Made by a program: the position numbers and the translations under genes
The notes under the pieces: model-generated
What the model was told of the DNA's origin: nothing
Databases searched by the model: none
What the model saw: only the letters and a program-made list of their open reading frames with translations
Shown here: in pieces, positions 1 through 64,000 of the stretch
Layout of the letters: every line of letters starts with the position of its first letter
Numbering within the stretch: the stretch's first letter is position 1
From: Amphibalanus amphitrite
Lineage: Eukaryota > Arthropoda > Thecostraca > Balanomorpha > Balanidae
Length of the DNA stretch: 64,000 nucleotides
Reading direction: 5' to 3'
NCBI RefSeq assembly: GCF_019059575.1
Contig: NW_024881627.1
Coordinates: 558,001 to 622,000, forward strand

Positions 1-340
1 AAGGTGAGAACCATTTAGAATTACGTTGGATTTTTATGAGGCACTTAAGTTGTTTAAAAATAACCTTGCTTATTTAGGTTGCGGGTGGATTTTTTTTTTC
101 ATTGTAATCTGATTACTTTTTCCTCTTAGTATTATTCTGGCTCATCATTGTTTTTATTTTTTGTAGACTTTTTTAGAGTTATTGTTTTGTGGGATTGACA
201 ATGGTTTTTAATCATTGCTTTCACTGCATCTGATTCGCACTGTCCTGTAGTGTACTGGTGACCTCTTGGCCGTGGTATATCCCGAAACTCCCCTGTGACC
301 CTCCCGAAACTCCCTTATGACCCTCCCTCCCGTCCCTCAG

Positions 341-1359
341 GAGCGGGACGCCGGTGACCTGCTGAAGCCGTGGGTCACTCCCGAGCTGCGCGCCGAGATC
401 GAGAAGAAACAGAAGATGCACGAGGCCTCGCGCGAGTCGGGCGACGCCAAGGACTTTGAGGCGTTCAAGGAGCAGCGCAACAAGGTGACCTCCATGATGC
501 GAGCCGCCAAAATGGAGTATATCGGCATGCACGACGAGGAGGTGAGAGAGGCTGGGTGATGGGGGAGGGGGAGGGCACCGCTGCCGCTGTGGTCCTGCGG
601 TGGAGGAGTTGGCTTCGGTAACGATGATGCCTTATTACCGGAAAGTCAGGAAGGTTACCTGGAAATTCCAATTGTACGTAGAGTGATATAAATTGGGGCC
701 TTCATCTATCGGATAATTTAGAGTTGGCAGAAGTGAAGTCTATTCGGCTCTACTCTATGCGTGCAGAAAGCTATCGATGATTCTTCATTTGAGAGTAGAA
801 TGTTCGACGTTCCATTTGTGTTGCTATCTCATACATCCCATAACTTTGCGAAGCTCTTCAGAGTTTGTTTTCAAAGTGATGCTTGCGTAAAATGTGCAAT
901 GTTTCGTTCGACCCATTTTTGCTTAGTTGTTCTAGGAGTCTGCATTCTGCATAATGCATTTTTCATCGGCCATTTAGTATCTGAATGACCGCCCTTGTTC
1001 TTTTTTTTTATACAAATTTAGGCATTTATTTCTATGGTGCCGTATCATTTACGGTACATAAAATTCCTGGAAAGGGATTTGTTCGTTTATACACTCTTAT
1101 CGCAAGCTACACATTTTCACATCTGACTTTCTGTGCCCTCCAAACGTTGCAGGACATTGGCAAAATCATGGCGGAGGCTGGCGTAATGCAGGCGGCTAAA
1201 TCCGCCGACTCTAAAACAGAGCCCAAAGCCGCCGAGCCCGCGGCGGCTGGCGTTAAGACCGAGCCAAAGGCCGAGCCAAAGTCTGAGCAGGACACGAACG
1301 GCTCCAAGGCAGAGCAGCCCGCCGAAAACGGCGCGGCGGCCGAGCCGGCGGCCGCCTAG
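341..1359 (+). CDS. 3' end of an unidentified spliced gene (two coding exons: 341-541 and 1153-1359)
   Basis: I do not recognise this protein. Exon 341-541 follows a pyrimidine-rich stretch ending in CAG and stops at GAG|gtgaga. Exon 1153-1359 follows ttgcag and ends in TAG. Both junctions are phase 0, so 67 + 68 codons read through. The window itself opens with aag|gtgaga, which could be the donor of the previous exon, so the start lies outside. The first exon encodes a charged, probably helical segment (KPWVTPELRAEIEKKQ, then SGDAKDFEAFKEQRNKV, then MMRAAKMEYI). This pattern (PW-x-TPEL, GD-x-x-DF/W-x-x-y/F, RN-x-V, RRAKR/K-x-Y) is typical of the region between endonuclease and reverse transcriptase in LINE polyproteins. 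The last exon is low-complexity, rich in Ala, Lys, Glu and Pro, with repeated KTEPKAE-type motifs. The splice sites and shared phase argue for a real gene; the function is unknown. Confidence 0.72.
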
Positions 1360-2260
1360 GGCTCCGCTCGTGGCCGGGAGGTGTCTGACCCGGCCTCCCA
1401 GTGCTCCGTCTCTGTAGCGAGCCGCGACCCCTGGCCGGTCACACGGCCGGCGGGCACACCGCGCGGGGCGGAGACCGAAGGGACGGTACAAACTGAGTCA
1501 CAATGGGGTGCTCGCTGGCGGTCTGCTAAAACATCGGCACTGGTGACCAGCCATGCCACTGTGTTTATACATATTGTCATCAAACCCATCAAATCGTGGT
1601 AACGCTGGGACCTTAACCAGCCACTACGCAGACAGCGGGGTGGAAGTGCGCTAGTGCTCGGAGAAGGCGAACTATTTAACCCGCGCTGGCGGACACGGGC
1701 GGAGCGCTGTGTCCGTCGGTGACGGGTCGCGCGACCGCGAGTACTTAAAGCCCTCCCCAGTGTTGAGTATTACCATTGTGCCCCCAACCAGATCGTCTCG
1801 GCGCGTTTGTGTCACGGGGTGCCTGCGCGTGGCCCCGTCCCCGGCCCTCCAAGGCCCTAACGGTCGCGGCGAATACTGCTAGTACAACCGGACGTCGCGA
1901 GGCGACGCTACGGTCGCGGGCGTGTGCAGCACTGCTGAAAAGGCACCACCATCAAGCCATTACCATTTGCCGTATTTATTGGCTAATGTCGCGATCGAAT
2001 GCATTTTCTTACCGTAATCATTTTTCTCATTGATTGACAATTGTATCTACCGCGAGAATTTCAAGTCCAAAACGACGGGTGCGTAGTTTTAGTGGAGCTG
2101 ACCATTGCATTTGTGGCCCCGTCGGCCCCGGCAAAACCGGGTGACGCCGGCCGAGCAATGTCCGCGCTCAGAGCTGCATTTCTCAGTGTACATTCGAGGC
2201 TTCATTGTGTCCATGTCTGTGTCGCGCTGTCTTAGAGAATAAACGGTGAGGCGCCGACCG
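1360..2260 (+). other. Probable 3' UTR with AATAAA poly(A) signal
   Basis: No coding signal follows the TAG at 1357-1359. A canonical AATAAA lies at 2238-2243, about 880 bases downstream, and is the first good poly(A) signal I see. The UTR end near 2260 is inferred from that signal. Confidence 0.45.
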
Positions 2261-5200
2261 CCGAGGCAGCGGTCGGCGCCGCGGCCCGTCTCCCCTGTAT
2301 TGACCGGTGCGAGTAGGGAGTCTGGGAGGACCGAGCTGCTATCGCTCGGTCCAGCGCCGCGCACCACCGCCAGCCCGGCAGTAAGTTGCACGCCGGTCGC
2401 ACAGCGACTGGAGCCCTATCCCGTCTGTTTCCGATCTGTCCGGACCCCGGATACAGATATGTGTTCAATGCCCCCTGTGTCATGGATCGTGGCACTCATG
2501 CTATGCCTAAAAACGCGGACAAACGTTATAAAAAGAACAATCACTAAAAACATTTTCGCTGATCCGTGGTTCTCATCCCCTAAAAGGCCGCGTAAATAAT
2601 ATGACACCCGCTAAATTTTCGGTACCGCATGTAAATTGTAAGGGGCTTCAAAGAATGATCAACATTCAGTTTGTAATCGCTTAAAAAAGTCATTCTACAA
2701 CGGTTTGAGAAATAAGCCCTTATTCGGACTAGAAGTTGGAGCGGTAAGTTTTCCAATTGTGCCGTCCCGCTGGTCCTGTATCAGTGACGGGGTTGTGACC
2801 GCGACAACCGGTATTCCAGAGCTGCGCGCCTGCCGGCTGATCTGACCTGGTCTATGACCTGAAGAAGCAACACTTCCAAACGGAGCTCGACGCTGAGCGG
2901 CGGCGTCAACTGACGGCTGCCACACCGGGGTGAGTTTCGCTTCGCTTTGGATGCTGCTGCTGGAATTTGAGTGACCGTGGATGAAGCCATTCACTGGTGT
3001 GTAATGTTGTGAAGGCAGGTAGTTAGCGGTGTGGTTTTGCCTGTCAACTGTACACTGTCTTTTTTTGGCCGACACTTGGGCCGGTACTACCCGTCCCGTG
3101 GGACGTAAGCCTCTCTGACTCGACTCTTTCTGTCCCGACCGGCAGGCTACAGAACCTATCGGCTGCGGCGATTCCTTCCGCTGGAAGACTGACACGGCCG
3201 GAGACCACCACCGAAGGTCAGCAAATTGGGGCTGGTCCGTGAAGGGGGTCCGGCAACATCGACAGTTTCGCCGTACAGGACCGTCTGACCCCCACCCTCC
3301 CTCTAGAGGCCAAGAGTATCATCAGCTCCGTAGAGCTCGGAAGGGGTGCTCGGGCGGCGGGCGAGGCTGCCCGATGCCTGCCGCACTGCTGCAGTCCGCC
3401 GCCCCTCCAAGACCGGGTCTCCTCCCGTGTTTCACGGAGAGTGCAGAAGTTAAGAGAATGATGTTGAGGCCACAGGTGTGGTGCAGGATGCGGCAGTTTT
3501 GAGATCGCAGAAGAATGGTGCAAAGAGAGACGAGATCATTGAGAGAATATGGCGCAAGGCCCACAGTGACATCGGCGTACTGATTAGCCCTCTGAGCTTG
3601 ATTTGCAATACACGTCATAACATCAGCTTTTTCTCTTAACTTTATATGAATAAGAAATGGGCAAATTATGCACGGTGCATAGGTACCCCTCTAGTCCCAA
3701 GGTGACTGTTCGCTACATCGATAATCTGCTGGTGTCCACCCATACTGTCCCTCCAAGCCTCCCACTCCCCTCCTGTTCCCCCTCTCAGTCGCTCGGCGGT
3801 CTACTCCGCTGTCCGTCTCCGTACTCCGTCTCCGCTGTCAGTCCGGCGGTGGAATCCTCCCCTCCCGCCCGGCCTTGCGTGCGGCCGGCAGTTGCACGCC
3901 CAGCATTGGGCGTTACATTTCGACAATGAACTGCTCGTAAACGGCCATTTTGCGGCTGTAACAGTCGCCGAAATGGCTGTAAGTGCGCTCAGAGCAGTGC
4001 TGGAGGACCACCTTCGGTTTCGGAGACGGCGACCAGTCAGCTCGGGGCAGTGGAGAAGAATGCTAATAACGGCTGACACGGAATGGGATGTTCTGAGGAG
4101 GACGCTCATTCGCCCCTTCGCTGTAAGGCTACTCGGTTTCAAAATTTAAATATCAGCAATGAATGCTGGTTAACCACTGCCTGCAAATTCACCTTTTTGC
4201 TGTTGTCTCGCCGTTCTTCCCTCCTAGTTCGTGCGCCGGCGTGTCCAAGTGGCGGCGTGACATCCTCAGGAGCATAGGTCGGAGTACGGACTGGCTACAG
4301 TAGTCGGTTGCTGCACGAATCTCGATGTCTCTCGTCAGTTAATGACACCGGGACGGTCGCCCTCTCGCTCTCAGTCTGTAGGTAGCCGGGCGTCGGTCCG
4401 CGTGTGTGTGTAAGTCGGCTAATCCGTCCCGCTAACGACGCTGCGGTCCATTAGCGCCCGTTAATTGGTCGTTAGGTGGCGCCGCTCAGTCATATATCAC
4501 CTCGGGCGCGGCGCCCCGGGCCGGTGCCGCGGCGGTGAGCCTTTCAGGCCGCGTCGTGTACGCAGCTTTTTCGGCAGGGGATTAGCGGCAGATGAGAGAG
4601 GTGTTGCGCGCGATCGACTGTTTTTATCGGAGACGGTCCGCGGCGGCGAGATAGTCTGTTTGGGGCGGTGAGACGGGCCGATATTCAGACATTCGATCCG
4701 CCGGCGCGTCAGTCCCTCTCTCGCCCCCTGTCAGAAATGGACGCCGATGGGGTGTCATTAGACACATCGGTTGGTGTTTTTGTGGTGACGCTTAAGGTGA
4801 TAAGCCGGGTGGAAGTCGTCGGTGGATGCATTTGTCTCTTAGGCCGCAGCTGATCTACCCACGTCTCGTAAAAAGTGAATCTGCTGGCCTACCTGACTGA
4901 ATCTTTTTTCCTAGCGACGTTCCCATTTGGCTGGGACCGCCATTCGTTCTCTGAGACTACCGTAGTTATTATATCTCCTAACAAATCGGTGTGCGGCAGC
5001 TGAGGAAACCCTTTTCTTTTTTGTTCCACTCTTATTTAGCTGCGGGCGCCCTTCGACGACCTTCGGAGGCGTCCTGACTCCTTTGAGTCGACCAATTACG
5101 GTCTGTGGGGACTCGGGTCGGCCGGCGGTCGGCCCGTCGGTCGCCGCCGACCGCAGTGTAATTGGGCCCGGGGACGGTGCGCCGGTGCGCGCGCCCGGTC

Positions 5201-7689
5201 GCACGCCCGGGGCCCGTATATTACGGAGAGGTGTGGTCACGGCGGCGTCCTCACTGAGATAATCAGCCCGGAGTCGGCTCAGACACCTGCGGTCACCGCG
5301 GCACTGACAAATGGACCGGTCGGCCGGGTCGGGAAAGGGTTCGTAGTCCGGCCTCTCGACCTTGGTCACTTCCCCTGGTCGGCTCCGGCCGTGGAGACGA
5401 AGCCAATCTGAGCTGTAAAATGGGCCGGGGCAGGGAAAGGTCCTTTGTGCTACCATGGCTAGGACATTTTTCGAATGTTATGTCGAGAAGTCTTCACACT
5501 CTTGGGTGCTAGGTGAAAACAGAATCTGAGGTGTAAGCTAACTTCCCTTTATCTAAGCTATTTTCTATGATGCTTTATCATTCAGGGACAGAGTTCAGAA
5601 TGATAAGGGGGGCATTGCGACTGCACGGATGCCAAGTAAAGCTGACCCTTTAATCACCTTCAGTGGACTCCACCGCGCCTGACCGGGCGTCCCGATGTCC
5701 TAGCGGCGGCCTTTTTGTCTGCGTCCGGACGCTATCCGGTTGTCGGGCGTGCCCGCCGCATACCTGACCGGCCACAGGTCCCGCGTTACCCTTCCCCTCA
5801 GCACCGCCGCCCATATCAATTAACACCAGCCGGGCGTCCCGCAGTAAAAACAAGCCCGTCGCCGCCGGCCGGCGTCTCTGCCGACCGCCCCGCGATGGTA
5901 TGGACAGTGGACACCCCTCCCTCCCCTCTGTAATGACCGGGCGCACCTCAGTGAAGCCGGCCGATCGGGGCACGCCGGAGTGGGCGGCCCCTCGGCCTCT
6001 CTGCGTGACGGAGTCGCCGCCGAGGGGAGCCAGCCGCCGGCACGGTGGGACCGGCGCCCAGCCGCCCCGAGGAGAGCCAATAGACATTCCTGGGCCGGCG
6101 TGACGGGCGCCGTGACGACGCGTCACGCCCTCTGTTTTATCCGGCGGGATCAGCTCGACCGGCGGGTGAGGCGGGCTCGAGTGGTTCACTTCAGAGCCAA
6201 GTGCAGACGGCTGTTTTGGAGGTCTCTGAAAAGAGTAAAGAGATCAGTCTTGTGTCGTCGAGGTCAGATGAGTGATGGACAGCCCTCTCGACTCCGTCTT
6301 ATGAGGGGCCAGCATGGTGCATCGGCTATCGGTAGCGCCCGTAAATTTTAGAGGACATAACCAAAATTATGTAGGCAACATGCGTCGATGCGTATACTTT
6401 TAAATCACTCGTGATGACTGATGTGACAATTTTTTTTTCTCAAATAAGCCTTTTTGTAGAGCATGACACCTCATGATCACCATTCTGTTCCTTCCGGCTT
6501 CCTCGCCATTTGGTAATTTCCGACGTCCCTCCTGATAAAGCGCTTCCGGCAGTGCATCCGCACTGCAGTGCATCAGCTAGCATGCCCTGGAGTCCCCTGG
6601 TGCACCCTTGATGCGCCCTGGTGTACGCTGATGCACCCCGTACGCCTTGGAGCGCCTTGTGTGCCGCTCTATGCACCCCGGGGCGTTCTGAGGCACCCCT
6701 GGGAGTTGCTGGAGCGCCCCTGTGCGCGGCTCGATGACGGCTACCCCGGTTCAATCGGCGTCCCCTCCCGCGACTATTAGCCGGCGCGCTGTGGGCCGCC
6801 ACCCGCCGGCCGCCGACCTGCGCCCGCCCTGATGGATGGCTGCCCTGTGCGTTTTATGATCGGACCGCGGCTATTGTGGTCGGCAGGCGCGCACGCAGAC
6901 TTCCGGCGCCGGCGCGCGCGCACGATCACGTGGGTGGTCACGTGTCGACCGATCAGAGGGTGCACCGCTCCGCTCCCAGGAGTGAGTGCGGGGGCGGGCC
7001 GGCCGTATCCGGACGCAGACGCACAGCGCGGCGGCGCGCGGCCGAGAGATCATAGGGTCGCCGCGCCGGCCGGCGGTGACGATAATGTCGCCCCTACGGC
7101 CGACGGCGGCCGAGGTGTGTGGTTTGGGAGCGATGGGGCGGCGCCGCCGACACTGACCACTCAATAATCTGGCGCCTCTCACCGCACCGCGCCGGATGTC
7201 GGCTGCGCCCCGGGGGCCGCCGCCGCGCCCGGGGAGCCGTGAGTCAGTCGGCGCGCGTCTGTAATGTGCGTGGGTGACTTCATTGATGGGTAGGTGACCA
7301 GAGGCTCCCTTTGTGCTTGGGTAGGGACTAGTCGTGATTTATGGGTCCTGGAGTTGTTTATCTGAGAGCTGTAATTGGGCAAGGTTTTTACTACAATCCC
7401 AAGGCGGTTCTTAAGCCGTGGCGGAGCCTTTACATAACTAACCGCTTCTACCACGCAGCAGGCATCCCGAGATTAGCTTTATGTCTTAAACGGACATGAC
7501 GTCTTGAACGGAAATGACGTCATGATGGCGACGCGTGACCGGAAACGACGACCGGAATACAGAGATAAATATTTGCGTGTGTCATGTGCGACACCGCGGT
7601 TCACAGGGTACACGTGACTCATGGTAGGAGTGTACTCACTCCGCACTCGCCCCTCTATAGCTCATTTGCAGAATGGCCTGCAAAAGCTT
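2261..7689. other. Non-coding GC-rich stretch, no gene recognised
   Basis: Many short GC-rich open frames occur on both strands but none has a recognisable domain, a conserved-looking composition or paired splice sites. A degenerate low-complexity patch rich in GCACCC/GCGCC words lies at about 6545-6730. A TGACGTCA site is at 7515-7522. Regulatory DNA is possible but cannot be shown from one sequence. Confidence 0.5.
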
Positions 7690-7772
7690 TTTTCCAATGC
7701 TCCTACGCGCTAGCAAAGACGGTGCGAAAGTGATTCGGGGCTATATTCTCACGAGAAACAGCGTCTTTGGGT
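7690..7772. repeat. 83-bp repeat module b, copy 1
   Basis: This stretch matches 8064-8146 base for base by eye. At its left edge it abuts a T-run (7688-7693), so on the minus strand it ends in an A-run. This fits a truncated copy of the tRNA-headed repeat at 8064-8233, without the tRNA-like head. Confidence 0.7.
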
Positions 7773-7841
7773 GAGGTGACAGCCCGATGAGGTATAACAC
7801 GCGACAAGCGAATGACATGGCGGCGGCGGGGAGGCGGACGG

Positions 7842-8068
7842 CAACGCGTGTGTCGCCAGACAGACCAGGCAGAAATGGGACACAACGTTATCGCGGGCGC
7901 GCGCCCCCTAGCCTAAGTCACGTGACCGCGACGGACGTCCTGGCTGCGCAGCGGCCGCGCGCTGGTTCATTGCCCGTAGAGGGCCAAACAGAGAAGTCAT
8001 GGTACCACACAATTTTTCGCTCGTATACGATTGGAAAAAGCTCCTAGCTGCGCTAAACGCCGATTTTC
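7842..8068. repeat. 227-bp repeat module a, copy 1
   Basis: This stretch appears identical to 9172-9398, in direct orientation and 1330 bases apart. The matches start and stop at the same bases, so the edges look like true module ends. Module b (8064-8146) joins it directly, sharing TTTTC. The identity suggests recent copying or gene conversion. No coding function is seen. Confidence 0.8.
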
Positions 8069-8233
8069 CAATGCTCCTACGCGCTAGCAAAGACGGTGCG
8101 AAAGTGATTCGGGGCTATATTCTCACGAGAAACAGCGTCTTTGGGTCCAGCCAAAATTTCCTGCCTCCCCGAGATGCGAACTCGGTACCCACGCGTGAAA
8201 GCCGGGTGCTCTAACCGCTAGACCACCGAGGCA
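8064..8233 (-). mobile_element. Candidate tRNA-headed SINE
   Basis: Read on the minus strand, a tRNA-Glu-like head (8233-8162) is followed by a short unrelated body that ends in GGAAAA at 8064. A headless second copy of the body lies at 7690-7772. A tRNA-like Pol III promoter region, a body and an A-rich end are the usual parts of a tRNA-derived SINE. No target duplication was found, so this remains a candidate. Confidence 0.4.
8162..8233 (-). tRNA. tRNA-Glu(TTC)-like sequence, probably a pseudogene
   Basis: A 72-nt minus-strand sequence folds as a cloverleaf with 7-bp acceptor, D arm with GG in the loop, anticodon loop CTTTCAC (anticodon TTC, Glu), 4-nt variable loop and 5-bp T stem. The A-box-like stretch GGTCTAGCGGTTAG is good. 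Weak points are a G-G mismatch at acceptor pair 7, one mismatch in the D stem, two in the anticodon stem, and C where the T loop should have A58. A TTTT lies 6 nt downstream, as for Pol III termination. Neighbouring repeats suggest a SINE head rather than a working tRNA gene. Confidence 0.5.
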
Positions 8234-8288
8234 CTGATTCTAAATCCAACCGCGAATCCGTGGCACGACGGTGAGGAAAACCTCAAAA

Positions 8289-8364
8289 CCAAAGCCGAAG
8301 CCGCCGCCGACGGCCGGGAACAGAGGTGTGCAAACCCAAAGCCGAAGCCGCCGCCGACGGCCGG
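8289..8364. repeat. Two-copy tandem repeat, 47-bp period
   Basis: A 29-bp GC-rich word beginning CCAAAGCCGAAGCCGCC occurs at 8289-8317 and again at 8336-8364. Confidence 0.8.
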
Positions 8365-9171
8365 CCGGAACTGAGTTGTTGACACATGACACCCTGGCCG
8401 GGCGGGCGAGCAGCGGAGGACGTGCCGGCGCGGCCAGACACACGACACCCGTGGCGCGGCGACTGGGCCGGCCGGATCGGCCGAGACAAAGACCACTCTG
8501 CTGCGCGTCTCCCAGTGCACAAACGCAGCCGGAGCCCGGTATTAGAGATGCTAACTTTCCTCCAAAAGCCACAACCGGCACCGTTCCACACCACGGCCAG
8601 CACAAGGATCACCGGCACAACACTACAGTTCAACCACCAATGCCGGCATATCACCAGCGTGATGAAAAATATCTCGTTTATGCTGTTCGTAGGACAATTT
8701 ACAACAAGAAGTATTATTTGGATCCAAATATAACACATGCACATGACCGGCAAGCTGCCGGCAAGACGAACCACGACCACATCGCTATTGGCGTAATGTA
8801 AAATTACCGGCCAGCCGGCAACGTATTAAGGAAAACTTTGCACCTCCACCCGGTAAGGAGGACCAAGGCATACATTACGAAGTCTAGAGGCGACACATCA
8901 TCCCCAGGATTGCCGACAGGAACCACGTGCAGCCTCGAAAACACTGTCTCACACAAACCTGGCGTGATGGGGACGCCAGCCCGGCCCTAGCTCGCATGAG
9001 CATTGCCCGGAAACACCACTCAGTATAACACAACAACACATGCACAGCACACCGCTCTAAATTGATCACCACCAAATCGAGCACATATAAAAACCGGGAA
9101 GCCGAACGGCAACTGTGTGCGAAAGATATATGCGTACCTTGTAACGCCAGCCGGTTGTAAGAGCGGAGCGC

Positions 9172-9398
9172 CAACGCGTGTGTCGCCAGACAGACCAGGC
9201 AGAAATGGGACACAACGTTATCGCGGGCGCGCGCCCCCTAGCCTAAGTCACGTGACCGCGACGGACGTCCTGGCTGCGCAGCGGCCGCGCGCTGGTTCAT
9301 TGCCCGTAGAGGGCCAAACAGAGAAGTCATGGTACCACACAATTTTTCGCTCGTATACGATTGGAAAAAGCTCCTAGCTGCGCTAAACGCCGATTTTC
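9172..9398. repeat. 227-bp repeat module a, copy 2
   Basis: This is the second apparently identical copy of 7842-8068. It lacks the adjoining b module, and the sequence changes abruptly after CGATTTTC at 9398. Confidence 0.8.
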
Positions 9399-12300
9399 TT
9401 TGCGATTAAGATGCAGCGATCTGTCCTTCAAATCAAGCAATCACTCAACAGTATCAGTAGAGGAATGACCAGCCAACCGATCGATCACCATCCCTTATAC
9501 GATGCTCTCCGTACCGGTAGTAACTCCCAGTTCCCGCTGTCATCTGCGGTATAGAGCCGCCCATCCCGCGGTCTGCAGGGAGAGGTTTCGGTCGCTCTCC
9601 GCGCGCTAACGTCAGCGTCGCTCTGAGATCAGCGCTGACGGGTGACCTCAGAGCGGCGGCTCCGCGCAGTCTGCGGGCCTGTGGTCACGCCAGCGTGACT
9701 CACCCACCGGTCAGAGTCGGGTGAGTCAGAGTCAGGACCGGTCAAAGCCGGCAGCGGCGCGACATGGCTGGACGAACACTCCTGCCCCGCACCTCCCCAC
9801 CGCGCTCAGACAAGCTTATCGACCTCGGAGGGAGTGTGCATTGTGTATGTTATGTGTATTGCGCAGTCACTTTAGCCTGTGTGTATGTCGGTCTGTGGTC
9901 ACTAGCCAGCTCTGGTCACACCAGACCACCCTCCCACACAAACATTAACACGTAGCATCGTCCATCAATGCCACAAATCTGCGCAGCGCTGTCGGCTCTC
10001 GTGACCTGCGCCTCTGCCGCGCGTTTGTATAGGTCCGGTCTGAACTGTGTTCCCACGCGGTGGCGTGGCTGGGCCAGGACCTCAGCCTCCCCCTGCCGAG
10101 CCGGTTCCCGGAATGATCCGGTTGGTTCCCGGACCGGTGTTGGGCGGCGGTCGGGTCCGGCCGGTACCGTGCCGTCCATCTCTCCGTGTCCGCTGAGTGT
10201 GGGTGCCATCTGCAGTGTGTGCACGGGATGCCGCCGCGGTTTTCCCGGCACTACCGACCGGGTCCGGCTGCCGGCGCCGTGCCGGCTGGGCCAGAGCCGG
10301 TACTTTGGGCGGGTCCTGACCTTGTCCCAGGGATTGGGGTTGGTATTTTGAACGGTAAGCATGCGTCATGTGAGAACATTTTGGCATCTCAAGGCGTTAG
10401 ACGGTCTGAAACAAAGAATTAAAGTCAAAACTATATTCTATCACATGAGAAGCATTCGGTAAAATATCGATATAGTTATTTACCAATCGGACAGAATAAG
10501 GATGATCCACGCAATGTTGTCTACCGGGCGTGGGCTTTGACCTAGTTATTCCCTCCGCCTCCGGCGTCCATGCATGATCGTAATGTGGGGACAGACTCGC
10601 GATACCAATGACCGGTTTGTTTGCTGATAATGTTCCAAAGTCATACGCCGATTGCGACATTTCTCGTGCGGGACTTCCATAACATTTTGCTAAATAAACA
10701 GCAACTAGCTGTGATGGCTCAGACTGGCGTGCAGCTGCTCATCGCGTGACCGTTCTGGAAGCGGCTCAGTATTTTATCGGCCGTCCTTACCGACCGGGAC
10801 AAGTGGCTCAGCTCCGAGCCGACTGAAGACAGCTACTTGCTTATTCCGGCGGTGGCAGGGTCTGCCCCCGGTTATGTAACCCGGTTCTCGGTATTGTTTA
10901 TCAACTGTGCTGTTTCCAGCAATGAGACGGGCTTTCCGCGAAGACGAGCAAGGTGGCGTCACCGTTCATGGAAACTTTTCAATTCAATGGCGAACGGCTC
11001 ATCGCTTACAACACGCTAAGACTCCGGATGTTTTCCTACCGGAACTTTGTGTGGGAACTACCGTCATAAATGCCAGCTTAGCGGTAAACTGGTATTGACA
11101 ATGGGATAATAAAACACAATGAATTTGTTGCAGGGGCTGGTCGGTACCGAGACGCGAGTTGATATATGAGTGGGTGCACCATTGTTCAGCTCCTACCGAC
11201 TCTGAGGTCATCGCCGGCTGACCGGTGAAGCAGTCGCTGCCGACAGCCCGCCACCGCCGCTGACCACTAATTAAGACGCCGCCCCAGCCACCCGTCTCTC
11301 TCCGTACGTGTATAATAGCCACCGGTGGGCGCCGGTAAAAAGGCCCGCTCCCGCCGAGCTCTGACCGAGACCGAGGGCCGGAGGTGATGACAATTTCCGC
11401 TAATGACGCTCATCTTCTGGGGCCGGTGGCCGCGGGCGCTGATCGGGGACGGCGCCTGATGAGGGGAGCAGTGGCGGCTCCCTGTCGGAGCCCGGAGCCG
11501 GCGGGTGGCTCCCGTCGGACCCGGGAACCGGGGGTTGCGCGGCGGGGCGCGGACCCTCAGCCGCGGGGGTCGGCCGACCCGCCCCGAGACGCCGACCAAG
11601 AGCGGGCTCCGCCGACGGAAAGCAGTGGGAAGCGAGTCTCGATGATGGAGGACGCTATTGTGCTGCTGTTGGACGATATAATGTGATCAGCCAGGTTAAT
11701 TTGATGGGTTATCGACCTGATCGGACAATTACGCTCCACGTGGCGAGCGATGGGCGATCGCCGGTTCACGGCAGAGTGCGTTCATCATCCCGCACGACAG
11801 CCGGTCCAAACTGCACGGCTTGGTGGCTGGATGCCTTCATTAAGTGGCATGACCTCGAAAGCATGGCACGACTACTTGCAATCATGTTTGAAATGCGTCA
11901 GACGGTCGGCGTGTCATAACAGTCATTCACTGATGATGAAGCGTTCGATGGTCCGTTTCGAATCCGGTCATGATCTTTTTTTCTGGTGGCACGCTTCTCG
12001 AGTTACTCATTTTTGCTTGGCGCCAATTTCTCATGAAGAATCACAATGGCGATTTATCCGATTGGTGCATTGCACTGAAGTTGGAGTGCAAGTTGTCCTT
12101 CCGCTCTCGTCCACTTTGGGACGCTCATCCTCCCTCTCGAGCTCACCGTCCACCAAACGTAAGATGTCCCTCGACCCTCCGTCCTCTAGCTGACACGTCT
12201 TCCACCCGCCAGAGATAAGATGGCCCTCCTGGCGCATACCGCGGTCCGGTGACACCTGCGCGCCTACAGGTGTCGGTGTGCCGGCCGGTCTGTGGGTGCC

Positions 12301-14330
12301 GGTTTTTGCCGCTGGCCGCGCGCGGTCACCGTCCCCGCAGAGGGCCCGGGGCGCGGCAGGTGCAGAGGGGAGCCGGTGCCCCGGCCCGGCACCGGCTGGC
12401 CGGCGGCAGGCGGCCGCTAAGGGGAGACAGACACGCGAGATACCTCCTCAGCTCCCGGCAGACGCCGTGCATGGCAACGGGGCAGGGAGAGGGGAATGAC
12501 CCCGGTCCTAGGGGGACGGGGCAGGAGAGGACGGTGACCTGGCAGCCTTCGCGCCCAGCGGCGGAAATGGAGATGGAGTGGTGCATTAAATCACGGAACA
12601 ATTTACCCAAGGGTGCAACGGTCACTGACCAGTATTCCTAGAAACTTGAAATACCAACTCTGAATGGAAATAGTTCAGGCACGTAGACCGACAAGACAAG
12701 ATTTGCTTTGGTATATTTTCAGAGCATCAATCTGCCGATACATAAAATTGAAACTTTAAATGCCGCCCTGCAGCAAGGTCGCTGCTGAATGAGGTATAAT
12801 GGGCTGAGATGCGTATTGGTTCGTTCTGCCTCAATAGGTACTTCTGAAAACTTGATATCGCCTACATTTATAGGCCTGTAGATGCTCCTTTGACGTTATT
12901 TTTGAGCCAGCAAGATGTATCCAGATATCACAGTAGACATATTTAGGACGGCTCACCGCTCCATTTAATATCCAACTTCCTCTCGATCTCCTGCCTACAT
13001 GCCCGGCGGTCATCATATTTAGTTTTTATCACCGGAGCGTGTGTTAGTGCTTCCCTAATCACCACACATCTGGCCATGCACCATCTGTTTGCTGCATTCG
13101 GTCTCGGCATGTAGCTGTGTTGGCCCTGCGGCCTGTGCGCGGGATTTACTCGGCGCCCGGGGCGGCTCTGCGTCCGGGAGGCACCTGCCGTCGCCCCGGG
13201 TCACGGCCGTGATACCGTCCGAGTCTCGACCTGCAGCAGGGCAGGGCGGTAGGGCCCGGCCCCCGGCCTGTTGTCGGGCCCGGCCGCCACCTGTGTCATG
13301 TGCTGCAGGGAGCCAGAGGGGGTGTCAGCGGCCCCGCTCTGGTCAGTGAACCGGCTGAAATCGACAGGTGTCAGGTGCGACCCCGGCCCCGCCCCCTAGA
13401 CTGGCGTGCTCACATGGAACTGCACAGTGCACAGATATTAGCCTCATTTATTTAGTACCAACTCACGGTTCCGCCCATGAAATACTTGCAAATCATTAAC
13501 CGTAACCTATCCATACTTGCTTTAGGGATCGAAAACGTCAAGTGCAGGAGTAAGCTCATTGCTGTTCATCAGAAACACATGGGTTCAGTCATTTTAGTAG
13601 CTGTATAATATGTCATGACAAGCGGTAAGCGCCTATGCGATCGGGCATAAAAAGATAGGCGTACCTAACATATAGGTATAGGCGAATCTCATTCCTGTAA
13701 GCATGGGTTCGGTGATACCACTCGACTGATCCCGTCCACGCTGACACCACGTGGGTGTCGGTGGGGAGGGGGAGGGGGGTGGCACAGGTGTCCGCCGGTA
13801 AAGTGCCACTCCCCCCCCCCCGCCCCCTGCACGGCGTGCACTGCAGCTGCCGGCACCAACAACACCCGGACACACAGCGCGGGTGCCCACGGGCGTGCGG
13901 TGTTGCACACACACGCATACACTAAACAGGCCCACGGACGCTAGCCATGTGGCATGGTGGAGGTAGTGTTTGAGCTACGCCGGCGGAGAAGAGACACGGA
14001 TGGTTTGGCAGGAGCTAAGAGCCCACACTGCAGTCTGCATATGTTGATAATTGATGCATGCGTATCAAGTTGACAAGTGAAGTTTTAACTTAATATTTTG
14101 CGTCCATATTTTACAGGACGTTGAAAAGTCATCACACGTCACTAGCTGTCACCTATCGGGCTATGATGTCATTTGTCGCTGACGTCCGCTTAGAGGCCCG
14201 CTCACCCCGCCGACCGACGCGAGGCCCGCCGGATGTCCAACCCCCAGCATCCGCACATACAGTAACCGCGTATATGATTGTCACCGCAACCGGCACCGGT
14301 CACAGACCCCTCCGGCTCACTGACCGCATC
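9399..14330. other. Non-coding stretch, no gene recognised
   Basis: Mixed GC-rich and AT-rich DNA. A C-run of 11 is at 13811-13821 and a CpG-rich patch at about 13100-13400. No exon or domain could be supported on either strand. Confidence 0.5.
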
Positions 14331-14332
14331 CG

Positions 14333-14361
14333 TGACGTCACGGGAGGTGAGTGTGACGTCA
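14333..14361. promoter_or_regulatory. Pair of CRE-type sites (TGACGTCA)
   Basis: Perfect palindromic TGACGTCA sites lie at 14333-14340 and 14354-14361, 21 bases apart start to start (two helical turns). CREB/ATF-family bZIP proteins bind this sequence. Binding here is inference. Confidence 0.4.
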
Positions 14362-15511
14362 CTCTGGCCCCGGACATGCCGTCATTGTTCGTCGAGCCCC
14401 TGGACCAGTGACATGGGAGCAGAACGGACTCATAGGTCTAGTGAGCCGTGAGTGTGGGAGGCCGTATTATTCGTGTTACCCCGCGGTGGGTCAGCGCAGA
14501 ACACTAATAGTGAACAGGGTAGGTACGGCCGTGGCAGGAGTCGGGAACATACAATATCACTATCATGACATTTTCTTCATAAGAAAATCGGCTCTTTCCC
14601 TGGCACTAAAGTCCCGAATGTTTGAATTTATTCAGTCGATTGTTTCTTAACAACATTCCGGCCTAATTGAGTCGCAAATATTTATCCTATGAAGACTATC
14701 GGGGGGAAATATTTTCCGGTTCCCAAATACAGCACCAATTGTGCAGACGTGTGTCCGCGGACGGACGGAACGTGACCTTTGTCACGTTTTCCTGGAACCG
14801 GCGCCTGTTTTCCTCTCCACGTCTATCCCCATGTGCCCCAGCACGGCTGACCTTCCGTCCGTCGGTAAACGGACGGACAGTAGTGGTACGCGCCGTCGCC
14901 AGTTCCTTCTCTGGGACAGCCGGCGAGCCCCTCCCGCTGTCCAAACAGTGTCTCGGCCGATCTGACGCGAAAATAGCGGCCGGCGGTGACACGTGGCCAA
15001 ACACTCAGCGGCGCGCGCGGCCCGGCCACAAAGGGTGCGCGGCCCGGCTGTGTGCCGAGCCGTGGACCCACGCCGGCCGGCCGGACCCCGTGTTTGCCCA
15101 CTGGTCGGCGGGTACTCGGCGGACGCGGAAGGGTTCGGCGGTGACCGGCGCAAGGGCGAGATGGTGGCTAGTTTGCGGAGGTGGTCGCGATTAGAGCCGA
15201 CACCTGCGCGCCTCTGTGTGCGGTCGGCAGCACCCCGGTGGGGACGGAGGGACCACCGACGGCGCCGGACGCCGAGTGGCAACTGCCGCTGTCAGTGTGT
15301 CACTGCTCAATTTGCGGAGTCTGATGATCTTTGAACAACAGTGCTTACGTATAGGGCGTCTTCCATCGACACCTCCCATCGTTTCCTCTCGGCGTGTCCT
15401 AAAAATGAAAACAAGAAAATTACCGAACATGGCTGCAGGCTCCGAAACGCTGAAACAGCTCTCAACTCTCAACTCGTCATCCGCAAGGTTGATATCACCC
15501 ATACCTACTTG

Positions 15512-15563
15512 TGACGTCATATAGCTGCGTGACGTCACCGCTGATGTTCCGCTGGTGACGTCA
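15512..15563. promoter_or_regulatory. Triple CRE-type cluster (TGACGTCA x3)
   Basis: Perfect TGACGTCA sites lie at 15512-15519, 15530-15537 and 15556-15563. A TGACATCA variant follows within about 12 bases, and GACGTCA and AACGTCAC sites occur near 15706-15735. One perfect site is expected about once per 65 kb, so three in 52 bases is unlikely by chance. No transcript start was identified nearby. Confidence 0.45.
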
Positions 15564-15569
15564 CTCATT

Positions 15570-18224
15570 AAATGACATCACCTCCTTTTCGTCTGAGGTT
15601 TACTATCGTGATTCACACCGCCTGCTCCTGTGCGCATTTAGCAGCGCGTCCGGCTTGCAAGTTAACAGTCGCTTCGCCAGAAAGAAACAGGTGATGCATC
15701 CCGAGAGACGTCAGAATTGAGTATCTGTAACGTCACGATGCGCTTGTGTCCGGCATGACGTTTTGCGTAATAGTTCTGTTACTAGACGGGGCTGTACCAA
15801 CTTCACAGTTCACATGCGGGATGCCCTCTCCTCCCTCGACATCATTAAACTATAAGGGCTCAAAATGTCTATCGGGAACGACCGGAACTTGCACCGTCTG
15901 TATATTTGGGTTCGTCCACATGAGTGAAGTGTCGTCACTCGTCTCAGACCGCTCTAATCGGGAACCGGGATACAGGGTAGGGTCGAATTTAGAATCAACC
16001 GCCCCGAGGCAGAGCTTCGTCCCCCCCTCCCCATCCTAACACATTATTTATACGATGCTGACGGGAAGTGACATAATGCGATGAGTCAGTCAAACTTACC
16101 GACAGCGGGAGGCGTTCAGATGCTACATCGTGACTTTCCACGGCGTCGAGACGGTGAATACGTCATGCATATCTTATTATCCACTACTATATAGCTGATA
16201 TGAGGGGGTACTTGAAGGCCGTCATTGCATACCTGATGCTTACTGGCAAGTAGCAGGGAATCACATAGCCGGTTTAAACACCTACAAAGACCGCAGAATT
16301 AACCGCAAGGACGTCTTGTCCTGCTGGGATTGGCAACATCGATACAAGTTCCGGTCTCGATTAGCGATAACTCATGATTCATTGGTTCATTGAACGCATA
16401 AATATGAAAAGCACATTCTCTCCGTTGCTCTCCGTTGACTAGCATGAGTCTGCTCTTGCTGTATACCAATAAGCCAGGATGACACAGCCAAAATGGTGAT
16501 CAGCGTTCGCCGCTATGGTTGTATGAAATTTACCAAGCGTTCTGAACACGTAGGTGCTTCTAACTCACCATTGGACATGCGGTAGCCTCAAGAGGGAAAG
16601 TCGGAACGCTCTGTGCTTGCATTTCACGTCTCATATCGAGTACGATCGATGATACCTGAAGTGAATTGCGGTCAGAACATCTGACAACATCGGGAAGCAT
16701 CTCATGACAGCCTATGAATCTAGCAGCAGCCGTGACCTAACCCGCGGAGTCCTTACTGAGCTGGACCTGACTCACGGAGGGCTCTGGAGCTCGGTCTGGC
16801 CCACGGAGGATCCTGAAGCTGGGCCTGGCCCAATGCAGATTTTAGGTCTCTGAAGTTCGGTATGGTCCCGTTGAGGTCCCTCAGGCTTGGTCTGGCCCGG
16901 ATTGACCTGAGGCAGACCGGATGGTCTCTGCTGGGCCCCGCGCCGGTCTTCCCAAAGACGTCTGTCGCACCCCACTTAGTGAGATGACCTGGGAACGCCC
17001 AGCGATCAGGCGTCAAGGCACCTCTCACCAGCACAGACGCCACCTGAATACCTACTATCGACGGACTCCGGTCAGCCGACGGGCACTTGCAGTCGGCATG
17101 ATTCATACTGCCTCGTCAGCTGCAAGGAAGTTAACGAGGGTAATGTCAGCGACTTAAGAATACCTTCCGACCTCGAATTTTCATTTTGTCGGGAGTCACG
17201 TAAAAATTAAAAAGCGAAACCGTGAAATGCCATTTATCCTGCAGTACAAAGATCAAGTTGCCGCAGCCGCTGCTGTTGCTTTTGTTTGTCTCTCTGCCCC
17301 ATCAACCAAGTTGTCCGATCTGAAGTAAGACCATGCTTTGTTAGATCCGCAGCCAACCCAACTGTCGAATTATTGGCAGAGAGCCGCAACTTTCACCCTG
17401 TGGCAGTCACCCCTTTCTTGAGCACGTCGCGATTGGGGAGACCGAACAATTCCTCTTTCAGGGGCACAGCCGGCTCCTGGTGACACCTATAAGATTCTCG
17501 GGTGACACCACCATGCCCCGTCCGGTGTCGGCGGAGAGGGCTGACGCGATGTTCTCACCCTGTTCGCCCTGCCTCTATGGCGTGTCAGACAATGCAGAGC
17601 TCTGACGATGTTCCGGGCGGATAGCGCGTCTTACTGCGCCTGCACGCCACCCGCTGGTGGATCCGAGCTACCTGTTACAGATGGGTTCCGGGAACGGTTC
17701 GCGCGGGGGCGACTGACTCACGGCTGCACAGAGAGGCAGGGGGGGGGGGGGTCGGCAGGGACACAGGTGTAGAGTGCTGCAGCGTGCAGGCGCATGGAGT
17801 AGTGGAAGGGAGAGTTGGAGTTTTAGTGGCTTTCTGAACCAGCAGCACGCGTGCTTGTTAATATTATACAGATTTAAAAGACATGAGCATATAGGTTAAA
17901 GAAAAAAGGAAATTGTGCGAGCAGCCCCGAGGAATGAACGCGCACTCAGCCTGAGTTATTGGAGAAAAAAAATTGTTCGAAGTCCCCAAGTGAAAGGCAT
18001 TTGGAAGGCCAGCGTAAACAAGAGAAAATGCTGTTGGGCGCCGGTAAAAAAAAAACTGTCTACCAATATTTGCATGGACTGTAGCGTAGGTAGCGTTTTG
18101 TTGTCAGACGGGTTAACTGCAGTCCCATACCTACGGGAAGTGATTACGTTGGCCCCGGCTCCTATATATCTGAGAGCCGAGAGGTCAACACACAGTCCAG
18201 TATTATCTTTCTGTCCGTTATGAC
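15570..18224. other. Non-coding stretch, no gene recognised
   Basis: A degenerate tandem-like patch with GGTCTGGCCC-type words lies at about 16750-16930, and a 13-G run at 17739-17751. No coding exon is supported. Confidence 0.5.
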
Positions 18225-18514
18225 CAGTGTCCCAAAATTGAGTTTTGTCTTGGGTGTCAGAGGGGAAATTACCCACCAAAAAGAGGGGAGAGAGTGAAAA
18301 ACTGCTGATTCGATTAGATCCAAGAAGAGTGAAAAACGTAGGATGCTTGATGCTGAACTGGGCATCCACCCAACTGCTCTTTCTATAGGTAAAAAATCTA
18401 GGTTTTTTTTTGGTGGGAGTGGAAAATTGTTCTTAAAAATTGGTGGTGTGAGTGGGAAAATGAATTTCATTTGGATGTCGTTTCCCAGCCAAATCGACAA
18501 ATTTTGGGACATTG
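18225..18514. mobile_element. hAT-like non-autonomous element (290 bp) with 8-bp target duplication
   Basis: The left end reads CAGTGTCCCAAAATT and the right end, reversed, reads CAATGTCCCAAAATT, so the inverted ends agree at 14 of 15 bases. The flanks are the identical octamer GTTATGAC at 18217-18224 and 18515-18522. CA(G)-type termini with an 8-bp duplication are the hAT hallmark. It is too short for a transposase, and its interior is purine-rich filler. Confidence 0.82.
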
Positions 18515-18522
18515 GTTATGAC

Positions 18523-19618
18523 CGTGATCTAGAAGGAAAACAATGTGGGTTGGCTCTCACTAGTCAGATAAAGTGTGAAGGCTTTGAAACGTTTTGAAAA
18601 GTTTTGAAACTATCAGGACTTACACTTTTTTGTTCACATGCGTCGTCGAGCTCTGATAAAATGTTGTGCCACACCGTCTGCATCAAGTTATTCGGTATAT
18701 TTTCTGTAAAGCATTGATTTCAATTCTTACTACCGTGATATGTTCCCCGACTGCCAGGATTGTTCGCAAGACGCCGCGCGATGCATGCAGCTCTGCCCCC
18801 ATCCCACCACTGCACCTACCCCACCACCGCTCGGTAACACCCCGCCTCCCCCCGCCTTGGAGCGCTGTCGCGGTCATTACCAGCCTGTTGACGCCCGGGT
18901 CCCGGCTCCTCTTCCTAAGCTGACACGCGCCAGACAAAAACTGGCCACCGCCACTCTCGGCCACTTTTTACCCCGAGCGAGCCGCGCGGTGGCCCGGCGC
19001 GGGCGCGGCGGCCTTTTTCTGCACGGTCCACTGGTCCGGACTACTGACGGGGATTGCCCAGCAGGGTGACCGGTGGACGTCCCGGCCGCTGCTGCGCCGT
19101 GCCGGAGCACTTTTTACACGGCTTATCCGCGCCGTGTGATGGTGCGTGTGTGACGTGTCGGCTGCGCTGTCTGAGCTGCACATACGCCACGGATGTCTCA
19201 AGGCCGCGGATTAGGGTGCACGGCGAGATCACAGAGTCTGCTGAGCACTGCACTGGTCTAAGTCTCATGACAGACGTGGTGTACGGAACCAAATGTTGGC
19301 AGGACAAAGTGAAAATCGCTCAATGGAATGGATTTTCGAATGAATCACAATTATAGAACGTGCATGTCCATCGAATGAAGATAAAAATGTCAAATAGTTA
19401 TACTTGCAGTGAAACAATGAAGTGCGTCACAGAAAAACAAAACCGAGCACTTTCAAACATGGAAGCAAAATCCTCTTAACGGTAGGCAATCGGTTCTCTA
19501 AATTTCATCATCATACTCGCTAATGCTTACTTACCTAAGTGACAACATTCATCAATCATCAGTCATCATACAAATTGAAAATGTTGCTGACCAGAAAATG
19601 AATGGACCGACTGTCAAG
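18523..19618. other. Non-coding stretch, nothing recognised
   Basis: A GC-rich block is at about 18790-19210 and an AT-rich block at about 19330-19620. No exon, repeat or RNA gene was identified. Confidence 0.5.
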
Positions 19619-19790
19619 TCAGTCTGGTGTTATCCGTGAAGTCGCGATGCTGCGTTGAAGTCTCTGGTGTTATCCTCTTGGTTGGGATGCTGCGTCGCAG
19701 TCTCTGGTGCTAGCGCCTGCGGTTGGATGCTGCATCGAAGTCCCCAGGCTTCTTTCTTGGTACCGATGTCGCCTCGCAGTCTGAATCTAT
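19619..19790 (+). repeat. 40-bp tandem repeats in the LINE leader
   Basis: Degenerate units starting AGTCTCTGGTG or similar begin near 19619, 19659, 19699, 19739 and 19779, giving a 40-bp period with about four copies. Each carries a GATGCTGCGTCG-like word. Tandem 5' UTR repeats often act as promoter units in LINEs; here that role is inference. Confidence 0.65.
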
Positions 19791-20015
19791 CCTGGTGAGA
19801 TCTGGATACAGGATCCGATACCGTACCGTACCTTTTGAAGTTTTTCCTGCTTTAGGTTTATTTTGATTTCGGTGAAACTATCACGGTACCTACGGAGTGG
19901 TGAGGGGGGCGATAGATGTCAACGTGCTACTTTTGAACTGTTTTTCTACGAGGATACGTCGATTGGAACCTCTCAAGATCTCTTTGTGGACTGTTACTCC
20001 CATCTCACGTTCAAC

Positions 20016-23000
20016 ATGCACCGTGACATCGCCCGTCTCCTGGTTCTGCTCGCCGTAGTGCGGGTACTGACCGTTGTGGCCTGCCCGGCACCAGCGCCGC
20101 CATCCAGGTCTACACTTCGAGTGACGGATCACCAGCTCAGGCACCATCTCACCAAAAGAAAACCTGCTTTCCCACGGAACTTTTCTCGGTTTTCATCGAG
20201 CTCTACTAGTGATTTGGCCCCAGCTCTAGCCACCCAACGGCTGCCGGCATTCAAATCTTCCCGAGCCCCAGGGACGACGGACCGCGCTCCCGCGCCGCGC
20301 GCAGAGCCCCACGGACGCCAGCCGGCGGCCGTGTCGCCTCACCCTCCCCTCCAGTTGAGAGCCCCGCCGGCCCGCGAGGGTGGGGAGCGGCCGCTCGCGC
20401 TGCCCGCGTCCCACGGCGCGCCGCCGGCAGCCCAGGCCCCGCCCACCAGCGTCTCCCCGCGCCCCAAGCCTGCCCGCAGCGGCGGACGCCGTCCACAACG
20501 CCGCGGCGCCCGCGGTGGCCGCGGCAGGGGCAGGAGCCGACCGGAAACGACAGAAAACCACCATCGGAATCTTCGTATCGGAAGCTTGAATATTCAAAGC
20601 CTTAAGCCTAAACTATTGGACCTGACCTATGAACTCCGCCAAAACAATTACGATGTCGTACTACTGTCGGAGACCTGGCTACGCCCTTCTACGCCAAACA
20701 GACTTTTAGTGCTCCCAGGCTACTCCCTCAGCCGCACAGACCGACCTGATGGCCGCGGGTACGGCGGCGTCGCAATCGCAACAAAATCGGATATCACATC
20801 AGTGCCCATCAAGTTCCCAAGTTTTGAGCGCGGCTGCAGCCAGCTCGAGTCAAAGTGGGCGCTGCTCAAGCTCGACAAAGGTCGTCAACTCATCGTATGT
20901 TCTTTATATCGCCCCCCTCACCACTCCGAAACCGCTTTATGTGCCGATTTCGCCGACCTTGAAAATCAGCTACAAAGAGTACTTATCGATCACCCTAGGA
21001 CCCCGCTCGTCATCTGCGGTGATATAAACTGTGACCTGCTGAAGAAAGAACCCAACTTTCGTGCACGACAACATCTCAGCAGCTTCCTATCGGACTACTC
21101 CCTAGACCAGCTAGTAACAACTTCGACTTTCACTTCCGGTTCGCTCCTAGACGTGTGTATGGTGAACAAGGTGGACCTCTTCTCTAACACCCGCGTTGAG
21201 TTTTGTCATTTTAGTCCGCATAAATTTATTAGCGTAGATGTCAACGTCCCCAAACTGCGTCCGAAGCCTACAATCATCTCAGCTCGTTCGCTCAACCGTG
21301 TTGATGTCACTGCCCTTAATTCTGATCTGGAGCTTGTCGACTGGGAGCCTGTGTTTACCGCCGCGACTGTTAGTGATCAGTGGGATGCATTCGTGTCCAA
21401 TTTTTTGCCTATTATCGACGACCACGCACCACTCAAGCGCATTACCATTCGGAACCCCACAGCGCCCCCGGCCTCTGCTGCCACACGGAACCTTATGTCC
21501 CAGCGCCGCGCCTCGCTACGACTGTCTGGTCGTCAGTCGACAGCTTACAAGGAGCTGAATCGCTCTGTTCGGGCCGCGCTGCGCCGCGACCGGCGAGAGG
21601 AGTTACAGAGAAATATCTGCGAGCGGGGTCCCAATAAGGTCTGGCAGTCTATCAGGACAGTTGTAGCAGGGAAAAAGGACGGTCCTAGTGTGCAGCCTAA
21701 TTTACCCGCCGATGAACTGAATTCATTTTTCGTCTCTGTCGGACCTCGCATCGCTGCGGAGGTCCGGTCTCTCAACACCGCTACCGATCTGAACGTTCGC
21801 CTCCCCCGGGTCGGTGCATGTCGTTTTCAGCTCCGCGCGGTCACTCTCGGCGAACTCGGTCACACTATCTTCGGCATGCGCAACTCAGGCGCCAGTGGGA
21901 CTGATGGCATTTGCATCCGAATGTTAAAGTCCGGCTTCTCAGCTATCGGTCGCGTCATACTTTACATTATCAATACGTGTATTACCAACTCCGATATCCC
22001 CGATTCCTGGAAACATTCCACAGTCCACCCCATTTTCAAATCTGGCAGCCCCTCGGATCCCACCAACTTTCGACCAATCTCATTAGTCCCCGTGATTATG
22101 AAGGTTGTGGAACGCCTTGTACATCAACAGCTTTACCACTACCTCTCAAATAACTATCTCCTTGCCTCCTCGCAGCATGGTTTTCGCCCCCGACACTCCA
22201 CAGAGACCGCTCTGCTGTCCGTCACAGACCAAATCCTCGCAGCCTCTGATAGGGGAGAACTTTCACTGTTGTGTCTCCTTGACTTAAGCAAATGCTTTGA
22301 TGTCATCGACCACGAACTTTTAATTCAAAAACTGGCTATGCACGGGATCGAGACCTCTTGGTTTTCTGCTTTTCTCACGGGACACACCCAGAGCGTGTCC
22401 CTATCTAATGGCGCCGGAGGTAGAGTACTGTCGCGGCCGCTTCCAAATAATATGGGCGTCTTCCAAGGATCTGCCCTGGGACCGTTACTCTTCACCATAT
22501 TTTCGAACAACCTCTCGCTATACGCAGGTGACGCCACCGTTTTCCAATATGCGGACGACACCCAGGTTCTAGTGAGCGGCCGTGCCGACGACCTCAGATC
22601 GCTTATCTCTCGCATGGAAGCTTCACTCGCATCAATCAGTGACTGGTTCTGTCTTCACGCTCTCAAGCTAAACGCAAACAAAACACAACTCATGGTTTTT
22701 GGCAGCAGACAAAATTTACGGAAAGTACCCGACTTCAGCGTCTCTCTTCGTGACTCTGTGTTGCAGCCATGCGAGCAGGTGGGGAATCTGGGTGTTGTCT
22801 TTGACAGCGCCCTGTCCTGGGAAGCACATGTGTCCGAGCTTAGTCGTCGGTGTACTGGCTTGTTGATCGGACTGTCTCACGCACGAAATTGTCTCCCTGA
22901 CGGCGTCATTAAAGTTCTCGTTACATCTCTGGTCATATCACGAATCAACTACTGCCTCACTGTGTACGGTAACGGGACTCAGAAAAATTTTGACCGACTC

Positions 23001-23393
23001 CAGAAAATTTTGAACTTTGCCGCTAGAGTGATCTTCGGACGGCGTAAGTTTGACCACGTCTCGGACCTGCACGACAGACTTGGCTGGCTATCACCAAAAT
23101 CCATGTCAGATTACCTGACACTCACGATCGCGCAAAAGGTCATTAAGCATGAAGAGCCCGAGAACCTCGCTGCACTGTTCGTCCCAAATCAAAATTTTCG
23201 AGACCGGCACACACGGCAGGATCATCTCCTTCATCTTCCCCGACCGAGGCTTGAAACCGGAAAACGGCGTTTTGAGTACCGCGCCGCGGCGCTGTTAAAT
23301 AGCCTCCCACCCCAGGTAGTGCAGCTGCCACCTGCCAGCTTCGCCCGGTCTGCCAGGGCCGCGCTGATTGACAAATCCCCGCTGCGCCGCTGA
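20016..23393 (+). CDS. LINE ORF2-like polyprotein: endonuclease + reverse transcriptase (1125 aa)
   Basis: This protein would nick genomic DNA and copy the element RNA by target-primed reverse transcription. The frame is open from about 19863, but 20016 is its first ATG. Residues 1-22 include a hydrophobic run (LLVLLAVVRVLTVVA). Residues 25-180 are Pro/Ala-rich and end in an Arg/Gly-rich patch (RRGARGGRGRGRSR) likely to bind nucleic acid. An APE-type endonuclease spans about 185-410: LNIQ, LLSETWL, GDIN and LLDVCMVN are present, but the usual SDH motif reads SPH. The reverse transcriptase spans about 655-905, with FRPISL, LLDLSKCFD, QGSALGPLLF and the catalytic YADD near 844. The C-terminal 200 residues (RLQKILNFAARVIFG, WLSPKSM) are typical of CR1/L2 proteins. 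No separate ORF1 was found upstream. Confidence 0.92.
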   Translation: MHRDIARLLVLLAVVRVLTVVACPAPAPPSRSTLRVTDHQLRHHLTKRKPAFPRNFSRFSSSSTSDLAPALATQRLPAFKSSRAPGTTDRAPAPRAEPHGRQPAAVSPHPPLQLRAPPAREGGERPLALPASHGAPPAAQAPPTSVSPRPKPARSGGRRPQRRGARGGRGRGRSRPETTENHHRNLRIGSLNIQSLKPKLLDLTYELRQNNYDVVLLSETWLRPSTPNRLLVLPGYSLSRTDRPDGRGYGGVAIATKSDITSVPIKFPSFERGCSQLESKWALLKLDKGRQLIVCSLYRPPHHSETALCADFADLENQLQRVLIDHPRTPLVICGDINCDLLKKEPNFRARQHLSSFLSDYSLDQLVTTSTFTSGSLLDVCMVNKVDLFSNTRVEFCHFSPHKFISVDVNVPKLRPKPTIISARSLNRVDVTALNSDLELVDWEPVFTAATVSDQWDAFVSNFLPIIDDHAPLKRITIRNPTAPPASAATRNLMSQRRASLRLSGRQSTAYKELNRSVRAALRRDRREELQRNICERGPNKVWQSIRTVVAGKKDGPSVQPNLPADELNSFFVSVGPRIAAEVRSLNTATDLNVRLPRVGACRFQLRAVTLGELGHTIFGMRNSGASGTDGICIRMLKSGFSAIGRVILYIINTCITNSDIPDSWKHSTVHPIFKSGSPSDPTNFRPISLVPVIMKVVERLVHQQLYHYLSNNYLLASSQHGFRPRHSTETALLSVTDQILAASDRGELSLLCLLDLSKCFDVIDHELLIQKLAMHGIETSWFSAFLTGHTQSVSLSNGAGGRVLSRPLPNNMGVFQGSALGPLLFTIFSNNLSLYAGDATVFQYADDTQVLVSGRADDLRSLISRMEASLASISDWFCLHALKLNANKTQLMVFGSRQNLRKVPDFSVSLRDSVLQPCEQVGNLGVVFDSALSWEAHVSELSRRCTGLLIGLSHARNCLPDGVIKVLVTSLVISRINYCLTVYGNGTQKNFDRLQKILNFAARVIFGRRKFDHVSDLHDRLGWLSPKSMSDYLTLTIAQKVIKHEEPENLAALFVPNQNFRDRHTRQDHLLHLPRPRLETGKRRFEYRAAALLNSLPPQVVQLPPASFARSARAALIDKSPLRR

Positions 23394-23630
23394 CGAGTCT
23401 GTTTAGTAGTAGACAAGGCTTGCCGCCAATAGGTGGACGATCTGTTTGTGCTTATGTATATATATTGTTTGCCTTATGGACATATGTAGATGATTATTGT
23501 CGCGACCCCATCGATGGATGACTGTCGTCTAGTGCTGAGTGTTCTTCCCCCTGCCCGCATGATTGTTACCCATTATACTCGGATCTAAGCCGTAATCGCC
23601 ACGCCATATGTGGAAGGCTTTTGGTGTCAA

Positions 23631-23654
23631 TACATACATACATACATACATACA
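23631..23654 (+). repeat. (TACA)n tail of the LINE
   Basis: Six TACA units follow the 3' UTR. Such tails serve as the 3' end signal in CR1/L2-like elements. Confidence 0.75.
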
Positions 23655-24064
23655 TTTATCTGAAACGTGCACACATCATCATAAGGAAAACTGATCAGAA
23701 TCCTTATGTGGTAGCCATGAACGTTAACTTTCAACTATCCGACCTGGGTAGTGGGTCCTGATCCCAATTAGCTTGGAGTAAGGCGCAAGGGTACCTAATA
23801 GTCGTATGCATAACATTTATTTACCGTTACTGTTAGTGACCATTAGTAGAAAGATTACCTGCATGCTTAATTTTACGTTTCAGGTAATTGTGAAAATATG
23901 TCTACTTTCTCGAAATCAATTCGTGCTAACCGGTCGCCGTTCGGCGGCAGCCGGTAGCAGCCTCCGCCCGTCTGTCACAAAGTGTCACCTGTCATCAGCC
24001 GCCCGCCGCGTGACCGACTGCAGCTCCGAGACGTGCCGCCAAAACCACCGACCGTCATCTGTCA

Positions 24065-24391
24065 CCCCCCCCCCCCCCTCCTCCAACCCACCCACCTACC
24101 GCGGGTCGCTCAATACCACTCCCACCGACGGAGGAGGGGGAGGGAGGGGGTTGACGCGCGACCGGCCGACCGCCGCCTTCACACGCGCCACGTGACCCAC
24201 GGACCACCTCTGACGTCACGACTACCGCCGATGCAGAGGGCGCTGGTGTCGCGCTGCCAACACCGAGCGCACGAGACGGCCGGCAGCCAGTCGCGTGCCA
24301 CGAGTCTAAGGGTCTGGGCGTGTTTCGGCGAGCGGAGAGCAGACTTGGTCGAGCGAGCGAGTTGGAGAGAAGAGCTCACAGAATAGCAGCC
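24065..24391 (+). promoter_or_regulatory. Putative promoter and 5' UTR of the Hes/Deadpan-like gene
   Basis: Upstream of the ATG are a 14-C run (24065-24078), a class-C site CACGCG (24182-24187), an E-box CACGTG (24189-24194), a perfect TGACGTCA (24211-24218) and two CACGAG N-box-type sites (about 24270 and 24298). Hairy/E(spl) proteins bind CACGCG and CACNAG, so autorepression is plausible. No TATA box or transcription start was fixed. Confidence 0.4.
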
Positions 24392-25380
24392 ATGCCGAGC
24401 AGCGGGAGGATCTCGGAGACCAGGAGGGTGAGTGAAGTCCTCTGCATTTTATTTTGTTCTTATTTTTTTTAACAGTCTTAAAAAATAATTTGGTTAACTT
24501 TGTCATCGCTGTTTAATCCAACCTTTGGACAATAAAGTCGAGGCCACAAGTCATTAGTATCCCAGGCATTCTATTCAAATACATATGTCTCGTAGGTGCT
24601 GCAGTCTTTTGTCGGCGACCGTCTGATGTCGGTCAGCGGATAGTTACGGTTCATTCTTTCGTCCCACAGGTAAACAAGCCCATCATGGAGAAGCGGCGCC
24701 GAGCGCGCATCAACGACTGTCTGAACGAGCTGAAGAGCCTGGTGCTGGAGGGTCTCAAGAAGGATCCTGCTCGTCACTCCAAGCTCGAGAAGGCCGACAT
24801 TCTGGAGATGGCCGTCAAACACCTGCGCTCCCTGCAGGCGCGGCCGGCCGCCCCAGCGGCGCGCTTCCAGGAGGGGTACGCCGACTGCGCGCGCGAGGTG
24901 GCCGCCTTCCTGAGCGGCCGTCCGGAGCCGGAGCCGGAGCTGCGCCAGCGGCTGATGGTGCACCTGGCCGGCGCGTACCGGCCGCAGGCCCCGCCGGCCG
25001 ACCGGTCCGACCCGGCTCCGGCCGTGCTCAGCCCCGCCGGCGTGCAGCTGGTGCCGGCCGTGCTGCCCAGCGGCGAGCTCGGCTACATCGTGCAGCCGGC
25101 GCCGGCCGGGCTGCTGCTCGGCTCCCCGACCCCGGCCGCCGCCACGAACACAGAGCCGGCCGCGGCCAGCGTGGGCGGCTCGGAGGCCTCCTCGTGCAGC
25201 GTCGGCTCGGCCAGCCCGGCGCCCTCCTGGGACCCGGCCGAGACGCGCTGTTCGCCCAGCCCCTGCTCGTCGGAGCGGTCGTTCGGCTCGTGCGCCGGCC
25301 GTGCCGACAGCCCGCAGCCGCTCGACCTGGTGGCGCACAACCGTCACCACGACGAGGAGGCCCACTGGAGGCCCTGGTGA
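24392..25380 (+). CDS. Hairy/E(spl)/Deadpan-class bHLH-Orange repressor (join 24392-24427, 24670-25380)
   Basis: This is a nuclear DNA-binding transcriptional repressor of the Hes family, often a Notch target in neural and segment patterning. Exon 1 encodes MPSSGRISETRR and ends at AGG|gtgagt. Intron 24428-24669 ends in cccacag. Exon 2 continues in phase 0, giving 248 aa. The basic region has NKPIMEKRRRARIN, with the Pro typical of the family, and the helix-loop-helix runs to VKHLRSLQ (about residues 13-68). KKDPARHSKLEKADILEM is very close to insect Deadpan/Hairy. An Orange domain follows (FQEGYADCAREVAAFL, about 84-118). Then comes a Pro/Ala/Ser-rich linker, and the protein ends exactly in WRPW, the Groucho-binding tetrapeptide. 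The body is shorter than fly Hairy or Deadpan. Whether it is deadpan, hairy or another Hes paralogue cannot be settled here. Confidence 0.96.
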
Positions 25381-25970
25381 GGTCCACTGGAGGCCCTGGT
25401 GAGGTGACTGCGTTCACCTGAGGCCCTCAGGAGGCCTGCTCTTTCCACAGTCTGTGCCTTGAGACACTGCCGTTGCGGAGCTCACGCAAAGTTTTCATTC
25501 CAATGTGTAGCTGTGCGAACATGGGCCTTACAATGTATATTAACGTGATAAGCGCTGTGTAGAGGTCTTGATTTATGTGATTGTTTTGTATGTTTCTTAA
25601 GTGCCATCTGTCTGCCTGCCAAAACTGTTGTGCTATGCAAACGACACTGAGATCGAACGCTCGTTGGATGACTGGGAAGTGCTACTGTTACCTGTATAAA
25701 TATCTATTTGTGTGCCATGCGATTACGAAATATGTCAAGATGTGTCATTGAATATGCCAGTCCGAAGCAGAATACAACTGCCGAGAAGTGATTCCTGTTT
25801 AAACATACAACAACCTCAGGGACTTGACAAGTTGGACTAATGAATATTCATTGCCAGCGGGCCGGATTGATTTATAACATATTACATTAGTTCTCTCACA
25901 TTCCCAGTTGTCAGAGTGATCAGGGGTGGATGAAAACAGAACAGGTTTAGCCACTCAACCTATAAGCCAC
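25381..25970 (+). other. Probable 3' UTR and downstream spacer of the Hes-like gene
   Basis: The first bases duplicate the coding end: GTCCACTGGAGGCCCTGGTGAG follows a near-identical stretch that spans the stop codon. The rest is AT-richer than the gene. I saw no perfect AATAAA before the hAT-like element, so the transcript end is unresolved. Confidence 0.4.
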
Positions 25971-26219
25971 CAGGGGCGCGGGAACTACTTTCCGACTGGG
26001 GGGCACACCATAATAGAGATCAACCTAGGGTACCCCCAAATCTAGTTTTCTCACCGGTTTTAGGCCACTTGTTTTTCATCCCTCGGCTTTTTCAACAAAA
26101 AAGAAAACATTTGCAAAAAAGTGTGGTATTCCGTCTCAAAGCTGTGGGGGCACCGCCCCCACGGCCCCAGAGTTGGGGGGGCAAGCTGCCCCCACTGCTT
26201 CCCGGCTCCCGCGCCTATG
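25971..26219. mobile_element. hAT-like non-autonomous element (249 bp) with 8-bp target duplication
   Basis: The left end is CAGGGGCGCGGGAAC and the reversed right end is CATAGGCGCGGGAGC. Both are flanked by TAAGCCAC (25963-25970 and 26220-26227). The interior holds self-complementary GGGGGCACCGCCCCC-type stems near 26143-26200. CAG-type ends with an 8-bp duplication point to hAT. There is no coding capacity. Confidence 0.82.
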
Positions 26220-27036
26220 TAAGCCACTTTAAGTTTTCAGTTCACTAGAAAGGTGTTGAAACCATCGAAGGATTCTAAGAGAAGCGCAATGAGATTATTG
26301 CTCTTGTCGTCAAAAGTAATCGCGAGTACGTTTTTTTTCTGGGCCCTTTTGCTATGGGACACGCCCGTTCACACAAAAACTTGAATCCAGTTATCCTGCA
26401 AAAAGTAGGTAGATTATCAAAATATGACACCAACTAACTGATAAAAGTTATGTTTAATATGCTAAGGGTGCTGGTGAACTAGTGTAGCAATATTTACAAC
26501 TTTTTTCATCTTCTATCGTATTAATTACCGAGGGGAGACGGCGGGTGACAACGATTCCCGCGATAGTTTGAAACAAAAAGTGAGTTTACTTTGGCATTGA
26601 AACCGCCTGAAACGACACTTAGGCCGGGGGGATCCAGGGCGTCGCAAGTCCATCTACGACACGTCGCAAGTTACGACACATATGCCGTCGCAAGTTGTGT
26701 CGTAGCGGAAAAGGAGGGATGTTGAGGAAAGAGGGGTTTGTCGGAGGATACGACAGAACGTAGCTGCGACGAGGCTTAAATACCCGCTTTACTCGAGAAT
26801 TTAAAAGGCTACAAGATCAGCTGATCCCGTAGTAAACGTCAGTAAGGTCGAAAACTCTATCACGCATAAAGGAACATTCGCCTTTCTGGTTTGCGAGCTT
26901 ATGAGACAGCAAGGTCAAGCATGTTCTCTGATTCTGAAGCTTTGTATTAACTGGGTGACTTGTGGTTGCTAACGCTCACGTGATTTGCCATAAAATTTGG
27001 GATCGATCACAGGAGGTTCGTGGCTATAGGGCATCT

Positions 27037-27246
27037 CCTTTTTAGGCTCAAGTTCGAATAAGTCAAGTTCAAATTCGAATAAGTCAAATTCATATTGGAA
27101 GATGCCAAATGCAAAATCGAATACCTCAAGCTCAAATTGAGATATGCCAACTTCAAATTGGAAGAAGTCAAACGTAATTTCGACTTCCTCAAGATCAAAT
27201 TCGAATACGCCAAATTCAAATTAGAATAAGACAAATTCAATTTCAT
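27037..27246 (-). repeat. Inverted repeat arm, left (about 210 bp)
   Basis: This stretch matches 28399-28602 in inverse orientation with scattered changes and about one 6-bp length difference. Each arm is itself built of 21-bp-like words (TTCAAATTCGAATAAGTC-like). As a result it reads as SNLNLTYSNLNL-type peptides, which I take as a by-product of the repeat. Confidence 0.85.
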
Positions 27247-27305
27247 CGCAGCTACCTACCGTAAATAAGTAGAATTCTTATGATGCTATTATCATTATCA
27301 TTACC

Positions 27306-27307
<2 letters not shown>

Positions 27308-27351
<44 letters not shown>

Positions 27352-27413
27352 GTTATTATTATTATTATTATTATTACTATTATTATTATTATTATTATCA
27401 TCATTATTATATT
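27308..27413. repeat. (ATT)n microsatellite
   Basis: Nearly pure ATT trinucleotide repeat of about 105 bases with a few interruptions, lying in the loop between the two inverted arms. Confidence 0.9.
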
Positions 27414-27583
27414 ATGCTATTATTCTTATGATTTGCTAATCGCCATCTACCTTCGATCGACTTTGGCTGTCGACTCCCATCTCGCCCCGGCTTGTTTCGA
27501 TAAAAGACTGTGCGTCATTAACTACATATCTCCGACAAATGTATATTGATAGAGACAAGTAGAAAAACACGGAACAAATAGTG

Positions 27584-27621
27584 CATGGACGCGTTTCGAT
27601 TACTAAATCTTCATCAGCATG
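27584..27621 (-). ncRNA. Hammerhead-ribozyme-like motif, left arm of palindrome
   Basis: On the minus strand: CATG, then CTGATGA (27611-27617), stem II GATT/AATC around a 4-nt loop, GAAA, a minimal stem III, GTC at 27588-27590, then CATG closing stem I. An extra A sits between CTGATGA and stem II. This is the compact type I arrangement seen in retroelements. Activity is untested. Confidence 0.55.
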
Positions 27622-27746
27622 ACATAATCACAGAGAAAACAAGATATAGCACACAAACATTCGAGCTCGTCACAGTGCAATCGACGATTGCACTGTGACG
27701 AGCTCGAATGTTTGTGTGCTATATCTTGTTTTCTCTGTGATTATGT

Positions 27747-27784
27747 CATGCTGATGAAGATTTAATAATCGAAACGCGTCCATG
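27747..27784 (+). ncRNA. Hammerhead-ribozyme-like motif, right arm of palindrome
   Basis: CATG (27747-27750), core CTGATGA (27751-27757), an extra A, stem II GATT-TAAT-AATC (27759-27770), GAAA (27771-27774), CGC, GTC (27778-27780) and closing CATG (27781-27784). The conserved core positions match the hammerhead consensus. Stem III is only one or two pairs, as in retroelement and satellite hammerheads that may need dimers to cleave. Confidence 0.58.
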
Positions 27785-28398
27785 CACTATTTGTTCCGTG
27801 TTTTTCTACATATCTCCGTTTTTTATTACGCACTTCGCAGCTCTGCCAGGGTGACGCGGTCTATGCTCGACACGAAACGGAAATCTGCCATTTGAAAACT
27901 TGTGCCCATAGTATGCAAAAATATCCCGCCATCATGAACTCATATTTACACAAAGCTGTCAGCCAGCGGCGATGTCAGACTGGGCAGTGGCGGGGAGAGC
28001 GAGCCGTGTAGCGGCCAACTGGTCACGTGTAGCGGAACTGTCTGACAGCTCAAGATCGCTGACATCCGTGACGGTGTCCAAGCCATCCATTGCTTCGAGT
28101 CAATTGTCATTATATGTATGCGTGCAATTACTTTTGCTCCAATTGTAAGGCTTATTTTTTTAATTTTAGACTGCATATGCTTTGCATTTACCCTGGACCT
28201 ATTTTACCGTATAAGTATGATACGTACATATTTCTCAACATTTTATTTTTCACGCGCTCGTAAAAAGAAAACAAACGCATTCGTCCATCATCAAAGTACT
28301 TGCATTGTGACTGAAAATGTCATGCATTCGGTGACGAAGAAATTATTTATAGTGATGAAGGATGGCAAATAAACAAACACTACTAACACAAGACGAAA

Positions 28399-28602
28399 TT
28401 GAAGTTGCCTTATTCTAATTTGAATTTGGCGTATTCGAATTTGATCTTGAGTAAGACGAAATTGCATTTGACTTCTTCCAATTTGATGTTGGCGTATCTC
28501 AATTTGAGCTTGAGGTATCCGATTTTGTATTTGACATCTTCCAATATGAAGTTGACTTATTCGAATTTGAACTTGACTTATTCGAACTTGAGCCTAAAAA
28601 GG
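28399..28602 (+). repeat. Inverted repeat arm, right
   Basis: This is the partner of 27037-27246. Together the two arms could form a stem of about 200 bp around a 1.15-kb loop. Confidence 0.85.
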
Positions 28603-28639
28603 TGTAGAATCGATGCTTTAGAAGAAATGAGTTCCGAGA

Positions 28640-28894
28640 GTTTGAGGTCAGAGAGAGGTAAGAAATTTGTAGATGGAGGTCACAATTGGAGGTTACAGAG
28701 GTCATCTGGGACACGTCAGGTCACAGAGGTCAACTTGGGGTCATCACAGAGCTCAATTGGAGACCACGGAGGTAATCTGAGACACGTCAGGTCACAGAGG
28801 GCAACTTGGGGGCACGCCAGGTCACAGAGGTCAACCTAGGGTCATCACAGAGCTCAATTGGAGGTCACGGAGGTCATCTGGGACACATCAAGTC
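28640..28894. repeat. AGGTCA-rich minisatellite, left part
   Basis: About three units of a 71-72-bp repeat, each with GGGACACGTCAGGTCACAG-type wording. Most units contain AGGTCACAGAGGTCA, a direct repeat of the nuclear-receptor half-site with 3-bp spacing. The array is split from its right part by the element at 28899-30425. Confidence 0.85.
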
Positions 28895-28898
28895 ACAG

Positions 28899-30425
28899 CA
28901 CGTTGCCCCAATAGACGGTAAATAACTTCTGAAAATACCTATCTCCAGTTTTAGTGTTTTCTGAACCAAAATTTTGCGAGGAATCCGATGGTGTGGCCCC
29001 CGAAACCTGAAAAATTTCCATTTTTGAGATAGCACCTATTTTTTGAAAAATAAATATTCGTCATGCATAATAGTCAAATAAATTGAAAATATAATGAGTT
29101 AATTTTTGTAACAACACTAGAATGTATCGAACATGAATAAGTGATATATTTTAGCTGAGATGATACCATATCTGCGCATACATGTACATGAATTAGTACA
29201 TTAACCCTCGACGGCCGAGAAGGGGTGGGGCGGGTGCCGCCTCATAGGGTTTTTCGCGATAGCTCAAAACACGCCGAGGCTAGACAGCTGAAACTTGGCA
29301 TACCTATTCTTTTATTCAAGCTGGATCTTTTGACACCAACCGCATTTTCAGGTCAGGTCAGGTCACTGACCTATAACGTCATAAATGAACTTCTGCACGG
29401 TCCTTAGATGTTGCAACTTTGCAACGCCCTCAGTGCCAGAGGAACTTTCACAGGAAGATGAAACTTACAGGACGTAGTATCCTCCAGAGGTCTCACAACT
29501 TGCATATCTCGGATTTTTCCCAAAGGTCACATGAGGTCAGTTCGGTCACGTGACCTCACCATTGTAAGTCAATGGGGGAAATATGAAAACTGTTATTTTG
29601 GCGCCGGAAATGATCTTAAACTGTCCCAAGCACATGGAATCGTGGTTTCACGCACTTCTTGCAAGGTTCGATCATGAAACCACGATTCCATGTGCTTGGG
29701 ATAGTTTTAGATCATTTCTGGCGCCAAAATAACAGCTTTCATATTTCCCCCATTGACTTATAATGGTGAGGTCACGTGACCGACCTGACCACATGTGACA
29801 CTTAGGTAAAATCCGAGATATACAAGTTATGAGGCCTCTGAAGGATACTACGTCCTGTAAGTTTCATCTTCCTGTAAAAGTTCCTCTGGCACTGAGGGCG
29901 TTGCAAAGTTGCAACATCTGAGGCCCTTGCAGAGGTTCATTTATGACGTCATAGTTCAGTGACCTGACCTGACCTGAAAATGCGGTTGGTGTCAAAAGAT
30001 CCAGCTTGAATAAAAGAATAGGTATGCCAAGTTTCAGCTGTCTAGCCTCGGCGTATTTTGAGCTATCGCGAAAAACCCTATGAGGCGGCACCCGCCCCAC
30101 CCCTTCTCGGCCGTCGAGGGTTAATGTACTAATTCATGTACATGTATGCGCAGATATGGTATCATCTCAGCTAAAATATATCACTTATTCATGTTCGATG
30201 CATTCTAGTGTTGTTAAAAAATTAACTCATTATATTTTCAATTTATTTGTCTATTATGCATGACGAATATTTATTTTTCAAAAAATAGGTGCTATCTCAA
30301 AAATGGAAATTTTTCAGGTTTCGGGGACCACACCATCGGATTCCTCGCAAAATTTTGGTTCAGAAAACACTAAAACTGGAGATAGGTATTTTCAAAAGTT
30401 ATTTACCGTCTTCTGGGGCAATGTG
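28899..30425. mobile_element. 1.5-kb foldback (palindromic) element inserted in the minisatellite
   Basis: Two arms of about 750 bp (28899-29650 and 29675-30425) are inverted copies around a 24-nt spacer. The ends read CACGTTGCCCC and, reversed, CACATTGCCCC. The flanks are ACAG on both sides (28895-28898, 30426-30429), and removing the insert restores the minisatellite wording GTCACAGAGGTCAAC. CAC ends with a 4-bp duplication resemble the CMC (Chapaev/CACTA) group. Mirror-image open frames in the arms encode similar peptides but look like by-products. No transposase is present. Confidence 0.8.
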
Positions 30426-30429
30426 ACAG

Positions 30430-31190
30430 AGGTCAACTTGGGGTCATCACAGAGCTCAATTGAAGGTCATTGGGGCCATCTGGGACACGTCAGGTCACAG
30501 AGGTCAGCTTGGTGCCATCAGAGAGGTCACTTAGAGGTCACAGAGGTCATATGGGACACGTCAGGTCATAGAGGTCAACTAAAGGTCATCAGAGAGCTCA
30601 ATTGGAGGTCATCTGGGACACGTCAGGTCACAGAGGTCAGCTTGGAGTCATTAGAGAGCTCAATTGGAGGTCAAGGAGGTCATCTGGGACACGTCAGGTA
30701 ACAGAGGTCAACTTGGGGTCCTCACAGAGCTCTATTGGAGGTCATGAGGGTCATCTGGGACACGTCAGGTCACAGAGGTTAGCTTGGGGTCATCATAGAG
30801 GTCACTTAGAGGTTACAGAGGTCATATGGGACACGCCAGGTCACAGAGGTCAAGTTGGGGTCATCACAGAGCTCAAATGGAGGTCATCTGGGACACGTCA
30901 GGTCACAGAGGTCAGCTTGGAGTCATCAGAGAGCTCAATTGGAGGTCACGGAGGTCATCTGAGACACGTCAGGTCACAAAGGTCATGTTGGGGTCATCAC
31001 ATAGCTCTATTGGAGGTCATGGGGGTCATCTGGGACACGTCAGATCACAGAGGTCAGCTTGGAGTCATCAGAGAGCTCAAAAGGATGTCACGGAGGTCAT
31101 CTGGGACAGGTCAGGTCAAAAAGGTCAACTTGGGGTCATCACAGAGCTCATTGGAGGTCATCGGGGTCAGCTGGGACACGTCGTTTTTGG
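30430..31190. repeat. AGGTCA-rich minisatellite, right part
   Basis: About ten further units of the 71-72-bp repeat. Units start near 30881, 30952 and 31023, giving a 71-bp period there. AGGTCA occurs roughly 35 times in this part, with DR3 pairs of the forms AGGTCAcagAGGTCA and AGGTCAcggAGGTCA. All forward frames stay open for long distances because the unit lacks stops. The long open frames are therefore not evidence of a protein. Confidence 0.85.
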
Positions 31191-31723
31191 AATTGGGAGA
31201 ATATTTTGGGGGATGCCCCTTGCAACGTCCAAGACCGCCTTTCTGGATTCGCCAGTAGTTGCTGGAATGGTGTTAGGCTACTTCATATCCCCGAATACCC
31301 CAATAAATGTGAATATAACATATTATGCACCATTTTCAACACTCTCGCTGGCACGGATTGAGGCCTCATAGACGACCCGTCAGTTCAAGCTCTATAACTC
31401 GCGTTAGCGTCAACGGATTGCAACCAAATTTTCAGGATCTAAAGTTTAAACAATTTTACACCTACCATGTGAATTTCGTGACCATGACCCGAATGACCTG
31501 TGACCTGTGACCTCTTCCTCAAGGCAAGGTCAACTTGCGACACAACTTACGACTGCTATTTCAAATTCGTAAGTTGTGTCGCAAATCAGGCTATTTGCGA
31601 TAGACTTTACTACTTAAGTAACGCTACTCATCGATTGATCCCTTCAAAAACGACTTACTACACAACTTGCGACACGTCGCAGCTGCGACGAGGCTTACGA
31701 CTCTCTGGATCCCCCCAGCCTTA

Positions 31724-34700
31724 ATTGGATTAGATCAGTAAACCAGTTTTGAAATGGATAGGCAAATGGCAATGCATGGGGTTCATACTGACAGCATGAA
31801 TGACCTTCACTATTGATACACGGTTGAAAATGCTTTCAAGCATCTAGGATTGAAACGGAAACAAATCAGTTATGATTTGAAACGTATATTGCCTCTAACC
31901 GAGGCAGGAGGAAAGGAAATTTCAAACCAAATCTTCATTATTTTGTTGCGACTCTTGTATCTTTGGTCTCTGTCAATGCTACGGTGATTACCTACTGACG
32001 TTGAAATAATCTGGGAACTGGGCTAGTGCTAGAACGTGTAGCCAAAACATAATGGACCGATTGTATCAGTGGCGGAAATTCACGGTATATGCTGACCTAC
32101 ATTTCAGCTACTCACTGGATTGACTAGCGTTTATTTTATATTTATATTTTGTCATGCGTTTTTTTTTTCAATATCTCACCGAAACTGGATCATTTTTACC
32201 CGTTGTCAAACCAGGCGCCTGGTTGAAATAGATTGTTGCCTACACCCTCATTCGGGCCTTTTCTTTTTCAATGTATCCATCTTACGAAATAACCCCTTGG
32301 ATGATTAACGCTCGCCATCACAGAATAAATCAGTACCTATGGACTCGTAACATTAACATAATACGCTTTGCGTCATGCAGTAACCAAAAAGGCACGTGGC
32401 TGACCTGCCAACTCTGAGCCTCGGGCAGCCGTCGAACAAAACGACACGGTGCGCTACGGGCTGCACAGCCCAGCCCTGGCCGACATATTGTGACTCTCGT
32501 GACAGCAACACGATAGTTCCATGGAGAACTTCAAAGGCGGCTGGCAGCTTAATCACAGAGATCGGTTTAATTGACGTAACCGGAGGCGCGTGCAGGCGCG
32601 GCTGCTGAGCCGCGTTATTTATTGCCCTAAGGTGTGTAATTTCACGCATTTTCCGCGGCAGATAAGCGCCCAGCTGGGGCGCGATTTTTTCACTCGGCAA
32701 TGAAATGAATCTCCCGTTACATTGTGTTAGAGACATGAGAGAGCGTTATAGCCGCCCGGAGCCGGTGATTATGTGGCCGAGTCTCCGGCGGGATGGTTAT
32801 GTCCGCATTATACGATGTTCAGCGCTCTCCTTATTGCACCACAGCAGGCAGGCACGTGGCAAACGGACCCGGCTGGGAGCCCAGCGAGCACGTGGCCAGG
32901 GGACGGACAAAAGTTGGTCTCTAGACAGGCTAATATGAACACGTTTCTGGGTCTCATGAGCGCGTAAATCCTCTGTGAGATAAATAAAAAACTATTTGCA
33001 CATATATTTGATAAAAGTGTTCGATGACATTTGTTTATTATAGATGCTGTTCATTAAATCAAGCTTTTCAACAGCAACCGTCAAGTAAAATGGTCCCCAT
33101 GTGCCTGCAAGATGTGAGCACCCTCGCAGTTCGAGCGAGGGTGAGGTCACAGTGACGCTCCCTCCAATCGTCAGTTTTATTGAAGTCACCGCCCCGTCGA
33201 CAGCGTCGGAGCTCGGACTGACCGACGGCCCTTGTCCCTCCTCAGCTGTCGTACTCCACTGCACGTGGGCGTGGGAAACAGGACAGGGGCCACATGTCAT
33301 GCCCGCGCCACGTGTGCTGCTTGGGCTGAGGACCGACTGGAAATAATTCAGCTTACTTGCTTCGTGGCAGTCCACATATGTGTGTAGGCAGAAGATGTGC
33401 TGAATAAATGGACGGCCTTATCGGTTCTCCCGCCACTTGGCAAGTAACGTTTGCTCATTTAATTTACTCGTCGTATTAAATGAATATCATGTGACAGGCT
33501 TGCACCTGCATTATTGTCATAGCGGTGAATCTAGCATGCTAAAGAAAGGAGCGACAAGGTAGCGATTTAATTCAGACGGCATAAAGCTTTTATGTGCAAA
33601 TGTTGCGATGCTACTTCGGTAAGCGTTTGAAATTGAAGTGACAAACCTTGTTTCATCGAACGTTCAGGGCACGACCGTATAACTGATATTACTGAAACGT
33701 TTACAGGCGACGCCTTCCCTTGACACGAGTCATGGTGTTCGACTAAAAACCTCACACTTAAATGTGAATATTTATTTTAAGTTTCCCAAGACATCATTTC
33801 ACTTTCTCAAATTAGCACAACCAATGAGGGAAGTGTGGCATATAATGAGTATGAGTAGGGTGCATGCGAGACCAGAGATAGTGCCATAAAGAAACAGCAG
33901 TTGGCAGCCCCCGGAAGACCCTGCTCCCAGAATCTATTGGAATTCAGGCCCCTCTGACTGGACGGTGACCTAGGCCTGGTGTGATGGCCATCATTGGAAC
34001 CTTGTCGAGTTTTCCGTTGGTTCACCCCTTTCCAAACGGCGGCATGACTGGCCAGTTTCCCGAGTGTCACATCGGCCGGCTTATCAAGCAGCCCTGATTA
34101 GCAGGGCACATTCCTGGTCTTCTGGTGTCCGCCGGCGCGGTGTCTCGGCTCCATCCATCAGAGACAGTTGGTGGTCGCTTCTGGGTCCGACCCGGTGTCG
34201 GCGCAGTCGATCGGGGAGGGCGCGGCGCGGCGACACTCGCCGATCGGCGGCGCGGCCAACAATGGCCGGCCTCGATCGGGGCCCGGGGATAAATCAGGCG
34301 CCATTCAACCCGTTCACCTGCCGCCAGCATTAATCACAGTCACCGAGATCGGCTCAGGAGCTGCGAGACGCCGCTCCTGATTACCCCCTTACCTCGTCTG
34401 TCTCAGATTCCGCTCCTGATTACCGTTACCAGACAGAGCTCCTGATTACCCCGTTCCCTAGCCTCGTCTGCCAGGCACCTCTGATCTGCACTTCCGCTAC
34501 GCCTTTTTCCAGAAATTGATCATAATTACCGCATTCACGCATCTTCCAAAGAACGGCTGTACCTCTTTACTTTTTAATTATCAGGGACCGAACAGACAAG
34601 ACAAAAGTTTCCATGCGTCTAGAGAGAGTGGAGGAAAATTTAGTACAGGCAAGCTGGCCGAACTAACCCAAAATATCAACTTAAATCTTAAAAGTGATAT

Positions 34701-37665
34701 CTTTTGCAGATCAGTTCGTTACCCATGGACCTGATTTGTATTTGAGTCGTCCGCTACGGCGCCCTTCGATCGGTCCATGAAGTTCCAGCTCACGAACTTA
34801 TCGTGAGATACGCCGGACAGATCAGGGACGGTGCGCGCTTTGTTCCCAGCGATTGGCTGAAATAAGGGGCGCCGGCGAGGGCCCAAAGGATTGCGCTGAC
34901 AACCGGACCAATTACCGACACAAGACCTGGTTACCGTCACGTGTCGGAGCAACTCATCGAAATAAATGGGATGCCGCTCTAATGGCGGTGGCTCTGCTCG
35001 GGTGTCTCCGTGCCGACCCGTGCTGACGGCCCCGCGGGGACTGGAGAGGAGGCGGGGCCCGGCCGAGAGCACGCCGCGGGTCACGAGCTTCACAGGCGTG
35101 GCACGCGGCCTGCCAGGGCGAGTGTATAGTGGCAGCAACTGGGCAGAAGACTGGCTTTGTGTGTCGTTGTTGAGGTCATGCTGATCCAGATGGCTATACG
35201 GATTGAGACGTGTCGATGCATAGACATTGGCTGTGCCTCTCTAATCCCTGCGAAACATTTGGTAGCATGTTATGAATACACTTGAGTGCTGCGGTTATTT
35301 ACTTGAGCTGTTCTGGAGCAAGTTAATGCGCCACTCCTTGGCATCTTAACGCTCCCTAGCAATAACATCAAAAGTTGTACTTTTTGTTAGTATTGCTTAG
35401 CCTTATGAAGCATGAGTTAAGTCAGTTCAGTCCGTTGCATTTATTTTTTATTGCGTGAATTTTTATTGCGTGTGTCGAGAAGCCGTCCAAAATGCACCAA
35501 AGGACCACAATAATTATATCGTTGATAAGCGACTTTCTCTGTCCCGTCAGCTCTGCATATCGGTCCACTGTGAACCAGATATACCGTTCGGACAGTCTCT
35601 GGCCTCCCAGAGGTGCCAGTGCTGAATAGGCAGCGCGTCCTTGAGCCGGACGCTCCCAATTCGCGGTCTGTCGGCGCGCCATTAGACCAAATGAGCACCG
35701 CTTGTGTTCGACCGACAATAGGAGCGCGCCGGGTGCTTATTACAGGTGGGCACGGTAACGCACTGCTTTTGAGAGCAGTTGTGAGAATGACGGGACGGCG
35801 GGCGCCGGTGGTAGTTTAAGCGATACGGCGGACGGTGGCAATGAGAGAGACTTGAAGGCCGCGCGCACTGGTATGTCACATTTATCCTGGCGAGGACGGA
35901 CCCGAAATTCGCCCACTGAACGACCGATGATCAGCGAGTATTGAGACCAAACTTACTGACGGGTGGGAGGTCAACTGAGCTGCAAATTCAGCCGGAGCCA
36001 AGAACCGCTGACTGGTTTCCATTGGTTTTGGTTCAGTGGTTTGTACGGATGCAGTGCCGACCGTTTACCACGGACATAAACGCAGCTTGACCTTGACGCT
36101 GCTACTTAAAATGCATGAGGCGGTTTGTCGGTACCAAAGACTAGCTGCAAAGAGGACAAGTTACAGATTGCTTATGGTTTGACCTTGCCGTCTACCTACC
36201 AAAAAAAAGTGAGTGGTTACCCTCGCCAGACGCCGATGGAAATAAGTTGAATCTCTACACTTACTGTAGATGGGCATTTACTTTTTGACACTTTTAGTGA
36301 AACACCCTGTAGATGAATTAGAATGGTCCCAGCCGTGTCTGTGACACAGCCAGCAGACTGACTGAGGTGCCGGGGCGCCGACCGACCCTCTCCGATCGGG
36401 TCCGGGCGTCGCCGCCGTCGCCGGTGATCGGTGCACTGCCCGGGGCGTCGGTCGCGCCGGGCGTCGACATTCCCTCACGTCGCTGCTGTCCAACGGGTTA
36501 GGTCGGCACGCGGACAGACCGGGGACGCCGCCACGGGCCACGTGGAGACAGCGGAGACGGCGGCGGAGAGAAGGGTGAGCGCAGCCCGCGAGAATACAGA
36601 TACCTTCGGCGAGGACAGACGATATACAGTGAGAGTGCTGACACAGCTATACCTAGTGGACACTGGACAGCCACAGCAGACAGCTACTTCTCGCACAGCT
36701 AACCGTCCACACTTAACATCACTATCGTCATACTTGAATATAGTCACAGCCCGCAGTTGACGCTGTGGCTCATCATGCATAAAATACCCAAATATAAAGC
36801 GTCATTTACTTATCCAGTGGGGTACAATGCCAGTGCCGCCCGCAGTGACTGACGGTCCCTCAGCAGCTGGCGGGCGGAGAGGAGGGACGAAGACGTCGGG
36901 CTCCCGGCCGCTCTCCGGCGGCGACACCGCGGTATGTGTGCGCGGACCTCCCGACAAAGCGCCGCGTCCCGCCCACCCTTCCCCTCAGCCCAGATAACAT
37001 CGGTGGTCAGATTAGATGCCCCATCGACAGATGGTGTCGGCATCAGATAAAATCGGAGCCCATTCAAAGAGCCGCTTATCTTCCCACGATCGGGCGCGCG
37101 CCGGGAAAAGGAAGAGCACTTTATTTTGGGACGGACCGCCGCCTGACCGGACCGTGAATGGACTACGAGAAAATGAGGCGGCTATTTTTGAAGACCATTT
37201 TCAGCTGTCCAGCCGCCGGGCTGAGACATGAACTGGTCCCTGCCTTGCTTTGATTGATTGAGTGGCGTGAAAGGTCTTGTATTGGATTATCATCGACAAC
37301 ATTCTTTTGTCAGGACATTAATTATTCATTGGTTGGTAAAATGTAGCTCTTGAACTAATCGCCAATCATTTCTTTTTATCACCTTATATTATACCTAGTC
37401 AGAAATCACTAAAGCTGGGAGCGGTGATGCCACAATATTTCTAAGCTCTATGTATGGCTGTGGGCACAAGAAAACCACCTACATCAGGTAGGCCATGAAC
37501 GTTGAACGGCATCGGTGACTGCCGACGCCATTGGCACAAGCTAAAGTCCCCATTCCTTCCGACCATGACACCGATAGGTCTCTCTCGCACCGGATGCCCG
37601 CGGGTCTGGGGCCGCGGGTCCGGTGCACACCTGGTGCCCGTTCCGGCCCTCCCACCTCATCTCCC
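31724..37665. other. Non-coding stretch, no gene recognised
   Basis: The sequence alternates between AT-rich and GC-rich. A short imperfect repeat of GCTCCTGATTACC lies at about 34374-34452 (three copies). No exon, RNA gene or bounded transposon was supported. Confidence 0.5.
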
Positions 37666-37760
37666 GGAGATGTCTATCAGCCGCCGCCCCAGAGACGGAG
37701 ATGTCTATCAGCGGCCACAGCAGAGACGGAGATGTCTATCAGCCGCCACACCAGAGACGC
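37666..37760. repeat. 31-bp tandem repeat, three copies
   Basis: Units begin GGAGATGTCTATCAGC at 37666, 37697 and 37728. The unit ends CAGAGAC. Confidence 0.85.
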
Positions 37761-39997
37761 CGCCGCCGGCTATCGGCTCCCCAATCTGCCGATAACACGG
37801 CTGTTTATCGCGCCCAGCCGGTACATACCGGGTCCAGATAGCACTGGGGAGTCCCTCCGGCACATACAGGGCCGATAGGGGTCGCGAAAATACTCAGGAT
37901 GGACCGCGAAATCATGCGTGGCGTTTGACTTTGTAGACCTTGTCATTATGTTGTTGCTATGGTTTTTTTGGGTGCATCATGCACCTATGTAGTTATTTTT
38001 TATACTTATGAATTGCCGAAGGAATTAACAATTTACGGCTTCTCCGTTTGGATACACACAAAGTTACAGCATTATTCTTCTGCTAAATACGCTCTCGCGT
38101 AAGACTGCACTTTATCATATTAAAGTACATAAATATTTGCTGATGTAGTTACTTGATACCACCAAACTATCATTCGTGGTTACATATCTCCTAAGCGTAG
38201 CCCTAGTCAATAGGGAGTTGATAAATCTGCGCTAAAATACAGTGTGTGCTACCAAATAAAACCCACAAAAATGCAGGGCATATAAATTATCGAACCATTC
38301 ATCTGCACTCGATCGCACGAGAGCGCACCCCGGGTACAATAACCTGCACCTGGCTAACACCTGTAATTGAATTAAGTGGAGTATAACTGCCACCTGTCTG
38401 TCGGAATTTCTATCCGCCGAGAATTAAGCTGTGGCCGAGAATCATTACCGATCATTTATTTCGGTAATTAGCCGGTTGGCGGTGTTCGGTTTTTGTTCGG
38501 CTCCCGGCTGCCAGTGGTGCCCTTGGTGAGGTGAGTAGACGAACTCGCTCCACGGCGGGGCGAGGATGCTGAGGGGCAAGGGCAGCGGACGATCGGACTG
38601 CAACATTGTAGCATCTCACTTAAGAGTGGATCCTCGAGCCTCATCAGAGCAGCACGATGTATCATGTATATTGTATACCTAATGTCAAACAAGCAGAGCC
38701 CAAATTTTCTTTTGTTAGGTAGTCTTCTAATTGTTCATCCATCCTGCCAACGCCAGCTGCGGCACGCACATACACCAGTGGAATGACGAGCAATGGGGGT
38801 AATTAATGGCGATGCACGCGTGAGAGTGAGAAATTTCGAGCCAATCATGCCGCATTGCGGACCCGTGGACTAGGACAACAACCACATTATGCGTTGGTTG
38901 AAAGTGGGGTATTTTGTTATTTTCTACTTCCTCTAATCGCCTAATAAGGTAACCACACGGCACACCCCGCCCGGGGGCGAAGTGAGCCGCGCACGAGCTG
39001 GCTGGCGCGCCTGCGGTGATTTTTTCGGCACTTGGGCGGCGGTACACGGCTCCAATCCGCGCCTGTTTGTCGTGACGATCAGCGATCACCTGGCGCCCGG
39101 TCTGTGCTGTCCACCTGTCTGAGCAGCATCTGCATCAGCGGTGAGGTTACACCATCACATCCTGCCGGGACGGCGGGACCGCGCGTCAGCTGCCGTCCTG
39201 ACATACCGTCAGCGGTCCTCAGAACGGCCTGCTGCAACACACATATCCCCCCCCCACACACACACACACAGCCGTCAGATGGTTCGCCCGCCGCCAGTCA
39301 GGATACCACCTGCCTCACGCACAGCTCGTCACTCCTCCGAGGAAGGTCGGCCGCCACATGTCCGCCCCGGGGCGCAAGCGATTCTGACGGACAGCTCACC
39401 CCTCCTCCACTGAGCTGCTTCGAGAAACGAGGCGCCTGGTCTAACCGCGGCCCATCCTCTTCTTGTAGGCTAGTCAGCGCACGGATTTTGGCATTCGTGA
39501 AACCTCTCTCGGCTCTCTCAGTGGTCTTGCAGCCTCAGCTCTCCGTCAAACGCTCTCTGTGTAGTGAGTGCAGACGGGAGCCGACTGAGCTTTATTACCG
39601 GGGACGCGCAAGGCTGGCCATAAAACACACTGTGCCGCCTGCTCCGAGCGGCACACACCCAAATCCGGCGGACGGCGCCTGATTAACGACCGTGTCGGCC
39701 GCTCATTAATCCAACAGGTGGTCGATGGCTTTGCATTTTATTGAAAGAAATCATTCGGAGAGGCCTTCTGTGAAGCGCAGATGAAGAAAAACACTGACGA
39801 TGCTTTTGCTGATTGGTTGCGCAAGATAAGTTGGACAAAGATGTTGCTCGTGACAGTCAACCCTTTTGCAGTGGTTTTATAGATGACGCACGACGATCGA
39901 CCGGTTATCAACGATTTTCACCCAAAGACCTGTCAAGGATATATTTGACTTATATCGTTCTATACTTCAAATCACACTGTGCGCATGGACACAGAAC
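37761..39997. other. Non-coding stretch, no gene recognised
   Basis: AT-rich at 37900-38300, GC-rich after 39000. A (CA)n/(C)n run lies at about 39246-39270. A long open frame at 39032-39682 shows no domain and crosses the low-complexity run. Confidence 0.45.
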
Positions 39998-40300
39998 GTG
40001 TGGTTCAGCTCCTCGACGGCGTTCCCCGTGTCCGAGCACAAAGCCAGGACCCCTGCATGCTGCTCAGTCGGACTCGGGACTGTACGGCTGATCTGCAACC
40101 GGGAGAGAGCGTCAGCGGCAGAGTTGTCGATCCCCGGGATGTGCGAGACGCGCAAGGCAAATGAGTGTTGGGCCGCCGTAGTACCTCTGCAGACCAGGGT
40201 GTCGGCGTCCCTGCAAACGTCCTCAGTCCGGACTTGACCGGATCCCGGATGTGGCCAGTCTGGGCGAAAAAAGACTGACCTGTACTCTCGACTCCTATCT
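39998..40300 (-). pseudogene. Retroelement fossil fragment (RNase H end, DIRS- or gypsy-type)
   Basis: The minus strand reads VSHIPGIDNSAADALSRLQ, the well-conserved end of the RNase H region in DIRS-like and LTR retrotransposons. The HIPG..N..ADALSR wording fits DIRS-like elements slightly better. Only this short piece is recognisable; the rest of the element and its terminal repeats were not found. It is an old, broken remnant. Confidence 0.6.
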
Positions 40301-42298
40301 ACCCGTATCATGTTAGGTCCGAGGCTGAAATTTCCGCTGACGACTATTGCAGCAACGGGAAGTCGTCATGCGGTTGCCACTCAGCAATCAGCATATCCCT
40401 CCCGTCCCCAGCTCACCGTCTGGCGTCCACCGTCCACGCACCGACCGTCCACCGTATGTACTCGCCCATCCCCAACTTCCCTCTCCCCTGCTAACCCCGT
40501 CCCGTCGCAGCTGGGGTTCTGGGGACCGAACAGCACCCATCCACGAGCGCCGTCCTCCCGTGAAATGGGCCACCGCGCACGGCCGGAGCACGGCCACTGT
40601 TCGAGCCCACACATGTGTGAAAGGAACCTGTTCCCGATAAAAACGGACATCCGCACACAATGCGCCGGCCGCCGCTGAAAAGGCGATCGTAAACGACAGC
40701 CGCCCCAAAAGGTAGCGCGATAGACACGGCCAGGGAATGTGAAGAATTCCGGAGATGAGGGGACGATCGGGTGGACCGCGGCCGTTGACCCAGGGCGCGT
40801 GTGAAACACGCCCCAAGCTTAGCTATGATGGTGTAAGACCTATGATGGTGTATCTGGTGGAATTGATGATGGCACATGTTTGAGAAAGCACTTTATTATT
40901 GGTTATTGGCAATAGTTTTCCTTGTCCATGGTTGATCTTTTTTCATTTCTACCAACACTATTCTTGCAAGCGCCCAACTCTTGCGGAGTTATGTGAGGAT
41001 ACGTGAGCATTTCCGAACAGTGGATTATTTGACTTCAAAATAAATCATTACACACTGGTTAAGCGACGGCTGCAGAAGCATATGAAAAATATCCAAGAAG
41101 ATCTTAGCCAATCGGTATCACGTATGGCTCGGAGTCGGGGCCAGGTGCAGTGTGTCCGGGGACCGAAGAATGTGGGTCGGCAGGCGCCTCTGCCGGCCGG
41201 ACGGTCCGACCGTTCCCGACTGTTTGTCGGACGGTCCGTCAGAGCCCGCTCTGTTTGTCAGACCGTCTGTCACTGTGACGTCAGATGGCTGGTCCGGGTG
41301 TCGGTCGACAGAGACTGAGTGGCGCCGCCGACACTCCGGGACCCGGAGACCGACTCGGAACGGCACGTCGCACTTCGAAACGGCGCGTCCTCCGAGACGG
41401 CATGCCGAACCACGAGACAGCGTAGCTCTCGTCAGCTCTCGGACGGCCAGAGGTGACACAGAACACGTCCCAGACGTCACAGCGGAAGCCAGCAGTGCGA
41501 TCCAGCTTCCATGAAAAATGTCGGCTGGCTGGGCGTGTGACGAAGCCAGAGCGTCCGAGATAAATGTGACATGGAAACGACATCTTTGTCACACTCCGGA
41601 CAGAAGGAAGGGGACATACCAGGCTGTCAGTGCCCTCAGAAAATAATCCTGCAGACGTCTCTGCCTGGATGGGCAGCCCCAAGAAGCTATTTTTAGATGT
41701 AGGTTCGTTCCTTAACAGGTCAAATCCGCATCCTAAAGTATAGTCACATTGCTGAGGTGTTGACGGTATTGGCCGCATGGGAACACCAGGGTCATGCAAT
41801 ATTGATGCGTGATGCGCGTATGCAAATATTTTGGCCAGTCCGGCTACGTGGTTGCTATTACAGGTGTTAAAGGTGGTCCTGATGACACTTACATAACAGC
41901 TGCTGGGCCATCCAGGTCCTGTGGGTTTCCCTGACGTGGGTGGCTGCTGGGATTTCTGGTCCTCCCGCCGTCTAAGGGCCGCGTCTCAGCCGGACCTGTC
42001 ACGGACGCGTCGGCACGTACCCGGGACGCGCACGACCCCGGACCTGCGGGTACGCCGGGACGCGCACCGCCCCGGAGCTCTGGAGCCGTCGTTCCGGCTC
42101 CTCCGCCTCCGTTCCGGCCTCCGTGAGAGCGGTCTTATCTGCTGGCAGAGATAAGCGGCCGGCATCTGATGGCGTCACCGGTCCGGCCAGCGTCTAATCG
42201 GCTCAGACGCCGGCGCGGTCGTGGCACGGCTGATCCTTCACAGCGTCCGCGTCAGGTGATCCGGACCGGGTCTTCGTGAGCGGCCCACAGAGCCAGAC
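40301..42298. other. Non-coding stretch, no gene recognised
   Basis: Contains short direct and inverted repeats around CGGACGGTCCG at about 41195-41275, a TGACGTCA at about 41276 and the GATA palindrome at 42134-42155. No exon is supported. Confidence 0.45.
42134..42155. promoter_or_regulatory. Palindromic GATA-factor site pair
   Basis: CTTATCT (42134-42140) and AGATAAG (42149-42155) form an inverted pair with 8 bases between. Each is a consensus GATA-factor site (AGATAAG). Function is inference. Confidence 0.35.
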
Positions 42299-42440
42299 AG
42301 CGCGGGTCACCGGGACGGACAGCACGGGTCACCGGGCCGGACAGCGCGGGTGACCGGGCCGGACAGCGCGGGTCACCGGTGCGGACAGCGCGGGTGACCG
42401 GGCCGGACAGCGCGGGTCACCGGGACGGACAGCGCGGCTG
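42299..42440. repeat. 22-bp minisatellite, about 6.4 copies
   Basis: The unit AGCGCGGGTSACCGGGMCGG followed by AC alternates GGTCACC and GGTGACC forms. It is strongly GC-rich and nearly uniform, so it is probably young. Confidence 0.9.
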
Positions 42441-42741
42441 ACAGAACGGTTCCGTACTCACGCCTCACGGTGAGGTGGGTGGACAGTTGACGGCTGACGG
42501 TGGAACTCGGGTTATCCCCACGGTCACACTTCTCCTCGTTATCCGTGGGTATCGAAATATTCGGATCGTTCAAATAGGCAGGTTTGATGCAGTTTGTAGG
42601 TACGTCTGACGAATCAAAATGCGAACTCTGAAAACACGCTGTTGCACATAGGAAGGCTACGCAAATGTTGGCGTCGTTTGCTGTTTGTGAATAGAAATTT
42701 GTGCGTTGAAAAGTGAACACTCGGCAGCCGAGGTCTGAGGC

Positions 42742-42922
42742 CAGTTTTACCAACAGAAAAATAGCAGCCTGCCGGAATTTTTGCCTAAAGACCGCTTCAC
42801 ATATGGAGCATAAACGGTAAAGCCCTATCCGCTTACGTGCCCATCGCGTTTACGCTCCGTATGTGAAGCGATCTTTAGGCAAAAAATTCCGGCAGACGGC
42901 TATTTTTCTGTTGGTAAAACTG
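42742..42922. mobile_element. Hairpin MITE, 181 bp
   Basis: Inverted arms of about 75 bp start CAGTTTTACCAACAG on each side, match closely throughout and flank a loop of about 30 bp. TCTGAG occurs just outside both ends (42734-42739 and 42926-42931), but the spacing is not exact, so the target duplication is uncertain. CAG ends suggest hAT; the superfamily is not firm. Confidence 0.8.
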
Positions 42923-45900
42923 TCCTCTGAGCACTAATAAAATCAGACACGTTATCAGGCAGTGTCAGCTCTTCGCCGAGTATCAATCCCACATCTCCTT
43001 AGGCGCCGCTGGGACGAGAAGTGCTCCACCTTTCAATAAATCAGAGCTAGGGTCGATCATCACCCGCAGGTCAGGACCCCGCAGGCCGTTCAGCCTCCGT
43101 GGCCCGGGACTGAGCAGGCTCCTCTCGCCGGGTGTGCCTGTGTTCCCAGCGGTCAGTTCCGCCGTGCCCAGCTCCCTCTCCGACGGGTCGTGACCGGGTC
43201 GTGACCTGCCCAGGGGATCAGTCGGCGCCGCCGATCCCCTAATGAGCCCCGGATGGGGGTGGCAGCGCTTTCAGATGCCGCCAATTAGTCTCAGGGGAGA
43301 GTGAGGAGGGACAGAGGGAGGAGGGGACGGTAGCGGAGGCCATACACGGACAAATCAGGTGTCCCCAGCCCGCGCCGCCGCCGCCGCACGCCTCCCGACG
43401 CGACCTTGTCGCCCTTAGTGACGTTTGGAATCTGGGGCTTAGCCCGCACATGTGTCCATGTGAACCGTTGGCCGTCCGAATCCCAAGACAAACACGTCCT
43501 CGAGTTGTCGGCGGCGGCCCGGTGTCGGACCGGCTCGGCCCGCTGACGGACGAACATTACCGGTGACACGAACAGCGGCGCGGACTGTTTGAGGCCGGCT
43601 CACATGATCCCCGGACCGGCTTCCGCCGCAGCTGCGCCGATCCCCCCAGACGAGGACATTTTTTCTTCTTTCGGCGAGCGAGCGCGTGGCCTTGCCGTTA
43701 AACTCTCGGCGAGTCGCGCGCCACGTGTGAGAGGTGGCTCGGACCGGAAGGGCGGCCTCCGGGGCGGGCCGACGGCTTGGAAACTCCGCTCTAGATCGCC
43801 ACTTACAGGGACTTCAGCGGCTGAGCCCGGTACTGGTTGGAGCCGCTCGTGCAGGAGTGGCCCGGCGGGTCGCCGCGTGCAGACCGGAACATCCGCTGTT
43901 CCGGCGCGCTCTAACCGGTTGGCGGTGCGGGATGCGCCGTCTCGGCGGCCAGTCGTGACCGGATGAGCCTCACGGATCCGTCGGATGGCACGGACCGGTC
44001 GGCGCGGGGCTATCGCCGCCGACATCGGCGCCGCGACGGCCCGTAAATAAACCGGACACGGGCAGGGTTTGCGCACCGCCCGAGTGTTTTCAGCAGATAG
44101 ACATCTGGTGACGCAAATGTCATGTGAATAAGGTGACTCACCGAAGCTTGGTTAAGGATTTAGGGGGTTACGTAAGAGGGTGAAGTCAGCTACTGCAGTC
44201 GGAGCAGCTGCAACAGCTGCAGTCCTTGCACCTGTTCGGTAACGATCGGAAGCGAGTGGGCGACAAACAGCATAGGACACATCGGTCGAGTCAGGAAGGT
44301 GGTCTCGGGAGCTATACGCTGAACGGAATACGGAGCTATACGGAACTATACGGATTTTTTTCCACAGTCCAGAGCCAATGTCAGATTGAGCCACTACAAG
44401 TAGAATAGGGTGTTTGATCAAACATTACAATTAAGTTACGCATTTATGTTCATCGCGAATTGCGGCTTAGATTAAACGTTATAATCATAAAAAAAATAGT
44501 CAGCAAATGCCCGTAACATAGAGGCAAGCTTTTGGTTGCTGTATCACGTCTCTCAGACTGATTTATACCCGGCGAAATAACAGCTTTCTTCGTCTACTGT
44601 CCTTATCTATTTCCTTCTTGTTCAACACATAGGTACTAATTATAATATTACACTATCCAGCTGCAACGATCAATCACAAAGCGTCCACGTAGCAAACTAT
44701 AGGTAAGCTACATAAACAGCGAACGCACAAAAATCAGAAGGCCTTTGTTTGCTTCTGGTAGGTAGCTCAAACACAAGAGCAAACCGCTGATCCATCACCG
44801 GTTAGGGGCGTCGTTTTAGCAGCGCGGCTCGTCATTACTGGCGGCGTCGCCACTTATCGGCGCATCAGTGGCATCGGCCCGCCGCGCCGGGCAGCTCCGA
44901 GGTCCATAAACCAGATTCAAATACTCACCGGGCGATCGGCGGCGCCCGCGGCGGCCGCCCGAGATGGCCGAGCGCGGCGCGGCGCGGCGCCCGCGGCGCA
45001 GCTGATCCCATCTGCGCCATAAACCATCGGACGGCAGACGCGGCGCGGCGCAGACGAGCGCGGCGCGCCCGCGGCGCCGCCGACCGGAAACCACAAACAA
45101 GGGCCGGCCACGCGCCGTTCTAAACACTCATCATCAGCGGCCCCGGGGAGCAGGGAGGCGCGGAGGGCTGCATACCTACAGGTCACCTAATCGGAGCTCT
45201 GACAGGCACGCTGCATTGAGGAACATCCGGACCAGCCCTCGAGGGTTGACTTTGAGACGCACTGAGACGGGTTACAACAGGCCGGGACAGGCCGGGCCGT
45301 GCCCCTCCGTGACCTGCGGGCCGGCTCGGCCGTGCCAGTGCCGGGGTGGGTGCGGCTGTGCGTCTCACCTGGTCACAGGACACCTGCGGATGAGTCGCCC
45401 TCAGGAGCGGACGTTCCTGGACTCGAGCGGACGTCACTGCCGCCGCCGCCGGGTGACGGTGACGACACGCGGGAACGGACCCTTCAATGGGTGCCGTTCG
45501 GCTGGCACCGGCACTTCCTGGGCCAGTGGCGGCGGCGGGAGCTGAGCCCGACCCCTTCCCCCTTCCCCCAGCGAGGACTCAATGGGAACATCGATAACAA
45601 CCAAGCCCAGCGGAGGACCCACGACTCCCACGTTCCACAGTCACGAATCTTGACGGACCCCGATGTAGTTGACTCTCAGGCCTCGCCCACTCGCCAGGCG
45701 GATATTAGGATCCACCAGATTTAGGATCCACTTGTAAGTTGTAGAATGAAGTTACTCGGCGGAATTGTTTTAGAGCATGTATGAATTTCTTTATGAAGTG
45801 CATGCATTTCCGGTTCATGTGAATGGCTTATCCTGAAGCATAGCCAATGTGCGCTCCCCCTCTGGATCCGCCTCTGCCGGTGAGTCAGCGCCGTCCCTGG

Positions 45901-46930
45901 CTGACCCAGTGCCGTGACCGCAGATGACCTCGGGCGTCCCACCTCATCAGCTGACGACAGTTACCGACACGGGTGGCGCGTGGTTCCCCCGAACCGATTA
46001 CGGCCAGCAGCGCTGACTGCAGGAGGGGGGGGGGGGGGGCATCGTACGACGCTGTTCACCGGCCATACCAGGGGCTTCCGGATACAGGCACCGGACAGGG
46101 CGCGGAGGGAGAGAGTGCTGGGAGGGAGGGAGGGAGCCGCGGGCACTGGGTGAATCAGACGACTCGTCCATCGAGCTTGGGTGGTGCAGGTGCGCATGAA
46201 TTCATGAAATGGGGGGGGGGGGGGCTCGAGGCCCCTGGGCTTATGTGGAGAACGTCCCTACTGAAGAGCAAGGTTGATCCAAGGTTGATCAAACATTTTT
46301 TTATAACTTTTTTGCGTGTCTTACGAGTAACAACTAAGAAATATATGCAGTAGGTATGCAGCGTTGCAAATCCCTTGATGGTAAAATTTCTAGTCTCTAG
46401 CCTCTAGGCAGAATCCTATTCAAACAACATTTGATCGAGCTAGACAATCAACCGATTCTGAAGTTGTCTAAGTTTTGAACGCTTCGTTCCCCCGTAATAT
46501 AATTACGTTCACGTCCACCTGCAGCAATATCGCAATGTTTGGGCTTCATGTGAGCCTGTTGGTTTTTCTGGTCCTCCTTCCCTCCCTCTGCCGGTGGACT
46601 CGGGGACGACAAGAGACCCACACTTGTCTCGCCAGCCACGTGCCCAGAGGAGTTGTTCGTTCGTGACTGATGCTGCGGCGATAGCACGCAAGGTCCGAAC
46701 CCCGACACGATTTGGATGTTAACACTAATTAAGCCCGTGTAATTGTCAGATGCGGCAAAAACTAAAAACGATACTTTACTTTGTTTCAATATGCGCCAGA
46801 TAATCGTACAAAAGACCACGTTCTCAGTGAAGCGTCGCAATGGAAACGTTTATTTGCCTATGCTTTGCCTATCTTCCTTTCGGCTACAAGATTTTCAAAA
46901 TTTAAAACTGAGTTGGGGAGAATGTAACAA
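42923..46930. other. Non-coding stretch, no gene recognised
   Basis: GC-rich blocks at 43000-44050 and 44800-45560 are separated by AT-rich DNA. Long G runs lie at 46025-46039 (15) and 46211-46224 (14). No coding exon is supported. Confidence 0.45.
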
Positions 46931-47146
46931 GATTATTAGAAGGATGAAGAATAACCTGTTGCTCATTTCTATCAGAAATGGAAAAAATAAACCAATATAT
47001 ATTCGGGCGTGGCCCTTCTTCAGTGGTACAAGATCACAATATTGTGATCTTGTAGAAATGAGCAACAGGTTATTCTTCATCCTTCTAATTATAATCTTAT
47101 TAACAATGCTCAGAACAACGTTCAAATACCTGAAAGAATGTAACAA
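46931..47146. mobile_element. Small Penelope-like inverted insertion with 12-bp target duplication
   Basis: AGAATGTAACAA occurs at 46919-46930 and again at 47135-47146. Between the copies, two inverted arms (GAAGGATGAAGAATAACC and its complement) flank a second hairpin, ACAAGATCACAAT/ATTGTGATCTTGT. A 58-base stretch unique to the left arm contains, on the minus strand, CTGAAGA-A-GGGC-CAC-GCCC-GAAT. This layout parallels the hammerhead motifs at 27.6-27.8 kb but is degenerate in the core. Confidence 0.55.
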
Positions 47147-49802
47147 CTAACAAGAGAACGAACGACGAAGCCACTGTATTCTACATTTTCATAAAAAGTG
47201 TGACGTCGATAGTGAATAAAATTGTCTGTGCCGTGTGAAGCAGGGTGCTGCAGATAGGCTGTGAATGCTACAATCCACATCCTACTTGTCCGACATAGGC
47301 TATATCATAGATAACAGTAGTGCCGAGTTCTATTGTTATCTGTGGCTAAATATGTCGAGCCAACTAGCCAGCATAAGATTGTAAGCGTCGGCTTCACTGA
47401 TACATTTGACCTGAACCACCCACCTGAGACATATACGTTTGACGTTCAAATTTCCAAAGACAAGGTTCAATCATTATCATCATCACAGTAATTTTTAGCA
47501 TGTTAACATTAGATACCTATCTTAACCGTTAACGATACCTTACAATACAATGTAAACGTCTCAACACCAACGTGGACGTGAACCAAGTCTTCAGTTTCGT
47601 TATGTGACGCAAGACGACCTGCCAAAACATGAACCGAGCGCATGCTACTTCCTTGCCACTATTGTCGCCCCCCCCCCCGAGCAATCGCCCCGGGCGGTTT
47701 ACCGAGCCGAGACAGCCGGGCGTCTCGACCAATCAGCGTGCAGCGGAGGAGCTGGCCGACCGCAGAAGTCGACACCGCATGGCCCGCGGCGCCAGCTGAC
47801 TCCAGCCAAGGCCGTCCGAGATCATCGAGTGCATCTTGTGGCGTGCGGGAGTGTTTACGTGTTGCGCAACCTGTCGTTGGTGAAGTTTGCAGTGAAGTAA
47901 GTGATGGTGATCAGAAAATACTGACGCTTGAATAGTTAACGTTCGCGATGCAAAATTATGTGAACAACGAACAACGAACATTCTGTGAAGATCAGTGAAA
48001 CTCCATCGAAGGATGAACAACAGGTCGAGCATCGGCTCGTCTGGTCTCAAGACAAGGATGTCGCCGTCTGCTTCGGTGATGTACCCCGAGAACCTAGTCT
48101 CACAAATCGCATGCTGCCAGACATTGTAGTCGTAGCTGTGCATGCCCAATGTTTATGTGAAATGTGATGAAGCGAATTGAGTGAACGGATGCTCACTTCG
48201 CTCAGTGCTCTGAACTCAAACTGGCAACAGTATCTCTCCAAACTTCGCTTGGAAGCCAGTTACGCATACCTACCTGCCATGAATTGTGAGACAGACGACT
48301 TCACATCTCGACCTCGGTGACCAGTGCCCACTGCCCAGTATGAGAACCCAACCCACGGCCCACTCACTACCCACTCATACAGAGCACCATCAGACCTCTA
48401 CCAATACCAGCGGCTTGAGCTAGTTTGCATTGCAATCATTCTAGCAATTGTTCATATTTAATCAGGATCAGCAAGGGGACACTGGACATGCTCTTACACG
48501 CCTGTGCCACCTCATTGGCCTTTTGAAGCCAAGGTGCCCCGATACCGGATAGCCGATGTAAACAGAAGCCACTCCAGACCTCCCCCTCTCACCCCCTCCC
48601 ACTCAGCGGCGCCCCCGTGCCGATCGCGTCGTGGCAGCCTCATTTGCACAAACACGCCGGGCACATTAGAGCTTGTTTTGCCGGCGCCTCCCACGCAGTG
48701 TCGGGAGACGGCCGTGCCCCTCGCCCACGCCTGCCTCGCTGCTGTCTGCGGGGGGGGGGGGGGGGCGGCTCAGCCGGCACCAGCCGGGCGGCGAGGCAGA
48801 CTGGCGCCTGTCGATCGCCAGCTCTGTTCGATGTCCGCGTGGTCTGCTCTGTTCGTGGTCTGTCGGATGGTTTGCAGGAGGCCAATTCAGCAAACAGGCC
48901 TGTCCTGTCCCGAACTACAGATAAAAGCTATAATTTCATTGAAATAGAATCTTCTTGACCCCCTAAATACCGCGGAGCAAGCATAACAATGGCAGAAAAG
49001 TGATCGTGAGTAGGTATAACGAAGCGAGAATAGCGATTATTTTTGTCAAACGTTTACGACGCCGTCTGACGTCTGTAGCCTGATGTCCTCACGGATGTCC
49101 TTCCTGCTCGCGCGTGCCGTTACGTGATGGGGCAGGAATGCGTGACGAATGGAACATGTCACGACCTGCCCGACCAGAATACACGGGTTTTATCAGTTCT
49201 GTGCTGGCCAGGCTGAGACAGGCAGCGGCATCTGCCTCAGCAAAGGGTCGGTATAATGCATAGCAGTCATCCTTGCCAGTCGCAGGAGCGACTGGTGGGG
49301 AGAGCCTTTTGGAACTGATGTCGCTTCACGGTATGATTTTGATAAAAAAGAAACATTGTTCCGTTATCCTCAACATAAGCGTAACTTTTATTGATGGTTA
49401 TTCAAACTTCAATGGTGTTCGCTCACAAATATTTTGTATATCTGTGGTTTGTTGTTATATAATATACCTTCTGACGCATCCAACATTTTCAAAAAGTCGA
49501 TAGCTTCAAAAATGCTTAGCTTGGTTGGCATTTTTTTTTTCAACTGATGATCGTAAATTGTAAACGCAACGCTAACGCAAACGCAGCGTAAACACTATGG
49601 CCACCATAGCGTCAATTGGATTTTAGAAACATAATAACATTGCAAACTGCAACTTTTTAATGATGTATTTTCCGGGAATTGGTTTCGTTTAGATTTCTTA
49701 GTCTGAGCGGTTAGTGGAAGGCGTGGACACACGACAGAGCGGGAACGTGTGGTGGATGATGACACGGGCGGTGGGCGGCATTGAAATGTTTATGTCCCGT
49801 TT
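47147..49802. other. Non-coding stretch, no gene recognised
   Basis: Includes a C-run of 11 (47668-47678) and a G-run of 16 (48750-48765). No domain or exon pair was found. Confidence 0.45.
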
Positions 49803-52800
49803 CAGTTGGTGACATACCAGGGAAATAAGCTAAAATTAGAGCGCTCTATTTATTGCTCCTGCCCCATGTTGAAGAGATACCCCTAAAAGCGTGATATTTT
49901 ATCGGCCCTTACGCAGCAAGGCAGTACTTCTCAGACTGGTGGATGGTATCAATAGAAAGAGAATGCGTCAAAGATTAACATGAATTAATTAAAATAATAT
50001 TAAAATGTTAATTAAGCGTGTAAATTAGTCCCAAACATAAGCTAATTATTGCTCCTACCTCGGCGACGGCTCTCCCCGCAGTCAGCGGAGAAGCTAAAAT
50101 AAGAGCCACCATCCTCCTCCGTAAGTCAATTTTAGAGCGGCCGAGTGGGCCGATGCGGGGCCACCAAACTGAGATAAGACGTGGCTAGCAATTGCAAACC
50201 GCCATAGAAATCAATATCTTAAGACGTACAATATGGGATGATTACTCTGAAGCTAGAGTGAAAGCATGAGTAGATTGCAAGAAACGAAATGCATAGATTG
50301 GTTGAATTATGTACAATAGGCACAGCTCAATAGATGAAGCCATTTCTATGATGTTGACATTTGACATAACCCTTCCTCTCCTCACCTATGACCTGAGTGC
50401 ATTGGCAGTTGCCGGCATAGTTTTTGAGCACGAGTGTAGTTCGCCATCGGACCGCAATGCATGTTGCCAGGCTGCTGCAATTACAACGAACATACGAATA
50501 CTGCCTTCATTTGTAGACGTTTGTTTTAAGACGGTCTTTGACGTACAAGGGGGCATACCTGTCGAGTTTCTCCAAATTTCAAAAACTCCCAGAATTTCAA
50601 TTCCTTATGCACTGTTGTAGGTACAGCTATGTTGACAAGTTTTCGTTTCCTCCTGTTCTAAAAAGGATGATATTTGTCGATTTCGTGTGTCGCTGATAGT
50701 AGGGGGCGTTTAATAATTAGGCCCAACGCTTTCTGCAACCGCGAGTACCTTCAAAAGGGAACAACAGTTTCCATTTATTACACTATGGGACATGTAACAA
50801 AATGACCACTGGAACACGCATGAAACGGAGCTCATATTCCTAAAAATGTCTACAATCACTTCTTTTCTGACACTATTAGCAAATACCGTCTCAAGTTAGG
50901 TGGTTGACAGTCAATGGAGATCTGGGGAGACTGAGTGATGCCAATTCACCACTTAACTGATAATGAGGGCCGAGGGGAGAGAAACATGCAACATGCACAA
51001 CTGACAACTTGACAAGTGACAAAACGCTACCACTATTGCGCAGCTTGCACAACAAATTACAGCAGCCAGCCCAAAAATGCTTTTGGTGGCTAATTGCAAA
51101 ACAAGTCACTAATAAATGTCTTAGTTGCAGCTGAACACTGCACAATGATCACACTGTTCACGCATTGAGTGAGATGCCACAGGTGGTTTGAATCACACTT
51201 TGGTACAACTGCAAATCTAAGTGTTGTCATGAGGTTCATGCCTCCATGATCACAGCACTTTGGTTGTGGTTGGCACAACACTTGTATTCTGCAGAGTTCC
51301 ACATGAACTGCAGACACCTCATCTGGTGGTCTTCATGTTGCTCAACTTCTTCAGGAGGCAAATGTTGACCACCCAGCGGAAGCATGGTCCTGCAGAAAAG
51401 AAAGGTAATGCATAAGGTACAAACATTATCTGCTGAAACAGCCCCTTCTGTTGGCTGTTATTAAACTTTTAACATAACATAACAACATGTATTCCATGTA
51501 TATTACATTTGTTGAAGTAAAATACTGCCGGCTATTTCAAAACCAGAAAATGAAATTATATTGTGGCATAATTCACATGCTCAGCTATCAGTATCAAATA
51601 ATAAATTGATTTAAAATTTGGCATATTCTATAAAACATATTCATAGAATATTCTACTTCACGTCACAAGGACTCACAATCTTTCTGTTGGGTGTTCGATT
51701 GACGCATTAACTAAGTTTGTCTTAGGTTTTATTATTGCAAAAAATTCATATTGCATTTATTGTATCAAAATACTGCCAGCAATAACAAAACAAGAACATG
51801 AAATGTCAATGAGCAAGCCGCCTTTCCTAAAAATGGATTACTTTGAAAAGAATTTTAGTTTCTTTTATGGAAAAGGAGAAATGATTATCAGGTAATTATC
51901 AGAAAACCTCTCAACCAGCAAGTGGCTGGGTTGTTTCACAGCAAACATCAAGCCAAAACATATACTTACATTTATCTAACAATTGAGCCATTTGACTACT
52001 ACAAGGATATGTGAGCAAAATAAGAATCCAATTATCCAATGTTGACTTCCTTGCAAAGTTTATGCCTTATTTTATGAAAATGTGTCACTAGAATATGATA
52101 CTTATCATCGAATATTATTTAATTTACGATTTATTTCGATCGAAACGCACATGGAGTCCCGCGCCATTTTCGTCGACGATGAATATGATCGTGTTTCATG
52201 AAGAGATAAGGGGTTTCAATGGTCTTGCAAAGCAATAATTTGATGCAAAAATTGGTAGGAAATAATATAAAACTGGTTCCAATGGCCACAACCATTTAAA
52301 ACACCGAAAATACTCACAACTCCGTCCCGACGACCACCCAGCACCGCGCACGCCACACTACTGGCCTTGCTACTGGCACAATGCCAAAACTGCTGTCACA
52401 GCAGAAATGTTTGTTTTTCTCGATTGCAATTGTGGAATTATTTATTAAACAGAAGATGATCTTTCCGAAAAACCGACTGATTTCATACACAGATGCATGG
52501 AAAATAAAAAATCCCGGTAAGTTTATTTGTATTGTTTTGTCGATTTTGACATGCTCCTAGTTTGCAGCCATATTTCGATATGTTCTACAAGGCGTTCAGA
52601 ATTATTTCAGGACCAATCTTTTTCTCGTTCATTTTCGCGTCGATCATGAAATTTTTAGAGCGGAACAATTAGTTTCCAGGCGGTCCGAGCGGTTTTCGTG
52701 AGAAGGGTGCAAAAATCGGCGTCATTTTTAGAGGCTCGACACCAGCTCAACACAGGACCCTATGGGAGACGGTGAAGTAGCCGGAGCAATAAATAGAGCG

Positions 52801-52839
52801 CTCTAATTTTAGCTTATTTCCCTGGTGTGTCACCGACTG
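49803..52839. mobile_element. 3-kb DNA element with long inverted termini, superfamily unknown
   Basis: The ends CAGTTGGTGACATACC and, reversed, CAGTCGGTGACACACC continue into some 40 further bases that are identical by eye (AGGGAAATAAGCTAAAATTA, then a palindromic AGAGCGCTCT). GTTT flanks both sides (49799-49802, 52840-52843), so a 4-bp duplication is likely. Related words recur inside near 50040 and 50090. The interior is AT-rich. I recognise no transposase, so it may be non-autonomous or carry an unfamiliar, spliced one. Confidence 0.75.
51236..51385 (-). CDS. Possible short exon or ORF inside the 3-kb element (49 codons)
   Basis: On the minus strand a strong acceptor-like tract (ccttTCTTTTCTGCAG) lies just before ATG at 51385, which opens MLPLGGQHLPPEEVEQHEDH... 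and ends with TGA at 51236. Cys and His recur (MRCLQFMWNSAEYKCCANHN), but no known domain fits. It could be an exon of an element-encoded protein or chance. No partner exon was identified. Confidence 0.2.
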   Translation of the reverse strand: MLPLGGQHLPPEEVEQHEDHQMRCLQFMWNSAEYKCCANHNQSAVIMEA

Positions 52840-52843
52840 GTTT

Positions 52844-55800
52844 CCGGCCTGGGAGGTGTGTGGCTGATCGGTCCACCCACCGATGTCTCCCCTGTTGAGC
52901 CGAGCCGGGGCGTGGGTCAGGGGTGAACATTGAGCTCAGTGGAGAGGGCCTGTGCTCTAACCTCCTTCGCACCGTCACAGTATCCGCCGAAATTTGGATG
53001 GGTTTGCCCTGATTGGGATCAAGCTTTTATGAGTGAACTGGTACGTCAGAATCTAGCCCTCTTCACAGCTCACAAGGCTCTAGCATGAGGTGTTTGAAGC
53101 AACAAGCCAGTAGCCATGGCGTTGCGCTCCGCTGACAAAACTGTCAAATATTTATCAAATTACATGCTAACTTTTACGCTTTCTTACACCAGACACCATA
53201 TTGAAGGCGACGTTCCTGCAGATATTGGCCTCTGAGCTGTGAGTGGCATCGTAATGCGTGCTACTGAGTGAACAAACATGACTCATACATAATTAAGAAT
53301 ATAAGATTATAAATCAATTTATTGGTTCAGCGTGGCAGAAACGTCCCATGCCCTGGTATTCATTTATCGAGAAGGCAGATGCCTGCATTGCGATTATGCA
53401 TAATATATTGCACAAACTCAGCCGCTCTACTGAAGATCTCTGGGGGAGTGGAGAGCCGTGACCCGCCGCGTTCGTTTCCGACTGTCATGGTAGCCGGCAG
53501 GGCAGGGCGGGGGCGGGGAGGGGGGCCGCCGACGCGTGACGCACTCCCGACCGACTGACCTTCTGGTGACCCGGACCTGTCCCGGGCTCCCGGTGTCACT
53601 GTTCGAACTCTGGCTGTCCAACACTGCCTCTGTCGGTGCGCGCCGCTGCAGAGTACCAGCTGTGTGCGGGCGTGTGTGCCTGTACAGTGTTACATACGTA
53701 CAGTGTGGAACGACTGTGGGCCGGTGAAGCGTGCATAGGGCGAACAGAAGCCCGATCTGGTGGACTAGTGTGGGCTGTGGAGTAGTCAGAGGTGCACTGT
53801 GCCTGTCAGAGTGTCACGGGATTAACGCTCAGTCGATATAACACCAGGCCTGAGTCATACATATCTGTTGTTGCTGAGAACTAAGCTGAGAAACCATCAG
53901 TCATCTGTTGGTGTCCTGCACCGTGCAATGTGCGCCGTCAGTCCCCGGTCCGAGCGGGTTAATTCCGGTACGCGGTATTTGTGTGACCGGGAGGGCGGGT
54001 GGGTAGGGGGGCTGAGCACTGAGCACTGAGCAGTGTGCCCGTGTCAGCGCAGCTCTGTTTATCACCGGGCGGCGACGGAGCGCCGGGCGGGCCGCGGGTG
54101 GTCCGAGCGGGACCGTCCTCCGCGCACTGAGCCTGACACACGCCGCGCCGGGAGCGGGGCTGACACACGCCTGGGACGAGGGCTACACTATAACGGAGGC
54201 AGAGGCCTAATCACGGCGATCGGGCTTACATCACGGGGACCAACGTAACGGTTTCGTCCGAGGCGATGATATCACGAGGAATCAGGGTTCCGTTTGGGAC
54301 TGACATCATGGGACAATTTCTTTTACACGCCAACTCATCAACGTCCTCTGATGGAAAGGGCTGTTTTGTCAAATGTATTTTTTTTCTTTTAGTAGTTATC
54401 GGCCATTTTAAATGTTTCCGAATAAAATGTACTGTGCTAGCTTGCTAGACACTTGACAATGACAAATACAGAAATATTAATGCGTTCGTTTGTTGAAGCG
54501 TTTGTAGGTAGCTCTTTCTCCGAGACAGTCCCGCCCGGCTTTTTCACCACATCCCACAGGCAGTGACCACATTTATGCAGGTGCTAATTGATTGATTGCC
54601 ATCGGTCCGTCGCCCGGTGAGATGTGCCGTCTGACTGTTACCCCGCGGGGACAGGCAAAGAGCACCCCGCACTAATTGACTCTTTGTCTTATGCATGCCT
54701 AATTGCCCGTTGGATGGCAGTGGCGCCAGTGGCGTCTGCTCGTCATGCAGCGCGATCAGATCCGCTGTGGGCTGCCTGGGCTACCTGGGGGCTACCTGGA
54801 CCTACTTTGGGCTACCTTGGCTGACTTCGGGGTGCGTAGAGTGACTTTGCGGTGTCTAGGCTGACTTAAGTGCCTAGACTGGCTGTAAGTTTGCGTGGAC
54901 TGCCTGTGGCACTCGCTCGCTGTGAATGCATCGGCTCTCAAACCGTCACAGTAGCTGTCTGTGGCACAATTGTGAACAACTCTGGAACGACTGTCGATCC
55001 CGGCGGCGTGGCGCTAATTTAAAGCGAACTGTAGCTGGACCGTTGATTTTCTGTGGAGCCAACGAGGCTGATTGCCATTCATTGCTGACCTGTTCCTGCC
55101 ATGGTGAGCCTGCCTTAGTCTGTCGCCTGACGTGCGACTTCGCAACGACGACCGCACAATACGCATTGAGACATCTCTCGCTACGCAACAAAGACGTTCG
55201 TTCGGTCAGATATCACCTTGACCATGCACCAAATAAGGTCGAATCTATCGCCAACACCGTCAGATCATCGCGAACGGTTGACTTTGGCTGACTGCAGTTC
55301 TGATGAATCCCAGTCTGTAGAGCGCCAAAGTGTCGAAAAGTTCGGCTGTTTCCATTCGTCACAGTCTCCCTGTGACGCGCAGGGTTCGGTCAGCAGAGAT
55401 GGACCCGTTAGGTTTCGACAAATCGCCGGCGATAGGACGATGAAGACGTCTCTCATCCTGCACACCAGTGAGTTCCGAGGAGCTGTCTTTGAAGCAGCAG
55501 CGTTTCTGCAACGTGGAACAGAGTGATAAGGATCGGCGGGAGGCGCGGGCAAAAGCGGACAGAGACACCGACAGACTGGGTGTCCGCGCTGTCGGCTCTG
55601 TCGATCATCGACTATCGTCGACAAAAAATGGACTGGCAGTAGGGAGAGGACTGCATTGTGCCGAGCCTATAAGGGATCAGCACGACGCATGATCCAGTGG
55701 TATACTCGTATGCTGTAAAGCCAAATGGTTTAGCCTTTTTCATGCCTTTTGCTGTTCCATGCCCCTCACACTAAGCCACCTATTCGGTCACCATCTCTCA

Positions 55801-58654
55801 CCCATACATCGCTGCACGCTCTGTCCAGTCCCCGTCCCACTGGACGCTGTCCCTGCACGCTCTGTCCATTTCCCGTCCCACCGGGCGCTGTCCCCACGCT
55901 CTGTCCAGTCCCCGTCCCACTGGACACTGTCCGGTCGGACGCGCCCGGGCCGCCGTAAGCCGTGAGTCCCGTTTCCGCTCTCCCGACCTGGAGGAATCCG
56001 TGGCCGTCTCTGACACAAAGGACCGATGCCGCCTCTGCCGACGGCAGCTCGACGGGGCGGACACGGGCGCGGCCGGACCGACGCCCGCGACACAACAGGG
56101 ATCGTCGGGGCCTCACACGGACCTCTTCACGGAGTGGTCAGCGGGACGGAAGGAACCCGCGTGCTACTTGAGGAACAACGGGATGAGGATCACCTGGTAT
56201 AGGCAGAAATATCGTCGAATCTAATCTCAAACTAACCGAAGCTATAGCCATGTATCCCCGGGCCACTGTGAAGAATGCACGTTTTTTTTTGTGGGCCGGA
56301 GGATCTTTGAAACAGGGACATCAATAGTACTGAGAAGTGAGAGCATCTCTTGAGACATAAAGCCCGTGATTATTCTGGAGTCGCTGTCGCGATGTCCATC
56401 TCTGGATGATACCCGTTCCCTTGCCGGTGTAATATTCTGCATATACCCGGGATTTCAATTCACCCGGGAACACCAGTGTCGATTCGCTTCCAAATGCGAC
56501 GTCTCCGTGTCATACTGCCTGTCTCCTTACAGGTTGACGTAGACTGAGGTCCAGTGACGCCTTATCCAGTGTCCGGTGACCAGAAACACCATCCTCCGCT
56601 CGGGAGTTCCATTACGCGCTCCGCGGCTCGGGCCGCTCCGTGCGCGCTATCGGGTGCCGATGTGGTCTGACGTGCTCCCTCGTCTGACGGCCGGCCTCGC
56701 CACTCCGCCCGACACCGCCGACATCCCCGGTGACAGCTACACCTTCTGTCAGCCGAACGGCCCTGCAGCGGCGAGTTAGGGCCGTGCTCTCTGGAGGTGC
56801 GCGCCGCGAGATGGCCCGCTGGTGAAAAACGGAGGTCGTCATCTGAGAGCACTACTATCTGCGAGATATAAAATTGCGTTTTTATCTGCACTAAAGAGTG
56901 GTCTATATGGTGAGCTAAGCTGCTGAAGCAGAACTTGAGCGGGATATCTTTGCCATTACACTAGATTAGAGGACTGGAGCTCCACCTTCAAGTGCTTCAC
57001 TGTGAAGGACGTATCGGTAACTGGAACCTCGTTTGGCGCTCTCCCACCGCCTAACTTGGTCCGGCTATCACCCGTGAAAAATCGCGAGCAATCGAGATAC
57101 GCCGACCTGCCGAAATTATCCATTAGCATACGGTTTATCGCCGATCGTGGGCCACCGAGTAATGACGCTGCCAATGACGCGTCCTAGTTATCGGGGATCT
57201 ACAGAGTCAATCAGCTTTGCAATTAGCAGTTACGCTGAATGCATGCGGCCGATATTGGTGAAGCTATGTCACCAAACGACTTATTGCTAACGAGGACCTT
57301 AATTCGTTCACCTAGCCTGAAACTTGAACCGCTGTTCCATGCGATTCAACGGTCAACCATTCCACCGCTATGGTGACAGACAAAATTGTTTGTATGAGGA
57401 GTTATCTTTCCAGACTGCGAGTCACGACCGGCCGCGCCCCGTGAGGAACCCCTCCGAAACGGCGCTCACGCTCCGTCAGATGAACGTTAATTTGTCACGT
57501 TCTTTTTGTACCGCGCTGCCTCAAAGGCGGGCAACTGATCCGGCGTTTTTCCGCACCTGTAATCTGCCTTTTCTGTCGTAACGTGCACGCCTCTCGGAGC
57601 ATTCAGGTGGCTGCCGCGTTTTTCCTGAGAATGAACCACATCGATGGGACGGAGCGGCCGAGCCGGAATTAATTAGCCGAGCCCGTCTGGGGGTGGAGGG
57701 GGCGCCGCGCCAGAGACGAACGCGCGGCGGCGCGCCATGCCGCACCGCGACAGGCCGGTCAGAGGAGGCGGCTGGTAAAAACCGGCGGCTTTGAGCCGAC
57801 TTTTTGCCGGATTACCGCCGGCGACGCGTTATTTACCAGGCTGATGAGTTTTTGTGTGTCGGTATCGGCGCGGCGTTTGCTCTGGACGGGCCGATTCGCT
57901 GCTCGTCAGCGTCACTTCAGCGGCGAAAAAACGGCCCCGTCTGGTCGCGGCTGGGTAAACAGGCCGGCAGCGACTGGCCAGTCAGCACACCACGGGCGCG
58001 CGGCGACACGGCGCGACGCGGCGGTGGGCGCGTGATCGGGTAGGGGTTGTGGGTCACAGAATGTGATCGGAGACGGGAGGAAGCGACAGTGGTTGACTTG
58101 GAGACAGGGGCAGGCGGGATTTCATGTCGAAAAGCTGGCGCTGCTGTAGAATCTGACCTGGGGAGAAATAGACAGACGGGAAATCTGAGGGGGAGGGAGG
58201 GGGGGGGGGGCGATAGAGATACTACTGAATTGAGCTACAGTTTTAATAAAAGAATAAAACACATTTTCTCGAAGAGAAGAACTTAAAACGAACGAATTTT
58301 GCTATATTCAGTGGGCAGTGGCCAGCGCCACTGCCATTATAATCCAGTGAGCCCGGCTGTCACTGAGGGCGCGGTGCCCGCTCGGCGGCCAGCCGTGCCA
58401 GTCCGTGCAGCCGCCCTGCCCAGGGGAGTGTCTGTCTGTCTCTGCAGTGTTATCACGGGCCCGGCTGTCCGAGCGCCGGCCGACACATTAGCCGCTAAGT
58501 GTTTTGGCGGCGCTTGACATCGGCGGTGGTGCAGTGCGTCAAAACGGCGGCCGGCCGACCGGTCCGGACGGCATACTAAACAGGCCGGTGTTGTGACGAC
58601 GCCTCGTCTTGCAGCGGGCCGGGGCGCTACGTCGGGCTGGTGTATGGTGAATGG
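52844..58654. other. Non-coding stretch, no gene recognised
   Basis: Mostly GC-rich. A degenerate patch of GGGCTACCTGG/TTGGCTGACTT-like words lies at 54765-54900, a minisatellite at 55815-55931 and a 12-G run at 58199-58210. No exon is supported. Confidence 0.45.
55815..55931. repeat. 39-41-bp tandem repeat, about 2.9 copies
   Basis: Units begin CACGCTCTGTCC at 55815, 55856 and 55895. They contain CCCGTCCCACTGGACGCTG. Confidence 0.85.
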
Positions 58655-58934
58655 TTAAAGGGAGATAATGAGCTTTCTTTTTTCTTTAATAAAAATTACT
58701 CGACATCTATACTATTTCTACTGTAGTTTCTATAAAATATGAAAATTTCCTAGCACATTTTCGTATGTGAAAAAGGTTTTTATTTTTGCAAAAAAGAAGC
58801 AGTACTTGCAGTACTTGTAACACCCACCGAAATGCGTTGTCCTTCTTGTCCTTCTCTATAAAAAAAGTCGCAGTATATGGCGCTTTTGTTTCAAACAGCG
58901 ACGCTTGGGTTTTTGCAGTCAGGGGCGCCGCCAC

Positions 58935-58966
58935 CACTACGTACAGTACGTACACTGTACGTAGTG
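58935..58966. repeat. 32-bp palindrome of ACGTAC words
   Basis: CACTACGTACAGT and its complement ACTGTACGTAGTG flank ACGTAC. The half CACTACGTACAGTACGTAC recurs at about 58988-59006. Confidence 0.85.
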
Positions 58967-59095
58967 CAATTTTTGACTTGGAAATCCACTACGTACAGTA
59001 CGTACTGCTCAAAATGTGAAAAATAGTTAATTTATTTTAAAAAAAAGTTTTTATAGTACTCAGCTTTCGTTGAAATTAAATAAAAACTCAGCATA

Positions 59096-59137
59096 TATCG
59101 GACGTTTCGTGTTCGGTTTAACACTTCATCGGCGATA
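59096..59137 (-). ncRNA. Hammerhead-ribozyme-like motif with one core change
   Basis: On the minus strand: TATCG, CCGATGA (59126-59132), A, stem II GTGTT/AACAC around a 6-nt loop (59109-59124), GAAA (59105-59108), C, GTC (59101-59103), then CGATA, which pairs with TATCG as stem I. The core consensus is CTGATGA, so position U4 is C here, and stem III is almost absent. The overall plan is that of retroelement hammerheads. Cleavage is doubtful. Confidence 0.45.
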
Positions 59138-59414
59138 CTGGCGCGGCAATTAAAACATTTTATTTAAAAAGTTTTTAATTACGTTTTTTTAAAGTTTTTT
59201 AATTGAAAAAAAATCACCAAACTTCAGTTTGTTTTGACCAGTTTTGACATACCAAAATTACATTTGTCATTTTGAACTGCTAAAAAATATGTCCGTGAAG
59301 TTAGCGTCAGCAACAGCAACGAATACAGCGTCGGATTCAGAATCGCTTGAAAAACTCCTATCAGGTCAATTGGGGAACGGGGAGCAAGAATATGACATTT
59401 ATTTGGCCCTAGCT

Positions 59415-60194
59415 CTTACCCCTTACCCCTTAATCGGCCCTTAAAGGAAGGGGCGCGTCAAAAATGCCTCAAGGGTTCGTCTGATCGCCAAAATAAGGGT
59501 CGCAATCGATTCCTCGGGTCAATATCTAGCCGCAGCCTTGGGTTCCAGATGTGTGCAACTTACCCCTTACCCCTTAATCGGCCCTTAAAGGAAGGGGCGC
59601 GTCAAAAGTGCCTCAAGGGTTCGTCTGATCGCCAAAATATGGGTCGCAATCGATTCCTCGGATCAATATCTAGCCGCAGCCTCGAGTTCCAGGACCAGAT
59701 GTGTGCAGCTTACCCCTTACCCCTTAATCGGCCCTTAAAGGAAGGGGCGCGTCAAAAGTGCCTCAAGGGTTCGTCTGATCGCCAAAACAAGGGTCGCAAT
59801 CGATTCCTCGGGTCAATATCTAGCCGCAGCCTCGGGTTCCAGATGTGTGCAACTTACCCCTTACCCCTTAATCGGCCCTTAAAGGAAGGGGCGCGTCAAA
59901 AGTGCCTCAAGGGTTCGTCTGATCGCTAAAATAAGGGTCGCAATCGATTCCTCGGGTCAATATCTAGCCGCAGCCTCGGGTTCCAGATGTGTGCAACTTA
60001 CCCCTTACCCCTTAATCGGCCCTTAAAGGAAAGGGCGCGTCAAAAGTGCCTCAAGGGTTCGTCTGATCGCCAAAATAAGGGCCGCAAACGATTCCTCGAG
60101 TCAATATATAGCCGCAGTCTCGGGTTCCAGATGTGTGCAACTTACCCCTTACCCCTTAATCGGCCCTTAGGAAGGGGCGCGTCAAAAGTGTCTG
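59415..60194 (+). repeat. 144-bp tandem repeat, about 5.4 copies in six starts
   Basis: Units begin CTTACCCCTTACCCCTTAAT at 59415, 59559, 59709, 59853, 59997 and 60141. The spacing is 144 except one of 150, and the last unit lacks 3 bases. All length changes are multiples of three. One plus frame is open from 59396 to 59926 and again to 60211, interrupted by one TAA at 59927-59929 (CGCCAA to CGCTAA). It encodes a 48-residue repeat (CATYPLPLNRPLKEGARQKC, then LKGSSDRQNKGRNRFLGSIS, then SRSLGFQM). Coding is not established. Confidence 0.9.
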
Positions 60195-61372
60195 GTGGCC
60201 ATGTCTGGTGAACTCGTTGAGAAAAACACACTTCTGAGACTGAATTAGTGTTCATCGTCTCGCGCATGGTCTCGGTTCGGTAAATGTTTTGGGCCAATTT
60301 GGAGCAACCCTTGGAAATACCAGCAGATGCCCGAACAAGTATCTCTAAGCGTTGGCTTCAATGAAACAAATGAGAAGAGCATATGTCAGATATATTTAGG
60401 GGCAACGCGCATTAAAACTTATTTGTTGGTCTTGGGTCAAATAGATGAGCAGTAATCGCCACGCACTTTGAGAATGTGGATCGCTTATGATTGTTCAATA
60501 CAATACAAATATAATACAGATGCATCACTGGAAATATATATGTAAGCCTCGGAAGGTGGCATTTTACTATGTCCAAAGTGGTTTGTGAGGAGTAATTTTG
60601 GATAGAATAGGACACGTACGTACTCGTATGTAACTTTCATTGATCCTTTGTATGGCTGAATTCAGTGGATAGATTAAGAATCACCAGACTTTTGAGACAG
60701 GATTCGAGTTCACTGTTCAGTGTGATTAACTTGGCCTGCGAGGGCAAAGTCGCGTATCCCAGTCTGTTGCTATGCTGACGGCTTACTGCTGTCCATCCAC
60801 TTCAGGAAGCAGTTAGGTAGGTATTCACGGAGTTGTGAGGACGACGCACTGAGTAGTTTGTCTAGCATGCATGTTTGCCGATCGCGTCCCAGAGGCGATT
60901 TTACAGGGACGAAATCAGTTGCAGAAAGGGGGGGCCAAATCCCATTTTAGCCCCCCCCCCCAACCTGATTTTGGCCCGGTTTGCCCCCCCCCCCCCCCCT
61001 GGATCCGCCAGTGTACCTACCTGGTGTAACTCGACGCCCAACAGAAAGGCAGTGTCCAATGTATGTACATATAGGTAACATGAAAATACAGCGTCTGAAT
61101 CTGAGTTGCTTTGTTTTGTTTATTGTATTCAAGCCATTTCGACTAAACAGACAAAAGGATTAAGTAGGACTTCGGATTAATCTGACTACAGAATAGTTGT
61201 ACAAATGTTTTCAAATAACAGTCGAAATTGCTATTTATGAAGGTGGTCCCGAAGAAAATTTTCACCATCACAAACTCGCCGGCTGGAAAGGCATGCTTCT
61301 GCCCCAGGCCCCCATAGTGTAAGTGCAACTGTAACTACATACATCATTCTGCAGACTGCAATCGGTTCGAAG

Positions 61373-61411
61373 CCAAGGGAGGGACGGCAGAGACAGCCGT
61401 CTTTCCCTTGG
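61373..61411. other. Strong short hairpin
   Basis: CCAAGGGAGGGACGGC pairs with GCCGTCTTTCCCTTGG across a 7-nt loop, with two mismatches in a 16-bp stem. It is short for a microRNA precursor. Role unknown. Confidence 0.5.
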
Positions 61412-62413
61412 TCAGCTGGGTGCTTATTAGATCATTCGTTTTACTCATTTTGTATTATTTTAATGAAAATGTTGACTTCTCGACAATCAGTGGGACGAAT
61501 CCAGAGAGTTTTCAGGTTTTGGTGATGTTATAAATAGGCACCTTGGAACTTGGGGAAATTTTCATCCCACCCTGGGTGTCGTGCCTGAGCCTACCACTAA
61601 CCTGCATGCGGGTGTACGTAGTGCTCATAAAAGCGTGGCGGCGCCGCTGTTTTTGCTTATGTTATCGCCTTGTCGTTGCTTGGTTGTAAGGATTCTAATT
61701 TGAATTAGAGTTAATTCGGTTTAGAATTAATTAGATTCGTACATAGTGCCTACTCTTCTTTGTTTCCAAGTATTATTTTGCGCCACAAATGAACGGCATG
61801 CGCCAGAAACGCAGCCAAATCTTGCGATTGCGACTACGAAATTCATTATTTTGGCCTCAGAGCCTGAAGCGAAAAATACAAGCATATTTATTTCAAAAAG
61901 ACTTCAGGTTTGTCGAACGGTGTTATGAGAATTTTGATAACAGTACTGCATAAGTTTTTCAGTGATGCCGCAAAAGTGTTGTATCTATCTTCTTTTATTG
62001 TGCAGTCGGCGGGACCGATTCAAAATTGAGTCGTTGCTACTAAAATAGCAGCATATGGCCTCAGATGATGAACAGGAAAAATAGTTGCGTAAATTTAGAC
62101 ATAAACCACCCCCAAACCATGAATATCTTTTGAAGGCACTATAGATGACCATTAACTAACTAGATGTGATGAAGATCAAATGTAAGGAATACGCTCATTT
62201 TACAAAATTACATGCAAGTACCAAAAAGTGATGTAAGTACTTATTCAACGGTCATTTTCAGCGCTCCCCGCTAACGTGACTTCAAGTTGAGATATTTGCG
62301 GCAAGGTACCGCATTGAGCAAAATGGTTTTAATTTACATTATAACTTGTTGTGTTTTGTCAGAAAATGATCCTAACTCAGATTTTGTGGAAAAAGGTCAT
62401 TATCTCCCTTTAA

Positions 62414-63604
62414 CGTCAATTGAGTGCTATCTATAAATAAGTGGCATACTTGGTGCGAAGGTTTGCAGAATTCGTGGTAATCATTCATCATAAAACATAC
62501 GACCGATTTTGCCATTTTGTGCCCACGATTCAACGGTGACATCACTCACCACGGGCGTCTTGACGGCTCTAAAGACTCCAGTTTCACAAACATCAGCTGA
62601 GGAAAGATACTCTCCGCATGCTGCGATCAGTGCAGAATGGAGTGACGCCAGCAGGGGTGCCGGGCGACGCGTCGTCGGGCCCTTTTTGTCCGCGACCGGC
62701 GTCATGTCAGACTGCAGTTCACGCGGCGTCGGCGGGCCGGAGGCTGCGGCACACAGCCTGCCTGCATCGCTAATGTTTCGCTCTCCGATCGGACAGTCGG
62801 CCGTGGCGCCGCAATTGATGAGATTCCATCGGCGCTACTGTGCGGCGACCACCCGGCCGGCCGTGCGGCTCCGACCGCCGGGCAGGGCGCCGGCTACCCT
62901 GCTCAACATTCCGGGCAGCGACCGGCGCGGGCGACTATAACGGGCGACATGCACTCCGGCCAAGGGGTACAGGGACTGGTCGGTGTCTTTGCGCATGGCC
63001 ATTTCCATCGATCATTTTCAGGGGTCTTAGTGACTGATCCGGGCATTTGCTTATGGATATTAATCCCTCTTGCCGTGTCGTTTCTAGAGGGGTTTTGGCC
63101 CCATCCCACCCAATGGCCACCGCCCGTCGCGCTCTGCCGTTATTCCGCCCAGGGGCTGACCGAGGGCCGGGTCTGTGGCGTCCATCAGGCCGTGTCATCG
63201 CCCAGTCATTGCCGGCACTCGGTGTCACTGCGGTCCACCTCATCAGGCGGCTCCTTTTTGCCGCCCGCGGCTGTCAGACAGTCTATCGTTGCGCTCCTTC
63301 AACGTCTAATTACTGGGCCAGTTTTTATTGGCGCTCTGGCATGACTGGGTGATACGCATCTAGCATTGGTGTATGCTTTTACAGATGATTTGACATGCGT
63401 GGTACGTTTGTTTTTGGTCACATTCCTTGAGGGTTATTGATCCTGTGGGGAATGTCATTAGTAGCTTTCACGATTGGTTGACACTTTAATCAAAATGCTA
63501 CTGTGATTAAGCTGAGCATAGTTTTGTGACGCTTATTGTGACTCAGAAGTCCTGTGTGCTTATTTAATCCTCCCTTCATATCAAGTTGCATGGAGTTGTT
63601 TTGG
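62414..63604. other. Non-coding stretch, nothing recognised
   Basis: GC-rich from about 62640 to 63340, without exon or domain evidence. Confidence 0.45.
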
Positions 63605-63730
63605 GTGCAATGTTCCGCTCTTCTCGCTCATATCTGCTACCGCACTGGAAATATCCTCCTTGGTTTTGAGTGCAATGTTCCGCTCTTTTCGCTCATATCT
63701 GCCATCGCACTGGAAATATCCTCCTTGTGC
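63605..63730. repeat. 65-bp tandem duplication
   Basis: GTGCAATGTTCCGCTCTT begins at 63605 and again at 63670, with a few substitutions between copies. The following 270 bases to the window end are GC-rich with no gene seen. Confidence 0.9.
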
Positions 63731-64000
63731 TATTTTATCCCACATCCCCCTGAAATGGAAAGTCCGCGGTGGTATGCTGTATACGGTCGGGGCGGAGGGG
63801 AGTACCATTGGTGGTCGGCGGCTGCAGCAGAGCTAGTAACCACGGCTGCGGTCGGGAAACCTCGGCCGGTTCCGTCACCACGACCGGTCGGGCCGCACAG
63901 TACCCTGAACCGAGGGAGACCCTGCCGACCGCGGCCCCAGACTCGGGCGGAAGAGGGTCCAACGCCCCCGGGACAGCCCCGGTGTGTGTGACTGGCGAGA

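What the first reader, a model, noticed from the sequence alone, without database searches (positions are those of the whole stretch)
28640..31545. Mobile-element array with about 60 nuclear-receptor half-sites, many as DR3
AGGTCA or its complement occurs about 60 times by eye in 2.9 kb, against one or two expected by chance. The minisatellite repeatedly gives AGGTCAcagAGGTCA and AGGTCAcggAGGTCA (DR3). The foldback element adds AGGTCAcatgAGGTCA (DR4). Near 31494-31512 there are three complement copies with 1-bp spacing (triple DR1). Receptors pairing with RXR/USP bind such direct repeats; in arthropods EcR/USP and related receptors are candidates. The array lies 3-6 kb downstream of a Hes-type gene. 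It could be a transposable hormone-responsive enhancer, or a minisatellite that only resembles one.
Basis: partly seen in the sequence, partly recalled or inferred. Interest (0 to 1): 0.82.

Follow-up and report, generated by a model that had tools for sequence, protein, structure and literature searches.

The report
Transposons with nucleosome-spaced receptor half-sites
The roughly 60 hormone-receptor-like half-sites here are real but sit in nested, mostly decaying transposons; the bigger surprise is that the same genome is full of short transposons that carry this half-site in clusters about 170 bases apart, the spacing of nucleosomes.

Summary
Observation confirmed: 61 AGGTCA in 28640-31545 (shuffles: mean 3.0, maximum 8 of 500), with 13 DR3. 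They lie in nested mobile DNA: element X (26622-31720, TTA duplication) with an internal minisatellite (46 of 61 sites), invaded by foldback B (28899-30425, ACAG duplication) whose core is a TTAA element (11 sites). A local hormone enhancer is not supported: minisatellite half-site columns are not clearly better conserved, foldback half-sites differ between arms as much as the rest, and DR3 is one unit copied.

The signal is genome-wide. In 200 kb of the same genome AGGTCA is 5.7-fold over-represented; DR4 occurs 107,268 times against 266 for the reversed pattern. Many sites lie in noncoding TTAA-flanked elements (69,752 exact termini). Across subfamilies AGGTCA is kept more than neighbouring hexamers (0.82 against 0.51). 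Clusters recur every ~170 bp without similarity between blocks, and blocks show 10-bp A/T periodicity. I infer transposons laid out as phased nucleosome arrays with linker sites for a host factor, perhaps a nuclear receptor. Binding and nucleosomes are untested.

The parts
26622..31720 (.). Element X, non-autonomous, with terminal inverted repeat GGCYGGGGGGATCCAG.. (23 of 27 bases match) and TTA on both sides (26619-26621, 31721-31723); about 2.0 kb without the nested A and B; PIF/Harbinger-like by recall of TSD and TIR only
   Evidence: Ends and TSD. Relatives without A and B: L029 and L042. At least 40 places match its right flank.
27037..28602 (.). Nested element A: inverted arms with 21/63-bp subterminal tandem repeats and an inner palindrome 27552-27816; no AGGTCA
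   Evidence: absent at this point from L029.
28640..28898 (+). Minisatellite of X, left part, 10 AGGTCA
28899..30425 (.). Foldback B, 1.5-kb palindrome, arms 95% identical, termini CACRTTGCCCC, ACAG on both sides; Chapaev-like by recall of TSD and TIR only
29201..30124 (.). Core of B: TTAA element with termini TTAACCCTCGACGGCC, 11 AGGTCA/TGACCT, clusters about 160 and 340 bp from its left end; related to L022:3581-4615 (84%), L014 (78%), L013 (83%)
29524..29539 (+). DR4 AGGTCAcatgAGGTCA; broken in the right arm, present in L014
30426..31182 (+). Minisatellite of X, right part: ~10.9 copies of a 71-bp unit, 36 AGGTCA, 10 of the 13 DR3
31394..31523 (-). Module in the right part of X shared with the end region of TTAA elements (75.6% to L020:4676-4798; also L001, L007, L015, L018)
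31494..31513 (-). Triple DR1 (AGGTCAcAGGTCAcAGGTCA on the minus strand), intact in L042
24517..25380 (+). Hes-type frame upstream, context only

Best explanation
Anatomy (shown): the site is a stack of non-autonomous transposons. Source (shown): the genome carries tens of thousands of exact termini of short noncoding TTAA-flanked elements rich in AGGTCA; the foldback core and the triple-DR1 module are related to these. Mechanism (inferred): in the TTAA elements the AGGTCA clusters are binding sites for a host DNA-binding factor, most likely a nuclear receptor (exact AGGTCA; DR4 the favoured spacing outside overlapping runs), placed in the linkers of a ~170-bp nucleosome array that the element's own sequence helps to position. 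An open, phased array would help the element while it spreads, for instance by giving transposase access in cells where the receptor is active. Old copies, as in the window, then decay. Shown: enrichment, retention across subfamilies, 170-bp phasing, 10-bp A/T periodicity. Inferred: which protein binds, that nucleosomes are phased there, and what the element gains.
For: AGGTCA 480 against 84 expected in 20 x 10 kb. DR4 107,268 against 266, DR3 14,700 against 276, all spacers 0-12 533,592 against 4,529 for reversed patterns. TTAA termini 69,752 against 117; 174 of 480 sample sites in 11.3 of 200 kb of such elements. Third copy intact where two agree: AGGTCA 298/365, hexamers 6-30 bp away 850/1669, neutral simulation 0.40 and 0.39. 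Period 170 bp, peak 814 to trough 72 pairs, best of 300 jitters 2.15 against 10.6; repeated in 16 other loci. No similarity between blocks in 8 elements. 10-bp A/T periodicity of blocks, none of 200 random sets as high. TGACGTCA in the same phase. Receptors of HR3, FTZ-F1 and HR78 type present by eye.
Against: The commonest spacing is the overlap AGGTCAGGTCA (74 of 480 sites' neighbours), which two receptors cannot share. Other receptor half-sites are not enriched like AGGTCA: GGGTCA 1.7, AGTTCA 1.2, GGTTCA 0.7. Retention is weak in subfamily B (0.67 against 0.61) and single simulated sets scatter widely (difference mean 0.01, sd 0.22, maximum 0.43). Words such as AACATG showed as much contrast with flanks in the earlier test (AGGTCA 11th of 126). 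No clear oscillation centred on the block midpoint, and no A/T periodicity in subfamily D. EcR and RXR not identified. No binding or chromatin data.
Confidence: 0.42

Rival explanations
1. AGGTCA is the binding word of a transposon-encoded protein (transposase or accessory protein), as subterminal repeats are for En/Spm or Ac (recalled); nuclear receptors do not matter.
For: Half-sites are retained between subfamilies and the first cluster lies at a fixed ~150-195 bp from the end in the elements listed.
Against: Clusters run through the middle of the elements. A related module with the triple DR1 lies in X, which has a TTA duplication. Four of 116 piggyBac transposase matches were looked at: none has a cluster inside, and three have ends TTAACCCATTA rather than CCCKCGCC. 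But the autonomous partner of the AGGTCA-rich elements was not found, so this stays open.
Confidence: 0.22
2. Neutral relic: the elements descend from an old AGGTC-rich satellite of ~170-bp units; the motif and its period are remains, without present function.
For: AGGTC runs also occur as a microsatellite (L024); minisatellite and foldback half-sites look neutral.
Against: Blocks no longer resemble each other while AGGTCA is retained beyond simulation, in subfamilies whose members are only 64-86% alike.
Confidence: 0.2
3. A host architectural or silencing protein (CENP-B-like or zinc-finger) binds AGGTCA in linkers and packs the elements.
For: Spacing at nucleosome length; runs of overlapping sites suit multivalent packing.
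Against: Elements would be expected to lose sites that silence them (inference); receptors are the known readers of AGGTCA (recalled).
Confidence: 0.1
4. One reading: the array is a hormone-responsive enhancer at this locus, for instance for the Hes-type gene.
For: 46 perfect half-sites with 13 DR3, 3.3 kb downstream of the gene.
Against: No extra conservation of half-sites in the array or in the foldback; the same array stands in other places, L029 and L042.
Confidence: 0.06

Closest known systems
CERP2/CELE2 MITEs of Caenorhabditis, HIM-17-dependent germline promoters (PMC9757741; abstract and six passages seen)
   Same: Short non-autonomous elements, dispersed, with transcription-factor motifs and a 10-bp periodic A/T (there TT) bias tied to nucleosome positioning
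   Different: Here the motif is AGGTCA in many clusters at ~170-bp steps, the elements have TTAA ends CCCKCGCC, and promoter activity is unknown
Alu-borne DR2 retinoic acid response elements of primates (PMC1785376; abstract and outline seen)
   Same: A repeat family spreads about 10^5 perfect direct repeats (108,582 DR2 in human by the abstract; 107,268 DR4 here)
   Different: Alu-DR2 arose largely by CpG deamination in one place of the repeat, by the abstract; here there are many sites per element, favoured spacing DR4, and retention between subfamilies
piggyBac-type non-autonomous elements (recalled)
   Same: TTAA duplication, ends starting CCC, noncoding
   Different: AGGTCA/TGACGTCA layout; the cognate transposase was not found
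Satellites phased with nucleosomes, such as alpha satellite with CENP-B boxes at ~171 bp (recalled)
   Same: Protein-binding word at nucleosome-length steps
   Different: Dispersed transposons, not tandem arrays; successive blocks share no sequence
Subterminal transposase-binding repeats of En/Spm and Ac (recalled)
   Same: Many copies of a short word inside a non-autonomous element
   Different: Here also in the middle of the element and at ~170-bp steps

Membership tests
Direct-repeat hormone response element (the window array) | Two AGGTCA-type half-sites with a 1-5 bp spacer | tested here: met
   13 DR3, 3 DR4, 2 DR1, 2 DR5
Direct-repeat hormone response element (the window array) | Half-sites kept by selection | tested here: not met
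   12-14 of 71 mask rotations do as well; foldback 4/40 against 37/724
Direct-repeat hormone response element (the window array) | Receptor binding and hormone response | not testable with these tools
   No ChIP, ATAC or expression data
piggyBac-type TTAA elements (the AGGTCA-rich family) | TTAA target duplication | tested here: met
   Insertion in L042 at a TTAA that is empty in the window and in L039; TTAA at both ends of the foldback core
piggyBac-type TTAA elements (the AGGTCA-rich family) | Mobilised by a piggyBac transposase with matching ends | tested here: inconclusive
   116 DDE_Tnp_1_7 matches; of the 4 loci seen 3 have ends TTAACCCATTA, not CCCKCGCC
PIF/Harbinger (element X) | 3-bp TTA/TAA duplication and terminal inverted repeat | tested here: met
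   TTA both sides, TIR 23 of 27; but no matching duplication at L042
PIF/Harbinger (element X) | Harbinger transposase | not tested
   X is noncoding here; no search made
Chapaev (foldback B) | 4-bp duplication, CAC termini | tested here: met
   ACAG both sides, CACRTTGCCCC ends; family features recalled
Chapaev (foldback B) | Chapaev transposase | not tested
   No search made
CERP2-like regulatory MITE (the AGGTCA-rich family) | Factor motif plus 10-bp A/T periodicity | tested here: met
   absent in one of five subfamilies
CERP2-like regulatory MITE (the AGGTCA-rich family) | Bound by a host factor and active as promoter | not testable with these tools
   No chromatin or expression data

The most novel reading that the evidence does not exclude
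A class of transposons that encode chromatin instead of protein: each copy specifies a phased array of about six or seven nucleosomes by A/T periodicity and puts clusters of nuclear-receptor half-sites, with CRE-like TGACGTCA, in the linkers, and this layout is kept under selection while the sequence between diverges. The family would have planted about 10^5 perfect DR4 sites in one genome, tying transposon activity, and potentially host genes, to hormone signalling.
Probability: 0.28. Interest if true: 0.88.

Novelty: new variant of a known kind. Interest (0 to 1): 0.68.

Why it matters
If the phased half-site clusters are bound, this is a natural experiment at the scale of Alu-DR2: a genome in which transposons have planted about a hundred thousand receptor-type sites, with signs that the transposons themselves keep them. 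It would make testable how non-autonomous elements recruit host factors and whether they carry their own nucleosome layout. For this locus it is a warning that dense perfect half-sites near a developmental gene are not by themselves evidence of an enhancer.

Tried and rejected
(1) First conservation tests with expectation identity^6 were biased: a neutral simulation kept 163 of 429 sites where that formula gives 78. Replaced by the three-copy test with its own simulation.

(2) A captured nuclear-receptor domain spread by a transposon: zf-C4 gave 77 exon matches, not an amplified family.

(3) Telomere idea, since (AGGTC)n equals (TCAGG)n: three TCAGGTCAGGTCAGG in the 200-kb sample, as many as TTAGGTTAGGTTAGG. 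Not pursued.

(4) Tandem duplication as a visible cause of the 170-bp period: no similarity between blocks in 8 elements.

(5) Literature: searches of one open-access library brought no paper describing this; most subscription journals are missing there. Nothing rests on it.

(6) Rfam and tRNA scans of the window found nothing; ten window frames gave Pfam matches only for the LINE and the Hes-type frame; two frames of the contig-end repeat gave none.

(7) Not obtained: copy searches with the minisatellite, the foldback (20, 73) and L020:2345-3555 (89, 93) did not complete, so those copy numbers are unknown. DR1 was asked and not answered (138); DR0 and DR2 were not asked.

Full report
OBSERVATION. 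The region 28640-31545 holds 61 AGGTCA/TGACCT (53 and 8); 500 dinucleotide shuffles gave mean 3.0 and at most 8. DR3 occurs 13 times, DR4 three times (two of these span overlapping runs), DR1 twice as a triple, DR5 twice. The count is real, but it is not 61 events: 46 sites are in the minisatellite, 11 in a palindrome, 4 in the right flank. The 71-bp unit has four perfect half-sites; shuffles of the unit gave 0.38 on average and never more than three in 5000.

ANATOMY. A second copy of the minisatellite element, L029 at G000:C2, matches both flanks at 90-92% and has 37 AGGTCA in 1301 bp. It lacks both inserts, so A (27037-28602) and B (28899-30425) were most likely inserted later; B has ACAG on both sides. 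A longer relative, L042, matches the window piecewise from 26634 to 31720; read by eye the element ends at 26622 and 31720, with an inverted repeat (23 of 27) and TTA on both sides. At L042 no matching 3-bp duplication is seen. The right flank has at least 40 matches in the assembly (247 candidates, 40 scored), a number of them at the same offsets from contig starts, which I read as a long repeat at assembly breaks; in L042 it abuts an 82-bp satellite.

LOCAL CONSTRAINT. Half-site columns of the minisatellite are at 0.931 consensus against 0.886, matched by 12 of 71 rotations (right part alone 14 of 71). Foldback arms differ in 4 of 40 half-site columns and 37 of 724 others; the free-standing DR4 survives in one arm. 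The sites at this locus show no sign of being maintained as such.

GENOME-WIDE. The same genome (807,550,619 bases, 2644 contigs) was sampled at 20 x 10 kb. AGGTCA occurs 480 times against 84 expected, second of all hexamers by ratio behind AGAGAG; variants are lower: CGGTCA 1.7, GGGTCA 1.7, AGTTCA 1.2, AGGTCG 1.1, AGATCA 1.0, AGGTCC 0.7. It is clumped, 4 to 84 per 10 kb. Assembly counts against the reversed pattern: 533,592 / 4,529 for spacers 0-12; 107,268 / 266 for DR4 with a spacer not starting with G; 63,187 / 201 for DR5 likewise, of which many in the listing are AGGTCAAGGTCAGGTCA; 14,700 / 276 for all DR3. Receptor exons often come in equal-scoring pairs on two contigs, so both haplotypes may be present and counts up to doubled. 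In the sample the commonest adjacent spacing is the period-5 overlap (74); then DR4 32, DR0 17, DR1 13, DR5 9, DR2 3, DR3 2. Leaving out members of period-5 runs, DR4 leads with 22, DR0 has 10. The 28 DR4 with non-G spacers have 17 different spacers.

CARRIERS. Many sites lie in noncoding elements of 0.9-1.2 kb with ends TTAACCCKCGCC (longest open frames 81-127 codons in the four checked): 174 of 480 sites in 11.3 of 200 kb. The other 306 are in fragments, other repeats or alone. The exact terminus occurs 69,752 times against 117 reversed. The TTAA duplication is shown by an insertion in L042 absent from the window and from L039. Of 51 AGGTCA clusters in the loci then held, window included, 40 join one group by flank similarity with half-sites masked; the others are the minisatellite (2), one group of four and five singles, one of them an AGGTC-type microsatellite (L024). 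TGACGTCA is also enriched (86 against 5.7) and lies in the same phase as AGGTCA.

CONSERVATION. Early tests suggested a sharp six-base footprint; simulation showed part of it to be ascertainment, and in that analysis AGGTCA ranked only 11th of 126 words by contrast with flanks. The fairer test asks whether a third copy is intact where two are identical: AGGTCA 298 of 365, other hexamers 6-30 bp away 850 of 1669; by subfamily A 104/121, B 57/85, C 9/12, D 12/15, E 116/132, neighbours 0.41, 0.61, 0.49, 0.41, 0.48. Neutral simulation gave 0.40 and 0.39; its single sets scatter widely (difference mean 0.01, sd 0.22, maximum 0.43 in 26 sets), so one subfamily alone proves little and the weight rests on the five together. 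Triples share copies, 18 sequences in all, so cells are not independent. B shows little.

PHASING. Distances between AGGTCA sites, either orientation, peak near 165, 330, 505, 675 and 845 bp. The best period is 170 bp; pairs in peaks and troughs are 814 and 72, a ratio of 10.6, where jittering clusters by up to 85 bp gave at most 2.15 in 300 trials. Of 76 distances between neighbouring clusters under 1 kb, 51 lie in 135-205 bp. Sixteen loci outside the sample repeat it (204, 100, 87, 51 in peaks; 5, 10, 7, 5 in the stretches before them); eight of these were fetched because they hold DR3. AGGTCA ranks third of 317 words, after two AGAGAG words. In 8 elements, with half-sites and G/C runs masked, no block resembles another. 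Blocks between clusters show a 10-bp periodicity of AA/TT/TA/AT: 45 non-redundant of 100 blocks, score 0.057, random segments 0.006 with sd 0.011 and none of 200 as high; but no clear oscillation is seen around the block midpoint. By subfamily A, E, B, C, D the score is 0.109, 0.054, 0.054, 0.035, -0.002. The 45 blocks include diverged relatives and are not fully independent. That such periodicity and a ~170-bp repeat mark positioned nucleosomes is general knowledge (recalled); Carelli et al. report a 10-bp periodic TT bias in CERP2 and partly CELE2 elements, tied to nucleosome positioning (PMC9757741, passage seen).

READING. Two things are kept apart: the window's array looks like a decaying by-product, while the family behind part of it shows a kept, phased layout. 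A host factor is preferred over a transposon protein because clusters run through the element's middle, a related module lies in X with another target duplication, and the 4 of 116 piggyBac transposase loci seen have no cluster inside. A nuclear receptor is the natural reader of AGGTCA (recalled) and receptors are present: of eight loci, six could be read by eye as HR3 (two), FTZ-F1 (three, two of them identical) and an HR78-like receptor; two were read on the wrong strand and not identified, and EcR and RXR were not looked for by name. Against a receptor stand the overlapping runs and the poor enrichment of other half-site variants. This is inference until binding is measured.

Noticed in passing
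TTAA elements, e.g. L020:2345-3555 (182, 671, 1016 within it): TGACGTCA (CRE-like) is 15-fold enriched in the 200-kb sample and lies in the same ~170-bp phase as the AGGTCA clusters.
   Followed up: partly
window 27037-28602: Foldback-like element A with 21/63-bp subterminal tandem repeats in inverted arms and an inner 265-bp palindrome, without AGGTCA.
   Followed up: no
L042:575-10000 and contig starts listed: A near-identical long repeat at many contig starts, with the minisatellite and an 82-bp satellite; may be subtelomeric, pericentromeric or a large element.
   Followed up: partly
genome G000: 116 piggyBac DDE matches, some families with many copies of equal score, ends TTAACCCATTA in three of the four loci seen.
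   Followed up: partly
window 19839-23393: Open 1184-codon LINE frame with endonuclease and reverse transcriptase domains.
   Followed up: no
L024:2530-2730: TGACC-type microsatellite next to what looks like coding sequence; same repeat unit as (TCAGG)n.
   Followed up: no
window 59415-60190: Tandem array of a 144-bp unit, 5.4 copies, 94% matches.
   Followed up: no
L033, L034, L035: Two different FTZ-F1/NR5A-like DNA-binding domains by eye, perhaps duplicated genes.
   Followed up: no
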